From Streptococcus suis (lineage in GTDB: Bacteria; Bacillota; Bacilli; Lactobacillales; Streptococcaceae): a stretch of DNA of 64,000 nucleotides. The translations under genes were made by a program, and so were the position numbers. Positions 1-64,000 of the stretch are shown here, one piece after another (position 1 is the stretch's first letter; the number at the start of each line of letters is the position of its first letter). The notes beneath the pieces were generated by a model. It did no database searches. It was not told the origin of the DNA and saw nothing but the letters and a program-made list of their open reading frames with translations. The stretch spans positions 1,364,001-1,428,000 of the forward strand of contig CP102145.1 in the NCBI GenBank assembly GCA_024583055.1. Direction: 5' to 3'.

Positions 1-3000
1 TCAAGACTAGCAAGTTACCCAAACGTTGACGTTGGTGAATTTCAGTATAGTTTTCAGCAACTGACGGATCCTTCTTGATGGACTGAGCAATGATATCAAA
101 TAGGGTCAAGTTATCATGCGCAGCAATATATTGGATCACATCACCTGGATCGTCTGCCAAGAAGTTGCCTGGTTGTGCCTTGATGTTATTGAAGACAGAT
201 TCTACACTCTTAGCACCGCCTGTGATAAAGGCTGGCTGACCTTCGTTTGGATAACCAGATTTAAGTGTATTGCGAATTTCATCTGAGAATACCGCAACCG
301 TATCTGTTGAACTCATCCAGTCTTGGTCCGCTGGCTGAACAGGCTGATTGGCGTCGCCTGTAAAGGTTCTCCAACCTTCACCAAGCATAATGATGTTTGG
401 ATTGAGTTTTTGTGCCTCGGTAAAGGCCAGCTCAATCGCTTCGGCATCATGGTCACCCATCATATCAAAGCGGAAACCATCTACCTTAAACTCGTCCACA
501 AGATACTTGATAGAATCAACGAGGACACGGCGACTCATGTAGTGAGTAGTTCCGAGACGACCACCACCAAAGCTTGATTTAGCCGTACCATCTGCCTCCA
601 TGAAGTGGTAATAGTTTGGCTCTAAATCTTCAAACAAGAAAGTCTTAGAAGTATGGTTATACACCACATCCAAAATCACACCCATGCCTTGTTTGTGAAT
701 TTCATTGACCAGGTTTTTGAACTCTTCGATGCGTTTCATTGGATCCGTCGGATCTGTAGAATACATACCTGTAAAGGCAAAGTAGCTCTGTGGATCATAA
801 CCCCAGTTGTAGTTACTGTTGCTTGACGCGTACTCACTCATCCGCTCTGCATTTTTCAATTCATTGACAAAATAGTAACTCATAACTGGGAGCAGTTGAA
901 TATGGGTCACACCCAGTTCTTTTAGGTAGCTGAGAAGTTCTGCAAAGGCCGCAAAAGTACCAAACTGAGCAGTCAATTCATCAGAAATAGCAGGATCGGA
1001 TGTAAAGTCACGGACATGAGCCTCATAGATAATGGCATCTTCACGCTGATTGAAGTTAGGAATTGTGGCATAGTTCAAATCACTTGGACCAACTTCTGCT
1101 GGATCCACAATCGCAGCTTTTGCAATCCGATAAGATGGATCTGTATCTGCTAAATCACTATTCCACTCCGCTAAAGACTTAGCATATGGATCTAAAACAA
1201 GAACAGATTGATCCCCACGAGTGATTTCATAATGGTAATAGTAACCACGATAATCTGTGATACCAAGACCTGATTGACCATTCAATTCAAGATCCCATTG
1301 TCCTTTATCGCCCTTGGTCATAGCTAATGTACCGACCACCTTAGACTGGTCATCCTTATCATAAAGAACAACTGCTACACTGTCTGCACTTGGAGACCAG
1401 AGAGTCATATCAACGACACTACCAGCCTGACTCACACGCGCACCAAGTTCTCCATCATAAGCATAGAGCTCATCCTTCAATTGCCAGCTCATAGTTGTTG
1501 TGAAGCTATCATTGCCATATTTGAGGGTATAGCCCGCATTTTCTTGGTTGAAATCCCCAAGGACTCGTACCTTGTTGCTAGTAGCATCCAAGACAAGATC
1601 CGTCACATTCACTGTCTGGCCATTTTTATCTGTTACAGACAATTTTTCTAAAATACTTTCCTTATCAGCACCTTCAAGCGTTGTAAATGCTGCTTCTAGA
1701 GCTGTTAGGCTAACATGGGAAACGCCTGTTACACGGACATTATTGACAAAATAAGGGTTGGTGTAAATAGTCGCATCATCATCTTTGAGGAAGATTTGTG
1801 TCTGATTTTTCAAATCTTTAAAGCTATAATCTTTCTGTTGAATCTTCACATCATCTCCTGACTTGCTTTCATCCAATAGTAAGAAGCCAATGGAACTTGG
1901 TAAATCTGTCAATTTGACATCGATATAGGCACCATACTTGCCTTGGTTTTCAAAATCAATACCATTTGGCCAGTCACCCAAGGTAACGTCAGTCACATCA
2001 CCCCAGATCCAGAGACCTTTTTGGTCATAATCGCCATCTGTACGGAAATAATTAATCCGAATATAACCTTCTTTAAGTGGTTGATAGAGGCTGAGTTGAT
2101 AATTCTCATCAAACCAAGCTTCATTCATCTTGGTGCTAATTCGCTCAATAACTTTATCGCCGGTTATATTTTCCCCAGATGTATTATTAATCAGAAGACT
2201 GATTTTGCTGGCTGTTTCATCTTTCATCTTGATATCAAGATAATATCCATAATCATCCTGCTTAGCAGTACTGAAATTGGTTGCACCTGTTGGCCAAGCA
2301 CCAAGATCTGACGATGGTTTTTCGACATCATCCCATGTCCATAAACCTAGGCTAGATACATTATCAGATGGTAGAGTTTTAAAGTGAACACGGAAGTAGC
2401 CTGCTTCAATTGGCTCTTCAGTCGCTCCTTGCACACTTGCATTGACGATGTCTCCTGCTTGAGTCTGAAGGAGCATGGTGCCACCTTGACCGATTGTTGG
2501 AAGTTCGACTTGAACAACCCATTTACCGTCTTTCTCGATAGCTTGATACGTTTTTCCTGTGTAGGCATCTGTGACAACCACATCCTTACCAGATACTTCA
2601 AGCGCCATTTCCTTGCTCTCGGTATTGGTTGAGAAGACAAGATAGGCAGCTTGATCTTGGTAACTGCGTTTGCTGATAAGCCAACCTTGGCTATCATTTC
2701 CAGCAAGTGTGCTTGTATCACCACGTGAGAGCAATGTTGAATTGGCATTGCGGAAAGCCAGCAATTTCTGATAGTGGTCTGTGATGTCGCTAGTCTCTAC
2801 CTTGCTCCAATCGAAATCGTACCGGTTACCATAAACTGGCCAGTTGTTTTGTCCAGATTGCCCCACTTCTTCACCGTAGTAGATGACTGGCTGACCTTTA
2901 GCAGTAATCAAAAGACTAGCAGCCAATTTCAGTTTGTCCAGATTTCCTTCTTTTTCTGCGCCACCGAGACTATAGAGGAAACCATCTTCGTCATGACTAC

Positions 3001-5341
3001 CCAAGAACTGACCCAGAGAAGCTGCACTAGTCAGAACCTTGCTACGTTCTTCCAGCTCTTTTCCAGCTGCTTTTAGTTGACCATTGACCAGATATTTAGC
3101 AATATCCTTGAAGCCAAAGTCCAACAAACTATCCATAGTACCGATTCCCAAGTCACCCTTGGTATCCTTATAATTTGCTCCCCAAGTTTCCCCAATCAAG
3201 TGGAAGTCAGGGTCTCTATCCACCAATTCATTTTTGAAATGCTGCCATGTGGTATCATCAACGTGTTTGACTGTATCGACACGGAAAGCATAGATAGAGT
3301 TGCCCTTGGCAGTTGTTGAGCGTTCCAACCAAGATGCCTGCCAAGCAACCAACTGATTGCGAACAGCTGCTTCTTCTGTCTTGAAGTCTGGTAATCCAGA
3401 TAATGAGCCTAATTGGTCATCTCCCTGCTTATCTTCTTCCTTAGTTCGTACCATACCTGCAAAGGTTTCTTCTGTACCATAGCCAGCATGGTTAAGAACC
3501 ACATCGACAACAATGCTTATTCCTTTTTCTGCCGCAGCATCAATCAATTCGTGGAAATCGGCTAAACTTCCCAAATGCGGATTTAGTTTCTCAAAATTGG
3601 ATGCCCAATAACCATGGTAAGCATAGTACTCTCCATCTGTTGCGCTACCAACATTCTGTGGAATATTTTCCACAATCGGAGTCAACCAGATAGAATCCAC
3701 ACCCAATTCTTTCAAGTAATCCAGCTTGGCTGTCACTCCTTTGAAGTCACCGCCCTGGTAAAGACCGCGTGGGTTGGAGGCTGTTCCTTCCACTAGCTTA
3801 TCATTGCTGGTGTCTCCATTATAGAAACGGTCTGTCATCATAAAGTAGATAACTTGCTCGTCCCAGTCTTTTTCACCATCTGCCTTGATACGCTCTGTAA
3901 TGGTCACATCTAATTTTGTTTCGTAGTAACCGTTGTCCTTGTCATAGACCTTTACAGGAAGACTATATGTCCCTGGCGCTGTGCTAGACGTCGCTTTAAT
4001 GGTCACACGATTGAGCTCAGTAGAGATTGGAACAAGACCTCCACCGATGGCACTTGTATCGACTTCCATTTTGACAATCTCAGCATTTTCAGGGTTAGTG
4101 ACAGTTACAGATACCAAGCCACTTTCATTGTAGTTGAATGGTGCTTTGCTACTAGCCTCAAGTGTCACATTTTTTGTACCCGGCGTAGCTTTGCTGGTAT
4201 CGAGTTCTACTTTCTCTTCGATAAAATATGGATTGGTATAGACTTTATCGTCACCGTTTCGAAGGAAAATTTGGCTATGCCGTTTACGGTCAGCAAAGGC
4301 TAAATCAATTGTTTTATTACCTGCCAAATCTGGATTATTCTGATTGATTAGCAGAAATCCAAGCTTGGAATCTAAACCATTCGATAGAGGAATGTCAACA
4401 TGGGCACCGTATTTGCCAAGTTTAAAGTCAAGGGCGCCCGTTGGCCAGCCATCACTCGCTTCAGTCGTATCCCCCCAAGTCCAAACGCCCCAACCTTCAT
4501 AATTGTTGTCTTCACGTGTGTAATTGATACGGAGGACATTTTCATCTTTGAGCGGCTCATAGCTAGACACGCTATAATCGCTCGCAACCCAAGCTTCATT
4601 CTGCTCTGGGACCAGTAGCTCCACTTTTTGGTCCGATTCTGTTATTTTTTCCCCATTCTTGAGAACCAGGTAGCCAATCGTTCCTGGTGTCTCAGATTTT
4701 TTAATATCAACGTAATGGCCGTAGTCATCTACCTGACTGCTTGAAAAGTTCGCTGTATCCGTTGGCCATTGATTACCATCGGACGGCTCTGCCACTCCAC
4801 CCCAAGTCCAAAGTCCTTGACTTTCTGGTGCTGTTTCATCTACATTTTCAAAGTGCAGACGAATGCTGCCTTCTTCGATAGGGGTTTCTGCCGGGGTGGA
4901 TAATGTAGCTGTTTCTGCTGCAGCTCTTTCTGCCACAGCTGTTTCAGTAGTTGCCAGCGGTTCTGCTGATGCATTATCTACTGTTTCAACAACCTCCGTT
5001 ACTGCTGGAGTCTCAACTGTTTCTGATACTCCAGTTGAATTTGATGTAGACTCAGTCACCGTTTCTTCTGAACTTGGTGCTGTATCCAAGGCTGTAGGCG
5101 TAGTCTCTGCAACTGGGGCTGGCTCAACTGTTTCGACAGGCTGCTCAGAAACATCGGTTATAATAGCTTCCACAGGAGTAGCCACTTCCTCAGCATGAAC
5201 TGTTTGACCAGGTCCAGACATTAAAAAGGCTGTCGCTATACCGACGGACGCAACTCCTATCGTAAACTTACGAATTCCGAAAATAACTTTTTTTTCAAAC
5301 ATTGGTGATTTTTTTACTAAACGCAAACGTTTTCTATTCAT
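1..5341 (-). CDS. apuA: Amylopullulanase ApuA, N-terminal 1780 codons (cut by left edge)
   Basis: Large secreted, probably wall-anchored enzyme that breaks alpha-1,4 and alpha-1,6 bonds of starch, glycogen and pullulan. The ATG at 5341 follows a good AAAGGAG. Residues 1-50 are a signal peptide with a YSIRK-like motif (FGIRKFTIGVASVG), then a Thr/Glu/Ala-rich linker to about 155. Two CBM41 starch-binding modules (about 155-265 and 269-367) precede a GH13 alpha-amylase domain with region-II RVDTVKH (nucleophile D689), acid E718 in IGETWG and D784 in GSHDED. Two more CBM41 modules (about 983-1196) precede a pullulanase domain with YNWGYDP, DVVYNHT, D1626 in GFRFD, E1655 in GEGW and D1743 in AHDN. 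Both catalytic sets look complete. The C terminus, where an LPXTG anchor would sit, lies outside the window. Linked to the LacI-type regulator gene upstream. Confidence 0.95.
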   Translation of the reverse strand, partial: MNRKRLRLVKKSPMFEKKVIFGIRKFTIGVASVGIATAFLMSGPGQTVHAEEVATPVEAIITDVSEQPVETVEPAPVAETTPTALDTAPSSEETVTESTSNSTGVSETVETPAVTEVVETVDNASAEPLATTETAVAERAAAETATLSTPAETPIEEGSIRLHFENVDETAPESQGLWTWGGVAEPSDGNQWPTDTANFSSSQVDDYGHYVDIKKSETPGTIGYLVLKNGEKITESDQKVELLVPEQNEAWVASDYSVSSYEPLKDENVLRINYTREDNNYEGWGVWTWGDTTEASDGWPTGALDFKLGKYGAHVDIPLSNGLDSKLGFLLINQNNPDLAGNKTIDLAFADRKRHSQIFLRNGDDKVYTNPYFIEEKVELDTSKATPGTKNVTLEASSKAPFNYNESGLVSVTVTNPENAEIVKMEVDTSAIGGGLVPISTELNRVTIKATSSTAPGTYSLPVKVYDKDNGYYETKLDVTITERIKADGEKDWDEQVIYFMMTDRFYNGDTSNDKLVEGTASNPRGLYQGGDFKGVTAKLDYLKELGVDSIWLTPIVENIPQNVGSATDGEYYAYHGYWASNFEKLNPHLGSLADFHELIDAAAEKGISIVVDVVLNHAGYGTEETFAGMVRTKEEDKQGDDQLGSLSGLPDFKTEEAAVRNQLVAWQASWLERSTTAKGNSIYAFRVDTVKHVDDTTWQHFKNELVDRDPDFHLIGETWGANYKDTKGDLGIGTMDSLLDFGFKDIAKYLVNGQLKAAGKELEERSKVLTSAASLGQFLGSHDEDGFLYSLGGAEKEGNLDKLKLAASLLITAKGQPVIYYGEEVGQSGQNNWPVYGNRYDFDWSKVETSDITDHYQKLLAFRNANSTLLSRGDTSTLAGNDSQGWLISKRSYQDQAAYLVFSTNTESKEMALEVSGKDVVVTDAYTGKTYQAIEKDGKWVVQVELPTIGQGGTMLLQTQAGDIVNASVQGATEEPIEAGYFRVHFKTLPSDNVSSLGLWTWDDVEKPSSDLGAWPTGATNFSTAKQDDYGYYLDIKMKDETASKISLLINNTSGENITGDKVIERISTKMNEAWFDENYQLSLYQPLKEGYIRINYFRTDGDYDQKGLWIWGDVTDVTLGDWPNGIDFENQGKYGAYIDVKLTDLPSSIGFLLLDESKSGDDVKIQQKDYSFKDLKNQTQIFLKDDDATIYTNPYFVNNVRVTGVSHVSLTALEAAFTTLEGADKESILEKLSVTDKNGQTVNVTDLVLDATSNKVRVLGDFNQENAGYTLKYGNDSFTTTMSWQLKDELYAYDGELGARVSQAGSVVDMTLWSPSADSVAVVLYDKDDQSKVVGTLAMTKGDKGQWDLELNGQSGLGITDYRGYYYHYEITRGDQSVLVLDPYAKSLAEWNSDLADTDPSYRIAKAAIVDPAEVGPSDLNYATIPNFNQREDAIIYEAHVRDFTSDPAISDELTAQFGTFAAFAELLSYLKELGVTHIQLLPVMSYYFVNELKNAERMSEYASSNSNYNWGYDPQSYFAFTGMYSTDPTDPMKRIEEFKNLVNEIHKQGMGVILDVVYNHTSKTFLFEDLEPNYYHFMEADGTAKSSFGGGRLGTTHYMSRRVLVDSIKYLVDEFKVDGFRFDMMGDHDAEAIELAFTEAQKLNPNIIMLGEGWRTFTGDANQPVQPADQDWMSSTDTVAVFSDEIRNTLKSGYPNEGQPAFITGGAKSVESVFNNIKAQPGNFLADDPGDVIQYIAAHDNLTLFDIIAQSIKKDPSVAENYTEIHQRQRLGNLLVL
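5323..5334. promoter_or_regulatory. LacI-type operator copy inside apuA codons 3-7
   Basis: The plus-strand 12-mer GCAAACGTTTTC lies inside the first codons of apuA. The same 12-mer occurs at the apuA promoter and at the apuR promoter, so it is probably an auxiliary operator for ApuR and/or CcpA. The codons here encode part of the basic N-region of the signal peptide. Confidence 0.6.
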
Positions 5342-5374
5342 GCCGTACTCCTTTGGTATGTATAATATGATAAT

Positions 5375-5412
5375 AGTATATAAAAAATATTTTCTTTTGC
5401 AAACGTTTTCTT
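5375..5412 (-). promoter_or_regulatory. apuA promoter with overlapping ApuR/cre operator
   Basis: Reading on the minus strand, -35 TTGCAA (5402-5397) and -10 TATACT (5380-5375) are 16 nt apart. The plus-strand sequence TTGCAAACGTTTTCTT at 5397-5412 overlaps the -35 and fits the cre consensus WTGNAARCGNWWWCAW with one mismatch. Binding of CcpA or the LacI-family ApuR here would block transcription. The operator is directly visible; which protein binds it is inference. Confidence 0.7.
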
Positions 5413-5534
5413 AATTGTTATCGGTAACAGCTTTCTTAATCAAAAAAGGGATTGTACTCTTTATTTACCCAGTCATCGTACCCATCAACACTGGATTTAA
5501 CAACCCCTCTATTAGTTATGTAGCATCATTCATT

Positions 5535-6482
5535 TTATGCTCTAGTACTTTCTCTCACTACCAAGCTAGCTTGGCAAAATCGCTTTTGTTCCTTTAATTC
5601 ACAGCCCTCCACCAGAGTCATTAACTGATTAACAGTAATTCTCCCCATTTTTCGGAACGGTTGCCGCATAGTGGTTAATTGAGGACGAGAAACGCGGTCA
5701 ATAAAGATTCCATCAAATCCAATAATCCCATAATCTTCTGGGACTCTCTTTGATGAAAACAATAACCCCCGCTCAATACCAAGCGCTATGCGATCAGAAG
5801 CACATATAAAGCAAGTATTGGGTGATAACAAGTCCAATTGTCTTACAAAGTCTTCTGATACCCTAGACCTGTTTTCTAGACGATAAATTTTAGGGGGATG
5901 TCCCAATTCCTCCATTGCCTCTACATACCCAGCTTCCCTAGATTGTGCAAAGGCATCTGGCAAATCTATCCCAACAAATACGACCTGTTCATAGCTTTTC
6001 TCAAAGGCAAAACGACTTGCTTGGTAGGTTGCTTCCTTATTGTGTGTATCTACAAACGGAAGTCCCACCATATTTTCGCCAAATAAGACTACGGGTTTCA
6101 ACAAACTCCGCAACCAGCCATAATCTTCTATACGCGCGCCCGTGACAATGTAGCCGTCACATTGTTCTGTCACTTGATTCCGATCCGTCACAATTTGCAT
6201 TGTATAGTTTTTTTCGCTCAGTCCGAGTGAAATTCCTGCTATCAACTCCGCATAATAAGGCTCGACAGTCTCCATTTCCTCTAAGATAATGACCTGGACT
6301 GTCAGAGTTCGTTGTTGTGCAAGGGCTTTTGCCACAACATTCGGTTGATAATCTAACTCTTTCATTGCTAACAAGACCATCTGTTTTAACTCTTCCGTAA
6401 CGAGTTCTGGATGATTCAGAACCCTGGAAACTGTCATCTTTGAAACATTGGCCCTTTTCGCCACATCTGCCAACGTCGTCAT
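5535..6482 (-). CDS. apuR: LacI-family transcriptional regulator ApuR
   Basis: A 315-residue LacI/GalR repressor. The N-terminal helix-turn-helix and hinge (TLADVAKRANVSKMTVSRVL, residues 3-22) are typical, followed by a periplasmic-binding-protein-like sensor domain expected to bind a maltose-type sugar. Start is supported by AGAGGAG just upstream. It lies 193 bp upstream of apuA on the same strand, and identical 12-bp operators sit at its own promoter, at the apuA promoter and inside apuA. This fits the ApuR regulator described next to apuA in S. suis. Ligand and exact operator use are inferred. Confidence 0.88.
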   Translation of the reverse strand: MTTLADVAKRANVSKMTVSRVLNHPELVTEELKQMVLLAMKELDYQPNVVAKALAQQRTLTVQVIILEEMETVEPYYAELIAGISLGLSEKNYTMQIVTDRNQVTEQCDGYIVTGARIEDYGWLRSLLKPVVLFGENMVGLPFVDTHNKEATYQASRFAFEKSYEQVVFVGIDLPDAFAQSREAGYVEAMEELGHPPKIYRLENRSRVSEDFVRQLDLLSPNTCFICASDRIALGIERGLLFSSKRVPEDYGIIGFDGIFIDRVSRPQLTTMRQPFRKMGRITVNQLMTLVEGCELKEQKRFCQASLVVRESTRA

Positions 6483-6512
6483 ATATCTCCTCTCTTATTT
6501 TCTAGCCAAAAT

Positions 6513-6563
6513 ATGCAAACGTTTTCTTGATGCTATTATATATTATTTACTACTAAAAAGTAA
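6513..6563 (-). promoter_or_regulatory. apuR promoter with downstream operator
   Basis: On the minus strand TTACTT (6563-6558) and TATAAT (6540-6535) are 17 nt apart. The operator ATGCAAACGTTTTCTT (plus 6513-6528) lies right at the expected transcription start, a position suited to autorepression. It shares its 12-bp core with the two apuA copies. Confidence 0.65.
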
Positions 6564-6631
6564 AGCCCTTTCATCACATTATTTTACAAGAATTTTCTGA
6601 ATGATCCGCGAATCTGTTTTTTTAATTATAA

Positions 6632-6654
6632 AAAGGCCTATTTATTAGACCTTT
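6632..6654 (-). terminator. Second hairpin terminator downstream of gapA
   Basis: Imperfect stem AAAGGCCTA/TTAGACCTTT (plus strand) whose minus-strand copy runs into CCTTTTTATAA. No minus-strand gene lies between it and the gapA terminator, so it is either a back-up terminator protecting apuR or the relic of a lost gene. Confidence 0.5.
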
Positions 6655-6860
6655 AACTGTATTTCAAAAGACGGTGTTGACATAACCCTTGAGAAGATAC
6701 GTTGAACTTAATCCTAGTCAAGTCTTCTTGTTTTAGATAGAACTCTTTGGCGTGCTTAAATCTCAAAAAACTTGTCAAAAGGATGGCGGGAGAGCCTTTT
6801 TATTTTGTCCAGATGAGGTGGTTTAAGCACCAAAACAGCCATTTTTCTCTAAAAACAGTA
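6655..6860. other. Non-coding spacer between apuR and gapA
   Basis: About 200 bp bounded by two minus-oriented terminators. The only open frames are short, lack a ribosome binding site and show no recognisable protein motif. Nothing functional is supported. Confidence 0.5.
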
Positions 6861-6919
6861 AAAAAGACAAACACCAAAACGATGTTTGTCTGTAATCTGA
6901 AGAGGCCGAAGCCTCTTTT
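6861..6919 (-). terminator. gapA terminator, two hairpins
   Basis: Two stems in series after the gapA stop on the minus strand. First AGAGGC-TTCG-GCCTCT (plus 6901-6916), a stem closed by a UUCG tetraloop. Then GACAAACA/TGTTTGTC (plus 6866-6890) followed by TTTTT, a classical intrinsic terminator for a highly expressed gene. Confidence 0.85.
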
Positions 6920-6934
6920 CATTTTCACTAAGGA

Positions 6935-7945
6935 TTATTTAGCGATTTTTGCGAAGTACTCAAGAGTACGAACAAGTTGTGAAGTGTAAGACATTTCGTT
7001 GTCGTACCATGAAACAACTTTCACCAATTGTTTGCCGTCAACGTCAAGAACTTTAGTTTGAGTTGCGTCGAACAATGAACCGTATGAGATACCTACGATA
7101 TCTGAAGATACGATTTGGTCTTCAGTGTAACCGTAAGACTCGTTAGCAGCAGCTTTCATTGCAGCGTTGATTTCGTCAACAGTTACGTTTTTCTCAAGAA
7201 CAGCAACCAATTCAGTTACAGAACCTGTTGGAGTAGGTACGCGTTGTGCAGCACCGTCCAATTTACCGTTCAATTCTGGGATTACCAAGCCGATAGCTTT
7301 AGCAGCACCAGTTGAGTTAGGAACGATGTTTGCAGCACCAGCGCGCGCACGACGAAGGTCACCACCACGGTGTGGACCGTCAAGGATCATTTGGTCACCA
7401 GTGTAAGCGTGGATAGTTGTCATCAAACCTTCAACAACACCGAAGTTGTCTTGAAGAGCTTTAGCCATTGGAGCCAAACAGTTTGTAGTACATGAAGCAC
7501 CAGAGATAACTGTTTCAGTACCATCAAGGATATCGTGGTTAGTGTTGAAAACGATTGTTTTAACGTCGTTACCGCCAGGTGCAGTGATAACAACTTTCTT
7601 AGCACCATTTTCATGGATGTGTTGCTCAGCAGCAGACTTAGATGCAAAGAAACCAGTTGCTTCAAGAACGATTTCTACACCGTCAGTAGCCCAGTCAATG
7701 TTAGCTGGTTCGCGTTCTGCAGAAACTTTAACGAATTTACCGTTAACTTCGAAACCACCATCTTTAACTTCAACAGTACCGTCGAAACGACCTTGAGTTG
7801 TGTCGTATTTCAACAAGTGTGCAAGCATTGCTGGATCTGTAAGGTCGTTGATACGAGTAACTTCAACACCTTCAACATTTTGGATACGACGGAATGCAAG
7901 ACGACCGATACGACCGAAACCGTTAATACCAACTTTAACTACCAT
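6935..7945 (-). CDS. gapA: Glyceraldehyde-3-phosphate dehydrogenase, type I
   Basis: Glycolytic NAD-dependent enzyme converting glyceraldehyde-3-phosphate to 1,3-bisphosphoglycerate. The 336-residue protein has the Rossmann motif [10 protein letters not shown] (residues 6-15) and the active site SGASCTTNC with catalytic C152. Length matches the family. AAGGAGG lies 8 nt before the start. Transcribed alone from a strong promoter through a structured leader and ended by a double terminator. In streptococci this protein is also found on the cell surface and binds host proteins; that is family knowledge, no export signal is visible. Confidence 0.98.
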
Positions 7946-7984
7946 TTATGATTTCCTCCTTATGAAAATCGAGTTGTATTTTTA

Positions 7985-8085
7985 AAAGGCAAGCCTTTTA
8001 ATCCTTTTTGTGAAAAATATAACTTGTAGATTTGCAAGTTAGTTTTCAACGTCCTTATTATATAACTTATTTTATAAAAATGCAA
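7985..8085 (-). promoter_or_regulatory. gapA promoter and folded 5' leader
   Basis: Minus strand: -35 TTGCAT (8085-8080), 17-nt spacer, -10 TATAAT (8062-8057). The leader of roughly 100 nt contains a hairpin AACTTG...CAAGTT (plus 8022-8041) and AAAAGGC/GCCTTTT (7985-8000) before the Shine-Dalgarno. Such leaders often stabilise abundant glycolytic mRNAs; that role is inferred. Confidence 0.75.
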
Positions 8086-8205
8086 GAGATTCATGAGCAT
8101 TAAGAAATTAAACCAACAGACCTATCTTCAAACCAATTATTCCACTGCTTTCAAACGTCACTATCACCAATCGCCGTCTAAGTGGAGGCAAGAAAATCGC
8201 TAAGC

Positions 8206-8235
8206 AAAGGAAGAGACCCAGCCCTTCCTTTTTTC
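8206..8235. terminator. Hairpin after azlD
   Basis: AAGGAAG...CTTCCTT followed by TTTT on the plus strand; the minus-strand tail is less T-rich. It sits immediately after the azlD stop codon and is the best candidate for ending the tsaB-azlD transcription unit. Confidence 0.5.
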
Positions 8236-8561
8236 TATATAGATACCAATCTTAGCAGCGCTGTCGTCAGAACACCAACCAGGACCGCAAGCAAGATGTT
8301 TTTCGTCTTGAGAACCACCCAAAAAGTTGGAAGTAAAGCTAGGCTTTCTACCGGCAAGAAGCTCGGCAACCGTCCAACCTCCTCGTCCATGATACTAGAT
8401 AAGGTCAAGGCAAAGATAATGGTCAGTGGCAAAAAGCTGAGAAACTTGACCAGTCTATCAGGCAAACCTTTTTTTTGAGTCAAGACAAACGGGAGAACCC
8501 GCGGAAACCAAGTCACCGCAGCCGCAACTAGAATAATCAAAAATATAGTTTTATTGACCAT
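8235..8561 (-). CDS. azlD: AzlD-family branched-chain amino acid transport subunit
   Basis: A 108-residue hydrophobic protein with about four membrane segments and the conserved early TWFPRVLPF motif typical of AzlD. AzlD works with AzlC as an exporter of branched-chain amino acids. I chose the ATG at 8561 rather than the TTG one codon upstream; it overlaps the azlC stop by 11 bp with GGTGATGG upstream, implying translational coupling. Substrate is inferred from the family. Confidence 0.88.
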   Translation of the reverse strand: MVNKTIFLIILVAAAVTWFPRVLPFVLTQKKGLPDRLVKFLSFLPLTIIFALTLSSIMDEEVGRLPSFLPVESLALLPTFWVVLKTKNILLAVLVGVLTTALLRLVSI

Positions 8562-9249
8562 CAACCATCACCCCCACTGTACATCCAACAAGCGTCGCCA
8601 ACAAGACCGCCAAATAAGACGAGACTAGGCTTGCCAAGCCAACATAAACCAACAAAACCGAAAGCAAAATCAAACCAATCTTCTTCATAGGAAGTTGCCG
8701 AGCCATAGCCTCCAATTGGCCAGAAAAAATCCCAACAAACATGGCAATCAAAGCAAAATCCAAGCCCAAAGCCTCAGGATTAGCAATCAAACCACCCAGC
8801 ACATTTCCCAAAACTGTAAAGACAAACCAAGAGGCATAGCTGGCTAGATTATTGCCATACATCCAGCTGGGCGCAATCTGCTTTTCCTCAACATGCTTTC
8901 GCAAAAGCACCGCATAAGATTCATCCGTCAAGAGGGAACCTATCAAAACATTAGAACCCAGGCTATTGCCTTGAAAAATCGTTGTCGTGTGCAAACTCAT
9001 CAAAAAAAGGCGGATATTAACAAAAAATACCGTCACCGCAATGGACAAAAGCGGTGCCCCAGCTAAAATCATAGCACACATGACAAACTGGGCACTCCCC
9101 GCGTAAACCAAGAGACTCATCAGCCCCATCTCAACGGCCGTAATCCCTGAATTGACCGAGACCACCCCGCAAGCAAAACCGATGCTAGCATAACCCAAAA
9201 CCGTCGGCAGAGCTGCTTCCATGCCCGACCGAAAATTCATATCCTTCAT
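8551..9249 (-). CDS. azlC: AzlC-family branched-chain amino acid exporter
   Basis: A 232-residue integral membrane protein of the AzlC family, with the N-terminal LPTVLGYASIGFACG segment and repeated hydrophobic helices. With AzlD it exports branched-chain amino acids or their toxic analogues. The start at 9249 (MKDMNF) is preferred because TAGGAGAA lies 6 nt upstream; a longer TTG frame to 9282 lacks one. It follows tsaD after a gap containing a hairpin and overlaps azlD. Confidence 0.88.
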   Translation of the reverse strand: MKDMNFRSGMEAALPTVLGYASIGFACGVVSVNSGITAVEMGLMSLLVYAGSAQFVMCAMILAGAPLLSIAVTVFFVNIRLFLMSLHTTTIFQGNSLGSNVLIGSLLTDESYAVLLRKHVEEKQIAPSWMYGNNLASYASWFVFTVLGNVLGGLIANPEALGLDFALIAMFVGIFSGQLEAMARQLPMKKIGLILLSVLLVYVGLASLVSSYLAVLLATLVGCTVGVMVDGQ

Positions 9250-9269
9250 ATCTTCTCCTATTGATAACG

Positions 9270-9297
9270 AGAGGCTGGGCAAACGTCCAACCTCTCA
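9270..9297 (-). terminator. Weak hairpin between tsaD and azlC
   Basis: GAGAGG...CCTCTC inverted repeat in the 56-bp gap. The minus-strand copy has no T-tract, so it may be an attenuator or processing site rather than a full terminator. Confidence 0.35.
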
Positions 9298-9305
9298 CAA
9301 AACTC

Positions 9306-10316
9306 TTACAAATTATCAAACGCCAAACTCGGCTTGGCATTGAGCTCCCAACCCGCAAAGTTACCCTTGTTGTACTCGGACACAGCCGCAAGAGCAATCA
9401 TCCCGGCATTGTCACCACAAAGACGAAGAGGTGGGATAATCACATCCACATCGGTGATTTCAGCCGCCAGACGCTCACGCAAGCCTTGATTGGCTGCTAC
9501 ACCGCCCGCCACAACCAAGGTCTTGACAGGGTATTGCTCCAAGGCCTTCTTGGTTTTAGCCATGAGAATGTCCATAACACAAGCTTGGAAAGAGGCTGAC
9601 AGGTCCGCATTGGACAAGGTCTCCCCTTTTTGCTGGGCATTATGGTAGAGGTTGATAAAGGCCGACTTGAGACCTGAAAATGAAAACTCCAGATTATCTT
9701 CCTTGATCATAGCCCGCGGGAAATTGTAAATGTCCTCACCTTGATGAGCCAATTCATCAATGACCCGACCAGCCGGATAAGGCAAGCCCATAACGCGACC
9801 GACCTTGTCATAAGCCTCACCGACCGCATCATCGCGCGTCTCACCGACAATTTTGTAATCGCCCGCCTCAGACACATAGACCAACTCCGTGTGCCCGCCG
9901 CTGACCAAGAGCGCCAGCAAGGGAAATTCCAATTCCTTAACCGCACGCGCCGCCATCAAATGCCCCGCCATATGATTAACAGGAATTAAAGGCAAACCAT
10001 GTGCCCAGGCAAAAGCCTTGGCCGCCGAAATCCCGACCAAGAGTGCCCCGACCAAGCCTGGACCGTAGGTTACCGCCACCGCTGACAAGTCCTCAGCCAT
10101 TACCTGAGCCGCAAGCAAAGCCTCCTCGATACAGGCCGTAATCACTTCCACATGGTGGCGGCTAGCCACCTCGGGCACCACACCCCCAAAACGCTGGTGG
10201 CTGGCAACCTGACTGGCAATCACATTGGACAACAGCTCAGCTTCGCCTCGTAAAACCGCCACTGACGTCTCATCACAGGACGTCTCAATCGCCAAAATCA
10301 ATCTATCTTTCATCAC
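9306..10316 (-). CDS. tsaD: tRNA t6A37 threonylcarbamoyltransferase TsaD
   Basis: Transfers the threonylcarbamoyl group to A37 of ANN-decoding tRNAs, acting with TsaB, TsaC and TsaE. The 336-residue protein shows the ASKHA start [12 protein letters not shown], the metal-binding HMAGH (H115, H119) and the [10 protein letters not shown] signature. The start overlaps the rimI stop by 14 bp. The neighbours tsaB and rimI form the usual tsaB-rimI-tsaD cluster. Start may be the first or second of two adjacent Met codons. Confidence 0.97.
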
Positions 10317-10743
10317 GTTCTCTCTTCATTAGCACCGCGTCCTCAATCGGATTGTGGTAATAGTTCTTTCGTTTTCCTATTTTAGTAAAATGCTGGCGTC
10401 TATAAAGAGCTTGGGCTGGGGCATTGGATTCCCTCACTTCGAGAAAAATGTCCCCTTCCCAGTCCTTCACAGCAGCCATTAGCTGGCTTGCAATCCCCCG
10501 TCCCTGAGAATGAGTCTTAACAGCAATCTGCAAAATTTCCATCTCATCCAGAACCGTCTGCACCGCTAAAAATCCGACCACATCCTGCCCATCATAGGCC
10601 AGATAATAGGTCGTATCCGCCCCAGCCATATCCGAAGCCACTTGACTTTCCGTCCAAGGCGACAGCTCATACACATCCGTCAAAACGGCATATACAGCCG
10701 GAACTAAGTCCGCCTGCCCCTCGTATTTCCTGATTTCAATCAT
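10303..10743 (-). CDS. rimI: RimI-type ribosomal protein N-acetyltransferase
   Basis: A 146-residue GNAT acetyltransferase. The acetyl-CoA loop QGRGIASQL and the C-terminal ALYRRQHF segment are typical of RimI, which acetylates the N terminus of ribosomal protein bS18. It lies between tsaB (4-bp overlap) and tsaD (14-bp overlap), the standard arrangement. The target protein is inferred from family and position. Confidence 0.9.
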
Positions 10744-11423
10744 ACACGTTTGATATAGTTTTCATTACCAGCAGCATGGTCCTTGAGCCAATTTTCCTCA
10801 GCCTCGACACGTTTGAGGTAGGCTGGCTCAAAACTGGTCACTTCCACCGCAGGCAAGTCCTGACCAATCACCGCCAGCTGATAGGCGGACGGCAGGCTGG
10901 TTTGAATAGCCGCCTCTGGAAAAGCTTGATTTATCTGCTCGACAAAGTTTGTTACTTCCCCGACAAAAGTCAGGTTTTCCTGACCAGACAGGCTAACCAA
11001 TAATTCCTCAAATACCCAGTATTGGTCAGCTTGAGTAGCTCTGCCATTTTCATAAACCCCAGCATAGACCGAATTGCGGCGCGCATCAATGATTGGAACC
11101 ACCCGACCAGAGAGGCCAGCTGGCACCAGCGACTGCAGGCTAGAAACCCCGACCAAATCAATCTGCAGAGTGTAAGCCAGAGTCTTGGCTGTCGCCACCG
11201 CTACCCGCAAGCCCGTGTAAGAACCAGGCCCCTGAGCCACGACAATTCGCTCCAAATCCTTGGGTGTCCAACCGACCTGAGCCACTAAAAAATCCACTGT
11301 CGGCATGAGGCTGATACTGTGATTTTTCTTGATGGCCAAGAGCGTCTCCGCCAGCAGGCGGCCATCTTCCACCAGCGCCACCGAAAGAGCCTGATTGGAA
11401 CTATCTAATGCTAAAATTTTCAT
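10740..11423 (-). CDS. tsaB: tRNA t6A biosynthesis dimerisation protein TsaB
   Basis: A 227-residue ASKHA-fold protein, the partner that TsaD needs for t6A synthesis. It begins MKILALDSSNQALSVAL and carries the GPGSYTGLRVAVATAK signature. First gene of the tsaB-rimI-tsaD unit, with a recognisable promoter directly upstream; the genes overlap, pointing to coupled translation. Confidence 0.96.
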   Translation of the reverse strand: MKILALDSSNQALSVALVEDGRLLAETLLAIKKNHSISLMPTVDFLVAQVGWTPKDLERIVVAQGPGSYTGLRVAVATAKTLAYTLQIDLVGVSSLQSLVPAGLSGRVVPIIDARRNSVYAGVYENGRATQADQYWVFEELLVSLSGQENLTFVGEVTNFVEQINQAFPEAAIQTSLPSAYQLAVIGQDLPAVEVTSFEPAYLKRVEAEENWLKDHAAGNENYIKRV

Positions 11424-11453
11424 GATTTTCTTCCTTTGAACTACTATCCCTCT

Positions 11454-11482
11454 ATTGTAAGCTATTTGAGAGAGAAATTCAA
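11454..11482 (-). promoter_or_regulatory. Promoter of tsaB-rimI-tsaD
   Basis: Minus strand TTGAAT (11482-11477), 17-nt spacer, TACAAT (11459-11454), about 30 bp before the tsaB start. Confidence 0.65.
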
Positions 11483-11564
11483 ATTGAAAAGGCTAGGGCT
11501 AGGTTGTCTCACCCAACCTCCTTCAGCTCTGTCAGGTCAATGACCTGGTCATAAACAATGCCTT

Positions 11565-11939
11565 TTGGTCTTGACGGACAGGCGAAGTCGCCACCAAATC
11601 ATTCGATTGATTCCAAATAAATCGGCTGAGGCTGTGAATCAGGCCTTGAAAATCGTCTTGAAGGAGTTCCAAATCAAATCCATTACTACAGATAATGGAA
11701 CCGAGTTTAGTCGCTTGTCAGAAGTGTGTCCGGAGGAACATGTCTACTACTCTCACCCTTATTCCTCTTGGGAGAGAGGCACGAACGAGAATCACAATAG
11801 GCTTATCCGACGGTGGTTGTCGAAAGGAACCACAAAAACGACCCCGAAAGAAGTCGCTTTTATCGAAAATTGGATCAATAACTATCCCAAAAAATGTTTG
11901 GGCTACAAGTCACCGAGAGAATTTCTTATAGGTGGCTAA
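11565..11939 (+). pseudogene. IS30-family transposase, C-terminal remnant
   Basis: About 124 residues matching the catalytic C-terminal half of IS30-type transposases: an LTDRRSR segment near the first catalytic Asp, TTDNGTEF with the second Asp, and a GTNENHNRLIRRWLPKG-like segment (here LSKG) with the Glu. The N-terminal helix-turn-helix half is missing; the frame opens only with a TTG and no ribosome binding site. The end of the element is likely just after the stop, where AACTCGGAATTGAAATTTG resembles an IS30-type terminal repeat. Inactive remnant. Confidence 0.85.
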
Positions 11940-12003
11940 CTCGGAATTGAAATTTGCCCAACAAATTGAAAACCATATCATTTTCAATTCTCCGTCAATT
12001 CAA

Positions 12004-12032
12004 TTTACCAAGGCTTTATTTTATGGTATAAT
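12004..12032 (+). promoter_or_regulatory. Promoter of rpoY-rnjA
   Basis: TTTACC (12004-12009), 17-nt spacer, extended -10 TGGTATAAT (12024-12032). It starts only about 60 bp past the IS30 remnant and leaves a 5' leader of about 120 nt. Confidence 0.75.
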
Positions 12033-12157
12033 GAAGAGTAATATACCGGCTGTGAAACCTAATAACTCAAAAAAATTGAATAGACCCAACAAATAGCACC
12101 CCTATTTGTATCTTTTTCATAGACACAGTCAAAAGGAGAAAGGAAACTACACTACAC

Positions 12158-12388
12158 ATGATTTTTAAAGTATTTTACCAAGAAACCAAAGTCAGCCCAC
12201 GCCGTGAGCAGACCCAAGTTCTCTATGTTCAAGTAGATGCTGCTGACGAATTGCAAGGTCGTATCAAGGTCAAGGAATTGGTTGAAAACAAGTTCCCAGC
12301 CTACAACGTCGAATTTGTCGACCTCCTATCTGACAAGCACCTCGAATACGAGAAAGAGCACGCAGATTTCAAACTTACGGAGTTCTAA
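12158..12388 (+). CDS. rpoY: RNA polymerase epsilon subunit RpoY (DUF1447)
   Basis: A 76-residue small subunit found with RNA polymerase in Firmicutes. It starts [19 protein letters not shown], the family signature. AAAGGAGAAAGG precedes the start. Its position 3 nt upstream of the RNase J1 gene is the conserved rpoY-rnjA arrangement. Confidence 0.95.
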
Positions 12389-12391
12389 TCT

Positions 12392-14071
12392 ATGTCATCA
12401 GTCAATCTAAAACCTCATGAAGTTGGCGTCTTCGCCATCGGTGGTTTGGGAGAAATCGGGAAGAACACCTACGGTATCGAGTACCAGGACGACATCCTCA
12501 TCGTTGATGCCGGTATCAAGTTCCCCGAAGATGACCTATTGGGTATCGACTACGTTATCCCAGACTACTCCTATATTGTTGAAAATATCGACCGCGTCAA
12601 AGGCTTGGTCATTACCCACGGGCACGAGGACCACATCGGGGGGATTCCTTTCCTACTCAAACAAGCCAATGTCCCTATCTACGCAGGTCCCCTAGCCCTA
12701 GCCCTTATTCGTGGCAAATTAGAAGAGCACGGTCTCCTTCGTGATGCCAAACTGTTTGAAATTAACCACAATACAGAATTGACTTTTAAACACCTCAAGG
12801 TCAGCTTCTTCCGCACCACCCACTCCATTCCAGAACCCCTGGGTGTTGTGGTCGATACACCGCAAGGAAAAATCGTCTGTACCGGTGACTTCAAGTTTGA
12901 CTTTACTCCAGTTGGGGAGCCAGCTGATTTGCACCGTATGGCAGCCCTGGGAGAAGAAGGCGTTCTCTGCCTCCTCTCTGACTCGACTAACGCTGAAGTT
13001 CCGACCTTTACCAACTCTGAAAAAGTGGTCGGTCAGTCCATCATGAAGCTGATTGAAGGTATCCACGGGCGCATTATCTTCGCATCCTTTGCCTCCAACA
13101 TCTTCCGCCTCCAGCAGGCTGCAGATGCCGCTGTCAAGACCGGTCGTAAGATTGCTGTCTTTGGCCGCTCCATGGAAAAAGCCATTGTCAACGGTATTGA
13201 GCTGGGCTACATCAAGGTGCCGAAAGATACCTTTATCGAGCCAAATGAAATCAAGGAATACCCTGCCAACGAGATAATGATTCTCTGTACAGGTAGTCAA
13301 GGAGAGCCAATGGCGGCCCTCTCGCGGATTGCCCACGGTACCCACCGTCAGGTCCAACTCCAGCCAGGCGATACGGTTATCTTCTCATCTTCGCCGATTC
13401 CGGGAAATACCACAGGTGTCAACAAGCTCATCAATATCTTGATTGAGGCTGGTGTCGATGTCATCCACGGTAAGATTAACAACATCCATACCTCCGGACA
13501 CGGTGGCCAGCAGGAACAAAAACTCATGCTCCGCTTGATTAAGCCAAAATTCTTCATGCCTGTGCATGGTGAATACCGCATGCAAAAAATCCATGCCAGT
13601 CTAGCTGTTGATACTGGAGTTCCTAAGGATAACATCTTCATCATGGAAAACGGAGATGTCCTGGCTCTGACCAAGGACAGAGCCCGCATGGCCGGTCAAT
13701 TCAACGCCCAAGATATCTACGTTGACGGAAACCGTATCGGTGAAATCGGAGCCGCTGTCCTCAAAGATCGTCGTGATTTATCTGAAGACGGTGTGGTCCT
13801 TGCAGTCGCAACCGTAGACTTCAAGACCAAGATGATTTTGGCTGGACCAGATGTCCTCAGCCGAGGTTTCATCTACATGCGTGAATCAGGCGACCTGATT
13901 CGTGAGAGCCAGCGCGTTCTCTTCAACGCCATCCGTATCGCCATGCGCAACAAGGATGCCAATATCCAAACGGTCAACGGCGCTATTGTCAACGCCCTGC
14001 GACCATTCCTTTATGAAAAAACAGAACGGGAGCCAATCATCATTCCAATGATTCTGACCCCCGATCACTAA
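12392..14071 (+). CDS. rnjA: Ribonuclease J1
   Basis: A 559-residue beta-CASP metallo-beta-lactamase nuclease with 5'-3' exonuclease and endonuclease activity in mRNA decay and rRNA processing. The zinc motif is HGHEDH (H76, H78, D80, H81); later residues include a TGDFKFD segment, the beta-CASP GSQGEP motif and the [10 protein letters not shown] and PVHGEYRM segments. Length fits RNase J1. It is cotranscribed with rpoY and ends at a strong terminator. Confidence 0.97.
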
Positions 14072-14078
14072 ACAAACT

Positions 14079-14110
14079 AAATCGAAGCAGGATTCCTCTT
14101 CGATTTTTTT
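14079..14110 (+). terminator. rnjA terminator
   Basis: Stem AATCGAAG/CTTCGATT (14080-14087 and 14098-14105) followed by TTTTT, 8 bp after the stop codon. Confidence 0.9.
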
Positions 14111-14337
14111 ATTTGAAAAAATTGGGAGCGGGAAAGAACTCGACCATTCATAGAAGAGTTCGTCAACAAGTCCTTATTTCCAGTTGTTGAGCTGAACCAG
14201 TCTATCCCCAGACTGGTTCGGAGCGTCAAACGCGAAGGAAATGAGGCTTTCTACGCAACCCTTATTTCCAACTTCAAAAGGTTCCCCGAAACGTATGAAC
14301 AATCAACCCCTACGTCAATATGTTTTTACTAATTAAT
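14111..14337. other. Structured non-coding spacer, possible repeat element
   Basis: No credible gene. It contains a perfect 10-bp hairpin GAACCAGTCT/AGACTGGTTC (14194-14219, 6-nt loop), a GAACTC/GAGTTC pair (14137-14162) and the 10-mer CCTTATTTCC twice (about 14170 and 14258). This pattern is more like a decayed repeat element than a plain intergenic gap. Confidence 0.4.
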
Positions 14338-14338
14338 G

Positions 14339-14373
14339 AGGTTGAGGTTGGATTTTATGCCCAACCTCAACCT
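14339..14373. terminator. 13-bp hairpin overlapping the GNAT stop codon
   Basis: AGGTTGAGGTTGG (14339-14351) pairs with CCAACCTCAACCT (14361-14373) around a 9-nt loop. The minus-strand gene ends at 14367, so its stop codon is inside the stem. Neither side has a long T-tract. Confidence 0.55.
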
Positions 14374-14771
14374 TTTCCTATTCTCCTTATGAAGTGATAT
14401 TTTGTGACACCTTTGAGGGGAACGTCCTCTAAACTCGCGTATAGTTCATAGCCATTTTTCAAGTAGAAATCCTTAGCTTGGTAGGATTTGGTGGATAGGG
14501 TAATACTGGTCACTTCCAGTTCTCTGGCCTGCTCCTCCAATTCTGACAACAATTGACTACCCAGCCCCAAACCTTGCGCTTCTTTAGCCACTACCAAAGC
14601 TTTGACATGAATAGTTTCCAATGTCTTCACCGCCTGCAGGACACCGACCAACTGACCGTCCTGTTCTTTGGTCAATACAAGCTCAGTCGGCGACAGTTTC
14701 TCTAAAGACTCCGGACCAAATTCCTCTACAAATTGCTGGTCAAACACCTGATTTACAAACTCATCAATCAT
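14367..14771 (-). CDS. GNAT-family N-acetyltransferase
   Basis: A 134-residue GNAT protein with the acetyl-CoA loop EAQGLGLGSQLLSELEEQ and the C-terminal AKDFYLKNGYEL strand-helix segment. Acceptor unknown. The start has GGAGGTGG upstream. It lies just downstream of glnA on the same strand, behind the glnA terminator. Confidence 0.85.
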   Translation of the reverse strand: MIDEFVNQVFDQQFVEEFGPESLEKLSPTELVLTKEQDGQLVGVLQAVKTLETIHVKALVVAKEAQGLGLGSQLLSELEEQARELEVTSITLSTKSYQAKDFYLKNGYELYASLEDVPLKGVTKYHFIRRIGKG

Positions 14772-14790
14772 TTTCCACCTCCATCGATAG

Positions 14791-14813
14791 AAAAAGAAAC
14801 CCGAAGGCTTCTT
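14791..14813 (-). terminator. glnA terminator with UUCG loop
   Basis: On the minus strand AAGAAGCC-TTCG-GGTTTCTT followed by TTTC. An 8-bp stem closed by a UUCG tetraloop, just after the glnA stop. Confidence 0.85.
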
Positions 14814-14818
14814 TCCTC

Positions 14819-16165
14819 TTAATATAAATCCAAGTAGTTATCAATTTCCCACTTAGAAACGTAGGTTGCGTAGCTTGCCCACTCGATTTTCTTAGCTTCA
14901 ATGAAATTGGTGTAGATGTGCTCACCTAGGGCTGCACGCACCACTTCGTCCTTGCGGAGAGCCTTGAGGGCATTGTGCAGAGTTGAAGGAAGATCAGTGA
15001 TGCCTGCTTCACGACGCTCTTCATCAGACATGGCATAAATATTTGACTCTACAGGAGCTGGGGCTTCAATCTTATTTTTGATTCCTTCTAAACCAACTTC
15101 CAACAGAACGGCCATAGCCAAGTAAGGGTTAGCAGTTGGGTCTACAGAACGCAATTCCAAGCGAGTTCCCATTCCACGAGATGCAGGTACGCGCACCAAT
15201 GGCGAGCGGTTCTTACCAGCCCAAGCAATGTAAACTGGCGCCTCGAAACCTGGAACCAAACGCTTGTAAGAGTTAACCGTTGGGTTGGTAATAGCAGTAT
15301 AGTTATAGGCATGCTTGATCAAACCACCAAGGAAATAGTAGGCTGTTTCAGACAATTGCATACCATTCGGATCTTCTGGATCATAGAAAGCATTGTTTCC
15401 ATCTTTATCAAACAAGGACATGTTACAGTGCATACCAGAGCCTGCGATACCAAACTTAGGTTTGGCCATAAAGGTCGCATACATCCCGTGCTTACGGGCA
15501 ATGGTCTTAACAACCAACTTAAAGATTTGGATATTGTCACAAGCTTTTAAGACATCCTCATATTTGAAGTCGATTTCGTGCTGACCTACTGCCACTTCGT
15601 GGTGACTCGCTTCCACTTCAAAGCCCATTTCTGTCAGAACGTTTACGATTTCACGACGTGTATTATCAGCAAGGTCTGTTGGAGCAAGGTCAAAATAACC
15701 ACCCTTATCATTCACTTCAAGTGTTGGGTTTCCGTGTTCATCCATCTTAAAGAGGAAGAACTCTGGTTCTGGACCAAGGTTGAATGATGAGAAACCTGCT
15801 TCTTCCATATGGCGAAGAGATTTCTTCAAATTTCCACGTGGGTCACCCGCAAAAGGCTTGCCATCAGTTGTATAAATATCACAGATCAAACCAGCTACAC
15901 GACCATTTTCATCTCCCCAAGGGAAAATAGTCCAGGTATTCAAGTCAGGGTAGAGATACATATCTGATTCATTGATACGAACAAAACCTTCGATAGAAGA
16001 TCCATCAAACATAACCTTGTTTGACAAAACCTTATCCACCTGCTCATCTGTTGCAGGAATTTCCACGTTCTTCATGATCCCCATAATATCTGTAAACATG
16101 AGACGTAGGAAGGTAACGTTTTTCTCTTTAATATCGCGTTTAATATCCGCTACTGTAATTGACAT
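14819..16165 (-). CDS. glnA: Glutamine synthetase, type I
   Basis: Makes glutamine from glutamate, ammonia and ATP. 448 residues, the GSI-alpha size that lacks the adenylylation insertion and is instead feedback-controlled together with GlnR. Signatures seen include [45 protein letters not shown] and the ATP-site [21 protein letters not shown] precedes the start. Second gene of glnR-glnA, 26 bp after glnR. Confidence 0.98.
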
Positions 16166-16191
16166 TGCTTTCTCCTCTATATTTGTGCTCT

Positions 16192-16563
16192 TTAAGATGA
16201 CCGAAAAATGGAACTCGGACTTGAAAATCGTCCTTGTCGACTGAATTCATCATGCAAGATACGGCGAACATCCTCGTCCGTCAAGGTCTTGGTTTCCTGT
16301 TTGACTTTTTCTTTTACCTGACGATCAGCATATTCCTTCTTAATCGCAGCAATATTCAAACCCTCATCCAAGAAATCCTTGATTTCCAAGAGCAAGTCCA
16401 TATCATTTAGAGAATACAAGCGACGGTTTCCTTCATTACGCTCAGGCTTAATCAAGCCCTGGTCCTCATAATAGCGAATCTGTCGGGCCGTCAGGTCAGT
16501 CAACTTCATCACACTACCAATCGGAAAAATGGCTAAGGAACGACGGAACTCTTTTTCTCTCAT
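16192..16563 (-). CDS. glnR: MerR-family nitrogen regulator GlnR
   Basis: A 123-residue MerR-type repressor of glutamine, glutamate and ammonium metabolism, activated by feedback-inhibited GlnA. The HTH lies at about residues 14-35 ([20 protein letters not shown]). The start at 16563 (MREKEF) is chosen because AAAGGAG lies 8 nt upstream; the frame stays open to 16614 but would cover the promoter. A perfect GlnR box precedes the gene, so it is autoregulated. Confidence 0.96.
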
Positions 16564-16585
16564 AATGAACTCCTTTCTGCACACT

Positions 16586-16638
16586 ATTATAGGGGAAATT
16601 TTTCTGGGCGTCAATATGTGATGTCACATTTTGTGACA
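16586..16638 (-). promoter_or_regulatory. glnR-glnA promoter with GlnR box
   Basis: Minus strand -35 TTGACG (16614-16609), 17-nt spacer, -10 TATAAT (16591-16586). Immediately upstream, TGTCACATTTTGTGACA (16622-16638) matches the GlnR consensus TGTNAN7TNACA exactly. Confidence 0.92.
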
Positions 16639-16642
16639 TGTT

Positions 16643-17158
16643 TTATCTCAAAAAGCGCTTTTTCAGCTTTTCCAGGTCATAATTAACCAGAATTGCTACA
16701 AAAACTCCTACAAATGTCTCAAAAACCCTTGTCAAAGCATAGACAATAGTCGAATCCCCTGCAGGTACCGACAAAGCAATGATTAGCAGAGTAGCAACAC
16801 CACTGACAACCCCGGCAGTATTATTGAAAGCCACATTGGTCATAATGGTCAACATGGTAAAAATCGGTATGGCAATCAAGGTTACCCAAAAACTCTGTGA
16901 AAAGAAATCACTGAGGATGAAAAAGAGCAAGGCATAAAAACCACCGATAGAATTGCTGAGGACACGAGAAGAGCCAAAATGCACACTCTTGCCAAAATCC
17001 TCCCGCAGACTAAAGACCGCAGACAGAGCTGCTATCTGGAACCCATCCCATTTTAAGAGGTGAAACAGTAATATAACAAAGAAAACTGCCAGTCCCGACT
17101 TAAGGGTCCGCATCCCTAACTTAAACTTCTTGGGGTCAAATCGATATCTCTTAAACAT
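16643..17158 (-). CDS. FUSC/aromatic-acid-exporter-like membrane protein
   Basis: A 171-residue membrane protein with four to five hydrophobic helices and a basic tail (LEKLKKRFLR), resembling the N-terminal membrane half of the DUF939/ArAE family. The family is thought to export small aromatic or organic acids; no substrate can be assigned. It lies upstream of glnR on the same strand, its stop only 4 bp from the GlnR box. The C-terminal cytoplasmic domain of longer family members is absent. Confidence 0.75.
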   Translation of the reverse strand: MFKRYRFDPKKFKLGMRTLKSGLAVFFVILLFHLLKWDGFQIAALSAVFSLREDFGKSVHFGSSRVLSNSIGGFYALLFFILSDFFSQSFWVTLIAIPIFTMLTIMTNVAFNNTAGVVSGVATLLIIALSVPAGDSTIVYALTRVFETFVGVFVAILVNYDLEKLKKRFLR

Positions 17159-17270
17159 ACTACTATTCTAACATGATTTAGCAAAAATGTTTATCAAATG
17201 CCTGCAAAGATTGTGACAAATGGATGATATTGGCTGAACTAAATACTTTTCAAAGACTAGATAAACTAGC

Positions 17271-17295
17271 AAAAAACGACGGTCACCCGTCGTTT
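17271..17295 (-). terminator. pgk terminator
   Basis: Minus strand AAACGACGG-GTGA-CCGTCGTTTTTT: a 9-bp stem with T-tract, directly after pgk. Confidence 0.92.
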
Positions 17296-17306
17296 GATTG
17301 ATTAGC

Positions 17307-18506
17307 TTATTTCTCAGTCAATGCCGCAAGTCCTGGCAATACTTTACCTTCAAGCAATTCCATTGATGCACCACCACCAGTAGAGATCCATGAGAACTTG
17401 TCTGCACGGCCAAGGTTGATAGCTGCTGCTGCTGAGTCACCACCACCGATGATTGATTTCACGCCTGGTTGTTTCACGATAGCATCCATTACACCGATTG
17501 TACCAGCTTGGAAGTCTGGGTTTTCAAATACACCCATAGGTCCGTTCCAAACAACTGTTTTGGCACCTGTCAAGGCTTCGTCAAACTTAGCGATTGACTT
17601 AGGACCGATGTCAAGACCAAGGAAACCTTCTGAAACAGCTTCGCCTTCAGTGTCGCGAACTTCAGTGTAACCTGCAAATGCGTTTGCTTCTTTTGAGTCA
17701 ACTGGCAAGATCAATTTACCATTTGATTTTTCAAGCAATTCTTTTGCGACATCCAATTTGTCTTCTTCTACAAGTGAGTTACCGATTTCGATACCTTGAG
17801 CTTTGTAGAATGTGTAAGTCATACCACCACCGATAAGAACTTTATCAGCTTTTTCAAGAAGGTTTTCGATAACACCGATCTTATCAGATACTTTTGAACC
17901 ACCAAGGATTGCCACGAATGGACGTTCTGGAGTTTCAACAGCTTCTTGGATGTAAGCAATTTCGTTTTCCAAAAGGAAACCAGCTACTGCTTTTTCTACG
18001 TTTGCTGAGATACCAACGTTTGATGCGTGTGCACGGTGTGCAGTACCAAATGCATCGTTAACGAAGATGCCATCACCAAGTGAAGCCCAGTATTTACCAA
18101 GTTCTGGATCGTTTTTAGACTCTTTCTTACCATCAACATCTTCGAAACGAGTGTTTTCAACAAGGAGAACTTGTCCATCTTCCAAAGCATTGATAGCTGC
18201 TTCCAATTCAGCGCCACGAGTAGCACCAGCGATGAAAGCAACGTCTTGACCCAATTTAGCTGCCAAGTCAGCTGCTACAGGAGCCAATGATTTACCTTCT
18301 TTGTCAGCTTCTTCTTTCACACGACCAAGGTGAGAGAAAAGAATTGCACGTCCACCTTGCTCAAGAATATACTTGATTGTTGGAAGAGCTGCTGTAATAC
18401 GGTTATCGTTAGTGATAACGCCATCTTTCAAAGGAACGTTAAAGTCCACACGGACAAGGACTTTTTTGCCCTTCAATTCAACGTCTTTAACAGTCAATTT
18501 AGCCAT
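17307..18506 (-). CDS. pgk: Phosphoglycerate kinase
   Basis: Glycolytic enzyme making ATP and 3-phosphoglycerate from 1,3-bisphosphoglycerate. 399 residues, full length. Signatures: [15 protein letters not shown] near the N terminus, the substrate-loop [18 protein letters not shown] and the nucleotide-binding GGGDSAAA near the C terminus. AAGGAG precedes the start. Single-gene unit with its own terminator. Confidence 0.98.
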
Positions 18507-18539
18507 TTGTTAGACTCCTTAAAAAATTTTTACCTTTCA

Positions 18540-18550
18540 ATTGTACCATA
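18540..18550 (-). promoter_or_regulatory. pgk extended -10 promoter
   Basis: Minus strand ATGGTACAAT with the extended TGG motif and -10 TACAAT (18545-18540), 34 bp before the start codon. No good -35 is visible at 17 nt. Confidence 0.6.
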
Positions 18551-18750
18551 TTTTTAACATTTTTCCCATTCAAAGAAAAATTTTTCACAAGATAATGATC
18601 AATCTAAGACCAAGTACGAACAATCAGCTGCAGCAACCAAAAGAAACTGGCACAAAGTCCAGTTTCCATTAGCATTTTTTGGTAACATTTTCCAGATAGC
18701 CTAGAGAATCCAGAGCAACAGAGCTATACTTCACTCTGCTCTAGTCAACT

Positions 18751-19383
18751 TTACCTTGACTCTCCCATTTCTAAATCAATCTGGCTTGTCCTGATGATTT
18801 CTGTAAAGCAATGGGTAAATTGAGCCGTGATTCCCCAAACTGTTTCTGGCAGGTCATCATAAAAGGGGATAGACCGTTTGTGGTGCTTGAAAGGATAGTC
18901 CCGACCACCACGAATTCGCTCGAAGGGAAAATCTTGCTCCGGATCCAGACGAAGATAGAGGGGATAGTAGATTGGGTCCTGCTCAAGGAGTGTTGCCAGA
19001 GGCACGGTGAACAAGCAGGCCACCTCTTCATTGGGTACAATCTCTTTCCAGTCTACGTTTAAGCGACCGACAAAACAGCGGATAGTTGATTTGCCAAAGA
19101 CCAGATAGTCAATTTCCCCTAAGATTTCTATAGATTCCTCTGCAAGATTCAGTTCTTCTACTACCTCACGGACCACCGCCGTCTCAGCCGATTCCCCCTC
19201 TTCGATACCTCCTCCAGGAAAAGAGACCTCCCCAGGTTGGGAAATAGACTCCGATCGGACTTCATACAAAACCTGCCACTGATTATCTGACCAGACTAGA
19301 GGCAGAAAAACCGCAAAAGACCTTTTCTCACCTAGAGGCTGAGGCTTGTAGTTATCGAGAATTTCCTGAATCTGACGAGGCAT
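18751..19383 (-). CDS. Nudix hydrolase, CoA-pyrophosphatase-like
   Basis: A 210-residue Nudix protein. The Nudix box runs GGGIEEGESAETAVVREVVE with EL after it (GX5EX7REUXEEXXU); the usual final Gly is Asn here. The PGEVSFPGG segment before it is typical of the NUDT7/8 CoA-diphosphatase branch. Possible substrates are CoA derivatives or other nucleoside diphosphate compounds. Stands alone between pgk and the HerA-like gene. Confidence 0.85.
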   Translation of the reverse strand: MPRQIQEILDNYKPQPLGEKRSFAVFLPLVWSDNQWQVLYEVRSESISQPGEVSFPGGGIEEGESAETAVVREVVEELNLAEESIEILGEIDYLVFGKSTIRCFVGRLNVDWKEIVPNEEVACLFTVPLATLLEQDPIYYPLYLRLDPEQDFPFERIRGGRDYPFKHHKRSIPFYDDLPETVWGITAQFTHCFTEIIRTSQIDLEMGESR

Positions 19384-19495
19384 AGAACTAACTCCTTACT
19401 AACTAGTGATAAAATCATTTTAATCTATTTCCAGCCAAATAGCAAGTGAAATAGCAAAGAAAAACTGAGACGGTGTGTTCTCAGTTTTAGCAGAC

Positions 19496-21028
19496 TTACT
19501 TCCCTTTCAGCATGCCCATAATACCTCTGGTCACCACGCGCCCGACTTCCCGGCCGACTTGGCTCATGAGATTTTTGGTAAAGCGGTCCATCATCGAATC
19601 GGAACGTTTGGCAGCTGATTTGCTGGCCTTGGCCTCTGCTTTTGCTCTTTCCTTGGCAGCCTTTTCTTCCAATTTTGCTGTTTCTTTGGCGGCTTTTTCT
19701 GCTGCTTTTTTCGCCTCCGCCTGCTCTGCTTGCTTGATCAACTGCGCCTCTTTTTCTTGGGTCAGCGCTAGAATTTGCTCATGGGCAGATTCTCGGTCAA
19801 CCGCGTCCGCATATTTGTCCATCAGAGAAGAATTATTGATGGCAGACAAGACCAGAGTCGCATCAGCTGTTCCCAACTGACTCTTCGGCGGATAAATCAT
19901 CACCCGGTCTGCAAAGCTTGGTGTTCCATCTGCCTGCAAGGTCGAGACAACTGCCTCTCCGACCTGCAATTCTTGAATGACCTTGGCTAAGTCCTCAGCT
20001 CCTTCTTGACGGAAGGTATCCGCCACTGTCGCCACCGTTTTCAGTTCCTTAGGTGTGAAAGCGCGGAGCCCATGCTGGATACGGTTGCCTAGCTGGCTAG
20101 CGATGCTATCAGGAATATCGGTCGGATTTTGCGTAACGAAAAAGACACCAACACCTTTTGAACGAATCAGGCGAACAATCAACTCAATCTTCTCCAGCAA
20201 GACCTTCGGTGCATCCTTGAAGAGCACATGGGCCTCGTCAAAGAAGAAGACCATCTTGGGCTTATCTAGGTCGCCTACTTCCGGTAAAATTTCGTAGAGT
20301 TCCGACAAAAGACTGAGCAGAACGGTCGAATAAAGCGTCGGCTGATTGAAAAGTTCTGTCGCCTGCAAGACATTGATAACCCCTTGTCCATCAGCAGTTG
20401 TCCGCATCAAATCCGCAATCTCCAAGCTGGGCTCACCGAAGAACAGTTTCCCGCTCTGCTGTTCCAAGACCACCAAACTCCGCAAGATGGCACCGACCGA
20501 ACGAGCTGGAATATTGCCGTAATATTGACTAAGCTCTTGAGCATTTTCAGCCACAAAATTGAGCATGGCCCGCAAGTCCATAAGGTCCAGCAACAGCAGA
20601 CCACGTTCATCCGCCACACTAAAGACTATATTGAGGATGGATTCCTGCGTATCATTGAGCCCCAGCAAACGGGTCAAAAGCACCGGCCCCAACTCAGAAA
20701 TGGTCATCCGTACTGGAATCCCATTTTCACCGAAAACATCCCACAGCTCAACGGGATAACTCCTCGGCGAATAATCTGCATACTGAGTCTGCTTCAAACG
20801 ACTTGGGTCAATTTCCTTGGTATTGGCCTGGACCAAACTATTGAGGTCACCCTTGATGTCCGATAGAAAGACAGGAATGCCCGCCTCACTCAGTTTCTCC
20901 GCCAAAACCTTGAGCGTCACCGTCTTACCTGTCCCCGTCGCCCCGGCAATCACACCGTGCCGATTGAGGCGCTTGAGCTGGATTTCCGCCCGTGCACGCC
21001 CGTACCCAAATGCAATAACTTCTGACAT
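19496..21028 (-). CDS. HerA-like helicase/ATPase (DUF853)
   Basis: A 510-residue P-loop ATPase of the DUF853 (YjgR) family in the HerA/FtsK superfamily. Walker A GATGTGKT is near residue 30 and Walker B is MVFFFDEAH near residue 260. A charged Ala/Lys/Glu coiled-coil (about 410-480) precedes a C-terminal Gly/Met-rich tail. The start at 21028 (MSEVIAF) is preferred because of AGAGGGCAG upstream; the frame stays open 28 codons further without a ribosome binding site. Role unknown; no nuclease partner such as NurA is adjacent. Confidence 0.87.
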   Translation of the reverse strand: MSEVIAFGYGRARAEIQLKRLNRHGVIAGATGTGKTVTLKVLAEKLSEAGIPVFLSDIKGDLNSLVQANTKEIDPSRLKQTQYADYSPRSYPVELWDVFGENGIPVRMTISELGPVLLTRLLGLNDTQESILNIVFSVADERGLLLLDLMDLRAMLNFVAENAQELSQYYGNIPARSVGAILRSLVVLEQQSGKLFFGEPSLEIADLMRTTADGQGVINVLQATELFNQPTLYSTVLLSLLSELYEILPEVGDLDKPKMVFFFDEAHVLFKDAPKVLLEKIELIVRLIRSKGVGVFFVTQNPTDIPDSIASQLGNRIQHGLRAFTPKELKTVATVADTFRQEGAEDLAKVIQELQVGEAVVSTLQADGTPSFADRVMIYPPKSQLGTADATLVLSAINNSSLMDKYADAVDRESAHEQILALTQEKEAQLIKQAEQAEAKKAAEKAAKETAKLEEKAAKERAKAEAKASKSAAKRSDSMMDRFTKNLMSQVGREVGRVVTRGIMGMLKGK

Positions 21029-21157
21029 AATCTGCCCTCTTTTCCGATTGTTCTGTCTATATTCTAGCATAGTTTTTAGGAAAATAGCAGAGCAGACAGC
21101 TTGCAAGTTCACCGCAACACGAAAAAAAGAAAAGCCTGACGAGCAGACTTTTTCATA

Positions 21158-22003
21158 TTACAAATACAAATATTTAAACAGGGCAACTGCAGCGATTGAC
21201 GCAAGGATTGGAGCAACAACGCCGACCCAAGCATACCACCATTTTGAATCAGCCTTGGCTTGACCAAGAATTGATTTTGGCAAGAAGTGGTGAACGATAC
21301 GCGGACCAAGGTCACGCGCTGGGTTGAGACCAGGACCAGTTGGACCACCGACCGCTGCAACAAGTGCCATAACAAGGAAACCGATACCGACATGGGCTAC
21401 TGCAATGGAACCGGCAGTATATGGCGCAACCATTGTTTCAGCAGCAGTCTTATCATAGCCTTGCTCAATCAACTTACCAACCAACTCTGCACCAAAGAAG
21501 TTCTTTGTCAAAGCAAGCGCACCGAAGAACAAGACGAATGACCCAACAAACTCATTCAAGAAACCATTGATGGTTGCTGCTTTACGGCTTTCCGCTTTGC
21601 CATTGTCCAAAGCATTGATAGTAGAGAAAGAACCCAAGACATGGTTTGAATTCTCTGTTTTCAAGAAATATGGTTTGTAAACGGTGACAACGACCAACTG
21701 ACCAAACATGGCACCCAAGAGTTGAGCGATGATGTATTGAGCTACGTGTGCCCAAGGGAATAGACCTGAAACAGCCAAACCAAGTGTGAAGGCTGGGTTG
21801 ATATGGTTACCAGAAACATTACCAAACATGAGGGCTGGCATCATTACAGCCAAACCGTAGCCGATAGCGATCAAGATCCAACCTGAGTTGTTTCCTTTAG
21901 TACCTTTAAGGTCAACGTTGGCAACTGTACCATTACCGATGATAATGAGCAAGGCAGTCGCAAGAAATTCAGTGATATATTTCACTGTCCATGTGATATC
22001 CAT
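21158..22003 (-). CDS. glpF: Aquaglyceroporin / glycerol facilitator
   Basis: A 281-residue MIP-family channel with six membrane helices. Both NPA motifs are intact (NHINPAFTLG and GLNPARDLGPR); the Asp after the second NPA favours glycerol over pure water transport. It resembles lactococcal-type Gla channels by length and extended loops. Transcribed divergently from the formate/nitrite transporter. No glycerol kinase gene is adjacent. Confidence 0.92.
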   Translation of the reverse strand: MDITWTVKYITEFLATALLIIIGNGTVANVDLKGTKGNNSGWILIAIGYGLAVMMPALMFGNVSGNHINPAFTLGLAVSGLFPWAHVAQYIIAQLLGAMFGQLVVVTVYKPYFLKTENSNHVLGSFSTINALDNGKAESRKAATINGFLNEFVGSFVLFFGALALTKNFFGAELVGKLIEQGYDKTAAETMVAPYTAGSIAVAHVGIGFLVMALVAAVGGPTGPGLNPARDLGPRIVHHFLPKSILGQAKADSKWWYAWVGVVAPILASIAAVALFKYLYL

Positions 22004-22032
22004 GAGTGTATCCTTCCAATTTATGAATAGTA

Positions 22033-22061
22033 TTGATATTCTCTATTTTATCAAGTATAAT
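22033..22061 (+). promoter_or_regulatory. Promoter of the formate/nitrite transporter gene
   Basis: TTGATA (22033-22038), 17-nt spacer, TATAAT (22056-22061). Downstream at about 22092-22101 the core AAGCGTTTAC matches the centre of the cre consensus, in a position where CcpA could block elongation; its flanks mismatch. Confidence 0.75.
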
Positions 22062-22156
22062 ATACAAAGTAAAGCATCAACTGGAAAGTGAAGCGTTTAC
22101 TTTCTGAAAAACAGATGATTACTTACACTATTTTTCAAATGCCAAAGGAGATTTAT

Positions 22157-22963
22157 ATGGCTTCCCAAAATGACACGCTCATTTACAATATTGACAAAAG
22201 TATCAAGAAAAAAGCAGACTTGATTGAAAACAACTTCTTCGCCTATGCAATTCGCTCAGCTATGGCCAGTGTTTACCTAGCAATTGGTTTGGCTATCTCA
22301 GTTTATACAGCTGATAAGCTCAATCATATTGTAGATGGCCTCGGTAAATTCAGCTACGGACTCATGTTCGGCTGGTGCTTGGTCATGATTCTTTATATGA
22401 ACGCTGAACTAGGCACTTCTAATATGATGTACATGACCTCTGCTATCCACCGTAAAGTGATCCCTACCAAAACAGCCCTCAAGATTCTAGCTACTTGTAT
22501 CTTTTTCAACTTTGTTGGGGCAGTCATTGTAGCCTATATGCTCTCCTTCACAACTCCTTACCAGGTTGGACATTTGGAACATGATAGTTACCTGATTGAA
22601 GCTGTTGTCGCAAAACTGGAAAAAACACCTCTGACACAGTTTGTCGAGGGCATCTTTGCCAACATCGTAGTAAACATCGCTGTCTTTATCTCTATGCGCA
22701 TGAAAGACGATGCGGGCCGTGTTATTTCCCTCATCTTTATCATCTTTATCTTTGCCTTCCTAGGCTTTGAGCACGTTATTGCCAACTTCTCTACCTTCTC
22801 CTTGGCCCTTTTCTCAAATGGTGGTCCAGTCGAGGGCATGACTATCCTCAGTGTCCTAAGGAATTTCCTCTTCTCAGGACTTGGAAACTACGTCGGCGGT
22901 GGTCTCCTTATCGGTCTCCTTTACAGCTGGCTCAGCGATAAATCAAAACTCTATGTCGACTAA
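22157..22963 (+). CDS. Formate/nitrite transporter family protein
   Basis: A 268-residue integral membrane protein of the FNT family, with six hydrophobic segments and the NAELGTSNMMYM and GFEHVIANF signatures. Formate is the likely substrate in a mixed-acid-fermenting streptococcus. The start at 22157 is supported by AAAGGAG 6 nt upstream; the longer open frame from 22088 would begin close to the promoter. Own promoter and terminator. Confidence 0.9.
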   Translation: MASQNDTLIYNIDKSIKKKADLIENNFFAYAIRSAMASVYLAIGLAISVYTADKLNHIVDGLGKFSYGLMFGWCLVMILYMNAELGTSNMMYMTSAIHRKVIPTKTALKILATCIFFNFVGAVIVAYMLSFTTPYQVGHLEHDSYLIEAVVAKLEKTPLTQFVEGIFANIVVNIAVFISMRMKDDAGRVISLIFIIFIFAFLGFEHVIANFSTFSLALFSNGGPVEGMTILSVLRNFLFSGLGNYVGGGLLIGLLYSWLSDKSKLYVD

Positions 22964-22971
22964 TCTAGAGA

Positions 22972-23001
22972 ATGCGGTTTGGAAATCCAGCCGTATTTTT
23001 T
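22972..23001 (+). terminator. FNT gene terminator
   Basis: ATGCGG...CCGTAT stem (with inner TGG/CCA) followed by TTTTTT, 8 bp after the stop. Confidence 0.85.
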
Positions 23002-23077
23002 GTACTCACCAATAGCCCGATAGGCCGAATATGATGCGAATAATCTAATTGCCCCTATTTCTAAAAATCAGACAGAT

Positions 23078-23112
23078 AAAACCCTCTGAAAGCTTGATTT
23101 CAAAGGGTTTTT
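23078..23112. terminator. Bidirectional terminator next to SRP RNA
   Basis: AAAACCCT (23078-23085) pairs with AGGGTTTT (23104-23111), with inner TGAAA/TTTCA. T-tracts lie on both strands, so it can end SRP RNA transcripts (minus) and any plus-strand readthrough. Confidence 0.75.
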
Positions 23113-23123
23113 AGACTGTACGC

Positions 23124-23201
23124 AAAAAGAGCACAGACTCGACATCGCTTAGGGCTGCTGGATTCCTCCCCTGACCCGCTTCACGCACGAACCTTGCTCC
23201 A
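23124..23201 (-). ncRNA. ffs: Small bacterial SRP RNA (scRNA/4.5S type)
   Basis: Minus strand starts GGAGCAAGG and ends GCTC then TTTTT, with the ends complementary. It contains the invariant domain IV core GGGTCAGG...GGAA...CAGCAGCCC, with a GGAA tetraloop in GGAGGAATCC, which binds Ffh. About 75 nt, the short streptococcal form without an Alu domain. A promoter lies directly upstream. This RNA forms the SRP with Ffh for cotranslational targeting to the membrane. Confidence 0.93.
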
Positions 23202-23207
23202 TTTATT

Positions 23208-23235
23208 ATTATATCACAAATTCACTAAAATTCAA
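23208..23235 (-). promoter_or_regulatory. SRP RNA promoter
   Basis: Minus strand TTGAAT (23235-23230), 16-nt spacer, TATAAT (23213-23208), placing the start about 7 nt downstream at the first G of the RNA. Confidence 0.85.
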
Positions 23236-23439
23236 TATTTTTCTCAACTTCAAGCTTCCTGAAAATGAGAAATAAGTTCATACTCAGAGATAGATATTCT
23301 TCATCAACATCCTATCATCAACTAACCCCACTCTCAGTGTCACTTAACTAATAGACCTAAAATTCATTATCCAGGCCATCTGATAGCTTTGATTCCCCCT
23401 CATCACTTAAACTGGTCACCGTATTGGGCAAACAGATGA
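23236..23439. other. Non-coding spacer
   Basis: AT-rich stretch with many stops in all frames and no recognisable gene or RNA. A TATTGGGC near 23423 can pair with GCCCAATA in the left end of the adjacent mobile element. Confidence 0.4.
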
Positions 23440-23446
23440 GTCTAAC

Positions 23447-23738
23447 GTAACCGCCCAATAATGGAGTATCTTTTCAGCTTCCCTATTATCCAGTATACTG
23501 TTAGAGAAAACAGAACTGGAGGATTTTTTACGTCACACCCCATCGTCGCTTTGAGAAGAAAGGCAGAAACGATATTCTAATGAAAATTCGTCTCGGAAAA
23601 GTGGAACTCACATTCTTTCAAGCAATCCACCAAGAGACACTAGAAACACTCTTGGATAAGGTACTGCACTATGACTATCCAGCTCAGTGATTTAGGACAA
23701 GTGCAACCGCCCACTATACTTCGTTATTGGGCAGTTGC
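23447..23738. mobile_element. Decayed 292-bp insertion element with terminal repeats and target duplication
   Basis: The left end GTAACCGCCCAATAATGGAG (continuing TAT) and the inverted right end GCAACTGCCCAATAACGAAG (continuing TAT) match at 19 of 23 positions. Both are flanked by the direct repeat GTCTAAC (23440-23446 and 23739-23745), consistent with a target-site duplication of 7-8 bp. The near-GTAA terminus and duplication length recall IS66-type elements, but the family is not certain. Inside is only a short ORF fragment, so it cannot move by itself. Confidence 0.65.
23580..23690 (+). pseudogene. Short transposase-like ORF fragment
   Basis: Encodes 36 residues beginning MKIRLGKVELTFFQAIHQ and ending HYDYPAQ. 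The frame extends upstream to a stop at about 23502 but without a start or ribosome binding site. It lies wholly inside the terminal-repeat element and is probably the C-terminal relic of its transposition protein. I do not recognise the family with confidence. Confidence 0.45.
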
Positions 23739-23800
23739 GTCTAACACTACAGACTTATTGAATCACAAGAATTCTCCGACATTCATAGTTAACAAGAGCT

Positions 23801-23856
23801 AAAAAACGCCTGCTTACGAAATTATTCTAGCTTAGAGTAATTTCGTAAACAAGCGT
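23801..23856 (-). terminator. Terminator of the infA-rplQ operon
   Basis: Long imperfect hairpin: ACGC, TTACGAAATTA and TCT on one arm pair with their complements on the other (23806-23856). On the minus strand it runs into TTTTTT. It lies about 110 bp after the rplQ stop. Confidence 0.85.
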
Positions 23857-23877
23857 CAAATCAATATGATGAGTGTT

Positions 23878-23900
23878 ACCGCTGGGGCAGGCCCAGCGGT
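23878..23900. other. 9-bp hairpin between rplQ and its terminator
   Basis: ACCGCTGGG/CCCAGCGGT with a 5-nt loop and no T-tract. GC-rich and unlike its surroundings; possibly an RNA stability or processing element. Confidence 0.4.
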
Positions 23901-23964
23901 AGACCAGAGCTAGACTAAGAAGATTTCTCTTCCATCATCATAACACTCAACAAAATTGATGATC

Positions 23965-24351
23965 TTATACAAGTTCGATAATTGCCATTGGGGCAGCATC
24001 ACCACGACGTGGTTCAGTTTTAAGGATACGAGTGTATCCACCATTGCGCTCAGCATAACGAGGTGCGATTTCTGAGAACAATTTTTGAAGAGCTGTAGTA
24101 GCTGTGTACTTATCAGTTGCTTCATCGTAGTTTTCAGATGCAATTTCGTTACGAACAAATGCAGCAGCTTGACGACGTGCGTGCAAGTCACCACGTTTAC
24201 CAAGTGTGATCATTTTTTCAACTGTTTTACGGATTTCTTTAGCACGAGCTTCAGTTGTAACGATTGATTCGTTGATCAAAAGGTCAGTTGTCAAATCGCG
24301 CAACATTGCTTTACGTTGTGAGCTAGTGCGTCCTAGTTTACGGTATGCCAT
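23965..24351 (-). CDS. rplQ: 50S ribosomal protein bL17
   Basis: 128 residues starting [20 protein letters not shown], the bL17 signature, and ending [12 protein letters not shown]. Binds 23S rRNA near the peptide exit. Last gene of infA-rpmJ-rpsM-rpsK-rpoA-rplQ, 15 bp after rpoA, with GAGGAAATC before the start. Confidence 0.98.
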
Positions 24352-24366
24352 GATTTCCTCCTATAT

Positions 24367-25305
24367 TTATTTATCATTTTTCAATCCAAGACCGAGTTCA
24401 GCAAGTTTAATCTTCACTTCCTCAAGACTCTTACGGCCCAGATTGCGCACTTTCATCATTTCTGGCTCAGTTTTCTCTGTCAAGTCAAACACAGTATTGA
24501 TGCCTGCACGTTTAAGACAGTTGTATGAGCGAACAGAAAGATCCAATTCTTCGATCGTACGATCAAGCATACGGTCATCAGATGCTGTTTCAGATTCTTT
24601 CATCACTTCAGCTGATTTTGCAACTTCAGTCAAATCTGTAAAGAGACCCAAGTGCTCCATCAAGATACGAGCAGAAAGCCCAAGTGCATCTTCAGGAATA
24701 ATTGTACCGTTTGTACTGATTTCAAGTGTCAATTTGTCAAATCCATCGTTGCTACCAACACGAGCTGGCTCAACTTGATAATTGACTTTTGTAACTGGCG
24801 TATAGATTGAATCTACCGCAAGTGTACCTACTGGTGCATCATCTTTCTTATTGCCTTCAGCTGGTACATAACCGCGACCTGCATTTACAGTTAAAATCGC
24901 TTTAAATGTTGCACCTTCAGCAATTGTGAAGAGATAATGATCAGGATTTACAATTTCAATATCACTATCTGTAAGAATATCACCTGCTGTTACCGCAGCT
25001 GGACCTACTACATCAAGTTCAATTTTCTTTTCGTCTTCGACATAAGATTTTACAGCAATGCCTTTGATGTTAAGAATGATTTGCATAACATCTTCACGGA
25101 CACCTGGAACTGTGTCGAATTCGTGGAGTACACCATCAATCTTAATTGATGTTACTGCAGCACCCGGAAGTGAAGCAAGAAGTACACGACGAAGAGAGTT
25201 ACCAAGAGTTGTTCCGTAACCACGTTCAAGCGGTTCGACTACAAATCTGCCGTAATCTTTATTTTCATCAATTTTTGTTATTGTTGGTTTTTCAAACTCA
25301 ATCAT
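24367..25305 (-). CDS. rpoA: RNA polymerase alpha subunit
   Basis: 312 residues. The N-terminal domain (about 1-230), with [20 protein letters not shown], drives dimerisation and core assembly. The C-terminal domain (about 245-312), with [16 protein letters not shown] and [12 protein letters not shown], binds UP elements and activators. Full length for Firmicutes. Located between rpsK and rplQ as usual. Confidence 0.98.
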
Positions 25306-25349
25306 TTCTTACTCCCTCTTAAACGAAAAGCTGTGTATGGTTGGTATGA

Positions 25350-25733
25350 TTATACACGGCGACGTTTTGGAGGACGAGCACCATTGTGTGGTACAGGAGT
25401 CACATCACGAATTGCTGTTACTTCAAGACCAGCGGCAGCAAGAGCGCGGATAGCAGACTCACGACCTGAACCTGGGCCTTTAACGGTAACTTCAACTGTT
25501 TTAAGACCGTGTTCTTGTGCAGATTTAGCAGCTGCTTCTGAAGCCATTTGGGCTGCGAATGGTGTAGATTTACGTGAACCTTTAAAACCAAGAGCACCAG
25601 CTGATGACCAAGCAATAGCGTTACCATGCACATCAGTAATCATAACAATAGTGTTATTAAATGTAGCGTGAATATGTGCAATACCAGATTCGATATTCTT
25701 TTTCACACGACGTTTACGTGTTGGTTTAGCCAA
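25350..25733 (-). CDS. rpsK: 30S ribosomal protein uS11
   Basis: 127 residues with [15 protein letters not shown] and the C-terminal [15 protein letters not shown]. Lies in the 30S platform near the Shine-Dalgarno/anti-Shine-Dalgarno helix. Between rpsM and rpoA, 44 bp from the latter; the start follows an AGGAGG. Confidence 0.98.
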
Positions 25734-25750
25734 TTTTTCTACCTCCTATA

Positions 25751-26116
25751 TTATTTTTTCTTACCTGCAATCGCAACGGCTTTACCTTTACGAGTACGAG
25801 CATTGTTTTTAGTGTTTTGTCCACGGACAGGAAGTCCACGACGGTGACGGATTCCACGGTATGAACCGATTTCCATCAAACGTTTAATGTTCAAGTTAAC
25901 TTCACGACGGAGGTCACCTTCAACTTTGATTGCATCAACTTCACGACGAATAGCATCTTCTTGATCTGATGTCAAATCTTTCACGCGTACATCTTCTGAA
26001 ATGCCTGCAGCTGCAAGAATTTTTTTAGATGTTGCAAGACCGATACCGTATACGTATGTCAATGAAATAACTACACGTTTGTCATTTGGAATGTCAACTC
26101 CAGCAATACGAGCCAT
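25751..26116 (-). CDS. rpsM: 30S ribosomal protein uS13
   Basis: 121 residues starting [19 protein letters not shown], with the [20 protein letters not shown] motif near the C terminus. It sits in the 30S head and contacts the 50S and P-site tRNA. Follows rpmJ in the alpha operon. Confidence 0.98.
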
Positions 26117-26135
26117 GTTTTCTCCTTTCTATATT

Positions 26136-26252
26136 TTAACCTTGACGTTGCTTGTGTTTAGGGTTTGCTGGGCAAATCACCATAACACGACCATTACGAC
26201 GAATAACTTTGCAGTATTCGCAAATTGGTTTGACCGATGGTCTTACTTTCAT
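26136..26252 (-). CDS. rpmJ: 50S ribosomal protein bL36
   Basis: 38 residues starting [14 protein letters not shown]. The zinc ligands C11, C14, C27 and H33 are all present, so this is the zinc-binding (C+) form. GGAGGG lies 8 nt upstream of the start. Between infA and rpsM, its normal place. Confidence 0.96.
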
Positions 26253-26276
26253 GTTTTATCCCTCCAAGTATTTCGG

Positions 26277-26495
26277 CTATTTAAAGCGGTATGTGATACG
26301 TCCACGAGTCAAGTCATACGGACTAAGCTCAACAGTTACGCGGTCTCCGACCAAAATACGAATGTAGTTCTTACGGATTTTACCAGAAACAGTTGCAAGG
26401 ACTTGGTGTCCATTTTCCAACTCAACAGTAAACATAGCATTTGGCATTGTATCAACTACTTTGCCTTCAATTTCAATCACATCTTCTTTTGCCAT
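26277..26495 (-). CDS. infA: Translation initiation factor IF-1
   Basis: 72 residues of the S1/OB-fold IF-1 family: [20 protein letters not shown] to the RGRITYRFK end. Binds the ribosomal A site during initiation. First gene of the alpha operon here, with GAGAGGGGAT upstream and its own promoter behind adk. Confidence 0.98.
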
Positions 26496-26531
26496 GCAAA
26501 AGTATCCCCTCTCTAAATATCGATTTGATGC

Positions 26532-26601
26532 CCTCTGAACACAGAGGTAACAATTATAAGTCAGACTAGGCTATTTTATCACTTTCACAAGAAAAATGCA
26601 A
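26532..26601 (-). promoter_or_regulatory. Promoter and leader of the infA-rplQ operon
   Basis: Minus strand TTGCAT (26601-26596), 17-nt spacer, TAAAAT (26578-26573). The leader carries a hairpin CCTCTG-AACA-CAGAGG (26532-26547). This separates the alpha operon from secY-adk. Confidence 0.75.
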
Positions 26602-26616
26602 GCCAAATCCATTAGA

Positions 26617-27258
26617 TTATTTTAAATTTGACAAGACTGTGTCAATTGCTTGGAAAACAAGTTCGATGTCTTGGTCTCCCTCAATATCATGGACCAAACC
26701 TTTGGCACGATAGTGGTCAATAATTGGTTGACCTTGGGCAATATTGACCTCCAAACGGCGTTGAACAGATTCAGGCTTATCATCTTCACGCTGATAGAAA
26801 TCTTCTTCTTTATAATCTCCAACAGGTGGGTTAAAGATTTTATGGAAGGTTTCACCGGTTTCTTTATGGATGATTCGACCGCTAAGACGCTCAACCAATT
26901 TAGATGGATCGATTTCAATGTTGATAACACCCTGAAGTTCAATTCCTAGATCTGCTAGGTTGGCATCCAAGGCATGCGCTTGTTCAATCGTACGTGGGTA
27001 ACCATCTAGCAAGAAACCTTTTTCCTTGATGTCGTCTTGCACCAAACGCTCTTTGACGATACCATTGGTTACTTCGTCCGGAACCAAGTCGCCTTTGTCG
27101 ATATACGATTTAGCAAGTAGCCCCATTTCCGTTTGATTAGCCATAGCAGCACGGAACATATCACCTGTAGAAATGTGAGCAACATTAAATTTTTCAACAA
27201 TCTTAGCCGCTTGAGTCCCTTTACCAGCACCTGGCAAACCCATAATTAAAAGATTCAT
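26617..27258 (-). CDS. adk: Adenylate kinase
   Basis: 213 residues; interconverts ATP + AMP and 2 ADP. P-loop [10 protein letters not shown] at residues 7-16 and the DGYPRT motif near 83. The lid region (about 125-160) lacks the four zinc cysteines found in many Gram-positive enzymes, as is normal in streptococci. Follows secY after a terminator-like hairpin. Confidence 0.97.
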
Positions 27259-27327
27259 GACAAACTCCTTATTTTGTTTTCACATAAATTTGCCACAATT
27301 GACAAACTTATCTAAAAACAAAATAGA

Positions 27328-27346
27328 AGGTTGACTAGGTCAACCT
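27328..27346 (-). terminator. secY terminator
   Basis: AGGTTGAC/GTCAACCT hairpin with a 3-nt loop directly after the secY stop; the minus-strand tail is TTCTATTTTGTTTTT. Probably partial, as adk follows closely. Confidence 0.65.
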
Positions 27347-27351
27347 ATATT

Positions 27352-28662
27352 CTATTCTGTTACGTTCATAAAGCCTACATATTTTCTCTTGAGAAGGTAT
27401 CCCTCCAATTGCTTGATACCCTCGATACTTGTCATAATCAAGATAATCAAACTAGTACCCAGGAAGGCAATATTGGAAGAAAGACCAAAAATATTTTGAG
27501 CAAGAATTGGTAACAAGGCTACAAAACTCAAGAACAAGGCACCAACTGTCGCCAGACGTTTCAACAGGACAGAGAAATACTTCTCCGTTCCATTACCTGG
27601 ACGAACACCGTGGATATATGCCGCACTTTTTTGAAGACTCTCTGCCGTTTTCTCAGGATTTACCTGTACAAATGTATAGAAAAAGGTAAAAATGATAATC
27701 AATCCAGCATATACCAGCATCCCTTTAACAGTGGAATAATCAAAATACTCTTGAATACCTAGTAACCAACCCGCACTTCTGTTTTGACTAGCAAAAAATT
27801 GAATCAAAGAACTTGGGAGTGCAGTGATAGACCCGGCAAAGATAACGGGGATAACGCCTGCAGGATTCAATTTTAAGGGAAGATATGAGCTAGATGGCGC
27901 ACCTTGAGCACGTTTTGTATATTGAATCGGAATCTTGTATTCAGCTTGTTGAATGTAGGTTGTAAAATAGACTACAAACAAGATGAGTACAATCAAAAGT
28001 CCAACATAAATGATGGATTCTGTAATCCGACTAGCCTCAATATTGACAAAACGGTCGATATAAATTTCTCTAAAAGTATCTGGCAAGGATGAAATGATTC
28101 CCGCAAAGATAATCATTGATGTTCCGTTACCATAGCCCTTATCAGAAATTTGTTCTCCCAACCAAGTCACAATGACAGAACCAGTTGCCAAGATAGAACC
28201 CAGCAAAAGATAGGTCTGCCAAGTCATTGGCATATTGGTCAGTCGTGCTCCTGATAGGGCATTAAAGCTGGCGATAATCCCCATGGATTGGACAAAGGCC
28301 AAAACCAAGGAAATATAGCGAGTCGCCTGGTTTAATTTCCGACGACCAACCTCGCCCTGCTTGCCCCATTCTACAAACTTCGGCAAAATGTCCATCTGAA
28401 GCAGTTGAACAATAATCGAAGCCGTGATATAAGGGCTGACACCCAGTGCAAAAACAGAGAAATTTTTCAAAGCGTTACCCGAAACCAAACTCATCATGTT
28501 TAGGAAGGGAACGTTTGACAATGCTTCTAAGCTTTTGGCATTGACACCAGGAACGGTGATATGTGTACCAATCCTGAACACCAAAAGGATAAAAATTGTA
28601 AATAAGATTTTCTTACGAACAGCTTTTACTTTTAGAGCATCTGTTAAAAGTTTAAAAAACAT
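27352..28662 (-). CDS. secY: Protein translocase channel SecY
   Basis: 436 residues with ten predicted membrane helices; the central subunit of SecYEG. Signatures: LGVSPYITASIIVQLLQMD in helix 2 and GIRPGNGTEKY-like (here GVRPGNGTEKY) in the large cytoplasmic loop. Housekeeping SecY rather than the accessory SecY2, judged by its place after rplO in the spc operon. Confidence 0.97.
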   Translation of the reverse strand: MFFKLLTDALKVKAVRKKILFTIFILLVFRIGTHITVPGVNAKSLEALSNVPFLNMMSLVSGNALKNFSVFALGVSPYITASIIVQLLQMDILPKFVEWGKQGEVGRRKLNQATRYISLVLAFVQSMGIIASFNALSGARLTNMPMTWQTYLLLGSILATGSVIVTWLGEQISDKGYGNGTSMIIFAGIISSLPDTFREIYIDRFVNIEASRITESIIYVGLLIVLILFVVYFTTYIQQAEYKIPIQYTKRAQGAPSSSYLPLKLNPAGVIPVIFAGSITALPSSLIQFFASQNRSAGWLLGIQEYFDYSTVKGMLVYAGLIIIFTFFYTFVQVNPEKTAESLQKSAAYIHGVRPGNGTEKYFSVLLKRLATVGALFLSFVALLPILAQNIFGLSSNIAFLGTSLIILIMTSIEGIKQLEGYLLKRKYVGFMNVTE

Positions 28663-28675
28663 AGGCGGTCACCTC

Positions 28676-29116
28676 TTAGATGACTTCTACTGAGCCACCT
28701 TTAGAAGTGATTGCTTCTTCAGCTGATTTAGAGAATTTAGCAGCTTTCACTGTCAATTTCTTCGTCAATTCGCCGTTACCAAGGATTTTAACACCTGATT
28801 TTTCAGCTTTAACGATACCAGCTTCGATAAGTACAACTGGTGTTACTTCAGCACCATCTTCAAAAGCGTTCAATTGATCAAGGTTAACGATTGCGTATTC
28901 TTTAGCGTTGATGTTTGTAAATCCACGTTTTGGAAGACGACGGAACAATGGAGTTTGTCCACCCTCAAAACCAGGACGAACACCGCCACCACTACGAGCT
29001 TTTTGACCTTTTTGACCACGGCCAGAAGTTTTACCGTTACCTGATGATGTACCACGACCTACACGGTTGCGGACTTTACGTGAACCTGTTGCAGGTTGCA
29101 ATTCATGAAGTTTCAT
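28676..29116 (-). CDS. rplO: 50S ribosomal protein uL15
   Basis: 146 residues starting [20 protein letters not shown], with the Gly/Arg-rich extension [20 protein letters not shown] that threads into the 50S subunit. 13 bp upstream of secY. Separated from rpmD by an unusually long spacer. Confidence 0.98.
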
Positions 29117-29196
29117 TATATATTTCTCCTCTTTTATATGCTAGCGCCTGTGGGGAGTTAGAGTAAGCCGCCCACAAACTCGCTTCTATCAAAATT

Positions 29197-29234
29197 GACT
29201 AGAAGTCGCAAAGATTTCTCCATGCGACCTAGTC
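29197..29234. other. Hairpin in the rplO-rpmD spacer
   Basis: In the 143-bp gap, GACTAG and GTCGC (29197-29209) pair with GCGAC and CTAGTC (29224-29234). No T-tract, so probably not a terminator. Confidence 0.5.
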
Positions 29235-29259
29235 TGTTTATTGTTAACTTTAGTATAAG

Positions 29260-29442
29260 TTACTTAACTTCTTCAACAGTTACCAAGTGAGAGATAGCGT
29301 TCACCATTCCAAGAATAGCTGGGTTATCTTCCTTAACAACTGAGCTGTTCAATTTACCAAGTCCAAGTGCAACAACTGTTTTACGTTGCTCTGGTTTGCG
29401 ACCGATTGGAGACTTAGTCAAAGTAATTTTAATTTGAGCCAT
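29260..29442 (-). CDS. rpmD: 50S ribosomal protein uL30
   Basis: 60 residues starting [20 protein letters not shown], typical of uL30. Between rpsE and rplO. AAAGGAGAT precedes the start. Confidence 0.97.
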
Positions 29443-29456
29443 GAGTATCTCCTTTC

Positions 29457-29951
29457 TTATGCTAAATCAGAAACTGATATGCCACGAAGTGCAGCCACTT
29501 CTTCAGCACGTTTCAATTGTTTCAAACCTTCAACAGTTGCACGAACGATGTTGATTGGTGTGTTTGAACCGAGTGACTTAGATGTCACATCAGCGATACC
29601 AGCCAATTCGATTACGGCACGAGTTGCACCACCGGCAGCAACCCCAGAACCTTCTGAAGCTGGTTTCAACATAACACGAGCTCCACCGAATTCTGAACGA
29701 ACTTCGTGAGGAATAGTTGTACCAACCATTGGTACTTCAATCATGTTTTTCTTAGCAGATTCAACTGCTTTACGGATAGCTTCTGGTACTTCTTGAGCTT
29801 TACCAGTACCGAAACCTACGCGACCGTTACGGTCACCAACAACCACAAGAGCTGCAAAACGAAGACGACGTCCACCTTTAACAACTTTTGTAACACGGTT
29901 GATGGCTACTACGCGTTCTTCAATTTCAACTGCGTTATCTTTGAATGCCAT
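29457..29951 (-). CDS. rpsE: 30S ribosomal protein uS5
   Basis: 164 residues. The double-stranded RNA-binding part with [16 protein letters not shown] and the C-terminal [15 protein letters not shown] segment are typical. Part of the mRNA entry tunnel and important for decoding accuracy. 14 bp upstream of rpmD. Confidence 0.98.
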
Positions 29952-29969
29952 TTCTTAGTGTCCTCCCTA

Positions 29970-30326
29970 TTAGAATTTCAATCCGTTTTCACGAGCTGAT
30001 TCAGCCAAAGCTTTCACACGTCCGTGATAGAGATATCCACCGCGGTCAAAGACCACTTCAGAAATACCTTTAGCTACCGCGCGTTCAGCAACGAGTTTAC
30101 CTACAACAACAGCTTGTTCTGTCTTAGTACCTTTTGAAACTTCTTTATCAAGAGTAGAAGCGCTTGCGAGCGTTACACCCGCTACGTCATCAATCACTTG
30201 AGCGTAGATGCCTGTATTAGAACGGAAAATGTTCAAACGTGGGCGAGCAGCAGTTCCAGAGATTTTACCGCGAACGCGACGGTGGCGTTTTTGGCGGATT
30301 TTGTTTTTATCTGGTTTTGAAATCAC
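29970..30326 (-). CDS. rplR: 50S ribosomal protein uL18
   Basis: 118 residues binding 5S r[21 protein letters not shown] and the [17 protein letters not shown] end are diagnostic. The GTG at 30326 (ISKPDK after the initiator) is preferred over a GTG three codons upstream, because AAGAGG is then well placed and the length equals that of other streptococcal uL18 proteins. Confidence 0.95.
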
Positions 30327-30414
30327 AATATTCACCTCTTAATGTATGATTCTGTTTCTTGCGAAACAATTTGAGAAATAGTCAGCCAGGTGGCTAAGCC
30401 ACCTCAGCAAGCTA

Positions 30415-30951
30415 TTATTTACCTGTTTTACCTTCTTTACGGCGAACAAATTCACCAACGTAGCGAATACCTTTACCTTTGTATGGCTCAGGAGCGCGAA
30501 GGCTACGGATGTAAGCTGCTGTTTGACCAACAACTTCTTTGTTGATACCAGACACGACGATTTGTGTTGGTGTTGGAACTTCAAATGTAATACCTTCTGG
30601 TGCAACCACTTCATCTGGATGTGATTTACCAACAGCAAGGGTCAATTTGTTACCAGCCAATTGAGCACGGTAACCGACACCACGCATTTCAAGTTCTTTT
30701 TTGAAGCCTTCAGAAACACCAACAACCATGTTGTTGAGGTTAGCACGGCTAGTACCGTGAATAGTCTTCATTTCTTTTGAATCGTTTGGACGGTGAAGAG
30801 TAACTTCTGTACCTTCCACACGGATTTCAATAGCAGTTGGGAATTCACGAGTCAATTCCCCTTTAGGTCCTTTTACAGTTACCACACCGTTGTCTTGAGT
30901 AAGCTCAACACCAGCAGGCAATGTAATTACTTTATTACCAATACGTGACAT
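30415..30951 (-). CDS. rplF: 50S ribosomal protein uL6
   Basis: 178 residues starting [18 protein letters not shown] and ending with the [20 protein letters not shown] motif. Sits near the factor-binding site of the 50S subunit. Between rpsH and rplR; its upstream spacer is long and strongly folded. Confidence 0.98.
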
Positions 30952-31016
30952 ATTTTTTAATTCTCCTGTTAAATTATCAGGCCGTCAAGCGACCAGTTTT
31001 CACGGGGGCTCATTTA

Positions 31017-31189
31017 AACACGGACAATAGCCCGTGTTCGATTGAGCAGGTTTTATGATACCTTCAAATCAGATTATTAGATTTGAAGCCGAGCTGTGAC
31101 CTGTGTGAAAAAGATAAATCAAACTTGAATGCAAGCATTCTTCGTTTGATTTCCTATTTTCACTTGGGTCACTACGCTCTCAGTATCAT
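31017..31189. other. Branched RNA structure in the rpsH-rplF spacer
   Basis: Four nested pairings. Outer stem ATGATAC (31055-31061) with GTATCAT (31183-31189). Inside, arm B is CTTCAAATC/GATTTGAAG (31062-31088). Arm A is a long stem: GTGACC, GTGAAAA, AAATCAAAC and GAATGC (31096-31132) with their complements (31135-31172). A separate AACACGG/CCGTGTT hairpin lies at 31017-31038. No ORF of note. Could be a folded mobile repeat or a processing/regulatory site. Confidence 0.65.
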
Positions 31190-31193
31190 CCAA

Positions 31194-31592
31194 TTACCAA
31201 ACGTATGCGATAACCTCACCACCAACGTTCTTTTGACGAGCTTGTTTGTCAGTCAAAAGACCTTCTGATGTAGAGATAATTGCGATTCCAAGTCCGTTAA
31301 GAACTTTAGGAATATCTTCACGTTTTGAGTAAACACGAAGACCTGGTTTTGAAACGCGTTTCAAGTTTGTGATAACACGCTCGCCGTTCACACCGTATTT
31401 CAAGAATACGCGAATGATGCCTTGTTTGTCATCTTCGATGAATTCAACGTTTTTTACAAAACCTTCGTTTTTAAGGATTGTAGCAATACCTTTTTTGATG
31501 TTTGATGCAGGCACTTCAAGCACTTCGTGTTTCGCTTGGTTGGCATTACGAATGCGTGTTAAAAAGTCTGCAATTGGGTCAGTCATAACCAT
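31194..31592 (-). CDS. rpsH: 30S ribosomal protein uS8
   Basis: 132 residues starting [20 protein letters not shown], ending [12 protein letters not shown] primary 16S rRNA binder and, in many bacteria, the autoregulator of the spc operon. Start may be the first or second Met. Flanked by two long spacers. Confidence 0.97.
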
Positions 31593-31781
31593 TTGTTGTT
31601 TCTCCTCTTACTAGCAGTTTGATTAGATCACTTGCTAGTTAATGATGTCCTTACGGACAAGTGATATGTGTATATAGAATAAGTTGCTAGTCCTAAGCAA
31701 GTCTAGGAAACACTTTGCAGGCAGTACTAACGTACAGCAAGAAGCGCTATCGACGAATTGCAACGCAATAGCAAATTATTC
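31593..31781. other. Folded spacer between rpsN and rpsH
   Basis: 189 bp without a gene. Pairings include ACTAGCA with TTGCTAGT (about 31609-31640) and CACTTG...GTCC-TTAC-GGAC...CAAGTG (about 31630-31664). In other bacteria uS8 represses its operon by binding an mRNA structure, so a regulatory role is possible but unproven. Confidence 0.4.
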
Positions 31782-31967
31782 TTACCAAGAAGCTTTTGTT
31801 ACGCCAGGAATTTGTCCAAGGTAAGCCAAGTCGCGGAAGCATACACGGCACAATTTGAATTTGCGGTAAACTGAGTGTGGACGTCCACATTTTTCACAGC
31901 GTGTGTAAGCTTGTGTAGAGAACTTAGCTGGGCGTTTGTTCTTAGCGATCATTGATTTTTTAGCCAT
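31782..31967 (-). CDS. rpsN: 30S ribosomal protein uS14, type Z
   Basis: 61 residues with zinc ligands C24, C27, C40 and C43, the short zinc-binding form. Begins [20 protein letters not shown]. Required for assembly of the 30S head. 14 bp downstream of rplE. Confidence 0.97.
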
Positions 31968-31981
31968 TTATTCTCTCCCTC

Positions 31982-32524
31982 TTATTTTGCAAACGGCATA
32001 CCAAGGCCAGTAAGCAATGCACGTGATTCTTCGTCAGTGTTAGCAGTTGTAACGATAACGATATCCATACCGCGAGTTTTATCAACATCGTCGAAGTTGA
32101 TTTCTGGGAAGATCAATTGCTCTTTCACACCAAGTGTGTAGTTACCACGTCCGTCGAATGACTTAGTTGGTACACCGTGGAAGTCACGTACACGTGGAAG
32201 TGAAACTGTAACCAATTTGTCCAAGAACTCATACATACGTTCGCCACGAAGAGTTACTTTCGCACCGATCGCAACACCCTCACGAAGACGGAAGCCGGCG
32301 ATTGATTTCTTAGCTTTAGTGATAAGTGGTTTTTGACCTGAGATCAAAGCCAATTCTTGAGCAGCTTTCTCAAGGTTTTTAGCGTTAGAAACAGCGTCAC
32401 CAACACCCATGTTCAAAACGATCTTATCAACTTTTGGCACAGCCATAACTGAAGAATAGTTAAATTGTTCAGTCAAAGCAGGAACTACTTCATTAAGATA
32501 TTTTTCTTTTAAACGATTTGCCAT
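31982..32524 (-). CDS. rplE: 50S ribosomal protein uL5
   Basis: 180 residues starting [20 protein letters not shown], with the [13 protein letters not shown] and [13 protein letters not shown] segments. Binds 5S rRNA and contacts the P-site tRNA. In rplX-rplE-rpsN order, with AAAGGAGAAG before the start. Confidence 0.98.
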
Positions 32525-32547
32525 TATACTTCTCCTTTCCTTCGTGA

Positions 32548-32853
32548 TTAATCAAGCACTTCGCCTGATTTTTTATTGTAGCGAACTTTTTTGCCGTCTA
32601 CAAACTTGTAACCAACGCGTCCTGCAACACCATTTTTGTCAAGAACTTGAACGTTTGACACATGGATTGGAGCTTCTTTTTCAACGATAGCACCTTGAGG
32701 GTTTTCGCTGTTTGGTTTTTGGTGTTTCTTAACGATGTTAACACCTTCAACAATAACTTTGTTTACTTTTGGAAGTGCTGTTACGACAAGAGCTTCAACG
32801 CCTTTGTCTTTACCAGCGATTACGCGAACTTTATCGCCTTTTTTTACAAACAT
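32548..32853 (-). CDS. rplX: 50S ribosomal protein uL24
   Basis: 101 residues starting [18 protein letters not shown], the KOW motif of uL24, one of the first proteins to bind 23S rRNA. TAGGAGAAAT precedes the start. Separated from rplN by a long spacer. Confidence 0.98.
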
Positions 32854-32890
32854 TTGATTTCTCCTATAATTTCTTACGCCCTAATGGGCA

Positions 32891-32914
32891 CCCTGGTTAG
32901 TAATTTAACCAGGG
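32891..32914. other. Hairpin in the rplN-rplX spacer
   Basis: CCCTGGTTA/TAACCAGGG with a 6-nt loop, preceded by GCCC/GGGC. The spacer is 182 bp, far longer than neighbouring gaps, and has no T-tract terminator. Confidence 0.5.
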
Positions 32915-33035
32915 GACTTAGTTTGTTTTCTAGTTTACTAAATCCGTCACAGACTTCGTTAGTTTGTTTTGATGTACCCAAGTACTATCTGCAACAAACT
33001 GCCTAGTCTGTAACAAATTTTCTAAAACTATTTGA

Positions 33036-33404
33036 TTAAAGTACTTCTGGTGCCAATGAAACGATTTTCATGAAACCGCCATCACGCAATTCACGTGCCA
33101 CTGGGCCAAAGATACGAGTTCCGCGAGGGTTTTTGTCTTCACGGATGATAACTGCAGCATTCTCATCGAATTTGATGTATGAACCATCAGCACGACGAGC
33201 ACCTGTCTTAGTACGAACGATAACGGCTTTAACAACGTCACCTTTTTTAACCGCACCACCAGGAGTAGCTTGTTTTACTGAAGCAACGATGATGTCGCCG
33301 ATGTTCGCGAATTTACGTCCTGAACCACCAAGAACTTTGATTGTCAAGATTTCACGTGCGCCACTGTTGTCAGCAACTTTCAAACGAGTTTCTGTTTGAA
33401 TCAT
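33036..33404 (-). CDS. rplN: 50S ribosomal protein uL14
   Basis: 122 residues starting [19 protein letters not shown], ending IVSLAPEVL. Located at the subunit interface. Follows rpsQ after 24 bp. Confidence 0.98.
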
Positions 33405-33428
33405 GTCAATTTTCTCCTTTCAGGTTGA

Positions 33429-33689
33429 TTAAATGATAACTGCCTCTTCCACAACTTCTACAAGACGGAAACGTTTTGTAGCTGAAAGTGGGCGAGTTTC
33501 CATGATACGAACGATATCGCCTTCTTTAGCAACATTGTTTTCATCATGAGCTTTGTACTTTTTAGAGTAGTTAATACGTTTACCATAGACTGGGTGGTTA
33601 CGTTTTGTTTCAACTACAACTGTGATTGTTTTGTCCATTTTGTCAGATACTACGCGTCCAACAAGAACTTTACGATTATTGCGTTCCAT
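33429..33689 (-). CDS. rpsQ: 30S ribosomal protein uS17
   Basis: 86 residues starting [20 protein letters not shown], with the [20 protein letters not shown] core. An early 16S rRNA binder. Between rpmC and rplN. Confidence 0.98.
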
Positions 33690-33712
33690 TGAAATTCTCC
33701 TTTCCCAATCTA

Positions 33713-33919
33713 TTATTTAGTTTCAGATTGCACAGTTTTGATACGTGCAATTTGTTTCTTCACTTCGTTCAAACGAGCAGTTTGCTCAAGTTGACCAGCA
33801 GCAGCTTGGAAACGAAGTTCGAAGAGTTCTTTCTTCAATTCGTTTTCTTTCTTAGCAAGTTCTTCTTGAGAAAGGCCACGAAGTTCTTTTACAAAATCTT
33901 TAATTTCTTGAAGTTTCAT
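33713..33919 (-). CDS. rpmC: 50S ribosomal protein uL29
   Basis: 68 residues, mostly helical ([20 protein letters not shown]). Sits at the tunnel exit and helps form the docking site for SRP and trigger factor. 9 bp after rplP. Confidence 0.97.
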
Positions 33920-33928
33920 GTCTTCTCC

Positions 33929-34342
33929 TTATTCTGCTTCACGTTTTACGAATTTAACTTTAACTGGCAATTTGTGACCAGCAAGGCGGAATGCTTCACG
34001 TGCGATTTCTTCAGAAACGCCAGCTACTTCAAACATAACCTTACCGCGTTTAACTGGAGCTACCCAACCTTCAGGAGCACCTTTACCAGAACCCATACGT
34101 ACACCGATAGCTTTAGCAGTGTATGATTTGTGTGGGAAGATCTTAATCCAAACTTTACCACCACGTTTCATGTAACGCGTCATAGCGATACGGGCAGCTT
34201 CGATTTGGCGGTTTGTAATCCATGAGCTAGTAGTTGCTTGAAGACCGTATTGACCAAAGTCTACTTGTTTTCCACCTTTAGCTTCACCGCGCATTTTTCC
34301 ACGGAATTCACGACGGTGTTTTACACGTTTAGGTACTAACAT
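33929..34342 (-). CDS. rplP: 50S ribosomal protein uL16
   Basis: 137 residues starting [20 protein letters not shown]. Organises the A-site tRNA region of the 50S subunit. Three bases separate it from rpsC, implying coupled translation. Confidence 0.98.
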
Positions 34343-34345
34343 TTG

Positions 34346-34999
34346 TTATTTACCTCCTTTAGTGTTTTTACGAGCTGGAAGAACTTCACCACGGTAGATC
34401 CATACTTTGATACCAAGTTTACCGTAAGTTGTCAAAGCTTCTTCCCAAGCGTAGTCGATATCCGCACGAAGTGTATGAAGAGGAACAGTTCCTTCTGAGT
34501 AGCCTTCTGCACGAGCAATATCAGCTCCATTCAAACGACCAGAAACTTGTGTTTTGATACCTTTTGCACCAGCGCGCATTGCACGTTGGATAGCTTGTTT
34601 TTGAGCACGGCGGAATGCCACACGTTGCTCCAATTGACGAGCGATTGACTCACCAACAAGGTGTGCATCCAAATCAGGTTGTTTGATTTCGATGATGTTG
34701 ATGTGTACTTGTTTACCAGTCAATTTGTTCAATTGAGCACGAAGTGCATCAACGTTGCTACCAGCTTTACCGATAACCATACCTGGTTTAGCAGTGTGGA
34801 TAGAAACGATAACTTTGTTTACAGCACGTTCGATTTCGATTGTTGATGTTGACGCATCAGCCAATTCTTTTTTGATAAAGTTGCGGATTGCAAGATCTTC
34901 ATGAAGGTAATCCGCGTATTCTTTTTCAGCATACCATTTAGCATCCCAATCACGGATGATGCCAACACGCATACCAATTGGATGTACTTTTTGACCCAC
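34346..34999 (-). CDS. rpsC: 30S ribosomal protein uS3
   Basis: 217 residues starting [22 protein letters not shown] domain around [10 protein letters not shown] and the C-terminal [11 protein letters not shown]. Lines the mRNA entry channel. Between rplV and rplP. Confidence 0.98.
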
Positions 35000-35011
35000 G
35001 TTTTTACCTCC

Positions 35012-35356
35012 TTATTTCTCTGCCACAACTACAGTGATGTGAGCTGTGCGTTTGTTGATTGGTGAAGCAGAACCTTTCGCACGTGGACGGAAACGTTTCA
35101 ACGTTGGCCCTTCGTTTGCGAATGCTTCGCTGACTACCAAGTTAGCTTTTTCCAAACCAAAGTTGTTTTCAGCGTTAGCGATTGCTGAGTTCAAAACTCC
35201 CTCGATAATGCCTGCAGCTTTGTTTGGTGTGAATTTCAAGATTGCGATTGCGTCTGCTACGCTTTTGCCACGGATGTTATCCAAGACAAGACGTGATTTA
35301 CGAGGTGAAACACGTACTGTGCGAGCAGTTGCTTTAGCTGAAGTAATTTCTGCCAT
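35012..35356 (-). CDS. rplV: 50S ribosomal protein uL22
   Basis: 114 residues; [20 protein letters not shown] is typical. Its beta-hairpin ([20 protein letters not shown]) lines the exit tunnel, where macrolide resistance changes arise; no oddity is obvious here. Confidence 0.98.
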
Positions 35357-35373
35357 TGTGTTTTCCTCCTAAA

Positions 35374-35655
35374 TTATTTACGACGAGTTTTCTTGTCGTC
35401 AGCAGCATGACCTTTGTAAGTACGAGTTGGTGCAAATTCACCAAGTTTGTGACCTACCATGTCTTCTTGAATGTATACAGGTACATGTTTACGTCCATCG
35501 TAAACTGCGATTGTATAACCGATGAAACTTGGGAAGATCGTTGAACGACGTGACCAAGTTTTAATTACTTTTTTCTTTTCGTCATTTGCTTGAGCTTCAA
35601 CTTTTTTCATCAAATGCTCATCGACGAAAGGTCCTTTTTTAAGACTACGTCCCAT
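35374..35655 (-). CDS. rpsS: 30S ribosomal protein uS19
   Basis: 93 residues from the ATG at 35655 ([20 protein letters not shown]), with AAAGGAGAAA upstream. The frame is open 30 codons further, into the long rplB-rpsS spacer, but the family start is clear. Works with uS13 in the 30S head. Confidence 0.97.
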
Positions 35656-35746
35656 TTTAGTGTTTTCTCCTTTAAAATATGTACCACAGCGGCTTGGGAG
35701 CCGGACAGAACCCCAGTTACCGTGTTCGTTGTCCTGCCCCCGCACA

Positions 35747-35795
35747 GTTGATTAGGAGTTTCGATGTAGCTAAGCTACTAGAAACTGCAATCAAC
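35747..35795. other. Long hairpin in the rplB-rpsS spacer
   Basis: GTTGATT, AGTTTC and GTAGC (35747-35770) pair with GCTAC, GAAACT and AATCAAC (35774-35795), leaving a 3-nt loop and two small internal loops. The 250-bp spacer has no gene and no T-tract. Confidence 0.6.
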
Positions 35796-35905
35796 CACTG
35801 CGTCAAACTGGCATTTCAATCAAACTGAGGTGCTGGAATAGTCAGCCCATAACAAACCCTACCGAGTTGGCGGATGATATAGAATGCTATGCAACTAAGA
35901 ATATA

Positions 35906-36739
35906 TTATTTTTGGTTGCGACGACGAACGATAAGTTTGTCAGATTTAGCTTTCTTGTTACGAGTTTTCAAACCAAGAGCTGGTTTACCCCATGGTGTAG
36001 ATGGTGCTTTACGACCAACTGGTGCTTTACCTTCACCACCACCGTGTGGGTGATCGTTAGGGTTCATCACAGAACCGCGAACTGTTGGACGGATACCTTT
36101 CCAACGGCTACGACCTGCTTTACCAAGGTTAACAAGGCCATGTTGTTCGTTACCTACAGTACCAACAGTAGCACGGCAAGTACCAAGGATCATACGAACT
36201 TCACCTGATTGAAGGCGAACAAGAACGTATTTACCTTCTTGACCAAGAACCTGTGCAGATGCACCGGCAGCACGAACCAACTCACCACCGCGACCTGGTT
36301 TCAACTCGATGTTGTGAACAACAGTACCGACTGGGATGTTTGCAAGTGGAAGTGCGTTACCAACTTTGATATCTGCTTCTGGGCCTGAAACGATGCGTTG
36401 ACCAACTTCAAGTCCTTTAGGAGCAATGATATAAGCTTTAACACCGTCTGTGTAGTGTACAAGAGCGATGTTTGCTGAACGGTTTGGATCGTATTCGATC
36501 GTTTTAACGATTGCTTCAACGCCATCTTTGTTACGTTTGAAGTCTACCAAACGGTAGAAACGTTTGTGACCGCCACCTTGGTGACGAACAGTGATGCGAC
36601 CGTTGTTGTTACGACCAGCTTTGCTCTTCAAAGCAACAAGCAAGCTTTTTTCTGGAGTGCTTGTTGTGATTTCAGCGAAGTCCAAAGAAGTCATGTTACG
36701 ACGGCCATTTGTCGTTGGTTTATAAACTTTAATACCCAC
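35906..36739 (-). CDS. rplB: 50S ribosomal protein uL2
   Basis: 277 residues with the conserved C-terminal [20 protein letters not shown] motif, whose His is near the peptidyl transferase centre. Needed for subunit joining. Follows rplW after 17 bp. Confidence 0.98.
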
Positions 36740-36756
36740 GTTAATTCCTCCTTTGA

Positions 36757-37056
36757 TTATTCAGCGTCAGCTGTAGCGAACAATTCGATCGCTTTTGAAT
36801 CAGCAGCCAATGTGATGATTGCTTTTTTCACTTTATTTGTGCGACCTACATAACGACCTACGCGTTTTGTTTTAGGTTTCACGTTGATTGTGTTAACATT
36901 TGCAACTTTAACTCCCTCGAATGCAGCTTCAACAGCTTGCTTGATCAAGAGTTTGTGTGCACGAGTGTCAACTTCAAATACATACTTGCCTGCTTCGAGT
37001 TGGCCCATTGAGCTTTCTGTGATGACAGGTTTTTTGATAACATCATACAAATTCAT
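36757..37056 (-). CDS. rplW: 50S ribosomal protein uL23
   Basis: 99 residues starting [17 protein letters not shown]. The main docking protein for trigger factor and SRP at the tunnel exit. Its start overlaps the rplD stop as TAATG, so translation is coupled. Confidence 0.98.
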
Positions 37057-37679
37057 TATGCAAGAACCTCCTCAATTTTAGAGATAGCTGCTTGAGTTAC
37101 AAGAAGTTTGTCTGCATTTGCGATGTCAAGTACGCTTGCAGTTGTTGCAGTTGCAACTTTAACTCCTGGGATGTTACGAGCAGAAAGAGCTGCGAATTCG
37201 TTGCCTTCTTCAAGAATAACAAGGACTTTAGAATCAATGCTCAATGCTGCAAGTACTTTTGCAAATTCAGCAGTTTTTGGAGCTGTGAATTCAAGTGAGT
37301 TAACAGCTACAAATTTGTTTTCAGCAACTTTTTCTGAGTAAACAGATTTAAGTGCCAAGCGACGAACTTTTTGTGGAAGTTTGTACGCGTATGAACGTGG
37401 AGTTGGTCCGAAGACTACGCCACCACCACGCCATTGTGGTGAACGGATAGAACCTTGACGAGCACGTCCAGTTCCTTTTTGACGCCATGGTTTGCGTCCG
37501 CCACCTGAGACTGCTGAACGGTTTTTAACTGCGTGAGTACCTTGACGAAGGCTAGCACGTTGGCTGATGATCACATCAAATACAACTGCTTGGTTTGGCT
37601 CGATACCAAAGATCGCATCGTTAAGAACTACTTCACCAGCTTGTTTACCAGTTTGGTCAAATAATGTTACGTTTGCCAT
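37056..37679 (-). CDS. rplD: 50S ribosomal protein uL4
   Basis: 207 residues starting [20 protein letters not shown]. The tunnel-lining loop includes [19 protein letters not shown]. In many bacteria uL4 represses the S10 operon. Between rplC and rplW. Confidence 0.98.
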
Positions 37680-37703
37680 TTCGACTGATTTCCCCTTTCC
37701 TTA

Positions 37704-38330
37704 TTATTTACCAGCTTTAACTGCTGACTTGATAGTGATAAGAGATTTCTTAGCACCTGGTACGTTACCTTTGATAAGGATAACGTTCTTTTCTGGAACA
37801 ACTTGTACAACTTCAAGGTTTTGAATTGTTACACGGTTGCCGCCCATGCGACCTGCAAGGTTTTTACCTTTGAATACACGGTTAGGTGCAACAGGACCCA
37901 TAGAACCTGGACGACGGTGGTAACGAGAACCGTGAGCCATAGGACCACGTGATTGACCATGGCGTTTGATAACACCTTGGAAACCTTTACCTTTAGATGT
38001 ACCAGTTACATCAACAACATCACCAGCTGCGAAAGTTTCAACTGTAATTTCTTGTCCAACTTCCAAGCCTTCAATGTTTTTGAATTCACGAATGAAGCGC
38101 TTAGGAGCTGTGTTAGCTTTAGCTACATGGCCTTTGGCAGGTTTGTTGCTCAATACTTCACGTTTGTCATCAAAACCAACTTGAACTGCTGCATAACCAT
38201 CAGTTTCAACTGTTTTCACTTGAAGAACAACGTTTGGAGTTGCTTCGATGACAGTAACAGGGATAAATTCACCAGATTCAGTGAAGATTTGAGTCATTCC
38301 CACTTTTTTCCCTAAGATTCCTTTTGTCAT
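37704..38330 (-). CDS. rplC: 50S ribosomal protein uL3
   Basis: 208 residues starting [20 protein letters not shown]; the loop [20 protein letters not shown] approaches the peptidyl transferase centre. Second gene of the S10 operon. Confidence 0.98.
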
Positions 38331-38409
38331 GAGAAAAATATTCCTTTTCTTATTTTTATAGTTAAAAAGTTTTTAACGAGCGTTTTTCATGCTCTAGATT
38401 GAAATCAGA

Positions 38410-38718
38410 TTACAATTTGATTTCTACGTTTACACCACTTGGAAGATCCAATTTCATCAAAGCGTCAACTGTTTTTTGAGTTGGGTTGATGATATCGATC
38501 AAACGTTTGTGTGTACGCATTTCGAACTGCTCACGAGAATCTTTGTACTTGTGAGTCGCACGGATGATGGTGTAGAGGCTACGTTCTGTTGGAAGTGGAA
38601 CTGGACCTGCTACTTGAGCACCTGTACGAGTTGCAGTTTCAACGATTTTTGCAGCTGCTGTATCAAGTGTACGGTGTTCGTACGCTTTCAAGCGGATGCG
38701 GATTTTTTTGTTTGCCAT
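38410..38718 (-). CDS. rpsJ: 30S ribosomal protein uS10
   Basis: 102 residues starting [19 protein letters not shown]. Ribosomal protein and NusE partner in antitermination. First gene of the S10-spc superoperon, with AAAGGAGAAAAAG before the start. Confidence 0.98.
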
Positions 38719-38884
38719 CTTTTTCTCCTTTTCGTCTATTTAAGATAATAGGCTAGCTCCACAAGAAAACCAACACGTGTTGCGTGGCAATGCAACCGAG
38801 CGTGTCGCAACCTCTTGCATCAAAGCTACAGCCGTAATTTTTACGGCACTAGAACATTCTATCAAATTATATTGTGCATTGCAA
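38719..38884 (-). promoter_or_regulatory. S10 operon promoter and structured leader
   Basis: Minus strand -35 TTGCAA (38884-38879), 17-nt spacer, -10 TAGAAT (38861-38856). The leader of about 130 nt holds GCCGTAA/TTACGGC (plus 38831-38847) and a GTTGC/GCAAC-rich set of pairings at 38775-38820. This is the expected place for ribosomal-protein autoregulation, but I cannot assign a known leader class. Confidence 0.7.
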
Positions 38885-38956
38885 GAGTTTTTACTTAAAA
38901 ATTTAAAAATCAAATGTAGCGTTACAATAGATGTGAAACTTCTAGAAGTCAAAAAG

Positions 38957-39305
38957 AAGATTCCTTGATATGATAAGAGTACCACCACTCATCAAAAAAG
39001 GAATCTTCTCATGACTAGTATATCACAAAATCTTCGCTATTTACCACATACTCTAGAAACACGTTACCACGCTGTTAAAACCTACCAAAATGGTGCCTCT
39101 GTCGCCTTCATCTGTCGACGTTACAAAGTTTCAAAAGCCTCTCTTATGCGCTGAAAGACCGTTCTCATCGTCCTCTAACACCGCATCCAAAGGCTCATAC
39201 CGAGAAAGAGCTGACATGGATTAAAAACTGCATCAAAAGAAATCCAAACGCAACCCTAATCGAAATCTTCTACAAGCTCAAAACCAACAAGGGATATGAT
39301 AGGCA
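38957..39305 (+). pseudogene. Insertion sequence fragment with broken transposase N terminus
   Basis: An ORF begins at 39011 (MTSISQNLRYLPHTLETRYH) with a helix-turn-helix-like stretch ending KVSKASLMR and then TGA at 39152. Homologous coding resumes in another frame (DRSHRPLTPHP, later KLKTNKGY) until about 39305, so an internal stretch is lost. Upstream AGAAGATTCCTT/AAGGAATCTTCT forms an inverted repeat (38957-39015). Looks like an IS3- or IS481-type HTH transposase half; the catalytic half is absent. Confidence 0.65.
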
Positions 39306-39622
39306 CCCTTTGACGATTGATAAGGAGAGGTAGCCGGGCTATGAATGTGCATAAATACTTGATTCTTAATTTCCCACTGATATTCCGGATATCTTTGTCG
39401 CAAATTTGCTTCTAATTCTTTTGTTGCTTGATGCGATATTTTCTCATCGTAAAAGATTAAATCAACATCCGTATTTTTATCAAAACGATAGTGATTCCAG
39501 ATAAAATTACGAATTGTTCCTGCACAAATCCACGAGTCCGCTAAGTCTAAATCCTTTACAATCCCCAAAATCCTAATGATATCAGGGTCTTTTAACAAAT
39601 ATCTTTCTAACTCATCTTTCAT
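39278..39622 (-). pseudogene. Nucleotidyltransferase-family protein, 3' end replaced by IS sequence
   Basis: Resembles the COG3575-type nucleotidyltransferase family (usually near 190 residues): MKDELERYLLKDPDIIRIL, CAGTIRNFIWN and the acidic NTDVDLIF motif are intact. After SPYQSSK the frame continues only into reversed IS sequence and stops. The ATG at 39622 is preferred (GAAGG upstream) over one 9 codons earlier. The C-terminal third is missing, so it is probably non-functional. Confidence 0.7.
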
Positions 39623-39823
39623 ACAATCTTCTACCTTCAAGTTGTTCATTGATTTTAGTGTTATTTTTTTCTAGCTTCCTTAAAAAAATCGTTAGAAATT
39701 TCATTCTAACGACAGGGAGCAGATTAAAACAATCACCAGACCTTTATTCGATTTTTAATTTATGGACTCATGATTCGATGTCCACAGGACCTTGATTAGC
39801 TCCTTGGTTTTCAAGCAAAAGAT

Positions 39824-39846
39824 AAAAAGGTCCCCCGGACCTTTTT
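39824..39846. terminator. Bidirectional terminator after the DUF1292 gene
   Basis: AAAAAGGTCC/GGACCTTTTT with a 3-nt loop and T-tracts on both strands; overlaps the TAA stop at 39845-39847. Confidence 0.9.
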
Positions 39847-40162
39847 ATTCCTCCATAAAGCTGTTGAAGACTTCTTCAATCATGTCCCATTCTGCTGTTG
39901 CATCTTCCGGGATTGGTTGCAAATCGCCTTCTGTGCCGTTCTCGTTTTCGATATACGAGTAAGCTTGGATTTCCACCTCACCGTTCTCATCTTCCTCTGC
40001 ACTTGCAGGAATTAAGAGAACGTAGTTTTTACCAAATTCTTCTTGACCGTCAATTGTCAATAAAATTTCAAACAAGGTTTCATTACCTTGGTCGTCTACT
40101 AAAGTAATCAATTCACGCTCGTCGTGGTTGTGGTCATGTTCATGGTCGTGATGATGTGCCAT
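39845..40162 (-). CDS. DUF1292 (UPF0473) protein with His-rich N terminus
   Basis: 105 residues, acidic, of the DUF1292/YrzB family of unknown function. The first 14 residues ([14 protein letters not shown]) hold seven His and four Asp and could bind metal. It ends the conserved ireB-yqgF-DUF1292 trio, 11 bp after yqgF. Confidence 0.92.
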
Positions 40163-40173
40163 TCGTATCTCCT

Positions 40174-40593
40174 TTAAAATGTTCTATCTAAATAATTTTG
40201 CAAAATCAGCTGGGCTGCCAATTTGTCAATAACTTTTTTACGTTTTCCGCGACTGATATCCGCCTGCTCAATCAACATACGTTCAGCCGCTACAGTGGTC
40301 AAGCGCTCATCCTGGTAATCAACAGGCAGTCCGTACTGTTCCACCAATAAATCACCGTAGGCTTGACTGGCCTCAACACGCGGACCGCTAGTATTGTTCA
40401 TGTTCTTGGGTAGGCCAACAACAAACTTGTCCACCTTATACTGGGAAACAAGTTCGCTTAGCCTTTCAAAACCGAACTCACCTTTTTCTTCATTTATAGG
40501 AATAATTTCTAAACCCTGGGCCGTAAAACCCAAGGGATCCGAAATGGCTACACCGACGGTTTTTGAACCGACATCTAATCCCATAATTCTCAT
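40174..40593 (-). CDS. yqgF: Putative pre-16S rRNA nuclease YqgF
   Basis: 139 residues with an RNase H-like fold. [19 protein letters not shown] holds the first catalytic Asp, VVGLPKNMN and YQDERLTT follow. Thought to mature the 5' end of 16S rRNA. Its start overlaps the ireB stop by 1 bp; essential in many bacteria. Confidence 0.94.
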
Positions 40594-40859
40594 TAGAGGT
40601 CAATCCCATTCCCTTTCAAGTAGTAGCGTACCAATTCTTCAATGATTTCGTCGCGCTCGTGTTTACGAATCTGATTACGGGCATCATTGTAGCGAGGAAT
40701 ATAAGCAGGGTCCCCACTCAAGACATAGCCGATAATCTGATTGATTGGATTGTAGCCTTTCTCGTCAAGCGACCGATAAACACTGGTCAGCGTTTTGCTG
40801 ATTTCTTGCTTATCTGTATCGTCCAGACGAAAACGGACAGTTTCTTCTGTGAATCCCAT
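40593..40859 (-). CDS. ireB: IreB family regulatory phosphoprotein (UPF0297)
   Basis: 88 residues from the ATG at 40859 ([14 protein letters not shown]), which has GAAGGTG upstream; the frame is open 20 codons further without support. In enterococci IreB is phosphorylated by the Ser/Thr kinase IreK and affects cephalosporin resistance. First gene of ireB-yqgF-DUF1292. Confidence 0.93.
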
Positions 40860-40931
40860 ACTTACACCTTCTTTCCTTATCTTATAGTCTATTATACCAC
40901 ATATAGCCCCTAAACTCAATGATATAGCATA

Positions 40932-40957
40932 AAAGAACCCTAGAGCTAGAGTTCTTT
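40932..40957 (-). terminator. spx terminator
   Basis: AAAGAAC/GTTCTTT with inner CTAG/CTAG; minus-strand tail TTTT. 9 bp after the spx stop. Confidence 0.85.
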
Positions 40958-40965
40958 CATCTACT

Positions 40966-41364
40966 TTATAGGGCTGCTCTCATCCGAGCTTGAGCATTTT
41001 CTACATTACGCACTGAGCGTGGCAGGAAGGCACGAATGTCATCTTCCTTATAGCCTACCTGAAGACGTTTCTCATCAATCAGAATCGGGCTTTTCAAAAT
41101 CCGAGGATTTGAGGTAATTAAATCAATAACCTCATTAACGCTTAAATCCTCAATATCGAAGTCCAAGCTCTTAGCATAACGGTTTTTTGAAGAAACAATA
41201 CTTGCAATACCATTCTCTGTCTTGGTCAAAATATTCATAATTTCTTCCTTAGTAATGGCTTCTTTTGCAAGGTTATGCTCGTTGTATGAAAGTTGGTGAG
41301 CATTTAACCAATTTTTGGCTTTTTTACAAGAGGTACAACTAGATACAGTATAAATTTTAATCAT
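40966..41364 (-). CDS. spxA2: Spx-family transcriptional regulator
   Basis: 132 residues of the ArsC/Spx family. The redox switch CTSC is at C10 and C13, and the RPRI-like motif reads NPRI. Spx binds the RNA polymerase alpha C-terminal domain and controls the thiol and envelope stress response. Streptococci have two paralogues; the copy beside recA is called spxA2 in S. mutans, hence the symbol. Own promoter and terminator. Confidence 0.88.
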
Positions 41365-41407
41365 GTAGTCACTCCTTTGCTACATCTTCGTAAACACATT
41401 ATAAACC

Positions 41408-41416
41408 ATTATACCA
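41408..41416 (-). promoter_or_regulatory. spx extended -10 promoter
   Basis: Minus strand TGGTATAAT, -10 TATAAT at 41413-41408, about 44 bp before the start. No clear -35. Confidence 0.6.
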
Positions 41417-41490
41417 CAAAATCCCTCAGTCTGCAGACCTATTTTGCAAAAAACTTTAAATTTAAGGGGGAAAATTCGGTTTTTATGAGA

Positions 41491-41517
41491 AAAAGCCTAG
41501 CTAGACTAGACTTTTTC
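41491..41517 (-). terminator. recA terminator
   Basis: AAAAG and CTAG pair with CTAG and CTTTTT around CTAGA (41491-41516), just after the recA stop on the minus strand. Confidence 0.85.
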
Positions 41518-41521
41518 GGAA

Positions 41522-42706
41522 TTATTCTTCTAATTCGATGCCGCCATCGAGGTCAAGTACTACTTCTTCCAATTCTACATTGGTTTCTGTTTCAGTAGCA
41601 GGAACTTCTTCAGTAGCTTCCGCCTTTGTATCAGCCGTTTCAGCTGGTGCGTTATCATCTTCAATCAAACCGTAGTGAATACGGATTTTGCGGTCGATCT
41701 CTGCAAAAATTTCTGGATTTTCAGCCAAGAACTTCTTAGCATTTTCCGAACCTTGACCGATTTTCTCATCGTTGTAAGAATACCAAGCACCTGCTTTTTT
41801 GATGATACCCAAGTCGCTACCGATTTGAATCAACTCGCCCGTCTGCGAAATCCCTTCTCCGTACATGATTTCCACGACAACTTCTTTAAATGGCGGAGCG
41901 ACCTTGTTTTTCACGACCTTGACCTTGGTTTCCTTACCAACGTTCTGGTCTTTCTGATCACCCGTACCCTTGATTTGGGTATTGCCACGAACATCCAAAC
42001 GAACAGAGGCATAGAACTTCAAGGCACGACCACCCGGCGTGGTTTCTGGGTTACCAAACATGACACCCACTTTTTCACGGAGTTGGTTGATGAAAATAGC
42101 AATGGTCTTGGTTTTGTTGATTGATGCACCCAATTTGCGCATGGCCTGAGACATCATACGCGCCTGCAGACCAACGTGGCTATCACCGATGTCACCGTCA
42201 ATCTCCGCACGCGGTACAAGAGCCGCAACTGAGTCGACAACGACCAAATCAACAGCACCAGAGTCAATCAATTTGCCAGCGATTTCCAAACCCTGCTCAC
42301 CAGAATCCGGCTGCGACAAGAGCAATTCATCAATGTTAACACCTAGAGCCGCTGCATAAGCAGGATCCAAAGCATGCTCGGCATCGATAAAGGCTGCAAT
42401 ACCGCCTTCTTTTTGACATTGGGCAACCGCATGAAGGGCAACCGTCGTCTTACCAGATGATTCTGGACCGTAAATCTCGACGATACGACCCTTCGGATAG
42501 CCACCAGCGCCCAGAGCGATGTCAATCGACAAGCTACCAGAGCTCATGACCTGAACCTTTTGCTCGGCACGCTCACCCAGGCGCATCACTGCCCCCTTAC
42601 CAAAGTCTTTTTCGATAGACTTGAGAGCGTCATCTAAAGCTTTTTTGCGCTCATCTCCATATTTTTTAGTAATTTCTTCTAATTTTTTCGATGGTTTCTT
42701 AGCCAA
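41522..42706 (-). CDS. recA: Recombinase RecA
   Basis: 394 residues. Walker [13 protein letters not shown] near residue 80, [20 protein letters not shown] (L2 loop) and an acidic C-terminal tail of about 50 residues. Catalyses strand exchange in repair and natural transformation. Follows cinA after 51 bp, the streptococcal competence-induced cinA-recA unit. Confidence 0.98.
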
Positions 42707-42757
42707 TTTCTTTCTCCTCTTTTTCTAATCAAACCATTATAGCAAAGTTCTGCTATT

Positions 42758-43939
42758 TCACAAAGTATTTCGTACAAAGTCTAAGGCCTGCAGGCAAGCT
42801 AACTGACGCAGATAGAGCCATGAATACCCCCCTAAATCCACTTCTTTTTGGACAATCCCAGAGGTGCTGACCAAGACCAGACTGACCTTGGCAAGGACGT
42901 TGTCAACAGTCGATTGGGGTTTGACAGCCACCGAAACAGCCAGAGTCAAATCTGTCGCCAATTCCTTCCGCAACTGACTGGCTTCTGTCACCAAGCTGTC
43001 CGAGCTGATTGGACCCTGACCTCTGACCTGACCCCCGCTAAAATACATCTGGTCTGTCATGGTTGCGCTCAATTCCGCTTGCAACTGACCTCCCGTTCCC
43101 TGCTCCAAAATGGACAAGGTTTGCTGCTTGTCAACCAACAAATCCGCAACCGTTTTAGCCAGACTATTGTCCTCACCATAGGCATATAGGTATTTTGCTA
43201 AATTATCTCGCTCCAGAATCGTCTTTTCTAGCTGGGCTAGTTTGGCATCTGCCTCTACCTGACTGGTCGCCTTGGTAGACAGGCGCAGGGTGACTTCCCC
43301 TGTTTTAGCATAAGGGGCTAGAGTCGGGTCCGTCTGTTGGTCAATCAAGTCTGCCAAGATAGTAACCAACTGACTCTCGCCGATACCAAAGAACCTCAAG
43401 ACCCGCGAATAGAGTTGTTGCTCGGATTGGGTCAACAGCGGCAGCAAACTCTGGGCAAACATGGCTTTGAGTTCGCTAGGCGGTCCTGGCAAGACAATAT
43501 AGGTAACGCCGTCTTGTTCAATCATACTCCCTACAGCCAGCCCTGTGGGATTGTGCAAGGGAATAGAACCAGCCACCAATTGAGCCTGACGCTCATTATT
43601 GGGTGTGCGAATACGACCGGGACGACTGGCAAAAAAGCGGTTCAGCTTGTCCACGGCCCTCTTGTCAAAGACCAAGTCGCGTCCTAAAAACTGAGCCAGG
43701 GTCTGCTTGGTCAAATCGTCCTCCGTCGGTCCCAAACCGCCACAGAGAATGACCATATCACTTCGCTTGCTGGCAATCTCCAACACCGACAAAAGACGCT
43801 TTTCATTATCGCCTACTGCTGTATGAAAATAGACGTCAATACCCAATTCAGCACATTTTTCAGATAGAAATTGCGCGTTGGTATTGACAATCTGACCGGT
43901 CAAAATTTCAGTGCCTACGGCGATGAGTTCTGCTTTCAT
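42758..43939 (-). CDS. cinA: Competence/damage-inducible protein CinA
   Basis: 393 residues. The N-terminal MoaB/MogA-like domain is clear (MKAELIAVGTEILTGQIVNT, GGLGPTEDDLTKQTLA, VLPGPPSELKAM). The C-terminal nicotinamide-nucleotide-deamidase-like domain is poorly conserved: the usual AESxTGG motif reads LEQGTGG here. CinA brings RecA to the membrane in transforming streptococci. Upstream of recA; AGGAGGATT precedes the start. Confidence 0.93.
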   Translation of the reverse strand: MKAELIAVGTEILTGQIVNTNAQFLSEKCAELGIDVYFHTAVGDNEKRLLSVLEIASKRSDMVILCGGLGPTEDDLTKQTLAQFLGRDLVFDKRAVDKLNRFFASRPGRIRTPNNERQAQLVAGSIPLHNPTGLAVGSMIEQDGVTYIVLPGPPSELKAMFAQSLLPLLTQSEQQLYSRVLRFFGIGESQLVTILADLIDQQTDPTLAPYAKTGEVTLRLSTKATSQVEADAKLAQLEKTILERDNLAKYLYAYGEDNSLAKTVADLLVDKQQTLSILEQGTGGQLQAELSATMTDQMYFSGGQVRGQGPISSDSLVTEASQLRKELATDLTLAVSVAVKPQSTVDNVLAKVSLVLVSTSGIVQKEVDLGGYSWLYLRQLACLQALDFVRNTL

Positions 43940-43986
43940 AATCCTCCTTCTACTTTTGATAGCATGCAGTTACCTGCCTATCTATT

Positions 43987-43994
43987 AGTTCGTA
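43987..43994 (-). promoter_or_regulatory. Possible ComX (cin-box) element upstream of cinA
   Basis: Minus strand TACGAACT about 50 bp before the cinA start, against the ComX consensus TACGAATA (first six positions match). Position and gene context fit late competence control, but the match is partial. Confidence 0.45.
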
Positions 43995-44008
43995 ATTGGG
44001 TGGTGGTT

Positions 44009-44566
44009 TTAGATATTTTTCCAGTCACACGTATTTTCATGGTCGTTAATGAGCCCGGCTGCTTGTAGGAAAGAATAGACGCAGACAGGACCGACAAATT
44101 TAAAACCTCGTTTTTTCAAGTCCTTGGAAATAGCCTCGGAAAGGGAGGTTTTAGCAGGAACTTGACGGTAGTCACCAACCGAATTGACCTGTGGGCGACC
44201 TGCTAGCCAAGACCAGATATAATGGTCAAAACTGCCGCATTCTTCCTGTAACTTGAGAAAGGCTTGGGCATTGGCACGGGTCGCGTAGAGCTTAGCCTTG
44301 TGCCGAATAATAGCTGGATTGTCGAGCAGGGCATCCAGCTGCTGGTCAGTCATGCTAGCAACCGCATGATAGTCATAATCATGAAAGACAGCCTTGAAAG
44401 CCTGTCGCTTGTTGAGCACAATTTCCCAAGACAGACCTGCTTGATAGGTCTCCAAACAGAGCAATTCAAAGAGAGCCTGCTCCTCATGCAAAGGGCGCCC
44501 CCATTCTTGATCGTGATAGGCTATATAGAAGGGATTGTTGAGATTGACCCAAGAACAACGGTTCAT
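44009..44566 (-). CDS. tag: DNA-3-methyladenine glycosylase I
   Basis: 185 residues from the ATG at 44566 (MNRCSWVNLNNPFYIAYHDQ), which has GAAAGGA upstream. The EWGRP motif and the C-terminal Cys-containing FVGPVCVYSFLQAAGLINDH end with zinc ligands are typical of Tag. Removes 3-methyladenine from alkylated DNA. In the ruvA-tag-cinA-recA order seen in streptococci. Confidence 0.95.
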   Translation of the reverse strand: MNRCSWVNLNNPFYIAYHDQEWGRPLHEEQALFELLCLETYQAGLSWEIVLNKRQAFKAVFHDYDYHAVASMTDQQLDALLDNPAIIRHKAKLYATRANAQAFLKLQEECGSFDHYIWSWLAGRPQVNSVGDYRQVPAKTSLSEAISKDLKKRGFKFVGPVCVYSFLQAAGLINDHENTCDWKNI

Positions 44567-44583
44567 ATTTTTCCTTTCTAGCA

Positions 44584-45225
44584 TTAAAGAATGGCAGTCT
44601 GATAAGTATTATAGAGCGATCCTATCAAATCTAGACAAGCTTTATAAGCTTGAACGAGCTCTTCATTTTGAGACAGAAGCACATAAGCCTCTTGCTCCAA
44701 TATCTGCCTCAGAGGTTCTACCTTACCCTCATAAGCCATATAATCAACTGTTTTTAGATAGGCTTGATAATTTTCCAGGATTGATACATACGAACCACTC
44801 CTATCGCGTAGCTCCGCCTTTCTCACTTGTTCACGATAGTGTCTTTGTAAAAAATAAGCAAAATGTCCGCCAGAATGTTCATCTTTCTGCTTAATTTGCA
44901 GACCCGTGTATGTATCCCAATAACCGACATAATTCGATATTAGAGAAGCACTCAGACGACCAGAATAGGTATAGCCGAGATGATGGAGTGTCCCAAGGCG
45001 AACATGGTCCTGTTGATCCGCCATCAAGTCCTTATAGATGGACGATATTTTTTCCGTGTCTTTCAAAGATGCTCGAGCTTCAAAAAAGTGGTAATTAGGG
45101 TCTATGCGTCCTATGATGACAACCTCTTCATGAGGCATATAGTGATAATCAATAGAAAATTCTTTTCCTGACAAAGGATAGTTTGGTCTATGGCTAGTCC
45201 CAGCATGTATCAAATTTAATCTCAT
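44584..45225 (-). CDS. Hypothetical protein between ruvA and tag
   Basis: 213 residues, soluble, rich in Tyr and His, with LSGKEFSIDYHYMPHEEVVI near the start and a helical C-terminal half. I do not recognise the family. The ATG at 45225 is favoured by GTGAGGATAG upstream, part of which overlaps the ruvA stop, so translation may be coupled. It sits inside a DNA repair operon, which suggests but does not show a related role. Confidence 0.75.
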   Translation of the reverse strand: MRLNLIHAGTSHRPNYPLSGKEFSIDYHYMPHEEVVIIGRIDPNYHFFEARASLKDTEKISSIYKDLMADQQDHVRLGTLHHLGYTYSGRLSASLISNYVGYWDTYTGLQIKQKDEHSGGHFAYFLQRHYREQVRKAELRDRSGSYVSILENYQAYLKTVDYMAYEGKVEPLRQILEQEAYVLLSQNEELVQAYKACLDLIGSLYNTYQTAIL

Positions 45226-45233
45226 CACTATCC

Positions 45234-45824
45234 TCACTTCATCAACATCTTGAGGGCGGACTTGATGTAATTCTCAGCGGTATCGGTCGTGCCGTCGAAG
45301 AATTTCTTGATTTTCTTGAGTTCAGCCGGTCGGTAGCCGAGTGCCTCCATTGCCTCCATTGCTTCTTCCAAGGCATGATTTTCACTGGTCGGAGCCGACG
45401 TTTCGACGGGACCTGTTTCTTCGCTCATAACAAACCTGCCTTCCAAGTCCAGCACCATTTGCTGGGCTGTTTTTTTACCGATTTTCGGAAACTTGGTCAG
45501 GTAGGTAATATTTTTCTGCTCAATGGCCCGAACCAGCCCGTCATTATCATCCACGGCAATGATGGCTAGAGCTGTTGTCGGACCGATACCAGACACAGAA
45601 ATCAGGCTGAGAAAGACAGACTTTTCAGCTTCTGTCATAAATCCGTAAAGCAAGTGGGCATCTTCTCGAATGACTTGATGCGTGTACACCGTCACTTCTT
45701 GGTTGACATGGCCAGAAAAAGCGTAAGGATTGGCCACATGAAGAATGTAGCCAATACCCGTCACTTCAATGACGATGTATTTAGCAGTGATTTTCGTAAG
45801 TTTTCCTTTGATATAGTCGTACAT
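45234..45824 (-). CDS. ruvA: Holliday junction helicase subunit RuvA
   Basis: 196 residues. OB-fold domain I ([20 protein letters not shown]), two helix-hairpin-helix motifs ([28 protein letters not shown]) and a short domain III that binds RuvB. Tetramers bind the Holliday junction. Six bases after mutL; ruvB is not in this window, as usual in streptococci. Confidence 0.97.
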
Positions 45825-45830
45825 GATTTT

Positions 45831-47780
45831 CTAATACTTTCCTAATTCTCGTAAAGAGGTGTGATTTTCTTGAATGCGACGGAACATTTTTTCCATGTCC
45901 GACTTGCTGAAGTTGACTAAAACTGGGCGACCGTGCGGACAGTTATAAGGATTTTTCGTGTGGGACAGCTGGCGAATGAGGTCACGCGCCGAATAGTCAT
46001 CCAAGGCATGGTTAGCCTTAATCGACCGCTTGCAGGACATCATAATAGCCAACTCAGCCCGATACTGCTTGATGGAAACTTGGTCGGTCAAGAGCAACAT
46101 GTCACACATCTCATAGACCCCAGACTCAATTTCCTCTTCCTGCATCCATATCGGATGTTCCCGCAGGATGAATTGGTTGCTACCGTACTCTTCTAGATTG
46201 ATGCCGACCTGGCGCAGGCTGTCCAACTTACTGGACAGGGTCAGGGCATCATTTTGCGGAAATTCAAAAATGTAAGGCACTAAAAGTTGCTGGGCAGAAT
46301 TGTCCACCTCGCCAATTTTCTCCCGGTAATATTCGTACTTGACCCGCTCCTGAGCAGCGTGCTGGTCGATGATATAGAGACCGCCCTTTCCTTGAGCGAA
46401 GAGATAGGTTCCGTGCATCTGACCAAAATATTCCAATTCTGGGAAGGTTGACGTCTGTTCTTGGTCCAGCTGATTGGCCAACTTGGCTAATTCTTTCTGA
46501 CTGAGGGCTGGATGCTCGGCATCCTGCTCGTCTGCTGACAAACGCTGGGCAAATTTGATAGCTGCGGCCTTAGGCTCAGGCTGACTCGACTGCTCTACCA
46601 TTTCCAATGACGCAATCTCCTCCGCCACAACCTCTGGCTTGAGGAAGAAATCTTGCTTGACCGTGTCGTAGTAGAGATTGGTCTCACGCAACGGTAACGT
46701 CGTCTGCTCAGCCTTGACCTTGGTCCGGGTACTGGACTTGGCCAGATTTTCCAGAGCATCTGGAATCAAACCTTGCTCCTTGAGGGCTTGAGCAATGGCT
46801 TCACGAATGAGCTGCATCAGCTCCTTTTCCTTGGAAATACGGACTTCCTGCTTGGTCGGATGGACATTGACATCAGCCAGATAAGGGTCAATCTCAATGG
46901 CAATCACCGCCAGTGGAAAACGTCCGACCATGAGCTTACTGCCATATCCTTCCAAAATCGCTCGGTTAAGCAGGAAATTCTTGATGTAGCGGCCGTTGAT
47001 GAAAATGCTGATGTAGTTGCGGTTGGCCCGGGTCAATTCGGGTAAGGAAACATAGCCCGACACCTGAAAATCCAAGTCCTCGGCAACAATTTCAACCATT
47101 TTCTTAGCCGATGCAATGCCGTAGACACCAGAAATGGCCTGACGGAGATTGCCTGTTCCAGCAGTGGCAAGCAATTCCCGACCTTCATTTATCAGAGTAA
47201 AGCTGATTTCTGGATGGGCTAGACTGAGACGGTTGACAACGTCGATAATGTGAGACAATTCGGCCTGCTGGCTGCGGACATATTTGAGCCGAGCAGGGGT
47301 ATTGTAAAATAAATCCGAAACCGTCATCTGAGTCCCGACTGGACGGCTGATAGGTTCTTCTTTTTCAACCACCCCGCCCTTAGCCTCCAGCAAGATGCCG
47401 TGAGGATGATCCGCAGTGGCCGTTTCAATCACCATCTGGCTGACAGAGGCGATAGAGGGCAGGGCCTCACCACGAAAACCCAAGGTCCGAATACGAAAAA
47501 GGTCCGCTTGATTTTTTATCTTGCTAGTCGCATGACGGCGAAGGGCCAAGCGCACCTCATCATGCGCAATGCCCTCGCCGTTGTCCGTAATTTGAATGGT
47601 CTTGAGCCCCGCTTCTTCAATCACAATCTGAATCTGAGTCGCGCCTGCATCGATGGAATTTTCCAAAAGCTCCTTAACGACACTGGCCGGACGCTCAATG
47701 ACCTCTCCGGCTGCAATCTGATTGGCTAAAATATCTGGCAATTCAATAATATGATTTGTTTTAATTCTCTCATTTGTCAT
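45831..47780 (-). CDS. mutL: DNA mismatch repair protein MutL (HexB)
   Basis: 649 residues. GHKL ATPase motifs are clear: [14 protein letters not shown] and [12 protein letters not shown], then the C-terminal dimerisation domain with [15 protein letters not shown] and a final zinc/endonuclease-like CPHGRP motif. Acts with MutS (gene at 50120-52660). Heads mutL-ruvA-orf-tag. Confidence 0.97.
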
Positions 47781-47905
47781 ATCTTTTATTATAGCACAAA
47801 GACAATATCCTATCGATTTCTTCTATATCAGCTAAAAAGAACGGGCAATTTATAAAAAGAGAACGATACTCCCTAACCTTAGAAGAATGTTTTACATATA
47901 AGAAA

Positions 47906-48082
47906 TTATTTAGCTTGTTTCATCTCCTTAAAAAGTGAGTAACATCCCCATCCGCTAAACAGAGCAAAGGCAACTGGCAAGAGAATTTGAGACCAATCAA
48001 AGCCTGTGATGAGATTATAAAGAATATAGCCACAATTAAACAATAAGAAAAAACCAAAAAATACAAGTTGAATTGTCTTCAT
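47906..48082 (-). CDS. Small two-helix membrane protein
   Basis: 58 residues starting MKTIQLVFFGFFLLFNCGYI with two hydrophobic segments (about 4-24 and 31-50) and a basic tail KEMKQAK. The ribosome binding site (AAAGAG) is weak. It lies downstream of the LytTR/DUF3021 pair on the same strand and may belong to that unit. Function unknown. Confidence 0.55.
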   Translation of the reverse strand: MKTIQLVFFGFFLLFNCGYILYNLITGFDWSQILLPVAFALFSGWGCYSLFKEMKQAK

Positions 48083-48126
48083 GAAAACTCTTTATTAATT
48101 CCTATATCCATTGTAGCAAATTTTGC

Positions 48127-48573
48127 TTATTTATCCAAAGAACGATTGATTCGTTCAATTTGTTGGCGCATCTGATGGATATTAAACCAATAAATCAAGG
48201 CATAAATCAAGATAAAGAGCATCCAGAAAAAGAGCAGTCCAGCAAGATTGACTGGAAACCATCCCGCTAAAATCGATAGCGGTGTAAAACCGATTGCCGT
48301 TACCAGAAAATGCATCACCATCATCCGAACCAAGCTCCAATCTTGCTCAAAAATCTTGTCCGCAACTTGGAAGAGCACACCAATTGCCCCCCAAATAACA
48401 ACCGAAATCAGCATAATCAGCGGCTGCGAAAACCGCTCCAGATAAATGGCTCCCATGGTCGAATGAGGATTAATTGGCAAATAGTAACCTTCGCCAAAGA
48501 AGCTTGCCATAACAATTGAAATTAAACTACCAATGGTGACACCCAAAGATGCCGATAAGAGATATTTTTTCAT
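48127..48573 (-). CDS. DUF3021 membrane protein (partner of LytTR regulator)
   Basis: 148 residues with four membrane helices, of the DUF3021 family. Its start overlaps the upstream LytTR regulator gene by 4 bp. Streptococcal LytTR regulatory systems pair a DNA-binding LytTR protein with a membrane protein that restrains it (for example HdrRM and BrsRM of S. mutans, which control competence and bacteriocins). This pair has the same layout; its signal and targets are unknown. Confidence 0.85.
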   Translation of the reverse strand: MKKYLLSASLGVTIGSLISIVMASFFGEGYYLPINPHSTMGAIYLERFSQPLIMLISVVIWGAIGVLFQVADKIFEQDWSLVRMMVMHFLVTAIGFTPLSILAGWFPVNLAGLLFFWMLFILIYALIYWFNIHQMRQQIERINRSLDK

Positions 48574-49013
48574 AATCCTAACCTTTCTTTAATAACTTTC
48601 AAATAACGGCGAGAGGAATATGTTCCCGCCCCATTTTTCATGACTAACTTGACCAAGCCATTAGGTGTCTGTTTTAAGTGACCCAATTGCTTCAAGTTGA
48701 TGATTTCTGACTGAGAGACCTGTAGAAAATCCAATGACAATACCTCCTTGACCTGATAAAGCCGCAAATCTGACTGGTAAACTGCATCCCTCGTCTCAAT
48801 CTGCAATATTTTATTTTCCAAATAGAGCCGGTAAATCTCCGACAACTCCAACAAGTGAACCTCCTCACCTTTTTTGACCGTCAGACGCTCCGCCTGCCTA
48901 CCAAAGGTCTCAATCATTTCCACCAAGCTACTAATCTGTGATGTTAATTTTCTCGCTTCAACCGTAACCAAATCTTCTAGGATTTCGGGCGAGATAGCAA
49001 CCTTCACTTTCAT
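48570..49013 (-). CDS. LytTR-family DNA-binding regulator
   Basis: 147 residues with a C-terminal LytTR domain (about 50-147), including FLQVSQSEIINLKQLGHLK and YSSRRYLKVIKERLGL. There is no receiver domain, so control probably comes from the overlapping DUF3021 membrane protein. AAGGAGAG precedes the start. Lies between mutL and corA-mutS. Confidence 0.88.
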   Translation of the reverse strand: MKVKVAISPEILEDLVTVEARKLTSQISSLVEMIETFGRQAERLTVKKGEEVHLLELSEIYRLYLENKILQIETRDAVYQSDLRLYQVKEVLSLDFLQVSQSEIINLKQLGHLKQTPNGLVKLVMKNGAGTYSSRRYLKVIKERLGL

Positions 49014-49125
49014 AAACTCTCCTTTCTTTTTTCAAAGCCAGCTAACTTCTAGGACTATTAAAACCCATTAACAGACGAATTTCAATAGCCTGTCGCCATT
49101 CGGTCAAATTCAACGTCTAAACGGC

Positions 49126-49152
49126 AAAAAAGCCAGAACCACTGTTCTGACT
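49126..49152 (-). terminator. corA terminator
   Basis: Minus strand AGTCAGAAC-AGTG-GTTCTGGCT followed by TTTTT. 10 bp after the corA stop. Confidence 0.9.
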
Positions 49153-49161
49153 AACATCATT

Positions 49162-50082
49162 TTAACGTCTAGTCTCCTTGCGCATAATGCGATTGAGAAA
49201 GAGTGCAATCACTACCCACAGCCCCGCCGAGAGGACAATGACCCAAAACCAAGACTGGCTGATTTTCATGAAAATACTAGGAAGTTCCACGTTCATACCG
49301 AAAAATCCTGTGACAATGGCTGGGATGGCCAAAAGGATAGATAATTTGGTCATAGTTTTCATGGTATCGTTTAGATTGTTGTTGAGAACGTTATTGTAGG
49401 TACCTTCCAACTTCTCGATGACTTGGGCCGATAGATTGGTCATCTCCATCAACTGACGGGCCTCGATATGAGCATCTTCCAATTGTTCCATTTCATCTTC
49501 CGACAAACTTTTGTAAAAGGCCTGCCCTTGCAATTGTTCTAATAGTAACGCGTTATGCTTACTAGCTGAGGCCAGATAGACCAAACCAGTTCCCAAATCT
49601 GACAATTCAAAAAGAGATTTTTTGGTCGTCTCATCGCGCAACACCCTGTTCAATTCCGAACTTTTGCGGTTCAATTTCTCCAGAACTGGGAAATAGGCTT
49701 TTGAAATCAGAAACAGGGCAGTGAAAACAAATTCTAGCATGGTCGCATCCTGTCGCCTTTGCAATATTCGTTCAAAACTGGCCTGCAGATAATTGGTATC
49801 CTCACCAAAAATCGTCAGTAACTGATTGCCAGATACAAAGAAAGACACCGGAGCTGTCTGGTAGGTCAAATCTGACTTAGAATTTGAACGCAGGGCATTG
49901 TAAATCACCAAAAGTTCCTGACTATGTTTATCATATTCCAAGCGCGCGAATTCATTTTTGTCCAATACATAGGATAGGATTTCCGAATCCAAATGGAGGT
50001 TTTCCTTCAAAAAATCAATATCTTTTGTCTCGCCCGCATCAGCTACCAACCATGTAAAATGAGTTGTCGTGATTTTTTTCAT
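49162..50082 (-). CDS. corA: CorA-family magnesium transporter
   Basis: 306 residues. Long soluble N-terminal domain, then two C-terminal helices with the signature GMN (FFGMNVELP) between them and a basic RIMRKETRR tail. Pentameric Mg2+ channel. 37 bp downstream of mutS on the same strand. Confidence 0.92.
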   Translation of the reverse strand: MKKITTTHFTWLVADAGETKDIDFLKENLHLDSEILSYVLDKNEFARLEYDKHSQELLVIYNALRSNSKSDLTYQTAPVSFFVSGNQLLTIFGEDTNYLQASFERILQRRQDATMLEFVFTALFLISKAYFPVLEKLNRKSSELNRVLRDETTKKSLFELSDLGTGLVYLASASKHNALLLEQLQGQAFYKSLSEDEMEQLEDAHIEARQLMEMTNLSAQVIEKLEGTYNNVLNNNLNDTMKTMTKLSILLAIPAIVTGFFGMNVELPSIFMKISQSWFWVIVLSAGLWVVIALFLNRIMRKETRR

Positions 50083-50119
50083 TCCTTACCTCAATTATTT
50101 CTTCTTGCCGATACTCATC

Positions 50120-52660
50120 TCACAGCTTCTTCTTCAACTCTGCAACCACCATCATGACCTCCATAGGGGTCATATTGTGGATGTCCAGAGCCTGCAATTC
50201 ATCCAACACAGGATGGCTGCTAATTTCTGCAAACAAATCCAACTGACCCGAGGCTGGTTCACTCACTAGATTTGGCTGACTAGACTGACTGGACGACGCA
50301 TGATTTTCCAACTGCTGCAAAATATTATCCGCCCGCTTGAGCAAATCTTCTGGCATACCTGCGATTTTGGCCACATGGATACCGTAAGACTTGTCGGCAG
50401 GACCTGGCGCAATCTTGTGAAGGAAGGTCACCTGACCATTTTGCTCCAAGGTCGACACATGGACATTCTCCAAGTGCTCCAAGGTCTGTCCTAGCTCGGT
50501 CAATTCATGGTAATGGGTCGCAAATAAGGTCTTAGCACCAATCTTGTCGTGGATATACTCAATAATGGACTGGGCCAGAGCCATACCGTCGTAAGTCGCT
50601 GTCCCACGCCCCAACTCGTCAAAGAGAATGAGCGAGCGGTCTGTCGCCAAACGCACGGCCTTGTTGGCCTCCATCATTTCTACCATGAAGGTCGACTGCC
50701 CACTGACCAAATCATCCGCCGCACCAATCCGAGTGAAAATCGCATCAAAAATTGGCAATTCCGCCTGATCAGCCGGCACATAGGAACCCATCTGCGCCAT
50801 GATAACAATCATAGCTAGCTGGCGCATATAGGTCGATTTACCAGACATGTTGGGCCCCGTAATCAGCTGCATGTGAGTTTCCGCATCCAGATGGATTGAG
50901 TTGGGAATATAGGTCTGCTTACCCATAACCTTTTCCACTACGGCATGGCGACCTCGGTCAATGGTCAATTCGCGGTGCTCCGTAAAGGTCGGACAAACCA
51001 AGCGCTCTTGCTCCGCCACAACCGCAAAAGACTGCAGGACATCAATAGTCGCAATGGTACGAGCCAATTTCTGCAGGCGACCGATGTATTTCTCCACTTC
51101 TTGACGGATGCGCATAAAAATCTCGTACTCCAGATTGGCTGATTTGTCACGCGCCTCCAGCATCTGACCTTCGATTTTGGATAATTCTTCCGTCCCATAG
51201 CGCTCCGAATTTTTCAGCGTCGCCTTACGGAAAAAATGAGCTGGCACATTGCCCAGATTGGAATTGGTCACATGGAAATAGTAACCGTCTTTTTTATTGT
51301 AATCAATCTTGAGATTATTTATACCAGATGCCGTCCGCTCCTTGGCCTCAATTTCCGCAATCCAGCCCGCACCCTCACGCATGACCAGACGATACTGATC
51401 CAGCTTTTCATCAAAGCCCGTCTTGATGATATTGCCATCGGTAATCGGTCCATTGGCCTCTGGGTCAATAGCATAGCTAATCAGCGCATGAAGTTCTGGG
51501 ATGGGATCCAGCCCCTGAACCAAGCTAGCCATAGCAGGCTCTCCCATCTGCGACAAGATATTTTTGATAGCCGGCACATTTCCCAAGGTCTGAGAAAGTT
51601 GCAAGAGATCCTTGGGCAAGGTTTTCCCGAAGGATACTCGGCTGGCCAAGCGCTCAATATCATAGACCCCTTTCAGCGCCTCAATCAAGTCGCTACGCTC
51701 AAAGAAATAATCCAAAAAGACCTGCACAACTGCCTGCCGCGCCTCAATTCGCCCCTGATCAATCAAAGGACGGTCAATCCAAGTCCGCAAGAGCCGCATC
51801 CCCATAGCCGTCTTGGTCTCATCCATGAGCCAGTAAAGACTGCCATGCTTTTTGCCAGTTCGCCCATTTTCCAGCAAATCCAGACTGGACTTGGTCGCAT
51901 AATCCATCTGCAAATAATCCTTGATTTCATAGTGGACTACCTTTTGCAAATGCGCCAAATCTCGCATCTGGGTCCTATGCAAATAAGACAACAATTTCCC
52001 TGCCGCAGCCTTCTCCAAGTCCGTCAAGGATTGGTCAATCAGATGAACATCATCTGCAACCTCATCCTCAAAAGACAGGAGCAGATTCATCTGATTGGCA
52101 AACACCTGCTCTTCCTCTTCAGAAAGGGTAAAGCCGATGACAACTTCACGCGCCCGCAGATTGCGTATTTCTCCGCAGAGACTAGCAAAATCATCCAAAC
52201 TAGTCACGAAAAATTGTCCGGTTGCCACGTCCATATAAGACAGGGCAAAATGAGCCCCGCTGCGCTCAATGGCAACCAAGAAATTGCTGTCGGCTCCCAT
52301 TTTCGAGGAATCCGTCACCGTCCCCGGAGTGATGACCTGAACTACTTCACGCTTGACCACACCGACAGCCTGCTTAGGATCCTCCATCTGCTCAGCAATG
52401 GCGACCTTATGCCCCAGCTCCACCAACATGTCAATATATTGCTGGGCTGCATGATAAGGCACACCGGCCATGGGAATAGGATTGTCCGCATTCTTATTGC
52501 GACTAGTCAGAGACAGCTCCAAAATCTGAGCCGCCTCGACCGCATCTTCATAAAATAACTCGTAAAAGTCTCCCATACGGAAAAGCAAAAAAGCATCTGG
52601 ATATTGTGCCTTAATATCCAGATACTGCTGCATTCCTGGAGAAATTTTTTCTGTTGCCAT
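50120..52660 (-). CDS. mutS: DNA mismatch repair protein MutS (HexA)
   Basis: 846 residues. N-terminal mismatch-binding domain with the FYELF wedge motif (residues 31-35), Walker [10 protein letters not shown] near 613, Walker [11 protein letters not shown] and TATHYHEL downstream (here LFATHYHEL). Recognises mismatches and recruits MutL. 13 bp after argR, the conserved argR-mutS order in streptococci. Confidence 0.98.
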
Positions 52661-52673
52661 AGTCTCTCACATT

Positions 52674-53117
52674 CTATACTAAATAAGAGTTAATCTCTGC
52701 CTCTACCTGCTGGGCCGCTGACTCGTCTCGGCAAATGACTAAGAGGGTATCAGCTCCTGCAATGGTTCCCAAGATTGGCGCAGGCTTTTCCGCGTCAATA
52801 ATATTGGCCATCAAGGCCGCTTCACCTAAGTCTGAGTGAAGTACCAAGATAAAGCTAGCGCGCTCGACCTTGTAGGCATATTGGGCCAGCAATTGGACAA
52901 AGTGGACCTGGTCATCCTCGACAGTCATGGAATAATAGGATCGTCCACCCTCATACACTTTCACAACTCCCAGCTCTCGCAAATCCCTAGAAAGAGTGGT
53001 CTGCGTTACCACAACCCCCTGCTCTTCCAGGCCTCTTTGAATATCTGTTTGACGACCGATTTTTTCTTGACGAATCATAGACTTGATCAAGTCATGGCGT
53101 TCTAGCTTGTTCATCAT
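52674..53117 (-). CDS. argR: ArgR-family arginine repressor
   Basis: 147 residues. N-terminal winged HTH (about 1-70) with VTQTTLSRDLRELGVVKV, C-terminal hexamerisation and arginine-binding domain. The arginine-binding motif, usually GDDT, reads GADT, so one of two Asp is missing. Transcribed divergently from argS. Either of two adjacent Met codons can be the start. Confidence 0.93.
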   Translation of the reverse strand: MMNKLERHDLIKSMIRQEKIGRQTDIQRGLEEQGVVVTQTTLSRDLRELGVVKVYEGGRSYYSMTVEDDQVHFVQLLAQYAYKVERASFILVLHSDLGEAALMANIIDAEKPAPILGTIAGADTLLVICRDESAAQQVEAEINSYLV

Positions 53118-53166
53118 CTTACCTCTGAATGTATATTTATAAATATTATATCATTTTTCACAACTA

Positions 53167-53194
53167 TTGACTTAGAATTATGTTAAAATAGAAT
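53167..53194 (+). promoter_or_regulatory. argS promoter
   Basis: TTGACT (53167-53172), 16-nt spacer, TAGAAT (53189-53194). The AT-rich stretch 53128-53150 between argR and argS could carry ArgR sites, but no exact ARG box is seen. Confidence 0.6.
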
Positions 53195-53217
53195 CAATAA
53201 CTCCTGGAGGGATTTAT

Positions 53218-54906
53218 ATGAATCATAAACAAATGATTGCAGAAAAATTGGCTGCTGTGCTTCCTAGCTTGGAAGTTGAAGCCATTTATGCACTGCTTGA
53301 AAAACCAAAGTCATCCGAAATGGGCGACATCGCCTTTCCGGCTTTCTCACTAGCAAAGGTTGAGCGCAAGGCACCACAAGCCATCGCAGCTGACATTGTT
53401 GAAAAGCTGGATACTGCAGGTTTTGAAAAAGTCGTGGCAACTGGTCCTTATGTCAACTTCTTCTTGGACAAGGCCGCAATTTCGCACGATGTCCTGACCC
53501 AGGTCATCACCGAAAAGGCAGACTACGGTCAACTAACTATCGGTCAAGACCGCAATGTCACTATCGATATGTCTAGTCCTAATATCGCAAAACCCTTCTC
53601 TGTTGGCCACCTCCGTTCGACCGTTATCGGGGACGCTCTGGCAAATATCCATGCAAAACTGGGCTACAAGCCAATTCGTATCAACCACCTGGGCGACTGG
53701 GGCAAACAGTTCGGTATGCTGATTGTTGCTTACAAACTCTGGGGCGACAAGGCAGCGGTTGAAGCTGACCCAATCTCTGAATTGCTCAAACTCTATGTCC
53801 GTATCAATGCTGAGGCCGAAGAAAAACCTGAACTGGACGAAGAAGCTCGCCAATGGTTCAAAAAATTGGAAGACGGCGACCCTGAAGCAAAAGAATTGTG
53901 GCAATGGTTCCGCGACGAAAGTTTGGTGGAATTTAACCGCATCTACGACAAGCTAGGCGTTACCTTCGACAGTTTCAACGGTGAAGCCTTCTACAATGAC
54001 AAGATGGATGAAGGAATTCAAATCTTAGAAGAAAAAGGCCTGCTCCATGAGTCTAAAGGTGCCCGTATTGTAGATTTGGAAAGCTACAACCTGCCACCAG
54101 CCCTCATTATGAAAACAGACGGTGCCACACTTTATATCACCCGTGACATGGCTACAGCTATGTACCGCAAGCGCACTTATGACTTCGTGAAAAATATCTA
54201 CGTCGTTGGTCAGGAGCAAATTAACCACTTCAAGCAACTGAAAGCTGTTCTCAAGGAAATGGGTTTCAACTGGAGCGACGATATGAAACATATCACCTTC
54301 GGCTTGGTGACAAAAGACAAGAAAAAATTGTCTACTCGTAAGGGAAATATTATCCTGCTCGAGCCGACGCTTGATGAGGCTATCTCACGCGCCCTTTCTC
54401 AAATCGAAGCTAAAAATCCAGACCTGGAAAACAAGGAAGAAGTCGCGCATGCAGTCGGGGTCGGAGCTGTTAAGTTCTACGACCTCAAAACCGACCGCGA
54501 CAACGGCTATGACTTTGACCTCGAGGCTATGGTATCCTTCGAAGGCGAGACTGGTCCTTATGTTCAATACGCATACGCCCGCATTCAGTCTATCCTGCGC
54601 AAGGCTGACTTTACACCAAGCGCTGACAATGACTACAAGCTGGCTGACGCAGAAAGCTGGGATATCATCAAGCACATCCAAAACTTCTCAAATGTTGTTG
54701 AACGTGCCGGTGACAAATTTGACCCATCTTTGATTGCCAAATACGCCATCAATCTGGCTCAAGCCTTCAACAAATACTACGCCCACACACGTATCCTGGA
54801 CGAAAGCCCAGAACGTGACAGCCGTCTGGCCCTTGCCTACGCAACTGGTGTCGTTCTCAAAGAGGCTCTCCGCCTTCTCGGTGTCCAAGCCCCTGAAAAA
54901 ATGTAA
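53218..54906 (+). CDS. argS: Arginyl-tRNA synthetase
   Basis: 562 residues, class I synthetase. HIGH-type motif [15 protein letters not shown] (near residue 125), KMSKS-type motif KKLSTRKGN, and the C-terminal DALR anticodon-binding domain ending [22 protein letters not shown] precedes the start. Own promoter and terminator. Confidence 0.98.
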
Positions 54907-54914
54907 TCCATCCC

Positions 54915-54950
54915 AATCCTTGACCATTTTGGTTAAGGATTTTTTATTTT
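54915..54950 (+). terminator. argS terminator
   Basis: AATCCTTGACC...GGTTAAGGATT followed by TTTTATTTTT, 8 bp after the stop. Confidence 0.92.
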
Positions 54951-55057
54951 TCCCAATTTTTTTGGAAAAATTCCAGCCGACTTGCGAACAGAGTAAGTGA
55001 GGAGGCGAGGAGCAGTCAATCAACTCCGAATGCTCAATGAAGGTCATATCCAGATTA

Positions 55058-55160
55058 ATACTCTTCGAAAATCATCTTATCCGTTGTCAACTTGCCTTGG
55101 TGAACTCCAGTTCTACCTTCGGCGTCGTTTCCTAGGCTACTTTTGATTTTCATTGAGTAT
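55058..55160. repeat. BOX-like repeat element (boxA-boxC type)
   Basis: Begins ATACTCTTCGAAAATC, the same as pneumococcal boxA, and ends GATTTTCATTGAGTAT, the same kind of boundary as boxC. The ends are inverted repeats with a short mismatch. The centre contains CTTGCCTTGG and GGCGTCG pieces reminiscent of the BOX core. No boxB is evident. 103 bp, non-coding. The rest of the 450-bp argS-CHAP gap shows nothing recognisable. Confidence 0.7.
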
Positions 55161-55356
55161 AAGCAACGAATCTGAATGTGAGGTTCATTCAATATAAATC
55201 TAAATTTCATAAAGAACTAAGAAACTGTAGTCACAAGCAAGCTACCTTAATTAGCTCAAATGCCGAGCTGTGAATACAGGTTCTAACCCCCAATCCTGAA
55301 CAATATGATTGACTGCCTCCGAAACTTCCACATAAAAATTTTTCAAAGGAGTCTGA

Positions 55357-56769
55357 ATGACAAAACAATCACTTACACACCATGCATCACGCTTTTCTAT
55401 CCGAAAATATTCTTTCGGTGCTGCCTCAGTCCTGCTGGCAACTGTCAGTCTGCTAAATGCCCAACTGGTTGCGGCTAATACGACAGCTTCTACCACCAAT
55501 CCTTCTACGGCACAAGCAGGTAGCCCAGTTCAAACGAGTCAGGCAAGTCAAACAAGTACTGAAACAAGTACATCTTCTACTAATACAAACCAAGCCAGCC
55601 AGCAAACGACTGCTACAAAGACCAGTGATGCAGGAATAATTTCCAAGCCACAAGAAGTGATTACCCCACAAACAAATACAAGTACGATACAAGCCGTAGC
55701 TCCTGCAACTACCAGCAGTAGCTCTGCCATTTCCCAAAACCAAGCCAGAACCGTAACAATCCCGCAAACAGCTGGGACAAGCAATACCACGACAAATACT
55801 GGGACCGCGCGCACTGCGGTCGATCCAAGTAACCAAACGCGAACAGCTAGCACAACAACCACATCTGCAGCCCTTGGGGACAACTATCCCTATAAAATTG
55901 GCTGGCAGGTCGACCCTTGGGGAATGTACACACGCCAGTGCACATCCTTCGTCGCCTTCCGCCTCAGTACTACAAACGGCTTTACCCTACCGCGTGCTTA
56001 CGGTAATGCCGATGTTTGGGGTTACCGCGCCCAACGTGAAGGCTACCGCGTAGACATGAACCCTGCCATCGGCTCTGTTGCTTGGTGGAATAGCATGCAC
56101 GTGGCCTGGGTATCCGCTATCAATGGTGATATGGTAGAGATTGAAGAATATAATTTTAACTATAATGAAAGTTACAATAAACGCTGGATTCATAAAAATT
56201 CAGTCAGCGGCTATATTCATTTCAAGGACTTGACCGGCTATTCTGGAGCGACTACCACTACACCGGTCTCGACGACACCAACCAAGCCTGCAAGTTCAAC
56301 AACCAACCTAGCTCCAAGCGGAACCTACACTTTCACCGCCCAAACCGCCATCAAGGCTGAGGCAAAAATAGCTAGTCCAACCTTGGCAAACTATCAAGCA
56401 GGGCAAAGCGTTAACTACGACCGTGTCTTGGAAGCAGACGGCTACCAGTGGATTAGCTACCTCAGCTTTGCTGGAAATCGTCGCTATATACCGATTAAAA
56501 GATTGACAACAACCGCTACTACTACGACCACATCTACTCCAAAACCTGCACCAACCAGCCCAAGCACACCGGCCCTACCTTCGTCGGGCACCTATACCTT
56601 CAAGAACCGATTGGCCATTCGAAATCAAGCTAGTTTATCAGCTTCAATTCTAGCCTACTATAACGTCGGTCAAAGCGTCAACTATGACCGAATCGTCCAG
56701 GCAGAAGGCAAGCAGTGGTTGAGCTACTTATCCTATTCTGGTGCTCGTCGCTACATTGCCCTACCTTAA
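55357..56769 (+). CDS. Secreted CHAP-domain cell-wall hydrolase with two SH3b domains
   Basis: 470 residues. YSIRK-type signal peptide (FSIRKYSFGAASVLLATVSL, residues 13-32), a long Ser/Thr/Gln-rich linker (about 40-170), a CHAP domain (about 172-290) with catalytic C195 in RQCTSF and H248 in MHVAWV, then two related SH3-type wall-binding repeats (about 325-385 and 410-470, both with GQSVNYDR and SYLS). No LPXTG or choline-binding repeats. CHAP enzymes cut peptidoglycan amide bonds; the layout recalls competence fratricins such as CbpD without the choline part. AAAGGAG precedes the start. Confidence 0.9.
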   Translation: MTKQSLTHHASRFSIRKYSFGAASVLLATVSLLNAQLVAANTTASTTNPSTAQAGSPVQTSQASQTSTETSTSSTNTNQASQQTTATKTSDAGIISKPQEVITPQTNTSTIQAVAPATTSSSSAISQNQARTVTIPQTAGTSNTTTNTGTARTAVDPSNQTRTASTTTTSAALGDNYPYKIGWQVDPWGMYTRQCTSFVAFRLSTTNGFTLPRAYGNADVWGYRAQREGYRVDMNPAIGSVAWWNSMHVAWVSAINGDMVEIEEYNFNYNESYNKRWIHKNSVSGYIHFKDLTGYSGATTTTPVSTTPTKPASSTTNLAPSGTYTFTAQTAIKAEAKIASPTLANYQAGQSVNYDRVLEADGYQWISYLSFAGNRRYIPIKRLTTTATTTTTSTPKPAPTSPSTPALPSSGTYTFKNRLAIRNQASLSASILAYYNVGQSVNYDRIVQAEGKQWLSYLSYSGARRYIALP

Positions 56770-56774
56770 GCAAC

Positions 56775-56810
56775 AAAAAATGCACACGCTACATCAGCTG
56801 TGCATTTTCT
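56775..56810. terminator. Bidirectional terminator after the CHAP gene
   Basis: AAAATGCACA/TGTGCATTTT around a 12-nt loop, with A/T tracts on both sides. Serves the CHAP gene (plus) and the converging membrane protein gene (minus). Confidence 0.85.
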
Positions 56811-56815
56811 AATTA

Positions 56816-57334
56816 TTAGATATCGGTTGCATTGGTTGCTGCATTTGGCTTTTCCTTGGGCTTACGCAAATGGAAAAATACAGTCACACCAAAATAGATA
56901 GCAAACAAGACAATATTGACAATATAGCCTCCCATCAAGGTTGCAGATGTTCCTTGGCGGGTCAATTCATCCGTGAAGATAGAGACTAAGCCCTTACCAC
57001 CAATAAAGGCGTAGGTGTTAAATAACAAGGCTCCAAAGACATAACCGAGATAGGTAAAGGAGGCCTGCTCGTTCTTTTTCATGAAGAGGAAGACGATTGT
57101 TGCTACTACGGTCAACAGCAAAAGCGCTGCCAGAACCTTATTGATAAGATTTGTTTGGAAACCGATAGCCTCCTTGGTATAGATGAGGAAGTTTTCGTCT
57201 ATACTTGGAGCACTTTGCACCAGTTGAAGCATGGCTTCCTCATTATAATGTGAGAAAAATGCATTGTAGACCCGCAAGAGACTGGCAATAGCTGATAGAG
57301 CTACAAAAATATAGAGATGAATTGGTCTTTTCAT
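56816..57334 (-). CDS. Four-helix membrane protein of unknown function
   Basis: 172 residues with predicted membrane helices near 5-25, 65-85, 92-112 and 135-158 and a charged C terminus (RKPKEKPNAATNATDI). I do not recognise a family with confidence. Its promoter on the minus strand (TTGACA at 57384-57379, TAATAT 17 nt on) overlaps the divergent promoter of the small membrane gene at 57424. Confidence 0.7.
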   Translation of the reverse strand: MKRPIHLYIFVALSAIASLLRVYNAFFSHYNEEAMLQLVQSAPSIDENFLIYTKEAIGFQTNLINKVLAALLLLTVVATIVFLFMKKNEQASFTYLGYVFGALLFNTYAFIGGKGLVSIFTDELTRQGTSATLMGGYIVNIVLFAIYFGVTVFFHLRKPKEKPNAATNATDI

Positions 57335-57372
57335 AAGAATACTCCTTTTTACATTATATTACACGCTTATAT

Positions 57373-57401
57373 TTGTTTTGTCAATATAATTTTGATATAA
57401 T
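57373..57401 (+). promoter_or_regulatory. Promoter of the small membrane gene, overlapping a divergent promoter
   Basis: TTGTTT (57373-57378), 17-nt spacer, TATAAT (57396-57401). The minus-strand TTGACA of the divergent gene occupies 57379-57384, so the two promoters interleave. Confidence 0.6.
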
Positions 57402-57423
57402 AATCACAAAGAAGGGCTTTGAG

Positions 57424-57609
57424 ATGAAAAAATTACCGACCTATGCAGGAATAGCAATTTTTGTAACAACTTTGCTGATAAACTGGCTTCTCCCAAGCGT
57501 CTCCAAGGTCCTGAACAGCCTACTGGCTCTTGCGGTTCTAGCTTGGCTGCTCTACCTGATTTATTAGTGGGTCAGCTACTGGCTCTATGTCCGTAAACAG
57601 AAGAAATAA
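57424..57609 (+). pseudogene. Small membrane protein gene interrupted by an in-frame TAG
   Basis: From the ATG at 57424 (MKKLPTYAGIAIFVTTLLIN) the frame gives 47 residues to a TAG at 57565-57567. The same frame then continues WVSYWLYVRKQKK to TAA at 57607-57609, just before a terminator. The second part looks like a natural membrane-protein tail, so the TAG is probably a recent nonsense change of a 61-codon gene. The 47-residue product may still be made. Function unknown. Confidence 0.55.
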
Positions 57610-57613
57610 GAAC

Positions 57614-57648
57614 AATCTCCTCTAAGTTCGACCTAGAGGAGATGATTT
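57614..57648 (+). terminator. Terminator after the small membrane gene
   Basis: ATCTCCTCTA/TAGAGGAGAT (57614-57643) followed by GATTTTTATTT on the plus strand. The stem could also stop minus-strand transcripts of the bacteriocin operon, which ends at 57649. Confidence 0.8.
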
Positions 57649-57954
57649 TTATTTAGAGGCAATATTTTGGAAAAAGTCAAATTGGCGATAGGTCAGATTT
57701 TCCGGTAAGGTCAAATCTACATCGTCTTCCACATCTGCCACAGTTAATTCCACATCCAAGGGCAAATCCTTCAGTCTATAACGTCTGATTACGCGCCCCT
57801 CCGCACTGACAAAGTCCAGCAAATACCCATTCACCCGAACTTGATACAACATCAACTTATCCGTTAAATTTTCAATGACCAACATATCCATCTTTCTACG
57901 TCCGATCGTATATTCTGGAACTCTATAGTAGTGAAATTTTTTATCCATGTCCAA
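57649..57954 (-). CDS. Unknown 101-residue protein, last gene of the bacteriocin operon
   Basis: A soluble, highly charged protein (MDMDKKFHYYRVPEYTIGRR; acidic C-terminal half with VADVEDDVDLTLPENL). No signal peptide or membrane segment. I do not recognise it. It overlaps the ABC ATPase gene by 14 bp, so it is translated from the same message as the lactococcin 972-type genes. Possible roles are regulatory or immunity, which is inference only. The start may be the first or third codon. Confidence 0.75.
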   Translation of the reverse strand: MDMDKKFHYYRVPEYTIGRRKMDMLVIENLTDKLMLYQVRVNGYLLDFVSAEGRVIRRYRLKDLPLDVELTVADVEDDVDLTLPENLTYRQFDFFQNIASK

Positions 57955-58582
57955 TCTCCTTCATGTCAATGACCACATCTGCTTTTTCCCAGACAGCAGG
58001 GTTATGAGTCGCAATGACAATCACACGGTTGTCATTTTTTAGCCCTGTCAAGAGTTGCATGACCTCTTCTGAATTTTTGGGGTCGAGTGCCGCAGTCGGT
58101 TCATCGGCCAAAATCAGTGGTGGATTTTTTAAGATAAGCTTGGCCAAGGCAACCCTCTGGGCTTCACCTCCCGATAAGGTATAAACCTTTTGTTCTAAGT
58201 CTAAGTAGCCCAAGTTCACCTGCTCCAAAGCTTCATTTTGTAGTCGCTGCCGCTGCTCTTTTTTGACCTTCTGTCCGACAAATCCCAAGTCTAAATTGTC
58301 TCCGATTGATTGATTATCCAGGAGACCAATCGTTTGGAAGAGGTAGCCCATGTGATCTCGAAAGAACTGCTGGGAAGCTAGCTTCGACAAATCTTGACCC
58401 TGATAATCAATCCGTCCGCCGTCAGCTTTTTCCAACTTGGCCAGCATATTTAGCAAGGTAGTCTTTCCGCTACCGCTTTTTCCAATTAAAGCATAGACCT
58501 TGCCCCTTTCCAACGTCAGATGTAAGTTTGAAAAAATCTCCCGTTCTTCAAATCGCTTTTCCAATCCCTGAATTTCAATCAT
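57941..58582 (-). CDS. ABC transporter ATPase of the lactococcin 972 type
   Basis: 213 residues with Walker A GKSGSGKTT (about 34-42), Q-loop LFQTIGLLDN, signature LSGGEAQR, Walker B LILADEPTAALD and switch His in ATHNP. Resembles the ATPases annotated with lactococcin 972-group bacteriocins, thought to act with the large membrane protein in export or immunity. One base separates it from the membrane protein gene stop; AAAGGA lies inside that gene's end. Confidence 0.9.
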   Translation of the reverse strand: MIEIQGLEKRFEEREIFSNLHLTLERGKVYALIGKSGSGKTTLLNMLAKLEKADGGRIDYQGQDLSKLASQQFFRDHMGYLFQTIGLLDNQSIGDNLDLGFVGQKVKKEQRQRLQNEALEQVNLGYLDLEQKVYTLSGGEAQRVALAKLILKNPPLILADEPTAALDPKNSEEVMQLLTGLKNDNRVIVIATHNPAVWEKADVVIDMKEIGHG

Positions 58583-58583
58583 T

Positions 58584-60614
58584 TTATTGTCCTTTCAACA
58601 CTGCTACGTTGGCAGTTTGTTCTTTCTTATCTTGTCTTCCCAGTATGACCAGGGCATTTAAGGTGAGCAAGCCTACAGTCAGACCGCTCATAACCACATC
58701 TCCTGTCAACCAAGTTGATACCAGCAAGCCCAGTACAAACACACCAGCTTGGCCTAGGAGGTAAGATCCATGAAGTTCATAGAAGGTCATTCCGGCCAAA
58801 CGCTTGATAAACAGCTCTCGTCTGAATTGTTCAAAATAGAGCAAACTCATCGCATCAAAAAGCAAAACAGCCGTTGCCAGTGTCAATACTGTACCGATGA
58901 GAAGCGAATAAAACTCTGTTCGCTTGGTGTTCAAAACGCTGACAAAGGCCAACCGCTGATTCACCAAATAGGATACCCAGTTATAAACACCCTGCTCTTT
59001 CATGACTTCAATAGTCGCCTCATAGCCTACAAACTTCATCCCTAAATCCAGACTAGTTCCCCAGAACATATCCGAAACTGGTGTCGCACCTGTTGACTCA
59101 GGAGTCAAAACAACAATAATCGGGTCTGTCAGATATTGGGTCTGGCTCCGATCGCCATCATTGTAGAGAAACCGCTCTTGACCACTGTCTGTAAAGGCCA
59201 GACTTATCTTGGTAGCGAACATCTGTTGGCTGTTACTTTCTAGGCTTTGTCGGGAAAATGCCTCTAATTCTGTCTGGAACATATTTTGTACTTGCTCAGC
59301 TTGTTCTCGCAAGCTAGCTGGTAAAATCAAACCATACTCACCCAGGCTCAGATGATTCATTTCCTCCAAGAAGGCTTGGTCTACCATCACTCCCTGCTCT
59401 GTCAGATAGCGAGGAGATACGTAGATGACATTGCCACGAGGATTATAATCCGTCAGGCGATTGCCCTCAGGATCCACCTCGCCACCGAAGGCGTACTGGT
59501 CGACATTGCTTTTCACAAAGAGGGCTTCTGTCGTCTCTAGCTGTACTTTCGCAAACTCTCGCCACTTTTTATTCTGCTGGGCCACTTCCTCCTCGGTCAT
59601 CATAGCAGAGCTGTAACTAAAAACAGATTTGTAATAATCATCTCTCAATGCCCATTCTTCCTGTGCCTGTTCAAGCAAGCGAATTTCCTGATAGCCCTGC
59701 AATAGACGGCTAGAGCTAAAACCTACTACCAAAATAGCCAGAAGTTGCCCAACCATCATCATAGCCAACATCCGTTTGAGAGGAAGTTTTCCCTTGAGCA
59801 AATCAACCAAGCTATTTTGCCTCAACCCCAGGAAATACACTAGGCTAAGTAGGACAGAAATACTAGCAAGAGCCAGTGCATAGAGGAAAAGCCCCAGGAA
59901 AAAGACCTGCAAGATGGATAGTAAAAATCCAGCTTGAAGATAGAGAATAAGAGGTCCGATTATAGCCCCCACCGATGTAGCCATCACAATCTGACGAATA
60001 TCCTCCCATAAAGGTCGAGCCACCACCTGTAAGAAACTTTCACCTGAAATCAGACGAATTCCTGCAAATCGTAAGGTCTTAATCCGATAGATTAAGGTGA
60101 GAGCCATGAAGGTCAAGAGAAAGACAAAGAAACTCAGCATGGCTACTTCTGAAACGACTGTGGATAGGAAGATGCTAAAGAGAGAATAGCCATGATGGAC
60201 CATGCCACTGTAACCCAGTGATTCCAAGCTTTCTTTCAAGACTTGGTTGTCCAAATCTCCTGAAACAATCAGATAAGTACTAACCAAGTCGCTGGTTTCA
60301 GCACTTTCCTTGGAGGAAACGGTCAAACCTTCTGGAACCTGTCCGCTACCATAGATGGCGTAGGTAAAACTGGTTTCCCCAGAAGCATTAGGCTCGACAA
60401 TCCGTCTAGCAATCACACTCTTATGTTCCTCTGCCAAGTCGGTCAAGACCTCTGTCACCTGGTCACGATTGGCTGTCTGTCTATTGGTATCTTTCCCGAT
60501 GACATCCACTGCCTGATAAGAACCAAACTCTACAAGACTAACCTGACCAGCCAAAGAAATACCCAGGTAAATCGCTACCAATACAGTCGACACTAGAATA
60601 AATAAACGTTTCAT
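58584..60614 (-). CDS. Bacteriocin-associated integral membrane protein (DUF1430 type)
   Basis: 676 residues from the ATG at 60614 (MKRLFILVSTVLVAIYLGIS), with GGAGG 5 nt upstream; a longer frame has no such site. One N-terminal helix, an extracytoplasmic part, a cluster of helices (about 165-300), a second large outer loop and three C-terminal helices: the 7-TM, FtsX-like layout of proteins linked to lactococcin 972-type bacteriocins. It probably forms the membrane part of the ABC transporter for immunity or export. Confidence 0.88.
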   Translation of the reverse strand: MKRLFILVSTVLVAIYLGISLAGQVSLVEFGSYQAVDVIGKDTNRQTANRDQVTEVLTDLAEEHKSVIARRIVEPNASGETSFTYAIYGSGQVPEGLTVSSKESAETSDLVSTYLIVSGDLDNQVLKESLESLGYSGMVHHGYSLFSIFLSTVVSEVAMLSFFVFLLTFMALTLIYRIKTLRFAGIRLISGESFLQVVARPLWEDIRQIVMATSVGAIIGPLILYLQAGFLLSILQVFFLGLFLYALALASISVLLSLVYFLGLRQNSLVDLLKGKLPLKRMLAMMMVGQLLAILVVGFSSSRLLQGYQEIRLLEQAQEEWALRDDYYKSVFSYSSAMMTEEEVAQQNKKWREFAKVQLETTEALFVKSNVDQYAFGGEVDPEGNRLTDYNPRGNVIYVSPRYLTEQGVMVDQAFLEEMNHLSLGEYGLILPASLREQAEQVQNMFQTELEAFSRQSLESNSQQMFATKISLAFTDSGQERFLYNDGDRSQTQYLTDPIIVVLTPESTGATPVSDMFWGTSLDLGMKFVGYEATIEVMKEQGVYNWVSYLVNQRLAFVSVLNTKRTEFYSLLIGTVLTLATAVLLFDAMSLLYFEQFRRELFIKRLAGMTFYELHGSYLLGQAGVFVLGLLVSTWLTGDVVMSGLTVGLLTLNALVILGRQDKKEQTANVAVLKGQ

Positions 60615-60630
60615 CATCTCCTCCAAAGAA

Positions 60631-60662
60631 TTGCTTGGAACTACAAGAGTAGTTCCAAGCAA
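60631..60662. terminator. Perfect 14-bp hairpin between bacteriocin and transporter genes
   Basis: TTGCTTGGAACTAC (60631-60644) pairs fully with GTAGTTCCAAGCAA (60649-60662), 4-nt loop. The minus-strand tail is only TTCTTTGG, so termination should be partial. Likely reduces transcription into the transporter genes or protects the 3' end of the bacteriocin message. Confidence 0.75.
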
Positions 60663-60673
60663 AGTGTACTGTG

Positions 60674-60967
60674 TTAATAGTTATAATAGAAAGCTGCTTG
60701 CTCTCCAAGTTTTGTACTAATCCATGCACGAGAGGTCTGTCCTGCCTGTGCGTACCCTTTACTTGAGGCTCCAGTCCATCGACTTACCACTGTTGAACTA
60801 TGGTAGCGACTACCGTGGTAATAGTTTGAATAGGCACCACCATTTGCTGCTCCGTATGTCCAAACTCCACCACCAGGATACTGTACAGCCGCTGAAGCCA
60901 CTGCTGTTCCGCCAATTGTTGCTGCAAGTCCCGCGATGAGTGCAAATTTTTTAAGTGTCTTTTTCAT
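60674..60967 (-). CDS. Lactococcin 972-family bacteriocin precursor
   Basis: 97 residues. A Sec signal peptide (MKKTLKKFALIAGLAATIGG, probable cleavage after ASA at 26) leaves about 71 residues rich in Gly, Tyr, Ser and Trp, starting AVQYPGGGVWTYG and ending AAFYYNY. This is the pattern of lactococcin 972, which blocks septum formation by binding lipid II. No double-glycine leader and no Cys, so not a class II or lantibiotic peptide. AAAGGAG is 9 nt upstream. Directly followed by its family membrane protein and ATPase genes. Confidence 0.92.
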   Translation of the reverse strand: MKKTLKKFALIAGLAATIGGTAVASAAVQYPGGGVWTYGAANGGAYSNYYHGSRYHSSTVVSRWTGASSKGYAQAGQTSRAWISTKLGEQAAFYYNY

Positions 60968-61066
60968 TCATATTTTCTCCTTTGTATTTTCAATTTTATT
61001 GTTTATTTTTTAGGTCTAATTCCTTTCACGAAATAATACACCTTTTCAAAAAATACATCTCATTTA

Positions 61067-61123
61067 CTATCCTCGCTTTATCCACCAACCTGAAATATCC
61101 AAAATTTTGAAATAGCCAAACAT
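61067..61123 (-). CDS. Candidate ComS-like pheromone precursor, 18 residues
   Basis: Encodes MFGYFKILDISGWWIKRG. AAAGGAG lies 10 nt before the ATG. The C-terminal Trp-Trp recalls WW-type XIP pheromones (for example GLDWWSL of S. mutans), which are cut from the C terminus of ComS and sensed inside the cell by ComR. The gene sits just downstream of two ComR-type regulators, behind a ComR-box-like palindrome and a -10, and about 100 bp upstream of the bacteriocin gene. No terminator separates it from the bacteriocin gene. Length and mature form are inferred; not an annotated gene type I can confirm. Confidence 0.7.
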   Translation of the reverse strand: MFGYFKILDISGWWIKRG

Positions 61124-61158
61124 ACTTTCTTAACTCCTTTAATTTTATTTACATTATG

Positions 61159-61202
61159 ACTATATCGACTTTCTACAAAATCACCAATGACAGCAATGTC
61201 AT
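61159..61202 (-). promoter_or_regulatory. ComR-box-like promoter of the peptide/bacteriocin operon
   Basis: Palindrome ATGACAGCAATGTCAT (61187-61202), then 23 nt, then -10 TATAGT (61164-61159, minus strand); no good -35. This resembles ComR-activated promoters, where GACATNNATGTC stands in for the -35 region; here one arm deviates by one base (GACAG). Confidence 0.65.
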
Positions 61203-61244
61203 CAAAAAATACTCTTCAAACCCTAAAAAGTAATAAAGAGATAG

Positions 61245-61288
61245 AAAAAGACCTAAAAGACGAACAATCTCATCTTTTAGGTCTTTCA
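61245..61288 (-). terminator. Terminator after the regulator genes
   Basis: AAAGACCTAAAAGA (61247-61260) pairs with TCTTTTAGGTCTTT (61273-61286). The minus-strand tail is TTTTTC. It separates the regulator message from the peptide/bacteriocin promoter. Confidence 0.9.
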
Positions 61289-61292
61289 GCGA

Positions 61293-61306
61293 TGACATTT
61301 ATGTCA
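61293..61306. promoter_or_regulatory. Second ComR-box-like palindrome
   Basis: TGACATTTATGTCA contains a perfect GACAT-N2-ATGTC. It lies 14 bp past the stop of the downstream regulator gene. A TATAGT follows on the plus strand after 10 nt, pointing into the regulator gene; no -10 is obvious on the minus side. Confidence 0.6.
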
Positions 61307-61320
61307 CCGATAAATTATAG

Positions 61321-62232
61321 TTACAAATATTTTTTCAAATCTTCTTGCCATTGCTTTTCTAACATGGTTACCAAATGTGTATCTTCAATCATATCAGCAA
61401 ATAGTTTTGCTTTTTGATAGAACCCTTCTGCCAAACTATACTTATTCTCCATAACAAGAGCATGTTTCCAATGCAACATAAGTAAAATAGGTTTCTTTTG
61501 AAAATCCTGCGTTTTCTCCATTATTTCTTGAAGACAAGCAATATAAAGGTCAAAAAATTCATAGGACTCCAGCATATCCAAACAAGCCAGACCTGAAAAA
61601 ATAACATTACTCAGAAGAAATAATTGCTCTGGCTGAACAAGATTGACATGCTTTATTAAACGCGATAAGAACGATTGCAACTTGCCAATTTCTGATAACT
61701 GATTTTTCTTGTTTTTTATATGTGCAAATACACTAACGAAATACAGACTAATCAGTTCTAAATCCTTCAACGAAAAGACTTCTTTCTCCTCAAGTTCAGG
61801 TAAATACGTTTCTAATAAGGCTACCGCATATTCTGGATGTTGTGTGCGAATAACATCCAAAATCGCTCTTGACGTTTCAACCCACACCGTTTCCTCTGGT
61901 GGTAATTGTTCACAATACAGTTCTTCTATTTCATCAAGGTATTGTTCCTTTTTATCCAACACCTCCACCTTATTATATATCGGCTCCCGCAACAACTTGT
62001 ACTTGAGTTCCAGATAGCCCTGTGGCAATTCCTTATAGTCTGGCATTAGGCTATAGGCTGGAATGCCTAAACGCTGGGCAATGTACTCTAACTTAGGTAT
62101 AGAGGGCTGCGATTGACCACTTTCTATCCGAGCTAATTGCCGTACCGTCAACTCGGATTCATCTCCACAAAAATCTGGACGGCTCAGCCCCTTTTCTAGC
62201 CTCAGTTGCTCGATTTTTTGCCCTAAAGTCAT
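61321..62232 (-). CDS. ComR-type XRE/RRNPP transcriptional regulator, downstream copy
   Basis: 303 residues. N-terminal XRE helix-turn-helix (about 4-70) with SELTVRQLARIESGQSQPSI, very close in layout to the ELTVRQL-I-RIEKGES motif of ComR, then a TPR-like all-helical C-terminal domain that in this family binds a short imported peptide. GGAGGAGGGGTG precedes the start. It follows its paralogue after 13 bp. Residues 3-94 are identical to the paralogue. Expected to respond to a peptide pheromone; the ligand is inferred to be the WW peptide nearby. Confidence 0.85.
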   Translation of the reverse strand: MTLGQKIEQLRLEKGLSRPDFCGDESELTVRQLARIESGQSQPSIPKLEYIAQRLGIPAYSLMPDYKELPQGYLELKYKLLREPIYNKVEVLDKKEQYLDEIEELYCEQLPPEETVWVETSRAILDVIRTQHPEYAVALLETYLPELEEKEVFSLKDLELISLYFVSVFAHIKNKKNQLSEIGKLQSFLSRLIKHVNLVQPEQLFLLSNVIFSGLACLDMLESYEFFDLYIACLQEIMEKTQDFQKKPILLMLHWKHALVMENKYSLAEGFYQKAKLFADMIEDTHLVTMLEKQWQEDLKKYL

Positions 62233-62245
62233 GTCACCCCTCCTC

Positions 62246-63157
62246 CTACCAATATTTTTTCAAATCCTTCTGCCACTCCTCTGCTAATTTCTGTGCCAGA
62301 TAGTCATTTCCAATGACCTGAGCAAACGATTTGGCTGACTGGTAGACTTTTTCAGCTTTTTCATAATCTTCCTCTAATTTCAAAGCCGCTTTCCATTCCA
62401 GCATAAACAAGAGAGGTTTCTTTTGATAATCTTGCGTCTCTTCCATTATTCCACGAAGACAATCAATATAGATAGGGGCATCGTCATAATATTCTATCAG
62501 TTCAAAGCAGGCAAGCCCTGAGATAATCGCATCTCTTAAATAAAAAGTATCTTCTAATCGAACAAATGTCTGACTGTTGGCTAGTTTTTTCATTAAATAC
62601 GAGATAGATTCAAAGTTGTTTTGAACTCTACTGACTGTATTCTCTCCTATTGTTTGCTGGACAAAAAAGAGCCGAATAAGAATCAAGTCATTGACATCAC
62701 ACACTTTCTTTGCCATAAGAAGTGGTAAGTTTTCTGTCAATAGAGCTACTGCATAATCTGGTTGATTGGTCCGCACCATATCAACCATAGCCTGCATAGC
62801 CTCACAGATAAGCTGCTCAGTCTTAGGTAGTTCTTCAAAATAGGTATTATATATGGTTTCGATATACCCATCCTGTTTATCCAACACCTCGACCTTATTA
62901 TATATCGGCTCCCGCAACAACTTGTACTTGAGTTCCAAATAACCTTGTGGCAATTCCTTATAGTCTGGCATCAGGCTATAGGCTGGAATGCCTAAACGCT
63001 GGGCAATGTACTCTAATTTAGGTATAGAAGGCTGCGATTGACCACTTTCTATCCGAGCTAATTGCCGTACCGTCAACTCGGATTCATCTCCACAAAAATC
63101 TGGACGGCTCAGTCCCTTTTCTAGCCTCAGTTGCTCGATTTTTTGTCCTAAATCCAT
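62246..63157 (-). CDS. ComR-type XRE/RRNPP transcriptional regulator, upstream copy
   Basis: 303 residues from the ATG at 63157 (MDLGQKIEQLRLEKGLSRPD); an upstream in-frame start at 63175 is less likely. The DNA-binding half is the same as in the adjacent copy, while the C-terminal sensor half (from about 95) is clearly diverged (DKQDGYIETIYNTYFEELPK versus DKKEQYLDEIEELYCEQLPP). First gene of the two-gene regulator operon, with a strong promoter. ComR paralogues of this kind (ScuR, SarF) drive bacteriocin genes in S. salivarius. Confidence 0.85.
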   Translation of the reverse strand: MDLGQKIEQLRLEKGLSRPDFCGDESELTVRQLARIESGQSQPSIPKLEYIAQRLGIPAYSLMPDYKELPQGYLELKYKLLREPIYNKVEVLDKQDGYIETIYNTYFEELPKTEQLICEAMQAMVDMVRTNQPDYAVALLTENLPLLMAKKVCDVNDLILIRLFFVQQTIGENTVSRVQNNFESISYLMKKLANSQTFVRLEDTFYLRDAIISGLACFELIEYYDDAPIYIDCLRGIMEETQDYQKKPLLFMLEWKAALKLEEDYEKAEKVYQSAKSFAQVIGNDYLAQKLAEEWQKDLKKYW

Positions 63158-63195
63158 ACCAGCCCCCCACTGCACCTATTTATCCTTACCTAAAC

Positions 63196-63224
63196 AGTAT
63201 ACCACATCTTGCAAGACTTTACAA
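63196..63224 (-). promoter_or_regulatory. Promoter of the tandem ComR-type regulators
   Basis: Minus strand TTGTAA (63224-63219), 17-nt spacer, extended -10 TGGTATACT with TATACT at 63201-63196. The -35 overlaps the T-tract of the malQ terminator. Confidence 0.8.
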
Positions 63225-63248
63225 AAAACACCAGCCTAAGCTGATGTT
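63222..63248 (-). terminator. malQ terminator
   Basis: Minus strand ACATCAGC-TTAG-GCTGGTGT followed by TTTTT, 12 bp after the malQ stop. Confidence 0.9.
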
Positions 63249-63259
63249 CCTGTGGTTTC

Positions 63260-64000
63260 TTATTCACTAGCTGTTACAAGAACATTCTCACGTCGGTAGG
63301 TGACGGTCAAGTCCAGCAAGTTGGCTTCTACTGCTGGTGTCAGCTGGTCTGCTGTCATTCGCCAAGTCCAGTTACCACCGAGGGTGTTTGGTAGGTTCAT
63401 GCGGGCAGTCCCGTCCAATTCTAGCAAATCTTGCATGGTCACAATCGTCATAAAGGCTGGTGAGCCAAAGAGAAGACGGAAGAGGGCATGGTGGATACTT
63501 TCACCTACTGATCGATTGCTGTATTTGTCTAAGAACGCTCTGGATTCTGGGGTTGTTTCCCTTTCGTACCAACCGCTAATTGTATCGTTATCGTGGGTGC
63601 CTGTATAGGCAACAACATTATTGCGGTGGTTGTGCGGCATCTCAATGCTGTCACCCTCAGGGTCGAAGGCAAACTGCAAGACTTTCATGCCTGGGAAACC
63701 AGTCCAATCGCGTAATTGAATCACCTTATCTGTGACAGAGCCCAAATCTTCCGCGATGATATTCAAATCGCCCAGCTCGCGTTTTATGGTATCGAACAAT
63801 TCAAAGCCCGGCGCCTCAACACGATAGCCGTTGACAGCCGTTTCTTCGCCCGCAGGAATTTCCCAGAAAGAGGCAAAGCCGATAAAGTGGTCGATGCGGA
63901 CCATATCGTAGATTTTAAAGGATTCGCGCAAACGAGCAACCCACCAAGTAAAACCATCTGCTTTCATGGCCTCCCAATCGTAAATCGGATTGCCCCAAAG
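63260..64000 (-). CDS. malQ: 4-alpha-glucanotransferase MalQ, C-terminal part (cut by right edge)
   Basis: About 247 C-terminal residues of a GH77 amylomaltase, which rearranges maltodextrins. Catalytic RIDHFIGF (nucleophile Asp), IAEDLGSVT (acid Glu) and AYTGTHDNDT (transition-state Asp) are present, with the final LPNTLGGNWTWRM typical of the family. The frame is open through the right edge (LWGNPIYDWEAMKADG). A partner of ApuA in alpha-glucan use, although the two genes are 58 kb apart here. Confidence 0.95.
   Translation of the reverse strand, partial: LWGNPIYDWEAMKADGFTWWVARLRESFKIYDMVRIDHFIGFASFWEIPAGEETAVNGYRVEAPGFELFDTIKRELGDLNIIAEDLGSVTDKVIQLRDWTGFPGMKVLQFAFDPEGDSIEMPHNHRNNVVAYTGTHDNDTISGWYERETTPESRAFLDKYSNRSVGESIHHALFRLLFGSPAFMTIVTMQDLLELDGTARMNLPNTLGGNWTWRMTADQLTPAVEANLLDLTVTYRRENVLVTASE

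Follow-up and report, generated by a model that had tools for sequence, protein, structure and literature searches.

A proposed two-receptor ScbRS-type locus with a lactococcin-972 family bacteriocin operon in Streptococcus suis

The window is the whole 64,000-nucleotide stretch of Streptococcus suis contig CP102145.1 that was analysed. It carries a block of regulators, palindromic boxes, a small peptide ORF and a bacteriocin operon, with all parts on the minus strand. A previous sequence-only reading gave the coordinates of the block, which we keep, and described tandem ComR-type regulators, a terminator-like hairpin, a box with a -10, a WW peptide and a lactococcin-972 operon as one unit. 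These parts lie where it had placed them. The features are:

63196..63224, minus strand: possible promoter of the regulator pair, TTGTAA-17-TATACT with TG before the -10, 9 of 12 matches
62246..63157, minus strand: R1, ComR/ScbR-type regulator of sensor type T0, 303 aa (ComR_TPR, Pfam, E=1e-59)
61321..62232, minus strand: R2, ComR/ScbR-type regulator of sensor type T1, 303 aa (ComR_TPR, Pfam, E=2e-56)
61291..61308, minus strand: box 1, GGTGACATAAATGTCATC, core at 61305-61294, 15 nt past the R2 stop and upstream of the terminator
61246..61287, minus strand: terminator-like hairpin after the regulators (hairpin listing)
61186..61203, minus strand: box 2, GATGACATTGCTGTCATT, palindromic core GACATTGCTGTC at 61200-61189, 105 nt from box 1
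61159..61164, minus strand: -10 TATAGT, starting 24 nt past the box 2 core
61067..61123, minus strand: scbS-like pheromone precursor ORF MFGYFKILDISGWWIKRG, 18 codons, C-terminal WW (called from the ORF and its conservation)
61046..61063, minus strand: micro-ORF copy shortened to 5 codons; relatives have an 11-codon MRCxFEKVYxP between the peptide and bacteriocin genes
60674..60967, minus strand: scbA-like lactococcin-972 family precursor, 97 aa (TIGR01653, 4.9e-16; PF09683, 2.3e-15)
60631..60662, minus strand: 14-bp hairpin between the bacteriocin and membrane-protein genes (hairpin listing)
58584..60614, minus strand: scbB-like 7TM bacteriocin-associated membrane protein, 676 aa (TIGR01654, 1.8e-88)
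57941..58582, minus strand: scbC-like ABC ATPase, 213 aa (TIGR03608, 3.6e-80, above cut-off)
57649..57948, minus strand: 'ScbD' (a label coined here), 99 aa from ATG (99-101 aa), a conserved family without a name

The promoter call in front of R1 is weak, since such sites are no commoner in the region than in shuffles. R1 and R2 are separated by 13 nt and are probably co-transcribed. R1, the only one of the two searched against solved structures, matches ComR chains (5fd4_A, E=1.5e-59). All 11 members of alignment A6, R1 and R2 among them, carry the ComR sensor domain PF18710. R2 is 97-99% identical to its counterparts in L067, L068, L069 and L123, three of which are S. suis records. Both regulators are distinct from the ComR of competence. 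The genome's own comR is located at G000:C1:1540081, apart from the block, and is followed by its own comS-like ORF MNFIKAFTTFGAGWDWWWKG; its product is 38% identical to R1 and 36% to R2. The block is thus separate from the true comRS, a point that the sequence-only reading had wished to see checked.

By its genes the operon belongs to the lactococcin-972 family, and killing activity is predicted. The precursor scores 58.8 bits against TIGR01653 (cut-off 32.1), and precursor, 7TM protein and ATPase are all above the curated cut-offs of TIGR01653, TIGR01654 and TIGR03608, respectively. The gene order is that of scb loci, scbR - promoter - scbA/B/C with a lactococcin-972 precursor. The hairpin listing of the window holds no terminator-like site between the peptide ORF and the bacteriocin gene, in agreement with the earlier description of the two as lying on one strand with no terminator between them.

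A ComRS-type pair driving a lactococcin-972 bacteriocin has been published, namely scb (streptococcin B) of S. pneumoniae and S. pseudopneumoniae, and this related circuit was demonstrated with pneumococcal reporters (Richardson et al., mBio 2024, PMC11796350). Hence, the coupling itself, which the sequence-only reading had thought undescribed, is not new. Activation of the regulator by the peptide after Opp/Ami import is reported there for pneumococcal ScbR only. The scbR/scbS/scbABC locus resembles ours in the ComR-type regulator directly upstream, the box-n20-TATAAT arrangement, the WW peptide and the lactococcin-972 precursor, membrane protein and ATPase, and two mitis-group loci of our set (L078 and L082, sensor type T5) have a peptide that differs from the published one at a single residue. 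However, streptococcin B has one receptor, with no peptide of its own in the pneumococcus. The S. suis locus has two receptors with a common DNA-binding half, and another peptide and sensor type. Since it does not have the single regulator, we consider it a two-receptor variant that would work like scb. The main text of PMC11796350 makes no mention of suis, paralog, tandem or 'two regulators'.

The genus search covered 284 genomes. Lactococcin-972 precursors are found in 77 of them (in 61 above the curated cut-off) and relatives of R2 in 220, many of these being distant ComR-like proteins that were left unsorted. The contig scan gave 56 loci, of which 26 (L067-L092) were used; the other 30 matched over residues 1-119 at most. 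With 20 stretches from further genomes and the window there are 47 loci, and removal of 14 duplicates and of L091, a contig end going with L125, leaves 32. The whole block, whose conservation the sequence-only reading had wished to see checked, thus recurs in 32 distinct loci. In all eleven suis-type stretches reaching that far malQ lies upstream, so that in suis-type genomes the block appears to occupy one chromosomal site. Two receptors are present in 4 of the 32 loci: the window, L069, L075 and L123.

The box geometry is not random. When the 200 nt after R2 were resampled 20,000 times (first-order), two perfect GACA-N4-TGTC cores never arose, nor did a core with a -10 at +24 (a -10 being counted at five or more of six matches); 21 resamples had at least one core. 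Box 1 is found near the regulator stop in 32 of 32 loci, with 7 or 8 of 8 core bases and an offset from the stop of 15 nt in 30 loci, and of 9 and 25 in the other two. Box 2 precedes the place of the peptide in all 32 (core 6 to 8 of 8), and in every one of them the -10 starts exactly 24 nt past its core. The core-to-core distance is 105 nt in 26 loci, 104 in 4, 106 in 1 and 108 in 1. As a pattern, the box pair was found in 26 of 284 genomes, at scbR-type loci in 25 and elsewhere in one (G137); the reversed control pattern had no match in the 284 genomes. In G102 the match lies about 1.3 kb further downstream, as a second copy within that locus. The sequence-only reading had missed the box at 61305-61294.

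The flanks of box 2 track the species group, with T-GACA...TGTC-A in 11 of 11 suis-type loci, and in mitis-type loci a G before the core (21 of 21) and a C after it (17 of 21). Eleven chosen spacers were compared across the suis and mitis groups and two more ComR-like lineages; between lineages they align hardly better than shuffled sequence, or no better at all (z -1.6 to 2.4; 100 shuffles each). Their length is 92-94 nt in all four lineages, except 96 in L075. In another lineage (L157, L158) the box distance is 200 nt, and in 8 of 15 further ComR-like loci box 1 is absent. The distances of 105 and 200 nt correspond to about 10 and 19 helical turns, for which phasing is a candidate reason. 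Box 1 was also considered as a promoter and rejected in both directions. Forward, the sequence read by eye has no -10 24 nt past it. Antisense, the bases at the right distance are T-rich because they code for the regulator's conserved KKY end, and they lend a promoter no independent support.

The genome's own comS promoter has a similar box with the equal +24 spacing. The locus could thus be mainly an output of the genuine ComRS of competence, with the true ComR activating box 2, and pneumococcal scb is indeed also driven by competence, via ComE (PMC11796350). However, the locus has a dedicated regulator and peptide in other species too, and in pneumococcus deletion of scbR abolished the induction by peptide (PMC11796350). 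We consider the competence explanation quite unlikely. The self-contained ComRS-like circuit driving the lactococcin-972 operon, as originally proposed, is well supported by the boxes, the -10 spacing, the peptide and the operon order.

R1 and R2 are built as a mosaic of a shared and a divergent half. The first 94 residues are identical at 93 positions; at the nucleotide level codons 1-94 are 96% identical, against 54% for the rest of the gene. The sensor halves are 42% identical. The near-identity over codons 1-94 is absent from the sequence-only reading. Clustered at 80%, the sensor halves of 35 regulators fall into seven types, with R1 in T0 and R2 in T1. The suis types T0, T1, T2 and T4 are 95-98% identical over the first 70 residues and 40-58% in the sensor half; the T5 sensor half is nearest to T2 and T4 (54% each).

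Half-by-half trees were built for 15 of the 35 regulators, chosen by hand, and the own ComR. In the tree of the N-terminal half all mitis-group rows group together (99/100), and the test rejects a clade of T1 with T3 (p-AU 3e-10). In the tree of the C-terminal half T1 of the suis group and T3 of the mitis group form one clade (100/100) and the mitis clade is rejected (p-AU 4.6e-5), where the tested clades were picked after inspection of FastTree trees, the C-half tree carries a long-branch warning and T2, T4 and T5 are placed in it without resolution. In these trees the DNA-binding half tracks the species group, and one sensor lineage spans both the suis and the mitis group. Because the trees of the two halves disagree, our reading is that at least one sensor lineage predates the group split and that the DNA-binding half has been homogenised within each group.

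The resident peptide MFGYFKILDISGWWIKRG is identical in 5 of 5 loci with the T1 sensor, that of R2, so the conservation on which the sequence-only reading had staked its peptide is there. ORFs of such length are short, and the 18 codons might be a chance frame, with the promoter answering something else. But besides this identity the ORF has a good ribosome site and a fixed place after box 2 and the -10, and the other sensor types have different WW peptides at the equivalent place, which makes a chance frame highly improbable. Altogether, peptides are found in 16 of the 32 loci. A recognisable peptide is absent in 15 (eleven T5, one T3, two T6 and one T2), and in L076 a deletion has fused the peptide start into the bacteriocin gene, leaving a remnant. 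The W-containing ORFs of L071, L085 and L086 were not counted as pheromones, because two of them stop at the ribosome site of the following gene and the third runs into the promoter box. Eleven loci have a single, intact receptor together with a found peptide, and in these five sensor types go with five peptides, one-to-one:

T1: MFGYFKILDISGWWIKRG, 2 single-receptor loci
T3: MNFFSLFYLVTWWFK, 5 single-receptor loci
T2: MFGFMGFFVSFFGDWWKGR, 1 single-receptor locus
T0: MLKYFFGKLGDVWWTI, 1 single-receptor locus
T5: MFGFIMFLTNFSFGDWWHG, 2 single-receptor loci

Of the two-receptor loci, the window, L069 and L123 carry the peptide of T1, the receptor nearer the promoter, and the distal T0 or T2 is the odd receptor. 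The peptide of L075 (T0+T4), MLKYFFGKLGDVWWTF, is attributable to neither receptor in particular. A peptide MLKYFFGKLGD[VI]WW is present in three of the four T0 loci without T1, namely L075, L076 (as the fused remnant) and L077. The fourth, G259 (L125/L091), carries the peptide of T1 and does not fit a strict one-to-one pairing of receptor and peptide. Other sequence breaks up its T0 gene at contig ends, so that G259 is no clean counter-example, and the association is still imperfect. Hence, in this comparison, with few loci per S. suis sensor type and related loci not independent, the type of peptide tracks that of the sensor, one case being imperfect. The peptides of T2 and T5 clearly resemble each other across the species groups (score 67.5; the runner-up among all pairs, 34). 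Those of T1 and T3, whose sensor halves are sisters, score hardly above others (31.5 vs 29.5 for T1-T2 and 30.5 for T3 with comS).

Since peptide type follows sensor type, R2 is likely the receptor of the resident peptide. For R1 the matched peptide type sits in other strains, and the window has that of T1. The exact coding pattern for GDVWWT has no match in the window's genome; the coding pattern of the resident peptide's C-terminus occurs there once. R1 is probably a listener to the peptide of other strains, because its likely peptide is known only from them and was not found in this genome. Of the earlier proposal that the peptide activates one or both regulators, the part concerning R2 is thus favoured by the comparison, and that concerning R1 is not. 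A precedent for hearing a neighbour exists: pneumococcal ScbR, with no peptide of its own, answers the S. pseudopneumoniae peptide (PMC11796350). T5 with the GDWWHG peptide is a sensor-peptide pair that was demonstrated experimentally (PMC11796350).

The odd receptors look maintained, because the dN/dS of the sensor halves is low, 0.08-0.24 in T0 pairs and 0.04-0.16 in T2 pairs, the pairs taking in loci whose receptor is probably the working one. These values speak against pseudogenes. For R1 of the window against three other T0 genes dN/dS is 0.15-0.24, and for T1 it is 0.10-0.48.

Different sensors need not mean different signals, because ScuR and SarF of S. salivarius both turn on PsptA with one synthetic peptide (PMC6703854). 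R1 and R2 might likewise both sense the resident peptide with different affinity, in a redundant or graded manner, and R1 would be no eavesdropper. Their 13-nt distance and probable co-transcription fit this, and so does G259 with its combination of T1's peptide and an interrupted T0 gene. However, the sensor halves of R1 and R2 are only 42% identical, and a different peptide is present in the three loci that have an uninterrupted T0 and no T1 (L075, L076, L077). We regard the shared signal as a minor but real possibility. Another option is that R1 acts as a brake, by forming mixed dimers with R2 or by occupying box 1 or box 2 without activation. The common DNA-binding half would allow it, and the extra box 1 wants a role; but box 1 is present in single-receptor loci too, and in L076 and L077 T0 is the sole regulator and must therefore be an activator if the locus works. 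A brake seems unlikely.

We suggest, with some confidence, that the locus is an ScbRS-type bacteriocin locus with two receptors that acts as an OR gate, hearing its own signal via R2 and that of a rival strain via R1. By analogy with ComRS and ScbRS, the 18-residue peptide would be produced and exported, cut back to its C-terminal WW portion, and taken up again. The trimmed peptide would bind R2, and R2 would then bind box 2 and switch on the peptide gene, with positive feedback, together with the lactococcin-972 operon. R1, whose DNA-binding half is almost that of R2, should recognise the same boxes as R2. Its sensor, of the type paired elsewhere with MLKYFFGKLGD[VI]WW, would make it the receptor for a rival strain's pheromone.

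ScbD, the last gene of the block, has no Pfam or NCBIfam family match. One marginal PHROG match was obtained, PDB and Pfam profile searches gave marginal matches only, and the structure model is poor (pLDDT 54). A profile search within the taxonomic family found ScbD in 47 of 335 genomes, all in 1 of 10 genera. Beyond the scb loci there are 24 distant ScbD genes, plus two marginal matches (G069, G271). A ComR-like regulator lies within 6 kb of at least 23 of the 24, G169:C72 being the remaining one. Sixteen stretches of 5-11 kb around distant ScbD genes were read; 15 have a ComR-like regulator upstream, and G129:C8 is an scb remnant. In all 15 a box core (7 or 8 of 8) is followed by a TANAAT -10 at +24, and 12 have a W-containing micropeptide listed, nine with WW. 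No lactococcin-972 match was found in these 15 stretches of 5-11 kb each. With regulator and box in 15 of 15 and lactococcin 972 in none, ScbD seems to belong to the ComR-like circuit class rather than to lactococcin 972.

Taken together, we tentatively propose, without going so far as to call it probable, that an old streptococcal pool of pheromone sensor domains, with one lineage or more crossing species groups, is plugged into a locally homogenised DNA-binding domain that matches the local boxes. The two-receptor loci would be self/foreign OR gates that turn on bacteriocin and immunity on a rival pherotype as well, and the paired boxes ten helical turns apart and ScbD would be further conserved parts of a wider circuit class. 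If R1 hears the pheromone of another strain, this small locus illustrates how a signal dialect could change without loss of contact with rivals: the old receptor would be kept, a new receptor and peptide added, and one promoter retained. The cell may then react to its neighbours' signal besides its own. The ScbD family and the paired boxes would be new handles on the control of ComR-type circuits.

Several known systems share elements with this arrangement. ScuR and SarF of S. salivarius are two ComR paralogues with a conserved HTH and a divergent sensor part, and ScuR controls bacteriocins without competence (PMC6703854). Unlike R1 and R2, they have two transporter genes between them in their one locus, no peptide gene was found nearby, and the bacteriocins are others, with lactococcin absent from the text. 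The comRS pherotypes of S. suis are similar in that ComR alleles with an identical DNA-binding part and a variable C-terminal half each have their own peptide and are transferable between strains (PMC4072589); however, that system has one receptor, drives comX and is a separate locus in this genome. In the Rap-Phr diversification of Bacillus the signal specificity also shifts via a transient duplicated state (PMC5199041), but there the peptide gene is duplicated, and here the receptor. Open-licence PubMed Central papers gave no description of a two-receptor S. suis locus or of the box pair, nor of a sensor lineage crossing groups or of ScbD, the latter two not queried by name. Lcn351 of S. suis WUSS351 belongs to the lactococcin-972 family too; it is active, with more transcript in the stationary phase (PMC9067509). 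The main text of that paper does not use the word 'regulator'.

Last, some minor features of the spacers were noted. The micro-ORF MRCxFEKVYxP ends in an inverted repeat at its 3' side, which was rejected as a conserved RNA hairpin, since by eye its stem has mismatches in several suis copies and no compensating changes are visible. The terminator-like hairpin after the regulators has company, as the 10 other spacers that were tried also fold into hairpins. The 14-bp hairpin at 60662-60631 had escaped the sequence-only reading. In the same gap between the bacteriocin and membrane-protein genes several relatives show, by eye, a similar inverted repeat.

The bacteriocin locus carries one circuit with different cargo: the circuit is retained while the cargo is swapped. 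In L072 and L081 (two of the 32 loci with an scbR-type regulator gene) the bacteriocin gene is replaced by that of a different protein of about 160-180 residues with a signal-peptide-like start. Three other loci (L068, L075 and L124) hold a second lactococcin-972-like gene between the promoter and the membrane-protein gene scbB or the ScbD gene, alongside an additional ABC ATPase gene and one more ORF that resembles a membrane protein.

Three further features lie on the minus strand of the window:
61308-61291, minus strand: second ComR-type palindrome (box 1), present in the 32 loci and in L153-L158 and L160, stretches around distant ScbD genes
61063-61046, minus strand: micro-ORF MRC[CI]FEKVY[DI]P, found in 14 of the 32 loci, shortened in the window
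57948-57649, minus strand: gene of ScbD, an unnamed protein family of 94-106 residues, also encoded in L153-L166 and L168

Box 1 lies upstream of the palindrome of the pheromone promoter at a near-constant distance of 104-108 nt (200 nt in L157 and L158), and a terminator separates the two. It is absent from 8 of the 15 further ComR-like loci. The micro-ORF is placed between the peptide and bacteriocin genes, mostly where a locus retains both; it is absent from L072 and in a different frame in L075. A 20-base pattern taken from it matches 9 of 284 genomes, always at scbR loci.

The ScbD family goes with ComR-like circuits in Streptococcus, whether lactococcin 972 is nearby or not.

More ComR-like circuits with WW micropeptides, followed by ScbD, were seen in L153, L154, L159, L161, L162, L163, L165, L166 and L168. 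Examples of these micropeptides are MIKILIFLFITGGWWT and MRHLFEMLGSFSWWW, and in several of the nine circuits ABC transporter genes also follow the micropeptide.

The window's own genome encodes, in addition, a comS-like peptide:
L004 3628-3690 (G000:C1 about 1541127): MNFIKAFTTFGAGWDWWWKG

Its end matches none of the three XIP types listed for S. suis in PMC13361665, and the peptide possibly represents another competence pherotype.
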